Assembly: GCA_002434245.1 (NCBI GenBank)
Contig: DJJR01000010.1
Location: 1 to 18,880 of the forward strand
Source of the DNA: Pelosinus fermentans
GTDB lineage: Bacteria; Bacillota; Negativicutes; DSM-13327
DNA length: 18,880 nucleotides
Direction: 5' to 3'
Shown here: positions 1-18,880 of the stretch, piece by piece
Layout of the letters: every line of letters begins with the position of its first letter
Numbering within the stretch: the stretch's first letter is position 1
The notes under the pieces: model-generated
What the model was told of the DNA's origin: nothing
Databases searched by the model: none
The model's input: the letters and a program-made list of their open reading frames with translations, nothing else
Program-made: the position numbers and the translations under genes

Positions 1-39
1 GAATCTATTGATGTATTGGTAGAAATCAAGGTGCAATGA
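1..39 (+). CDS. C-terminal tail of an unidentified CDS, cut by window edge
   Basis: Frame 1 is open from the first base and reads ESIDVLVEIKVQ before a TGA at 37-39. The alternating hydrophobic pattern looks like a terminal beta strand, but twelve residues are too few to name a family. It runs head-on toward the recombinase gene, whose stop is 46 bases away. If it is real, it is either the last gene of the neighbouring chromosome or of a mobile element. Chance openness over 12 codons is quite possible. Confidence 0.25.
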   Translation, partial: ESIDVLVEIKVQ

Positions 40-85
40 CCTAAAGAAAAAATGCATATACAATATGGTACGGTACAATGGATTT

Positions 86-1615
86 TTATAAAAACTTCAA
101 ATCAATTGTAAATTCAGGCTTACTATTCTTGGCATAGGTAATATCAATTCGTTCAACATCTACTTTGTCGAGTACGGCGCGTATAGCAATCTTTCGCTCT
201 TCCTCAGAGTAATATTGAGTATTTTTAAAGTATTTTTTTAGATTCATTGCAATGTCTGTGAGGCTAGTTTGAGGTGTAAGAAGATTCAATTCATCATTCA
301 AGCGTTTTTTTGTAACCTTAATGTCAATAAGTTGCCTGTTAATCTCATCTAACTGTTTTTCGGCATCACTGCTATTAATAATTTCTTGACGAAACCATCG
401 CATAATGGTTTCCTTTTGGATGTTTATTTTTTTCTCATTCTCCTTTAATCTTACTAAATTATTTTTAATCTTTACTGTTGCAATAGGATTTCCAATATTT
501 TGTGCATATTGATCGATTAATTCAGGCTTTTTCGCCAACTCATGTAGCTTATCCCATACCAATTCATCTAGTATAACGGCAGGGATACGTCTGGCTGTAC
601 ATTTATCATTTTCTAAGTACAAATAGGATGTGCTAACTTGTGTTAAACAAGTATAATAGCTGACTGGATTATTGCTATTCCCCGAATGTTTGATAGTCAT
701 TTTTCTGCCGCAGCGTGCACAGCAGACTAGACCATTTAAAAGATAATCATTTTTTAAATTCCTTTTTGCTAAATCCTTATTCAATTGTAACTGTTTTTGT
801 GCAGAGTGCCAGGTGAATTCATCGACAATAGAAGGTACTTGAATAGGGATCCACTCAGATTCTGGTCGAATTTCAATTGTACGAGTATTAAAACCTGTCT
901 TGGTAGATTTGTGCTTCATACTATAAATAACGCCTCTATAGGCTGTATTCGTAAGTATGCGGTGTATACTGGAGACAATCCAACGATTACCACGGGGAGC
1001 GGGGATACCTTCATTGTTCAACTCTTTGCTGATCAAGGCAGTACCCATTTTATTGTTGATACACAAATCAAATATTTGGCGTATAATAGCAGCCTGCTCT
1101 TCATTTATAATATACATGCTGTTAGCTTTATCATAGTCATATCCAAAACAGCGCCCATTGTTTACAAGCTTACCTTGACGAGCCTTTCCCTTTTTACCGC
1201 GGGTTGTACGTTCTTTGATTTTCTCTTTTTCATAAGCGGATATGGCGCCTCGCATGGAGTAAAATAATTTTCCTTCAGGGGATGCTTCGAAGGTAACGGA
1301 GACAAACAGCAGCTTTGCTCCGGATTTTTCTATTTCATCTGTAATAATAAGTTGGTGAGCTAGATTTCTGGCCAAACGATCAGGATCGTATATAACAACT
1401 ATATCAAATTCTCTTCTTTCTAATCCATCACGCAGTTGGGTGAGGGCAGGGCGATCAATATATTCCCCGCTATAACCATCGTCAATAAACTCTACGAAAG
1501 TTGTTGCCCCCAATTCACTTGCTTTCTGACGGTTTTCCGACAACTGAGTCTCAAGAGAGTATCCCTTTTCTGCTTGATCGGCTGTAGATACACGAATATA
1601 AAGTGCTGCAATCAT
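86..1615 (-). CDS. Large serine recombinase (site-specific integrase/resolvase family)
   Basis: A 509-residue large serine recombinase that cuts and rejoins DNA at attachment sites through a 5'-phosphoserine intermediate. The N-terminal resolvase domain (about 3-150) has the catalytic Ser10 in YIRVSTADQ and the conserved YDPDRLARN segment (76-84, Arg80 and Arg83). The 'Recombinase' DNA-binding domain spans about 155-260. A zinc ribbon follows, with Cys299, Cys302, Cys323 and Cys339, and then a coiled coil (about 385-445) of the kind that controls synapsis direction. The length is normal for the family and all key residues are present, so it looks intact. The ATG at 1615 is preceded by AGGAGGT (1624-1630). 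No phage structural or conjugation genes accompany it here, so it may mark the edge of an element outside the window, or be a solitary or remnant integrase. Confidence 0.95.
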   Translation of the reverse strand: MIAALYIRVSTADQAEKGYSLETQLSENRQKASELGATTFVEFIDDGYSGEYIDRPALTQLRDGLERREFDIVVIYDPDRLARNLAHQLIITDEIEKSGAKLLFVSVTFEASPEGKLFYSMRGAISAYEKEKIKERTTRGKKGKARQGKLVNNGRCFGYDYDKANSMYIINEEQAAIIRQIFDLCINNKMGTALISKELNNEGIPAPRGNRWIVSSIHRILTNTAYRGVIYSMKHKSTKTGFNTRTIEIRPESEWIPIQVPSIVDEFTWHSAQKQLQLNKDLAKRNLKNDYLLNGLVCCARCGRKMTIKHSGNSNNPVSYYTCLTQVSTSYLYLENDKCTARRIPAVILDELVWDKLHELAKKPELIDQYAQNIGNPIATVKIKNNLVRLKENEKKINIQKETIMRWFRQEIINSSDAEKQLDEINRQLIDIKVTKKRLNDELNLLTPQTSLTDIAMNLKKYFKNTQYYSEEERKIAIRAVLDKVDVERIDITYAKNSKPEFTIDLKFL

Positions 1616-1648
1616 ATGTATGGACCTCCTATCCGTAACAAGGTTGAT

Positions 1649-1678
1649 ATCATATTAACCTCTAATTATTAAAAACAA
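1649..1678 (-). promoter_or_regulatory. Possible SigA-type promoter of the recombinase gene
   Basis: On the minus strand TTGTTT (1678-1673) is followed after 18 bases by TATGAT (1654-1649), about 35 bases before the start codon. The match is moderate. An inverted repeat lies across the -35 element and spacer, which would suit autoregulation. Confidence 0.35.
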
Positions 1679-1684
1679 TTAGAG
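1660..1684. repeat. Inverted repeat in the recombinase promoter
   Basis: Perfect 8-bp arms CTCTAATT (1660-1667) and AATTAGAG (1677-1684) are separated by 9 AT-rich bases and overlap the predicted -35 and spacer of the recombinase promoter. This could be an operator or part of a recombinase binding site. There is no T-run, so it is not an intrinsic terminator. Confidence 0.4.
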
Positions 1685-2023
1685 CAGCGTGAGTTAAGTT
1701 TATTCACGAATGCCATAACATTTTACCATGATATTACAATATTGGAATTATATTATAGAATTAAAGAAGATGTAATGAATTATTTGTTAGCATAAAAGAA
1801 CCAGTGTGATCTACTCTACAGCCAATACTGATCTTACATACTTATAAGCCGAATTTCATCTATCTGTAAGAATTGCCCAACATTGCCAAAGATCTCTCGC
1901 AATCTTTTTACAACGAATTTCCTATACTGAAACAGCCTTAAACTTCCATATATTCCTTTTCTTAAGAATCAATACAATAATGTCAATTTTTAGCAGGAAT
2001 TAGCAAATTAAAAAGAGAAAGTA
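1685..2023. other. Gene-free stretch with one copy of a dispersed sequence (copy A)
   Basis: No open frame with a ribosome binding site was found here. Two blocks recur in the intergenic DNA after the GNAT gene. TATAAGCC plus a CATCT follow-on lies at 1843-1861, and ATTGCCAAAGATCT with a closing GCAAT lies at 1882-1904. In the second copy they sit at 5162-5179 and 5191-5214. Both copies precede an intrinsic terminator. This looks like an old duplicated, decayed segment. Confidence 0.35.
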
Positions 2024-2067
2024 GCCATAATTCACTTTAAAGTGGTTATGGCTTTATTTCATTTTTA
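2024..2067 (+). terminator. Intrinsic terminator
   Basis: Outer arms GCCATAA (2024-2030) and TTATGGC (2046-2052) are perfect. The inner part TCACTTT/AAAGTGG continues the stem with one bulge. TTTATTTCATTTTTA follows. It would stop plus-strand transcription ahead of the kinase gene; the upstream gene it once served is no longer recognisable. Confidence 0.7.
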
Positions 2068-2182
2068 GTGAAGATGGAGTAGAGCGCAAGGCTATCGACA
2101 TATAATTGAACGTTAGAAGATAATGATGAAATTACGTTTCTTGATTTAGTACATTGCGCACTAACTACGGAGGTTACAGATA

Positions 2183-4318
2183 ATGTTTCGAATTAATACA
2201 TTAAAGAAGAAGCTTGTTATTGGAGTATTCATCGCTTTTATTTGTCCTTATATGATCAGTAGTGTAAGCATTGTTGAATTTATTAAAGATGATGTAAAAA
2301 ATAATTTTATTAAATTGTCTGATCAACAGATTGATAATGTTGATTCAACAATTTCTAATGACATAATCAATCCCGCTTACTATGCAATCGACGTTTTATG
2401 CCGTGAAGATAGCACGAAACGATTGATGGAAATAATTGATAATCATGTGATTGTATCGCCAACGGAACTTGATATAAGCCACTATCAATCTCTCGTATCT
2501 TACTATAAAACCCAACAATATATGGATGCTATTGGTATTGCCAGTGAAAATGGAGGATATTTTATTTATCCTGGTGCGAGTGATGATTTTTCACAATATG
2601 ATCCGCGAAGAAGGGAGTGGTATCAAGCAGCAATTAATAAACATAGGCAACCAAATCTCAATGGGCCTTATCATCGCCTATCAGGGCTTTTGATATTATC
2701 TGTATCGCAAGCGGTGCTTGATCATGAGGGCAATATCATTGGTGTTATGTTTTTGGGGTGGGATTTACAGAATTTTCAACATCAAATTGAGCAATATAAA
2801 TTGGGCAAAACAGGCTACATGATAGTGCTAGACCAAAATAATAAATTTATCGTTAGTCCTAAAAATCACAGTTGGTTGTCGAAACAACCAACTGATTTAG
2901 GGTTATTTGATTTAGAGCAACTAGAAAGTAAAACCGATGGAATGCATGAGGTTATGCTAAATGGTACAAAGAAATATATTCGTATAAAAATTACCGATAC
3001 AGGCTGGAAAATTATATCGGTGATTGATGCTGACGAATTGTCAGAGCAAATCTTTGATGTTATCAAAAAAATTATTGGTATTTTTGTCATCACTTTACTT
3101 ATTGTTGTGCTGGCCATTGGCATGTTGGCAAAATCATTTACTACTGCTATTGAATCGCTTTCTGAAGTTGCGACATCAATTACGCAAGGCAACCGGATAG
3201 TGCATTTTAATATTAAACGAAATGATGAAATTGGAACACTTGCTAATAGTATCAAGCAGATGGTAAAAGAGTTGTTTAAACAGGAGAGAGAATTTAAAAC
3301 TTTAATTGAAAATACACAAGACGGTATTAGCCGTATTGATAAAAATTTACGATATGTTTATGTAAATCCTGCCATGCAGAATTTATTTGGTTTGCCTATC
3401 AAATCTTTTATGGGGAAAACGATGAATGATATATTGCCCGATCAAAATTGGATACAGGCAATAACGGTAAGTGAACAGCAGGTTTTTAATACAGGGTTAG
3501 AGGTAATCGTTCTTCAAGAGTATCGCCGATTCAATGGAGACACTAGTTACATCCATGTTCATGTCATTCCAGAGTTTGATCAAAGTAATCAAGTTGAAAC
3601 TATTTTATGCGTGTTTCGTGATGTTACCCAGCTAAAAGACATGGAAAAAGCAGTTGCCCGAGCTAATAGCTTAAACCTGGTAGGAGAGATGGCAGCTGGA
3701 ATTGCCCATGAAGTGCGTAATCCAATGGCTGCCGTTCGTGGATATCTCCAATTTCTTTCATTAAAAGATGTTGGAGTGAAATATAGTGAACAATTTAAGA
3801 CGATGATAGAAGAGATTGATAATGCGAATGCAATTATTAAAGAATTTTTGGCACTTGCAAAAGACTGTACAATCGATTTAAATAGAATTGATCTCAATTC
3901 CATTATCGAAGCGGTTTTCCCTCTATTGTTAGCAGATGCTAGGATGATAGATAAAGACATCGTTACGAATCTACAGCCTTTGCCAATGTTATTATTAGAT
4001 GAAAAACAGATTCGTCAGCTTCTGTTTAATTTAGTCCGTAATGGGCAAGACGCGATGATGATGAAATCCCACGGTGTCGTAACGATTAGCACCTCGGTAC
4101 GTAATCAGGAAGTAGTTTTAGCCATTAAAGATGAAGGAGCCGGCATTAGTCAACATGTTATCGATAAGATCGGAATTCCTTTTATCACTACAAAAGATAC
4201 TGGAACAGGACTTGGTCTTGCAATATGCTATAGCATTGCCCAACGTCATAATGCACGCATCGAATTTGTCACTAGCACGCATGGAACAATTTTTTATGTT
4301 TCATTTACAATTGCATAA
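2183..4318 (+). CDS. Membrane sensor histidine kinase (dCACHE-HAMP-PAS-HisKA-HATPase)
   Basis: A 711-residue membrane sensor kinase. TM1 spans about 10-30. An extracellular double-CACHE ligand-binding domain (about 35-290) carries the characteristic YDPRRREWY (149-157). TM2 is at about 296-317, followed by HAMP (318-370), PAS (370-490) and the HisKA H-box MAAGIAHEVRNPMAA, with phospho-acceptor His509. The ATPase has an N box (Asn616/Asn620), G1 DEGAGI (650-655), an F box PFITT and G2 GTGLGLA (674-680). All catalytic motifs are present. The PAS-HisKA-HATPase half resembles Bacillus sporulation kinases (KinA-E type), so feeding a Spo0 phosphorelay is possible but inferred. No response regulator is adjacent, so it is an orphan kinase. 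GGAGG precedes the ATG. The CACHE domain suggests it senses a small molecule such as an organic acid or amino acid. Confidence 0.93.
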   Translation: MFRINTLKKKLVIGVFIAFICPYMISSVSIVEFIKDDVKNNFIKLSDQQIDNVDSTISNDIINPAYYAIDVLCREDSTKRLMEIIDNHVIVSPTELDISHYQSLVSYYKTQQYMDAIGIASENGGYFIYPGASDDFSQYDPRRREWYQAAINKHRQPNLNGPYHRLSGLLILSVSQAVLDHEGNIIGVMFLGWDLQNFQHQIEQYKLGKTGYMIVLDQNNKFIVSPKNHSWLSKQPTDLGLFDLEQLESKTDGMHEVMLNGTKKYIRIKITDTGWKIISVIDADELSEQIFDVIKKIIGIFVITLLIVVLAIGMLAKSFTTAIESLSEVATSITQGNRIVHFNIKRNDEIGTLANSIKQMVKELFKQEREFKTLIENTQDGISRIDKNLRYVYVNPAMQNLFGLPIKSFMGKTMNDILPDQNWIQAITVSEQQVFNTGLEVIVLQEYRRFNGDTSYIHVHVIPEFDQSNQVETILCVFRDVTQLKDMEKAVARANSLNLVGEMAAGIAHEVRNPMAAVRGYLQFLSLKDVGVKYSEQFKTMIEEIDNANAIIKEFLALAKDCTIDLNRIDLNSIIEAVFPLLLADARMIDKDIVTNLQPLPMLLLDEKQIRQLLFNLVRNGQDAMMMKSHGVVTISTSVRNQEVVLAIKDEGAGISQHVIDKIGIPFITTKDTGTGLGLAICYSIAQRHNARIEFVTSTHGTIFYVSFTIA

Positions 4319-4341
4319 ATTCTATTATTAGTTAATTTCTC

Positions 4342-4381
4342 CCTTTTTTTATATACTCTAATTAGATTATATAAAAAGAGG
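4342..4381 (+). promoter_or_regulatory. Long RNA hairpin covering the ribosome binding site of the GNAT gene
   Basis: A nearly perfect 40-base palindrome centred between 4361 and 4362. Arms CCTTTTTTTATATA (4342-4355) and TATATAAAAAGAGG (4368-4381) pair throughout with one G-U pair. The centre TCTAATTAGA (4357-4366) is itself palindromic, with one C/T mismatch between. The 3' arm contains most of the AGAGGTG ribosome binding site, so the folded RNA would hide it. There is no U-run after the stem on either strand, so it is not an ordinary terminator. As DNA it could also be an operator. Confidence 0.5.
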
Positions 4382-4390
4382 TGTAAGCTA

Positions 4391-5044
4391 ATGAACTACC
4401 ATATTTGTTCTTTGAACCAAATCCATTTTACACAGATTATGGATTTACAAAAAATTATTGCCGAGCATTTAACTAGACCTGACTTACTTAATCTTAAGAA
4501 TGACGAATTGATTTACGCAAGGCTAAAAATCCCAAACAGCGTCATAGGGGCATACGATGGAGGAAATTTAATTGGCTATCACGTTATGAACATGGTTGAT
4601 TTAACAAAAGAATTGATCAATATTGATGTAAGCTGGCTACCTGGCACAGTTACGAGAATCACTAAATTAGGACCGACTGCAGTACATCCAGCGCATCGCG
4701 GCAAGCAATTAATTGCCGCGATGGGATTGGTTCAGTTTGATATTATTCGGCAGAGTGATTATTATCATGCAATCGCCACTGTTTCACCCTATAACTACCC
4801 TAGTCTTAAGTTCTTGTTTTCTCAAGGATTTCAATTGATTCATATTATCGTAGCCTATGCTGGAATGCTTCGCTTCGTCCTTTTTCGTAACTTTCGGGAA
4901 GATATACAAGAAGAGCAGCATACATTGAGAGTATCACATGAGAATATTGATACGCAGCAATTGCTCCTTGCAAAGCACTTTTATGGATACGGAATTTGCA
5001 AGACTGACAAGGGACATGATATTATCTATGGTTACACAGAGTAA
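4391..5044 (+). CDS. GNAT-family N-acetyltransferase
   Basis: A 217-residue protein of the GCN5-related acetyltransferase fold, which transfers the acetyl group of acetyl-CoA to an amine. The CoA pyrophosphate-binding motif A is visible as TAVHPAHRGKQL (96-107), corresponding to the family's V-x-P-x-x-R/Q-x-x-G/A-x-x-L pattern, preceded by a beta strand (TRITKLGP). The later PYNYPSLKFLFSQGF (about 133-147) matches the motif-B region, where an N..S..L..GF pattern is usual. Substrate cannot be told. The ATG follows AGAGGTG (4377-4383), which is part of a long hairpin, suggesting translational control. It starts 72 bases after the kinase stop on the same strand and could share its transcript. 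Confidence 0.8.
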   Translation: MNYHICSLNQIHFTQIMDLQKIIAEHLTRPDLLNLKNDELIYARLKIPNSVIGAYDGGNLIGYHVMNMVDLTKELINIDVSWLPGTVTRITKLGPTAVHPAHRGKQLIAAMGLVQFDIIRQSDYYHAIATVSPYNYPSLKFLFSQGFQLIHIIVAYAGMLRFVLFRNFREDIQEEQHTLRVSHENIDTQQLLLAKHFYGYGICKTDKGHDIIYGYTE

Positions 5045-5059
5045 CGGATCGTGATGTAG

Positions 5060-5182
5060 GTTCCTCCGAAATTGGGTGGCGAAGTGAATTTGAAGCTAAT
5101 AACTATAGATTCCGATACGGACGTGATTCCCATGACACAAGCCATCTTTATTGGTATAGTATATAAGCCTAAATCATCTTAA
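5060..5182 (+). pseudogene. Probable C-terminal remnant of a lost gene
   Basis: Immediately after a TAG, a 40-codon frame reads VPPKLGGEVNLKL, then ITIDSDTDVIPMTQ, and ends IVYKPKSS at a TAA. It has no start codon or ribosome binding site, and its residue make-up is protein-like. A weakly similar tail (QPILI, then YKPNF) can be read in the diverged copy near 1820-1870, so a duplicated gene end may have decayed at both places. The family was not recognised. Confidence 0.3.
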
Positions 5183-5214
5183 ATGCAGAGATTGCCAAAA
5201 ATCTTTTGACAATC
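5162..5214. repeat. Dispersed sequence, copy B
   Basis: Matches copy A at 1843-1904 in two blocks, TATAAGCC..CATCT and ATTGCCAAA-ATCT..CAATC, the latter at roughly 80% by eye. The second block folds in both copies: here TTG-CAAAA with TTTTG-CAA, in copy A ATTGC with GCAAT. A terminator begins 12 bases downstream. Confidence 0.35.
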
Positions 5215-5225
5215 CACACATAAAG

Positions 5226-5279
5226 GCACAGCCTGCCCATTTTAAATAATGGAGTAAGGTTGTGCTTATTTCTTTTTTT
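5226..5279 (+). terminator. Intrinsic terminator after the GNAT gene
   Basis: GCACAGCCT (5226-5234) pairs with AGGTTGTGC (5257-5265) with one G-U pair. Inner CCATT/AATGG extends the stem. TTATTTCTTTTTTT follows. It would end the kinase/GNAT transcript. Confidence 0.75.
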
Positions 5280-5413
5280 CAGACTAGATCATAATGTCAT
5301 TGTAATCAAGCATTATTTTCTAAACTAAGTTCTAAGTTGTTAAAATTGTAAAGCGGACAATCATATCCAGCATAAACTGTATCGGGCAACGATTTGAATA
5401 GGAGGCGAAAATT

Positions 5414-5587
5414 TTGGAAGGTACACAAAAGGTCAATCGATCTAAAATATCGCCAGAAAAACTAAAAGAAATAAAAGTGCATTGGAGAATGTTAAATCAA
5501 CCAACTCAAGAAGCACTGGAGAATTACAATCGGATTTTAGCAAAGGCTCAACTTAGAGTTTATCATCAAGTATTTGGAGGCAAATAG
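5414..5587 (+). CDS. Small hypothetical protein, 57 aa, TTG start
   Basis: A TTG start with a perfect AGGAGG (5400-5405) eight bases upstream opens a 57-codon frame beginning MEGTQKVNRSKISPEKLKE and ending at a TAG. The product is soluble, charged and probably helical (KLKEIKVHWRMLNQPTQEAL and AKAQLRVYHQVF). No transmembrane segment, cysteine or known motif is visible. The strong ribosome binding site and protein-like composition support a real gene. The family was not recognised. An AGCCGG-TACT-CCGGCT hairpin overlaps the stop but has no U-run. It stands alone between the GNAT terminator and the decayed region. Confidence 0.6.
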   Translation: MEGTQKVNRSKISPEKLKEIKVHWRMLNQPTQEALENYNRILAKAQLRVYHQVFGGK

Positions 5588-5636
5588 CCGGTACTCCGGC
5601 TGTAAACAAAGTGGACAGGCAGTGATATAAGGTGGA

Positions 5637-5782
5637 TTGACTTACGTTGATGCCTGGCTTTGGGAGCCCAAGCCGATGCGTTTTTATCGATGATTATTGA
5701 TGCGGTGAAGCTGGTTGCTAGACGATTTGGTGTAGTGCTTGTCATTAGTCACGTTATGGCTGCTCTGGAATCCTTTGAGTAA
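5637..5782 (+). pseudogene. Frameshifted gene remnant (plus strand)
   Basis: One frame reads LTYVDAWLWEPKPMRFYR and stops at 5691-5693. The next frame continues MIIDAVKLVARRFG and ends ALESFE at a TAA (5780-5782). Adding one T to the TTTTT run at 5681-5685 would join the two frames. Both halves look protein-like, but there is no convincing start and no recognised family. The region overlaps the tail of a minus-strand frame that has a better ribosome binding site, so at most one of the two is likely to be real here. Confidence 0.22.
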
Positions 5783-5947
5783 AAAATATTCTTTAAACCT
5801 TAGGATGAGTCCTTGGAAGTATTGGTGGTATAGCTCAGATACTCTTTCGTTTACTGCTAAAATGAAGACCATTCCACCATAAAGCAAAAACGGGGTAATA
5901 AAAGATAAGGTGCCCAGCACCTTATCTAAAGTGACAATATCTATCAA
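5684..5947 (-). CDS. Small single-span membrane protein, 87 aa, possibly truncated
   Basis: A TTG start with AGGAGG (5960-5955) seven bases upstream opens an 87-codon minus-strand frame. Residues about 11-31 (LGTLSFITPFLLYGGMVFIL) form one membrane span. An amphipathic stretch follows (ERVSELYHQYFQGLILRFKE), then a polar His/Asn/Ser-rich tail that looks less like a natural protein. The tail may be out-of-frame sequence after a mutation, since the opposite strand there shows plausible coding. A strong palindrome sits at codons 7-15. The family was not recognised. The start signal is convincing; the full length is not. Confidence 0.42.
   Translation of the reverse strand: MIDIVTLDKVLGTLSFITPFLLYGGMVFILAVNERVSELYHQYFQGLILRFKEYFLLKGFQSSHNVTNDKHYTKSSSNQLHRINNHR
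5903..5927. repeat. REP-like palindrome
   Basis: Perfect 11-bp arms AGATAAGGTGC (5903-5913) and GCACCTTATCT (5917-5927) flank a 3-base loop. The core AAGGTGC...GCACCTT resembles the GGTGCC-type extragenic palindromes common in Firmicutes. On the minus strand it is followed by TTTATT, so it could also act as a weak attenuator just inside the small membrane-protein gene. Confidence 0.5.
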
Positions 5948-5960
5948 TTATTTACCTCCT

Positions 5961-6403
5961 GTAAAAGTCAAGATAGAACAGTATATGCATAAGGTAATAA
6001 AATAATTCCTATTAAAATCCTGTTCTCATCAGATTGCTCAAAATGCCGTAGAAGTGAATTTGTAACAGTCGATAAGCCAAAGCCAGCTCGTGTGATAGCT
6101 TGAATGTAGCTGTAAGCAGAGGGGGGCTTGATATAGCCTAAATAAGATCATCATTATATTTTATTTCTGGGAAATATTAGGATATATGTATTCAATAATA
6201 ACTTCACTTTCACACTAAAGGGATGATTGTGGGACCATGTATGCATGGTGGTTGGTTAATGGATGATGTGGAGAATACTGCTCTTATTGCCAACAGCGTA
6301 AAAAAAAGAAGACTGCTGTTAGCAGTGATAAGCCACTGTTAACAACGGTGCTTGATCTAATATGTCGACCGTGAGTACAAAGATTCATGTCAATTGGTTA
6401 GAT
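5961..6403. other. Gene-free, probably decayed stretch
   Basis: No frame here combines a good start, a ribosome binding site and a recognisable product. A 39-codon plus frame at 6223-6342 (begins MIVGPCMHGG) and a minus frame around 6010-6130 (SHELALAYRLLQIHFYG) look protein-like but are short and isolated. Overlapping small inverted repeats (CAGTG..CACTG, CACTGTTAAC..CGGTG) cluster at 6312-6350. I read it as eroded coding DNA. Confidence 0.3.
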
Positions 6404-6441
6404 AAAAAAGAACAAGACCAGCTCCGTTGATGGTCTTGTTC
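6404..6441 (-). terminator. Minus-strand intrinsic terminator
   Basis: Perfect 11-bp arms GAACAAGACCA (6410-6420) and TGGTCTTGTTC (6431-6441) with a 10-base loop. Read on the minus strand the stem is followed by TTTTTT (6409-6404). The nearest minus-strand gene upstream is the CBO0543-like gene ending at 6898, so either its transcript runs antisense under the LysM gene or this serves an unseen RNA. Confidence 0.7.
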
Positions 6442-6566
6442 AGGAGAATATGTACAGGCTCCATTGTTATGGTCACCTGTTGGAAGAGGAAAATGTGCAC
6501 AGTCATATTATTGCCAATTAAGGCATAGGATATACGCGGAAGGAGTAAGCACTGTCATGAATGCTA

Positions 6567-6590
6567 CTAAGCATACCTAGGAATGCTTAG
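6567..6590. repeat. Operator-like palindrome upstream of the LysM gene
   Basis: Arms CTAAGCAT (6567-6574) and ATGCTTAG (6583-6590) enclose ACCTAGGA, giving a 24-base dyad with one mismatched pair. It lies 64 bases before the LysM gene start and has no T-run, which suits a repressor site better than a terminator. Confidence 0.4.
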
Positions 6591-6653
6591 ATAATAGTAG
6601 AATTGTGACCAGTCAATTCACTGATTCCGAACAGAAGCTAAGAGGAGATGGTG

Positions 6654-6875
6654 TTGAGAATGAAGCAGCTTATTATAATGTTGGCTATAGTGGCAATGCA
6701 ATATACAGTGAACTCTGGTGACACACTTCAGTCTATTGCTGAACAATATTGCCAGGGGGATAACCCACGTCAAGTTGCGGAGTTTCGCGAAGGAATCAGG
6801 GAGCTAAATTATGGCGTGATTGGTGAGAGTGATGTGTGGGAGGGACTAATTTTAGAAATAAATCGATGGATGTGA
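6654..6875 (+). CDS. Small LysM-domain protein with N-terminal hydrophobic segment
   Basis: About 73 residues. A short hydrophobic N-terminus (KQLIIMLAIVAM) acts as signal or anchor. It leads directly into a LysM peptidoglycan-binding domain: YTVNSGDTLQSIAEQY, a central helix (VAEFREGIRELN), and a closing WEGLILEINRW that matches the usual P-G-Q-x-L-x-I ending with Gly retained and Pro replaced by Trp. The likely site is the cell wall or spore envelope. An ATG at 6648 directly abuts AGAGGAG and is too close to be used. TTG at 6654 (6 bases) or ATG at 6660 (12 bases) fits better; I chose TTG with moderate certainty. Single-LysM mini-proteins of this size are common in spore-formers (the YneA type is related in layout). 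Confidence 0.75.
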   Translation: MRMKQLIIMLAIVAMQYTVNSGDTLQSIAEQYCQGDNPRQVAEFREGIRELNYGVIGESDVWEGLILEINRWM

Positions 6876-6897
6876 ATGAATTTCATAGTAAGATAGT

Positions 6898-7356
6898 TCA
6901 TCTTGACAGCTTTTCGAAATGAAAGATCTTATGATACATATAAAATAGTAAAAATAATATCCAGTCAGCTACATAAGAGTACCAAAAAGTCCATCCATGG
7001 TGATGAGCCATGTGTCCTGTATTGATATGAATGTATTCAATAAGCACTGCGAATAACGTCCATGGGAAAATGTAAGTAAATAGATCTAAAAGTCGCTGCC
7101 TTTTTGGAAGCCATTGGATATAGAGATAAGTAACAACAGCGTATATTTCAAAATCGTCTAAGAGTACCATAATAATCTTAGGGTGATTTCCGTAATACTC
7201 CCAATATGTTATATGAAAATTTGTAAAGTGATCACTTATTACCCCTAATAATGATGCAAAAATACTTACGGGTGCTATTTCTCTCCAACGTGCTTTATCA
7301 GCAAAGATTAGCCAACAAGTCCAAGAAACAAGAAAACGCATATAAAAGAAATCCAA
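6898..7356 (-). CDS. CBO0543-type polytopic membrane protein
   Basis: 152 residues with four to five membrane spans, starting at a TTG with GGGAG eight bases upstream. It shows features I associate with the CBO0543 family: an aromatic region near the middle (FHITYWEYYG), an Asp-containing span start (DDFEIYAVVTYLYIQW), and a late HHGWTFWYSYVADWILF segment resembling the family's conserved W-T-W-W-H pattern. Function is unknown; the family is restricted largely to spore-forming Firmicutes. It converges on the LysM gene with 22 bases between stops and no hairpin there. The next minus-strand terminator lies at 6404-6441. Family assignment rests on overall pattern, not on a diagnostic motif. Confidence 0.6.
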   Translation of the reverse strand: MDFFYMRFLVSWTCWLIFADKARWREIAPVSIFASLLGVISDHFTNFHITYWEYYGNHPKIIMVLLDDFEIYAVVTYLYIQWLPKRQRLLDLFTYIFPWTLFAVLIEYIHINTGHMAHHHGWTFWYSYVADWILFLLFYMYHKIFHFEKLSR

Positions 7357-7665
7357 ATTAAAGGCTCCCTATAAAAACGATTATGGTAATTACTCTTATT
7401 ATTTGGATAATTATTGAAAAATATCCAATAAAGTAACAGAAAACTGAAAAGGAGATAACAGATTATTAACTAAGCTCGCAGCTGAAGGGCCGTAAGTGCG
7501 GCTATGAATTAGCTTAAACGAAAGAGTTAAAAAAAAAGGATAGATATAAACTAAGCTAACGACATTAGAATAAAAAGGAGCCCAGGGCTGTTTTAACATA
7601 AAACAAGTCATATAATTATTACTCGCTCATAAAATTTAATAAAGTATTATGTGCGGAGGGATAAT
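7357..7665. other. Intergenic stretch without a supported gene
   Basis: AT-rich, with a GCCG-CGGC mini-hairpin near 7490. A 66-codon minus frame (7611-7411) exists but has no ribosome binding site and no recognisable family. The promoter for the 7666 gene should lie here. A CATATAAT (7610-7617) resembles a SigE -10 element but lacks a matching -35. Confidence 0.3.
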
Positions 7666-8010
7666 ATGGAATTTATTATTAGTACTTTATTAGCAGGATT
7701 TGCTTACTTGGATGGTTTGAGAACAAAAAAACAATTACTAGCAGCAATTAATTCAAACTATGTAAATCGTCTAGAAGAAGCAATTAATGATTTACAAACA
7801 CAAGATCAACAATTATTAAAAGATATTCAGCAAGAATTAATTCAAAAAGGACAACTTGATTTAGCTGAAAGAATAAATACGATTCTAAGTAATAATTTAA
7901 AAGTATCTCCTGAATCATTCATCATCCTTAAATCATATTCAAATAGTGAGCAGTTATATAAATTAACTATGAGTAGTGGCTTGCTATCGCTCAAAGAGAC
8001 GGCTTTATAA
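7666..8010 (+). CDS. Hypothetical protein, hydrophobic N-terminus plus coiled coil, 114 aa
   Basis: The ATG at 7666 follows GGAGGG (7655-7660) with five bases between. The frame extends upstream to a GTG at 7651 that lies before this site and is rejected. The product begins MEFIISTLLAGFAYLDGLRTKKQLL, a weak N-terminal hydrophobic segment. A charged and Gln-rich helix follows (about 30-70, LEEAINDLQTQDQQLLKDIQ), probably a coiled coil, and the C-terminal part has no known motif. The family was not recognised. The frame directly downstream (to 8110) is open and protein-like in another phase, so the gene may have lost its C-terminus to a frameshift. Confident as a gene, not as a function. Confidence 0.65.
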   Translation: MEFIISTLLAGFAYLDGLRTKKQLLAAINSNYVNRLEEAINDLQTQDQQLLKDIQQELIQKGQLDLAERINTILSNNLKVSPESFIILKSYSNSEQLYKLTMSSGLLSLKETAL

Positions 8011-8110
8011 TCATAGTCAATTAAATGGAGCAGTCATTAATACGGCTAAAAAAGGTGTCTATAACCCAACCTATAAAAATGAAAAAACAGAAGGTTTACG
8101 CTACCACTGA
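7976..8110 (+). pseudogene. Out-of-phase coding remnant following the 7666 gene
   Basis: A frame different from that of the preceding gene is open for 44 codons. It overlaps that gene's last 35 bases and ends NTAKKGVYNPTYKNEKTEG then LRYH and TGA. The composition is convincingly protein-like, yet no ribosome binding site precedes it. It may be the original C-terminus of the upstream gene after a frameshift, or the end of a deleted gene. Confidence 0.28.
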
Positions 8111-8130
8111 AATTTAATTTTAAGACATAG

Positions 8131-8247
8131 AAGGATACAGTAAATTCAGGCACTGGCGGTATAGCGGGACAAACTTGTCTGGACGATAATGATTATTTAG
8201 ACATTTTTGATGTAAACTTAAATGGCCTTTTAGGGCGGTTATCTTAG
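8131..8247 (+). pseudogene. Second coding remnant, family unknown
   Basis: After a TAG the frame reads KDTVNSGTGGIAGQT, CLDDNDYLDIFDVNL and ends LGRLS at TAG. It is 38 codons long without a start or ribosome binding site. The acidic DDNDYLDIFDV stretch is unlike random translation of AT-rich DNA. Together with the 7976-8110 frame it suggests deletions of a larger coding region. Confidence 0.25.
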
Positions 8248-8249
8248 GC

Positions 8250-8281
8250 AAAAAAAAACCACGTCTTGGTGGAACGTGGTT
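8250..8281 (-). terminator. Minus-strand intrinsic terminator of the YjcZ-like gene
   Basis: AACCACGT (8257-8264) and ACGTGGTT (8274-8281) are perfect 8-bp arms. Reading the minus strand, the stem runs into a T-run (8258-8250). It lies 38 bases past the stop of the tiny minus-strand gene. Confidence 0.8.
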
Positions 8282-8318
8282 GCAAGAGGTAATGCTTTGG
8301 TGGATTTGTTTAGAAAAA

Positions 8319-8435
8319 TTAACAACTAGAAGAAAAATCGTTATCGCAACAGAAAAATAATAAAATAATAATTATAATAATTATACAGCCGGAACCGCCG
8401 AAGCCATTGCGACCGCCTCCAAAACCTAGACCCAT
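8319..8435 (-). CDS. Tiny Gly/Cys-rich membrane protein, YjcZ-like sporulation protein
   Basis: 38 residues: a glycine-rich head MGLGFGGGRNGFGGSG, one span of seven isoleucines plus LLFF, and a CCDNDFSSSC tail. The layout (Gly-rich head, single hydrophobic run, very short) is that of the tiny transmembrane sporulation proteins of the YjcZ family, though the paired cysteines at the membrane edge and the Asp/Ser/Cys tail differ from Bacillus members. The ATG at 8435 follows AAGGAGG with eight bases between. The longer frame to 8501 has no such site and is rejected. A SigK/SigE-like promoter lies about 30 bases upstream and an intrinsic terminator follows, giving a complete monocistronic unit. 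The role is probably in the spore coat or mother-cell membrane, inferred from family and promoter. Confidence 0.7.
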   Translation of the reverse strand: MGLGFGGGRNGFGGSGCIIIIIIILLFFCCDNDFSSSC

Positions 8436-8464
8436 AAGTACTCCTCCTTTATCGTCGATTAATA

Positions 8465-8493
8465 TATTGTATGATAGCTGAACAAAAGAGGTG
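8465..8493 (-). promoter_or_regulatory. SigK/SigE-like promoter of the YjcZ-like gene
   Basis: On the minus strand CACC (8493-8490) is followed after 16 bases by CATACAATA (8473-8465). This fits the Bacillus SigK pattern (AC, 16-17 bases, CATAnnnTA), and CATACAAT also equals the SigE -10. Transcription would start about 20-25 bases before the ribosome binding site and ATG. The same -35, spacing and flanks recur at 8841-8869. Confidence 0.6.
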
Positions 8494-8566
8494 AGTATCA
8501 TGTGAAGATAAAATGCTCTTCGAATAAAATATAGATTGGTGCTGTTGCTAATTTATAATTAGAAAT

Positions 8567-8599
8567 TACCTTTGGTATACCTTTAGAATACCTTTAGTA
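8567..8599. repeat. Three tandem 11-bp repeats
   Basis: TACCTTTGGTA, TACCTTTAGAA and TACCTTTAGTA follow one another without a gap. The 11-bp period places each TACCTTT on the same face of the helix, as in protein-binding direct repeats. It lies between the two tiny minus-strand genes, about 75 bases upstream of the promoter at 8465-8493. Confidence 0.6.
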
Positions 8600-8670
8600 A
8601 ATATAAAATATGAATTCAAGGAACCTGTACATTCTTGTTTATACAAGTGATAATTAAGTTAATTTAGTCT

Positions 8671-8702
8671 GAAAATGAGCATCTCTGATGGGTGCTATTT
8701 TC
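8671..8702. terminator. Terminator downstream of the 28-residue gene
   Basis: GAAAAT-G-AGCATC (8671-8682 region) pairs with GGTGCT-ATTTTC with one bulge and one G-U pair. TTTT flanks the stem on either strand, so it can work in both directions. It sits 10 bases past the stop of the 28-aa minus-strand frame. Confidence 0.55.
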
Positions 8703-8711
8703 TTTGACAAC

Positions 8712-8798
8712 TTACCAATTGCCACAGGACCAAAAAAGTAAAATGAAGATGATAATTATAAAAATAAACCAAATACCCCAGCCATTATAGAAATACAT
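8712..8798 (-). CDS. 28-residue membrane peptide, probable sporulation protein
   Basis: ATG at 8798 with GGAGG (8811-8807) eight bases upstream. The 28 codons begin MYFYNGWGIWF, continue as one hydrophobic span rich in Ile/Phe, and end LLFWSCGNW and TAA. It is too short for usual gene callers. The evidence for a gene is indirect but concordant: a strong ribosome binding site, a promoter nearly duplicating that of the YjcZ-like gene 360 bases away, and a terminator just downstream. The aromatic/Gly head with a single span resembles tiny spore membrane proteins. A coat or forespore-membrane role is inference; the exact family was not recognised. Confidence 0.6.
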   Translation of the reverse strand: MYFYNGWGIWFIFIIIIFILLFWSCGNW

Positions 8799-8840
8799 AA
8801 ATATTTCCTCCAATCTTTAATTGATTTTCTCTGATTAATC

Positions 8841-8869
8841 TATTTTATTCAAAAAAAACATAAGAGGTG
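8841..8869 (-). promoter_or_regulatory. SigK-like promoter of the 28-residue gene
   Basis: CACC (8869-8866), 16 bases, AATAAAATA (8849-8841), which matches CATAnnnTA except for the first base. The surrounding CACCTCTT-TGTT and ATTAATC are shared with the promoter at 8465-8493 in the same register, so the two look like paralogous promoters. Confidence 0.5.
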
Positions 8870-8912
8870 CATTATTGTAAAGATAGATCTATGAAAGGAT
8901 TTGTAGTTTATT

Positions 8913-8932
8913 TCAAGAATTATGTTTCTTGA
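8913..8932. promoter_or_regulatory. Palindromic operator candidate before the NUDIX gene
   Basis: Perfect 7-bp arms TCAAGAA and TTCTTGA with a 6-base spacer, centred about 37 bases upstream of the NUDIX start. No T-run follows. It is suitable for a dimeric regulator. Confidence 0.4.
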
Positions 8933-8959
8933 GAAGACAATATAAATGGAGGAATAAAT

Positions 8960-9577
8960 ATGGAACCAAAGTGGCTTAATTGGGCTAAGCAATTGCAATC
9001 ACTTGCACAAGCAGGATTGACATATTCAAAGGATAAGTATGATATCGAAAGATTTCAACAGATTAGAAATTTATCAGTAGAGATATTGAGTGAATATACT
9101 GGGATCAGCAATGAAAAAATAGAGGATTTATTCTGCAATGAAATAGGATATCAAACACCTAAAATTGACATAAGAGGGGCTATTTTTAAAGAAAATAAGA
9201 TATTGTTAGTTAAAGAAAGTGTTGATGGCTGTTGGTCGATGCCTGGTGGTTGGGCAGAATTTAATTTATCAATTAAAGAAAATATAATAAAGGAAGCAAG
9301 AGAAGAAGCAGGATTAAATGTGGTTCCCAAAAGATTAATAGCGGTATTAGACAGAAATAAACATAATGAACCTGTATCTGCTTATGGAATATATAAGATA
9401 TTCGTATTTTGTGAGTTGATAGATGGTGCTTTTAAAAAAAATATAGAAACTGAAGAAAGTGGTTTCTTTTCTTTAGCAGACTTACCTCCACTATCTGTAG
9501 AGAGAAACACAAAAAAACAAATCGAGATATGCTTTAACTCTAAATCAAATGATAAATTTTTTACAATATTTGATTAG
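8960..9577 (+). CDS. NUDIX hydrolase with N-terminal NUDIX_N_2-type domain
   Basis: 205 residues. The helical N-terminus (about 1-62) fits the small domain that precedes NUDIX in hydrolases of X-linked nucleoside diphosphates (the ADP-ribose/CDP-choline type). The NUDIX fold starts at PKIDIRGAIF. The NUDIX box runs from Gly97 (GWAEFNLS) to EAREEAGL (112-119), keeping the metal-binding glutamates. The usual Glu after G-x5 is Leu and the Arg of RE is Lys, substitutions I believe are normal for this GGWAD-type subfamily. The likely reaction is Mg-dependent cleavage of a nucleoside diphosphate derivative; the substrate is not determinable. GGAGG precedes the ATG by seven bases. It stands alone with an upstream dyad and a downstream bidirectional terminator. 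Confidence 0.9.
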   Translation: MEPKWLNWAKQLQSLAQAGLTYSKDKYDIERFQQIRNLSVEILSEYTGISNEKIEDLFCNEIGYQTPKIDIRGAIFKENKILLVKESVDGCWSMPGGWAEFNLSIKENIIKEAREEAGLNVVPKRLIAVLDRNKHNEPVSAYGIYKIFVFCELIDGAFKKNIETEESGFFSLADLPPLSVERNTKKQIEICFNSKSNDKFFTIFD

Positions 9578-9621
9578 ACATATTTAATAACAACGCCAGG
9601 TAGCTGACAATATCTAAAAGC

Positions 9622-9652
9622 AAAAAGAGCTGAGTAACATCAGCTCTTTTTA
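9622..9652. terminator. Bidirectional intrinsic terminator after the NUDIX gene
   Basis: AAAAAGAGCTGA (9622-9633) and TCAGCTCTTTTT (9640-9651) form a perfect 12-bp stem with a 6-base loop, with A- and T-runs at either end. Confidence 0.85.
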
Positions 9653-9785
9653 TTACTAACTTGGCATTTGATTAAAACTTGGGATGAAGTCATCATTTTT
9701 ATTTTTAGCTTGTGTATCATCATGGGCAGGCAAGTTCATTTATTTGATGATATGGGCAATGGTTCATAGAACGAAAATGAGAACG

Positions 9786-9818
9786 ACTCCCTAGACTATG
9801 TGCTTAGGGAGTTATTTT
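9786..9818 (+). terminator. Terminator-like hairpin before the spoVK remnant
   Basis: ACTCCCTA (9786-9793) and TAGGGAGT (9805-9812) are perfect 8-bp arms, followed by TATTTT. It lies just before the truncated spoVK frame and would block transcription from upstream, so the following operon needs a promoter after this point. Confidence 0.6.
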
Positions 9819-9842
9819 GCTTATACATATATTTACGTATTA

Positions 9843-10283
9843 ATGGCAAGTAATTATTTTACAGGTCTTTATATCGATGTCTTTGTAAAATCAATGGAAG
9901 ATCATAAAGAGGAACTAATCTTAATTTTAGCTGGTTATCAAAAAGAAATGGAATTTTTCTTACAGACCAATCCTGGTTTACGGTCTCGATTTCCAATACA
10001 TATCGATTTTCCAGACTATAACCAACAAGAGCTTTTACATATAGCAGAGCAACTATGTGCTAAGCGGCAGTATACCTTACCGGCAGATACTAAAACATTA
10101 TTATTAAAATTATTACTACAACACAGTAGTAATAACGACAATTTTGGTAATGCTCGGACTGTTCGTAATATGATTGAAAGAGCAATTCGTCATCAAGCTG
10201 TTAGATTAATGTCAAAAACGAGCATTACCAGGCAAGAACTAATACTAATTGAACCTGTTGATTTAAAGGAGGTAAAGGAGTGA
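9843..10283 (+). pseudogene. spoVK: 5'-truncated spoVK (AAA+ ATPase, C-terminal part only)
   Basis: From about 9864 the frame matches the C-terminal half of the SpoVK/CbbX AAA+ family. IDVFVKSMEDHKEELILILAG is the sensor-1 region. NPGLRSRFPIHIDFPDY carries the arginine finger. GNARTVRNMIERA is the sensor-2 helix. Walker A, Walker B and everything before them are absent, and the sequence upstream of about 9864 is unrelated. About 150 residues remain of the roughly 300 usual, with no ribosome binding site near any start. I therefore read it as a deletion remnant that cannot hydrolyse ATP. Its 3' end is still intact and holds the ribosome binding site of the next gene. In Bacillus, spoVK sits next to hflX and ynbB, as it does here at 6 kb distance. 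Confidence 0.8.
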
Positions 10284-10885
10284 GGGAACTTACTGTAGTT
10301 GGCAGGCCAAATTCAGGTAAAACGATGTTTACTCTCAATTTTGCTTCTTATATTGGAATAAAAACAGTAGATGTGACCTTCCGTACATATGATGATTTGA
10401 TCACATGCCGACATTTTTCTATTGAAGATGCGAAGAAAGAGCTTTGTAGTAGTACAATGCATAAAACAAAATCCTTACAATCATTAATTCTTAAAATTAC
10501 TCTTGGAAAAACAACAGTAAATTTCAAACTTACAGATACTTGTGGGATTGGAGAAAAAATACATCAAGAAGAAAAAATTCGTCGTGGCATGGCCCAGACT
10601 ATTGGTTTAATGCGCTGTGCAGATTTTATTTTTCATGTTATTGATTTATCCTATATTACTAAAGAATATATAAATAATCCTAGCACTATCGATCGCGAGA
10701 TATATAACTATGGTTTATTTCGAAATTCATATGCAATTTTGGCAAACAAGGTAGATATACCTTTTGCTAAAGAAAACCTTACTCAACTATCTTCGATATT
10801 TCCAAAAGCTACGATTATTCCGATATCAGCATTGTTAAGCCAAGGTTTAAAAGAGGTGAAGACCTGTGTTGCACGCAATGTGTGA
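10280..10885 (+). CDS. Small P-loop GTPase, uncharacterised
   Basis: 201 residues of the TRAFAC/Era-like GTPase type. The P-loop GRPNSGKT is at 8-15, G3 DTCGIG at 86-91 (in place of the usual DTxG), G4 NKVD at 156-159 and G5 SAL at 183-185. No membrane segment or extra RNA-binding domain is seen. The GTG start overlaps the spoVK stop as GTGA, with AAGGAGG (10266-10272) seven bases upstream, so translation is coupled to the old spoVK frame. The switch I region (30-75) is unusual and carries Cys43 and Cys56. The following membrane-protein gene overlaps its end by 20 bases. The role is unknown; coupling to a membrane partner suggests a switch acting at the membrane, possibly in sporulation (inference from location). 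Confidence 0.8.
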   Translation: MRELTVVGRPNSGKTMFTLNFASYIGIKTVDVTFRTYDDLITCRHFSIEDAKKELCSSTMHKTKSLQSLILKITLGKTTVNFKLTDTCGIGEKIHQEEKIRRGMAQTIGLMRCADFIFHVIDLSYITKEYINNPSTIDREIYNYGLFRNSYAILANKVDIPFAKENLTQLSSIFPKATIIPISALLSQGLKEVKTCVARNV

Positions 10886-11447
10886 ATTTATCAGTATAAT
10901 GTTTTCTGTGATACTTTCTGCCATTGCAATTAAATTAGCTGATGATTATTTAGATCAAGATATGGATAAATCTGAAAAGAATTTTGCAACCGCGCTAGGA
11001 AAAGGCAGTATGCTATATGGCATGGTATCAATGGCTTTGGCAGCAAGTCTAAATACTTCGGTAAGCATTTCCTTATTTTTTGCTAGTTACATAATTGGTA
11101 TGTTTCATGATCTGAAAAATCATTTTCCAAGCCGGCTCAATGGATTTCAAGAGTCTGTATTAATATTTATAGTGGGTATTTTTCTGTTAGGATGGAAGAT
11201 GATATTATTCTCCATTTTTTTTGTTATATCAATACAATTAATAGACGATTATATAGATGATTCCAGAGATGAGTTAATCGGGCACCGTAATTGGGCTCAC
11301 CGCCTTGGTAGAGTGGAGTGTTTTTTATTATTTCTATTAACTTTATTAATTTCTTGGCTAATTAACGAGGAAATATTTCCTGCAGTGTTTTTGGGCGCCG
11401 TAGTATCCTATAGTACAATATTGTATTATCAGAAAGGGAGATTATAA
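10866..11447 (+). CDS. Polytopic membrane protein with two Asp-rich motifs, UbiA-prenyltransferase-like
   Basis: 193 residues with six or so hydrophobic segments. Two near-identical Asp-rich motifs, KLADDYLDQDMD (23-34) and QLIDDYIDDSRD (124-135), sit at segment ends about 100 residues apart. UbiA-superfamily prenyltransferases use exactly two such motifs to hold Mg-diphosphate of an isoprenyl donor, so a UbiA-like role is likely. However, the protein is about 100 residues shorter than typical UbiA and the two motifs resemble each other more than usual, hinting at an internal duplication. The GTG start at 10866 follows GAGGTG (10853-10858) with seven bases, inside the GTPase gene, so the two are translationally coupled. 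The next gene overlaps its stop by one base. Substrate is unknown. Confidence 0.6.
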   Translation: MLHAMCEFISIMFSVILSAIAIKLADDYLDQDMDKSEKNFATALGKGSMLYGMVSMALAASLNTSVSISLFFASYIIGMFHDLKNHFPSRLNGFQESVLIFIVGIFLLGWKMILFSIFFVISIQLIDDYIDDSRDELIGHRNWAHRLGRVECFLLFLLTLLISWLINEEIFPAVFLGAVVSYSTILYYQKGRL

Positions 11448-11665
11448 TGCTATGGACAGGAATAATCATGGTAATTGCGCTATTAAGTGGATACATATGG
11501 GGTAAACGTGATGGAATGATATCTGTCAATCACCAAAGTTTAGTAAACGTTCCTTTATTATTAAGACAACAATCGTTAGAAAAAGGCTATTGTATCTTAT
11601 GCCATGAACCTAAGAAGAAACGTATTATTCACAAAATAAATGAACAGAAAGGTCGACGTATTTGA
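11447..11665 (+). CDS. Small single-span membrane protein with CxxC
   Basis: 72 residues. An N-terminal span (LWTGIIMVIALLSGYIWG) is followed by a cytoplasmic basic tail with one CILC pair (Cys49 and Cys52) next to His53, then KKKR. The pair could bind a metal or form a disulfide, but a single CxxC plus His is weak evidence. The ATG overlaps the previous stop as TAATG, with AAAGGGA upstream, so it is the third member of the GTPase operon. No family was recognised. The following 134 bases are AT-rich with no clear terminator. Confidence 0.65.
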   Translation: MLWTGIIMVIALLSGYIWGKRDGMISVNHQSLVNVPLLLRQQSLEKGYCILCHEPKKKRIIHKINEQKGRRI

Positions 11666-11802
11666 AATTCTTAGTAATTCATTGATAGCAAAAAGAGGAA
11701 TTTATTAGATGAATATATAATATAAGGACATATCACATTATTCTACAAAATATTCACAATTAGAATGTTTAATATTTAAATAATTTATTATGGTGGGGTT
11801 TG

Positions 11803-12894
11803 ATGCAATATATCATAATTACGTCATTATCCATAGTCATTTCTGCATATCTTATATACGTGTTAACGAATAAGCTATTAAATATTCGACTGAATATAAA
11901 ACCTCTTATTCTATGTGTGTGTTGTGCACTTTTAGTCAATATTATTCTGCCACGTATTATTATTGGATTTGTTGGTGTAATAGGAACTTTAGGGATATTA
12001 ATGCTAACTACAATCGTCTTTGCAGTTAGCATTGCACAGTATAATGAAAAATTTAAAATGTATTCTGAAGAAAATAAAGGAGAGTCTGAAACAAAAGATA
12101 TAACAAAGGATACTGAACCTTCAGAATATGGATTGTTATGGGAGAAGCCAAAAATCATAATTGCTGCATCCTTACCAATACCTATTATAGCTAGCTCTTC
12201 TGTAAGAAATGTGGCAAATAAGACTGATATTGAATCTGAGTTAAAAGAAGAGTCTGTGATGCTAAAGGAAGATGATGCTAATAATGTAATAGCACTAGAA
12301 ACAGAAGTATTATCTGTTGATATAGCAGTAGATCAGCTAGATCCTATTATTTCCATGTCAGAGAAACAAATTGACAAGATTGAAGAGCTGCAAGAGGTTT
12401 ATGAGCTGAAAGATGAAAATCCGAATGGGGAGTTAGAGGAGAATAGTGAGATGGTACAAGTTGAAGATGAATTACAGGTGCCCATTAATGTGTTTGACTC
12501 TTCTTCAAAGGATTTAGACGATTTAATTGATTTTGCGTTTATATATAAAGAACAGCACAATTTTATCAAAGCCCTTGAGGTTTTTCGCCAAACTTTGATT
12601 TTATATCCTAATAGTGAAGTGGCGCCATTTTTAGTAATGGAAATCGGCACCATATTAAAAAATAGTGGTCAATATAATGAAGCAATTCACGTTTTTTGTG
12701 AGGGTAGAAAGCTTCCAGGAGTACAAAAGAACACTATGTTTGACTTGGAATTCATTAAAACAATTGCCTATTTACGTATAATAAAGAATATTTTAATTCA
12801 GAATCGCTTAGGGGATATTTCTTTTAAGAATATTCCGGGAACTGTACTAAAAGAAATTGATTCTGAATTTCGCGAGTGGCGAAATTCTACGTAA
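11803..12894 (+). CDS. Membrane-anchored protein with acidic linker and TPR-like C-terminal domain
   Basis: About 363 residues. Three hydrophobic segments lie at roughly 3-22, 35-55 and 56-80. A long, acidic, low-complexity linker (about 85-230, rich in Glu/Lys/Ser) follows, and then a helical C-terminal domain. There, DFAFIYKEQHNFIKALEVFRQTLILYPNS and GTILKNSGQYNEAIHVF read as one to two tetratricopeptide-like repeats (A-x-x-x-F then P pattern). This suggests a protein-protein interaction platform held at the membrane. The ATG at 11803 has GGTGGGG four bases upstream; a TTG just before is an alternative. It lies 137 bases after the CxxC gene on the same strand and may belong to the same transcript. 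Exact function is unknown. Confidence 0.65.
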   Translation: MQYIIITSLSIVISAYLIYVLTNKLLNIRLNIKPLILCVCCALLVNIILPRIIIGFVGVIGTLGILMLTTIVFAVSIAQYNEKFKMYSEENKGESETKDITKDTEPSEYGLLWEKPKIIIAASLPIPIIASSSVRNVANKTDIESELKEESVMLKEDDANNVIALETEVLSVDIAVDQLDPIISMSEKQIDKIEELQEVYELKDENPNGELEENSEMVQVEDELQVPINVFDSSSKDLDDLIDFAFIYKEQHNFIKALEVFRQTLILYPNSEVAPFLVMEIGTILKNSGQYNEAIHVFCEGRKLPGVQKNTMFDLEFIKTIAYLRIIKNILIQNRLGDISFKNIPGTVLKEIDSEFREWRNST

Positions 12895-12948
12895 ATCTAC
12901 TCTAAATAGCACAATTGGGGATGTGGGAAAATAAATGATAAATTTCCG

Positions 12949-12977
12949 TTGATGTTTTATTTCATACTTGATATAGA
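12949..12977 (+). promoter_or_regulatory. SigA-type promoter driving the riboswitch leader
   Basis: TTGATG (12949-12954), 17 bases, TATAGA (12972-12977). The start of transcription would fall near 12984, just before the first riboswitch helix. Confidence 0.6.
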
Positions 12978-12985
12978 ATTAAACA

Positions 12986-13078
12986 AATGAATATTTAGCA
13001 AACCCATCCAAAGGTGGGGACGCAAAGCTATGGGTCTAAGGGACTTTATATCCTATGATTGCCAAGTTGCCATTCAAT
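12986..13078 (+). ncRNA. GEMM-I cyclic dinucleotide riboswitch
   Basis: The conserved core is unmistakable: AGCAAACCC (12997-13005), a CAAA-capped helix CCCATC/GGTGGG, GGACGCAAAGC (13018-13028), GGGTCTAAGGG, and GCCAAGTTGCC near the end. P1 can form between TGAAT (12988-12992) and ATTCA (13072-13076). The class binds c-di-GMP, or 3',3'-cGAMP when the base equivalent to Vc2 G20 is A. Here that base appears to be A (12997). A promoter precedes it and an intrinsic terminator follows 14 bases later, so it probably controls transcription read-through into the PRC-barrel gene at 13319. Confidence 0.9.
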
Positions 13079-13091
13079 GAAGAATTGTAAT

Positions 13092-13127
13092 TAGCACAGT
13101 GCATTATAGGTAGGTGCTATTTTTTAT
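13092..13127 (+). terminator. Riboswitch expression-platform terminator
   Basis: TAGCAC (13092-13097) pairs with GTGCTA (13114-13119), followed by TTTTTTATATA. A competing GCAC-A-GTGC hairpin starts in the same arm. Its position right after the riboswitch supports a switchable terminator. Confidence 0.7.
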
Positions 13128-13257
13128 ATAGTTTTCTAAATTAATGACTAGATTAGTAACTTATAGTTAACAAAGCAGGAGTTTTAGATTAATTACTAAT
13201 GCAGAGGTAAAATGCTCTTGGCGAAGTGGGAAGAGTGCCATAAATAAGGTTAAGAAT

Positions 13258-13286
13258 TTGACTAACTGCTTCGATGAATGATAAGA
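13258..13286 (+). promoter_or_regulatory. Possible second promoter for the PRC-barrel gene
   Basis: TTGACT (13258-13263), 17 bases, ATAAGA (13281-13286). The -35 is good but the -10 poor. If active, the PRC-barrel gene has a riboswitch-independent promoter. Confidence 0.3.
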
Positions 13287-13318
13287 GGATATTAAATGAT
13301 AAATAAGGAGCGCTATTC

Positions 13319-14065
13319 ATGAAAAAAAGTGTTGAAATTATTGGATTGCCAGTTATTAGCATCGTTGAAGGTACAGAGCTTGGAACAGTTAAAAGTCTTC
13401 TTATTAATCCAGCAGATGGATCTGTAACGATACTAATTGATGATTCCAAATGGTATTGGGGAGCTAAATTTTTGCCTTTGGCAGCTGCTACTGGATTAGG
13501 AGAATATGCAATAACAATAGAGAATAGTGATGCAATACTAACGTTAACAGATGCACCGGAAGTTGAGAAGTTAATTGTGGCTGATTTAAAAATTATTGGT
13601 ACTAAGGTGCTGACCAAAAATGGTCGAATCCAAGGTAAAGTTACGGAGTTTTTTGTTGATAATTCAGGAAAAATTATATCTTGTGAAATCGAAGATCTTA
13701 ATGGTGAAACTACGAGTATTGAGGCAAAGCAAATTTTGACTTTTGGTAAAGATGTACTTTTTGTTTCAGATGATCATGAAATGGTAGCCGAAAGATCAGT
13801 AAGCACTTCTGTAGTTTCTGAAGTGAAACCACCTGTTATTCAAGTTAAAGAACCAGATGATGCAAAGGTAGCTGCTAGTGATGATTCTGCTAGAAAGTTT
13901 GACGAAAAAAATCGTAAATACTTACTTGGTAAAAAAGCTAGTCGCCGTATTGAAACTGATAATGGTTTGTTAATTATAGAAGAAGGTGGTGAAATTACTG
14001 AGGAAGTTTTGCAAAAAGCAAAATTAACAGGCAGTTTTGTAGAATTAACAATGAATATTCAATAA
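13319..14065 (+). CDS. PRC-barrel domain protein
   Basis: 248 residues. Two successive PRC-barrel-like beta domains are seen. The first (about 2-80) begins VEIIGLPVISIVEGTELGTV with an NPADGSVTILIDD strand pair. The second (about 85-160) reads GTKVLTKNGRIQGKVTEF then GKIISCEIEDLNG. A linker rich in Val, Lys and Asp leads to a C-terminal piece (NRKYLLGKKASRRIETDNG). PRC-barrel proteins bind RNA or act in membrane-associated complexes; the role here is unknown. No signal peptide is seen. AAGGAG precedes the ATG by eight bases. It is the first gene after the GEMM-I riboswitch and its terminator, so control by a cyclic dinucleotide is likely. A strong GC hairpin lies downstream. Confidence 0.8.
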   Translation: MKKSVEIIGLPVISIVEGTELGTVKSLLINPADGSVTILIDDSKWYWGAKFLPLAAATGLGEYAITIENSDAILTLTDAPEVEKLIVADLKIIGTKVLTKNGRIQGKVTEFFVDNSGKIISCEIEDLNGETTSIEAKQILTFGKDVLFVSDDHEMVAERSVSTSVVSEVKPPVIQVKEPDDAKVAASDDSARKFDEKNRKYLLGKKASRRIETDNGLLIIEEGGEITEEVLQKAKLTGSFVELTMNIQ

Positions 14066-14118
14066 AATAAAAATCGATATCTCTCCAATTATGGTGGTTT
14101 TATTATCATTATTACGAA

Positions 14119-14145
14119 CAAATCCCCGCTATTGGCGGGGATTTG
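14119..14145. terminator. Strong GC hairpin between PRC-barrel and VanW genes
   Basis: CAAATCCCCGC (14119-14129) and GCGGGGATTTG (14135-14145) form a perfect 11-bp stem with a 5-base loop. It lacks a T-run on either strand, so termination would be inefficient. It is itself enclosed by TCCAATTAT (14084-14092) and ATAATTGGA (14166-14174), a 9-bp inverted repeat whose right arm nears the VanW ribosome binding site. Confidence 0.5.
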
Positions 14146-14188
14146 CTCTCTTGCTAGCTAATCGAATAATTGGAATGGAGTTACAACT

Positions 14189-15565
14189 ATGAAAATTACA
14201 ATAAATCAACGTGCTAAAAATATAATGCTTTTTCTTAGCATTATTATATTATTTAGCTTAACTGGATTCATTGCCACTACTACTGCGTTTGATGTCAGTG
14301 ATAGTATCTATGAAGGTGTTTTCATCGGCAACATTCCTGTGGGGGGACTATCAATTGATGAAGCAAAAAGTGAAATTATTATAAATATCAAAAATCAAAC
14401 AGCTAATTCACCAAGTTATTTAACGTATAAGACGCAAAAATGGCCGATTTATGCAAATGACATTGATCTAGAAATCAATGCAGATGATCTTGTGCAGCAA
14501 GCTTATAATATTGGTCGTCTTGGCAATATAGCTAAACGTTTACAAGAAAAAATTATAGCTGTAAATTATGGATATAAGATTCCGTTGTCTTTACATTATA
14601 ATCATGCTAAGTTAGAAGCAATTCTTAATAGAATTGCAGATTCTATCAATAGTAACCCCGAAGATGCTTTACTGATATATCAAAGTTCGAATGTTAATAT
14701 TCAGCCTGAAAAAAATGGTCATAAAGTTGATTTAGAAAAAACCTGGTTTGATTTAAATGCTATCATACATGCTCATATTCCCTTTAATCTTGAATTAACG
14801 GTTCATGAAATAACTCCTAAAATTTTATCGAAAGATTTAGCTGAAGTTAATAGTTTACTTTCTATATATACCACAGAGTTTGATCCTGATAATGAAAACC
14901 GTTCTAAAAATATTAGCCTTGCTGCCAAGAATGTGAATCACATTTTAGTTCGTCCCAATGACGTTTTTTCTTTCAATAATAATGTAGGGGAACGTCTATC
15001 GGAGAATGGTTACAAGGAAGCTCCTGTTCTTATTGATGGTAAACTAGTTTTGGATTGGGGTGGAGGTGTATGCCAAGTAAGTAGTACTTTATATAACGCA
15101 GTGCTATTAGCGAATATGAGTATTGAAGAACGAACATCACATTTTCGCCCGCCAGCCTATGTCCCTTTAGGGCAAGATGCTGCTGTTGCTGATAACCTTT
15201 TGGATTTTAAATTTAAAAATACAACAGATTCTAATATTTATATTACGACAGAGATTCTAGACAGGGAGATTATCGTTCAAATTTTCGGAAAAAATAATCC
15301 TACTCTTTCAGATATACGGATTATCGGCACGAATAAAAAAGTATTAGAACCTAATACAATTATTAAGCAGGATCCCACTCTTGAGTTAGGAAGCCAAGTA
15401 GTAGAGTATGCAGGAGAGAAAGGCTTTCAGATTACGACTTATAGGATTGCATTTGCTAATGGACAAGAAGTTAAACGAGAACATTTGGCTTATGATGAAT
15501 TTAAGGCGGAGGATAGAATCGTGCGTATTGGTACTAAAATGTTATCGAATCAGTTAACTAAATAA
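14189..15565 (+). CDS. VanW/YoaR-family envelope protein with C-terminal G5-like region
   Basis: 458 residues. The N-terminal hydrophobic segment (about 13-33) is a signal anchor. A YoaR-like putative peptidoglycan-binding region (about 40-210) begins YEGVFIGNIPVGGLSIDEA. The VanW domain (about 235-365) carries VRPNDVFSFNNNVGERL, WGGGVCQVSSTLYNA (with a conserved Cys) and HFRPPAYVPLGQDAAV. A G5-like beta region (about 380-450) ends the protein. It is probably exported and attached to the cell wall. VanW was first seen in vancomycin-resistance clusters, but these chromosomal homologues are housekeeping proteins of unknown role and imply no resistance. GGAG precedes the ATG by eight bases; an intrinsic terminator follows directly. 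Confidence 0.9.
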   Translation: MKITINQRAKNIMLFLSIIILFSLTGFIATTTAFDVSDSIYEGVFIGNIPVGGLSIDEAKSEIIINIKNQTANSPSYLTYKTQKWPIYANDIDLEINADDLVQQAYNIGRLGNIAKRLQEKIIAVNYGYKIPLSLHYNHAKLEAILNRIADSINSNPEDALLIYQSSNVNIQPEKNGHKVDLEKTWFDLNAIIHAHIPFNLELTVHEITPKILSKDLAEVNSLLSIYTTEFDPDNENRSKNISLAAKNVNHILVRPNDVFSFNNNVGERLSENGYKEAPVLIDGKLVLDWGGGVCQVSSTLYNAVLLANMSIEERTSHFRPPAYVPLGQDAAVADNLLDFKFKNTTDSNIYITTEILDREIIVQIFGKNNPTLSDIRIIGTNKKVLEPNTIIKQDPTLELGSQVVEYAGEKGFQITTYRIAFANGQEVKREHLAYDEFKAEDRIVRIGTKMLSNQLTK

Positions 15566-15567
15566 TG

Positions 15568-15618
15568 AATAAAAAGTAATACTTTCTGTTTAGCAAGCGG
15601 AAGGCATTACTTTTTATT
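15568..15618. terminator. Bidirectional intrinsic terminator after the VanW gene
   Basis: AATAAAAAGTAAT (15568-15580) and ATTACTTTTTATT (15606-15618) are perfect 13-bp arms. Inner CTTTCTG/CGGAAGG extends the stem with G-U pairs. A- and T-runs lie on both sides. Confidence 0.85.
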
Positions 15619-15706
15619 ATATTTTGTGCATAACAATAAAAAGAGCTATTAATAATAAGAAAGCTAGGAAAGATACCTTTTCCTATTTGTCTGTGGTAAT
15701 ATGTAG

Positions 15707-15712
15707 TATAAT
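15707..15712 (+). promoter_or_regulatory. Likely -10 element of the hflX-ynbB promoter
   Basis: A perfect TATAAT lies 92 bases before the hflX start, after the VanW terminator. A -35 is not clear: TTGTCT (15687-15692) is only 14 bases away. The 15619-15803 gap holds nothing else recognisable. Confidence 0.4.
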
Positions 15713-15803
15713 CAGTAGTGGCCCTGAAAACATTAAATTACTAGACGATTTGTTATCTTAATCGAGCTAGCAAATGGAATAGGATCGAAGGAGCGTGAAA
15801 TAA

Positions 15804-17603
15804 TTGACAACTATATATGGAGATGTCAATGGTATACGAAAAAGTATTATTAATAGGCTGGAAGAATTATATGAATTTACTATTCCTTTTGGGCAAGTTA
15901 TAACAAATGAATTAGCACAAAAATTGATCGATTTGACAGATGACCTAAATCGCGAACTTGTTGTATATATTACCAGAAAAGGACAAGTTACTTGTGTAGC
16001 AGTTGGCGATGTCTATACCGTAATATTGCCGGAAGTTGATGGTCGGCGTTCTGCCAGCCGATTAAGTGGTATTCGCTGTATCCATACTCATCCTAGTGGC
16101 GAGACAGAACTTAGTGGGGTGGACATAGCTTCATTAAAGGAAATGCGTTTTGATCTAATGGCTGCACTGGGACGCAAGGATGAGATGATACAAGCAAGCT
16201 TTGGTATTATTACTAATATTGAGAATGATCGATTTAATACTCAAATGATTGGTCCTTTGTCCATTGATGAATTTATAGAGTTGGATATTACATATTTAAC
16301 TGCACAAATTGAGCACCAACTCGATTTAAATACTAAAACGAGTGCTATTGCAGAATCTGAAAGAGCTCTATTGGTTGGGTTGGAGAGGCAAGGAAAGTGG
16401 CGAATTACTGACTCATTAAAGGAATTGGCTCAATTAGCAGAGACAGCTGGTGCGGAAGTATTAGGTACGACGTGGCAAAAGAGGGATCGACCAGATTCAG
16501 CCTTATTTATTGGACGTGGAAAAGTGCAGGAGATTAGTTTACTGCGTCAGGAAAAGAATGTAAATCTCATTATTTTTGATGATGAGTTATCACCTGCACA
16601 GCAACGCAATCTTGAAAAAGCCTTGGGTATTAAAGTTTTAGATCGTACGGCGCTAATTCTAGATATTTTTGCACAGCGTGCTCGATCTCATGAAGGGAAA
16701 TTGCAGGTTGAGTTAGCTCAGCTTCGCTATAATTTACCAAGATTAGGTGGACAAGGATTAGTATTATCTCGGTTAGGCGGTGGTATTGGTACTAGAGGGC
16801 CTGGAGAAACCAAGCTTGAAGTTGATAGACGTCGAATCAGAGAACGAGTAAGTGATATTACAAAACAAATTGAATATATAAAAAAACAACGTAATTTGCA
16901 TCGTAAACGTAGAGAAACTACTCGCATTCCTACGATCGCTTTAGTTGGCTATACAAATGCAGGAAAATCAACATTGCTCAACCTGCTTACGGCATCGGAA
17001 GTGTTGGCTGAGGATAAATTGTTTGCAACTCTTGATCCAACAACTAGGAACATTACCTTAACCAATGGCCAGCAAGCCCTAATTACTGATACAGTTGGCT
17101 TTATACAAAAGCTGCCGCATCAATTAATTGCTGCATTTCGTGCTACCTTAGAGGAAGTTGTACAAGCTGATATTCTTCTGCATGTTGTTGATGTTAGTCA
17201 TCCTCAATACCAAGAACAAAGCCATGCTGTTTTTCAGGTTTTACACGAATTGAATGTAGATATAAAACAATTAATTACAATTTTTAATAAGGCAGATAAA
17301 GTAGAGGATTCGAATAGCGTAAGTGCTCTTTTAAAAACAGAAAATAGTGTTATGATTTCTGCTTTGCATGGTCATGGTATTGAAGGACTATTATTATTAA
17401 TTGAAAATGCTATAAAGCAGAAAACCATTGAAATGCATTTGTTGATACCTTATGATGAAAGTAATGTAATAGCCAAGCTATATGATATATCAAATGTTCA
17501 TTCTACGGAGTATCGTGAAGATGGCATCTATGTAAGTATTTCACTGTCTCCAGACCAAACTAATTATTTTAATCGATATGCTATAGGAGTAGAACAAGAA
17601 TGA
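15804..17603 (+). CDS. hflX: GTPase HflX with N-terminal JAMM-like domain
   Basis: 599 residues, against about 420 for typical HflX, a ribosome-binding GTPase that splits stalled ribosomes. The HflX core starts near residue 190 (LLVGLE), with the Gly-rich [15 protein letters not shown] (325-339), P-loop GYTNAGKST (382-390), DTVGF (429-433), NKAD (495-498) and SAL (519-521). The first 185 residues are an extra domain containing [16 protein letters not shown], an exact JAMM/MPN metal motif HxHx7SxxD (His94, His96, Ser104, Asp107), plus an upstream strand with Glu51 (RELVVYI). Similar extended HflX proteins occur in Clostridia, to my recollection. Protease or isopeptidase activity is inference. 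The TTG start has AAGGAG ten bases upstream. It overlaps ynbB as ATGA, so the two are coupled, as in Bacillus. Confidence 0.95.
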
Positions 17604-18847
17604 CTATATATAGTGAAGAAATATTAGAAATACGTAAACAAGCATTACAGCAGGCATCCTCTTTATTTGCTCGAGTGGATGAAATATCCGAAAAAAATAC
17701 TACTAGAGTCCTAGAAATATTTCGTAACCACAGAGTATCTGATTATCACTTTCGTACTACCTCAGGTTATGCCTATAACGATGCTGGACGAGAGAAGCTA
17801 GAAGAGGTTTGGGCTGACATTTGTGGAGCAGAAAAATCATTAGTGCGTACTCAATTTGTATCTGGGACCCATGCATTGGCTACTGTACTTTTTGGTTTAC
17901 TGCGTCCTGGACATGAGTTGTTATCCCTTACAGGAGCCCCTTATGATACGATGCAAACCGTTATTGGGCATACTTGTTCCTCGTCTGGTTCTTTAAAAGA
18001 ATTTGGTATCGCTTATTCAGAGCTTCCTATGATTGATAGTGGAGTGGATATAAAGAATATTGCTAAAGCTATGAAACCTAATACTAAAATGGTTTTGATT
18101 CAAAGGTCGCAAGGATATAGTATGAGAGCACCTTTAACGATACATGACATCAAGGAATTATGTGCTTACATAAAGAAAATTAATCCTGAATGTATATGTT
18201 TTGTTGACAATTGCTATGGTGAGTTTGTTGATATCCTAGAACCAACTGCTGTGGGTGCTGATATTATGGCTGGTTCATTGATTAAAAATCCTGGAGGTGG
18301 TATTGCTCCAACAGGCGGATATATAGCCGGAAAAAAAGAATTGGTTGAACAAACAGCTTATCGAATGACTGCTCCAGGTATTGGAAGCGAGTTAGGTGCG
18401 TCACTTGTTGATAATCGTCTTTTATTCCAAGGAATGTTTATGGCGTCACACACTACAGCCCAAGCTGTTAAGGGAGCTATATTTGCTTCTGTATTTTTTT
18501 CTTTATTAGGTTATAAGACATTACCTCTTCCTAATGAAGGACGTAGTGATATTATTCAAGCGATTCAACTTGACTCTCCAGAAAAATTAATAGCATTTTG
18601 TCAGGGGATCCAAAAATATTCTCCGATAGATGCTCATGTACGACCAGAGCCTAGTGCGATGCCAGGGTACCAGGATGCGATTATTATGGCTGCAGGTACC
18701 TTTGTACAAGGTGCATCGATTGAGTTAAGTGCTGATGGTCCTTTGCGTCCGCCGTACATCGTTTACTTACAGGGTGGATTAACCCTAGAACATGCTATCA
18801 TTGGGACTATGGGAGCTGCTGCTGAAATATTAAAAATAAAAAACTGA
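17600..18847 (+). CDS. ynbB: Methionine gamma-lyase/aluminium-resistance family PLP protein (YnbB)
   Basis: 415 residues, full length for the family. It is a fold-type I PLP enzyme related to cystathionine gamma-synthase/lyases. [15 protein letters not shown] (83-97) is the PLP-phosphate-binding region, FVDNCYGEF (201-209) holds the Asp that contacts the pyridine nitrogen, and [16 protein letters not shown] (225-240) carries the likely Schiff-base Lys229. The family is annotated as methionine gamma-lyase or aluminium-resistance protein, but the true substrate is not established. The ATG overlaps the hflX stop by four bases, with AGGAG (17586-17590) nine bases upstream, so the two are co-translated. 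In Bacillus glnR-glnA follow; the window ends before that can be seen. Confidence 0.92.
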
Positions 18848-18863
18848 ATATAAATAAGCAAAA

Positions 18864-18880
18864 GGGGCTGTCGCACTAAA
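18864..18880 (+). terminator. Probable 5' arm of a terminator after ynbB, cut by the window edge
   Basis: GGGGCTGTCGCA (18864-18875) lies 17 bases past the ynbB stop, behind an A-run. This sequence commonly forms the left arm of a TGCGACAGCCCC-TTTT terminator in Firmicutes, but the partner is outside the window, so it is only suggested. Confidence 0.35.

Follow-up and report, generated by a model that had tools for sequence, protein, structure and literature searches.

A predicted RadC-like JAMM/MPN domain fused to HflX in Pelosinus fermentans and other bacteria

HflX is a conserved ribosome-splitting factor that has been linked to macrolide-lincosamide tolerance (PMC12493154, available in part). 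The hflX gene of Pelosinus fermentans lies in the stretch of DNA analyzed here (the window: 18,880 nucleotides, contig DJJR01000010.1 of assembly GCA_002434245.1) and encodes 186 residues ahead of the HflX core. A sequence-only reading of the first 189 codons of this open reading frame (15804..16370) had claimed that they encode a domain with an exact JAMM metalloprotease signature, which raises the question of whether a ribosome-splitting GTPase carries a metalloenzyme domain here and, if so, on what it would act. The features of the locus are as follows.

15788..15793, + strand: AAGGAG, likely hflX ribosome binding site, 10 bases 5' of the TTG start (read from the sequence)
15804-17603, + strand: hflX open reading frame, 599 amino acids
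15804..16361, + strand: predicted JAMM/MPN (RadC-like) domain, HflX residues 1-186 (AF2 model, structure matches, RadC profile match)
15954..15956, + strand: Glu51, predicted acid-base at the start of strand 1, aligning with RadC's invariant Glu
16008..16070, + strand: residues 69-89, a loop of lower model confidence between strands 2 and 3 that contains Arg81, Arg82 and Arg86
16074..16079, + strand: Arg91-Cys92, adjoining the motif on its 5' side
16083..16091, + strand: His94-Thr95-His96; His94 and His96 are predicted metal ligands (sequence, conservation)
16113..16124, + strand: Ser104 to Asp107, end of HxHx7SxxD; Asp107 is a predicted metal ligand
16362..17603, + strand: HflX core (N-domain, middle, GTPase and C-terminal domain), residues 187-599 plus stop
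17600..18847, + strand: PF06838 (methionine gamma-lyase) family gene (PF06838 602 bits), sharing 4 bases with the hflX stop

The TTG start codon of hflX lies immediately 3' of an in-frame TAA, as read from the sequence. Residues 187-536 match the HflX model TIGR03156 at 487.3 bits (cut-off 216.75), and PF13167, PF16360, PF01926 and PF19275 also match above their cut-offs; judged by these profiles, the C-terminal remainder of the protein is an ordinary HflX, which would be expected to split 70S ribosomes as its family does. It is the single PF16360 match in the source genome. A relative of the PF06838 gene was found downstream in 67 of the 73 related loci with more than 1 kb of flank (80 fetched), and this gene is a conserved downstream neighbor of hflX. 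A conserved upstream neighbor was sought and rejected, since VanW occurred in just 4 of 71 loci and PRC in 13 of 71. Elsewhere in the window, at 9798-11447 (+ strand), a PF17866 AAA lid fragment, a PF01926 small GTPase-like ORF and a membrane-protein-like ORF overlap one another or adjoin as if they formed one operon, and near the left end (86-1615, - strand) a 509-residue ORF reads like a large serine recombinase.

The JAMM/MPN+ motif E-Xn-H(S/T)H-X7-S-X2-D is present in the N-terminal domain as Glu51, His94-Thr95-His96, Ser104 and Asp107. The residues of HxHx7SxxD are those that the sequence-only reading had named, and Glu51, which it had placed on an upstream strand, opens the first predicted strand. 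Shuffling the residues of the 186-residue domain produced HxHx7SxxD in 25 of 200,000 trials; conservation carries more weight. All five residues are invariant in nine domains that are 31-41% identical to the Pelosinus domain. Among the closest homologues (120 listed of 170), Glu51 is retained in 118, His94 and Ser104 in 119, and His96 and Asp107 in 120, and in a second set, obtained with a query from another family (120 listed of 207), each of the five is found in 120 of 120. A broader set of 72 members, comprising profile matches across 398 genomes of the phylum, retains Glu51 and Ser104 in 67, His94 and His96 in 60 and Asp107 in 65; the five occur together in 59, and the expected co-conservation is thus borne out. 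Arg91-Cys92 is found in all 240 homologues listed, and its two residues in 62 and 58 of the 72 profile members; in close homologues the pair is stricter than RadC or Prok-JAB would lead one to expect.

With full-length HflX as the query, no Pfam family matched residues 1-186 at E-values up to 10, and no NCBIfam model did so among the matches listed (25 of 29). The N-domain piece alone matched RadC (PF04002; E 0.14, 12.5 bits) and Prok-JAB (PF14464; E 0.082, 13.2 bits) below their respective cut-offs of 22.1 and 25. The domain is described here as RadC-like, and is not filed as RadC, because its PF04002 score falls below the Pfam cut-off. A nine-row profile gave 74 matches in the 398 genomes, 72 of them in frame with an HflX core. 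Another match, L185 (E 1.5e-4), is a RadC, and the remaining one (L177, genome G177) precedes an HflX frame interrupted by one TAA. When 53 of the domains were aligned with 28 RadC proteins in hhalign, the score was 49.2 (probability 91), whereas 60 column shuffles never exceeded 24.8 and the reversed control gave 15.4; Glu51 fell onto RadC's invariant Glu, and the two His, the Ser and the Asp likewise kept register. The score against seven Prok-JAB proteins was 24.2 (probability 7; no more than 17.2 in 60 shuffles), where RadC against the same seven proteins, taken as a yardstick, scored 34.8. Run on 61 genomes, the Pfam Prok-JAB model picked up the motif region in two HflX frames; both matches (E 1.4e-4 and 2.9e-4) are below its cut-off.

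The fold predicted for the N-domain is JAB/MPN, as judged from the AF2 model and its structural matches, which include eIF3h and Prp8. Two deaminases are among the 50 matches listed, and the Foldseek E-values are weak. The loop before the motif has a pLDDT of 62-79 in blocks 71-90; in the full-length model (pTM 0.54), domain placement is unreliable and pLDDT is below 50 at residues 179-182. Sequence searches of the PDB returned just two proteins, both from microcompartments (E 8.3e-4 and 0.72), aligned over residues 51-100 and lacking the second half of the motif; these were judged spurious. Predicted fold, profiles and co-conservation together uphold the claim of JAMM identity; on the two points that could have overturned it, the fold is predicted as JAB/MPN and the His and Asp residues are conserved. 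The N-domain is almost certainly a JAMM/MPN domain.

The site occurs in three states. The intact state, Glu with HxHx7SxxD, accounts for the 59 complete members of the 72 (26 of 29 families). The lost state comprises five f41 members, in which Tyr replaces the first His and the second His, Ser and Asp are absent (as is Glu51 in four of them), and seven f85 members, in which both His are gone, Glu and Ser are kept and Asp persists in five; the two groups occupy separate places in the HflX core tree. The last of the 72, L163, has an intact motif and a start that was called late, and protein P0346, from a record named Halanaerobacter, looks like the f41 lost state. The shifted state was found among 112 short proteins matched in a size-limited search, which covered lengths of 0.55-1.75 times 189 residues so that longer fusions lay outside its range. 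HxHx6[S/T/D]xxD is present in 42 of these proteins, every one of which has an acidic residue immediately ahead of the final Asp, and position 51 is Gln in all 31 that could be scored. The x7 motif is present in 63, with Glu51 in 60, Lys in one that looks misaligned and two not scorable; seven have neither motif. Acid-base residue and motif loop thus change together, as one active site predicts, and this coupled change warns that a classical hydrolase is not required of every member. The Gln form, HxHx6[S/T/D]x[D/E]D, was noticed among P0299-P0349, short and mostly partial HflX proteins, in records named Acidobacteria, Deltaproteobacteria, Myxococcota and others.

The JAMM domain accompanies HflX in 73 of the 398 sampled genomes of the phylum, across 29 family codes; HflX itself is detected by PF16360 in 306. 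A pattern scan of genome contigs gave 320 matching stretches, of which 307 are relatives, and the best 80 are Negativicutes or Bacillota/Firmicutes by title, with one MAG named Acholeplasmataceae; HTH in these 80 was built into the search pattern. The 112 short proteins include records named Acidobacteria, Deltaproteobacteria, Pyrinomonadaceae, Syntrophaceae, Myxococcota and Desulfatiglandaceae, and the fusion therefore extends beyond Bacillota if these names are right. No convincing free-standing JAMM form was found among the 112, those with names being HflX (many partial) or hypothetical. In P0306 and P0264 the part after the JAMM N-domain is an HD domain (PF01966) or PF06153; these are probably assembly chimeras. 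The tree of the HflX core (91 rows) has an unresolved backbone, and its intact-site rows require 6 changes on the best tree; a single origin of the fusion is compatible with it. The same-genus genome G403 has the domain twice (C1:2319754-2320320 and C1:3554402-3554971), in HflX-length frames of 620 and 627 residues. PF04002 (RadC) is matched nine times in the source genome (G000), in part by fragments, on contigs C14, C18, C44, C47, C71 and C78; many relatives have one match.

In JAMM chemistry, two His and an Asp hold zinc, a Glu serves as acid-base and a Ser stabilizes the intermediate (PMC300881, in its accessible part). The favored explanation is that the N-domain is a real RadC-type JAMM/MPN+ metalloenzyme domain, flexibly linked to an otherwise normal HflX, in which, by this chemistry, His94, His96 and Asp107 would hold zinc, Glu51 would act as acid-base and Ser104 would stabilize the intermediate. 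It is highly probable that the domain binds metal, and metal-dependent hydrolysis, of whatever substrate, is moderately favored. According to the accessible part of PMC12493154, HflX takes in ND1 by displacing H69 and aims its helical domain at the peptidyl-transferase center, and the pre-ND1 stretch of mycobacterial HflX contacts uL16 and H38 and extends to the H69-H71 junction. The flexible link before ND1 (residues 179-182) may likewise place the JAMM domain near uL16, H38 and H69-H71. While splitting a stalled or idle 70S ribosome, HflX would place the domain at the 50S intersubunit face, where the site would most likely hydrolyze a peptide bond, or a similar one, in a component bound to the 50S. 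A substrate located on the ribosome is plausible, if slightly short of being the likelier case. The suggestion in the sequence-only reading that a tag, nascent chain or ribosome-associated protein is processed at stalled ribosomes is weakened, because two lineages have lost the metal ligands and the second form has Gln for Glu. We tentatively propose that many bacterial HflX proteins may be ribosome-splitting metallohydrolases that, once the 50S has just been released, cut a bond in a partner bound to it (a ribosomal protein, e.g., uL16, or peptidyl-tRNA), the Gln form being retuned or inactivated.

The serious rival is a scaffold or zinc sensor: a non-catalytic MPN module that uses zinc for stability or sensing and modulates HflX through a surface that binds the ribosome or a partner, as in the MPN- subunits eIF3h and the Jab1 domain of Prp8. 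Both of these proteins are among the structural matches, two lineages at separate places in the tree retain the domain without metal ligands, and the second form has both His and Asp with Gln as acid-base. However, Glu51 is kept in 67 of 72 members and in 118 and 120 of the 120 homologues listed in each set, which counts against a scaffold because Glu51 is unnecessary for metal binding; a non-catalytic role is judged a real possibility, though an unlikely one. The domain might also substitute for Prp, which in Firmicutes is the protease responsible for trimming bL27, a ribosomal protein with its N-terminus close to the region reached by HflX. Genomes with the domain should then lack Prp, and this exclusion was not seen: Prp occurs in 59 of the 73 domain-bearing genomes and in 245 of the other 325 (Fisher p 0.36), and the source genome itself has Prp. 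Substitution was therefore rejected, and is scarcely conceivable.

The alternative that an unrelated domain merely happens to match the motif would fit the empty full-length Pfam search, the sub-threshold scores of the piece alone and the weak Foldseek E-values, but is refuted by the conservation, profile and structure results and deserves very little credence. A RadC-like role on nucleic acid would make RNA, and not protein, the target that is bound or cut: mRNA, rRNA or, in peptidyl-tRNA bound to the 50S, its tRNA end. This reading draws on RadC being the nearest family by profile, on the loop with conserved Arg that precedes the motif, and on the rRNA that surrounds HflX as it reaches the peptidyl-transferase center (PMC12493154, accessible part). 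It appears improbable, as JAMM enzymes of known activity hydrolyze (iso)peptide bonds; the activity of RadC itself is not established (PMC11981726 and PMC300881, each in its accessible part).

If the N-domain is a hydrolase on HflX, ribosome rescue in these bacteria may be coupled to a cutting reaction. A JAMM (Rpn11/RadC) domain, its site residues usually preserved, has been overlooked on HflX in many bacteria. Were the domain a hydrolase across a large part of Bacillota and outside it, ribosome rescue there would include an enzymatic step that nobody has looked for, and a definite site at which to act could be assigned to RadC-type JAMM domains. The natural lost-site and Gln variants are ready material for direct tests.

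No description of an HflX-JAMM or HflX-JAB fusion was found in the searchable literature, which omits most subscription journals and preprints; there, in the text accessible, HflX and RadC together returned one mention of each, in an S-layer context. The accessible part of the HflX review PMC12493154 records extended HflX also in Clostridium and Paenibacillus; no mention of JAMM was found in it, and it describes such a domain for none of the organisms in which the mechanism has been studied (E. coli, Listeria and mycobacteria). The JAMM domain and the GTPase are each known, and their combination is new to the literature searched, though it may be noted elsewhere.

Among known systems, the JAB domain of RadC (PF04002; PDB 2qlc) gives the best profile score and is the joint best structural match for the HflX N-domain, with the motif in register and the invariant Glu aligned. 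The HflX domain differs in preceding HflX, without RadC's N-terminal part, and in having HTHP with a preceding Arg-Cys where RadC has HNHPSG. Sequence similarity to Prok-JAB and PfJAMM1-type MPN+ proteases (PF14464; PDB 5ld9) is weak. As a metallohydrolase, HflX would be a bacterial parallel to Rpn11, which is coupled to an unfolding motor, and the Gln form outside Bacillota, with a loop one residue shorter, would represent a second, retuned or inactivated state. Mycobacterial HflX likewise has extra sequence before ND1, but this extension is 39-58 residues long and has no folded JAMM domain (PMC12493154, accessible part). The nearest described case, going by the accessible part of PMC11981726, is RadC-like DinG, likewise a nucleoprotein NTPase that begins with a RadC-like JAMM domain of unknown function; DinG is a DNA helicase, whereas HflX is a ribosome-splitting GTPase.
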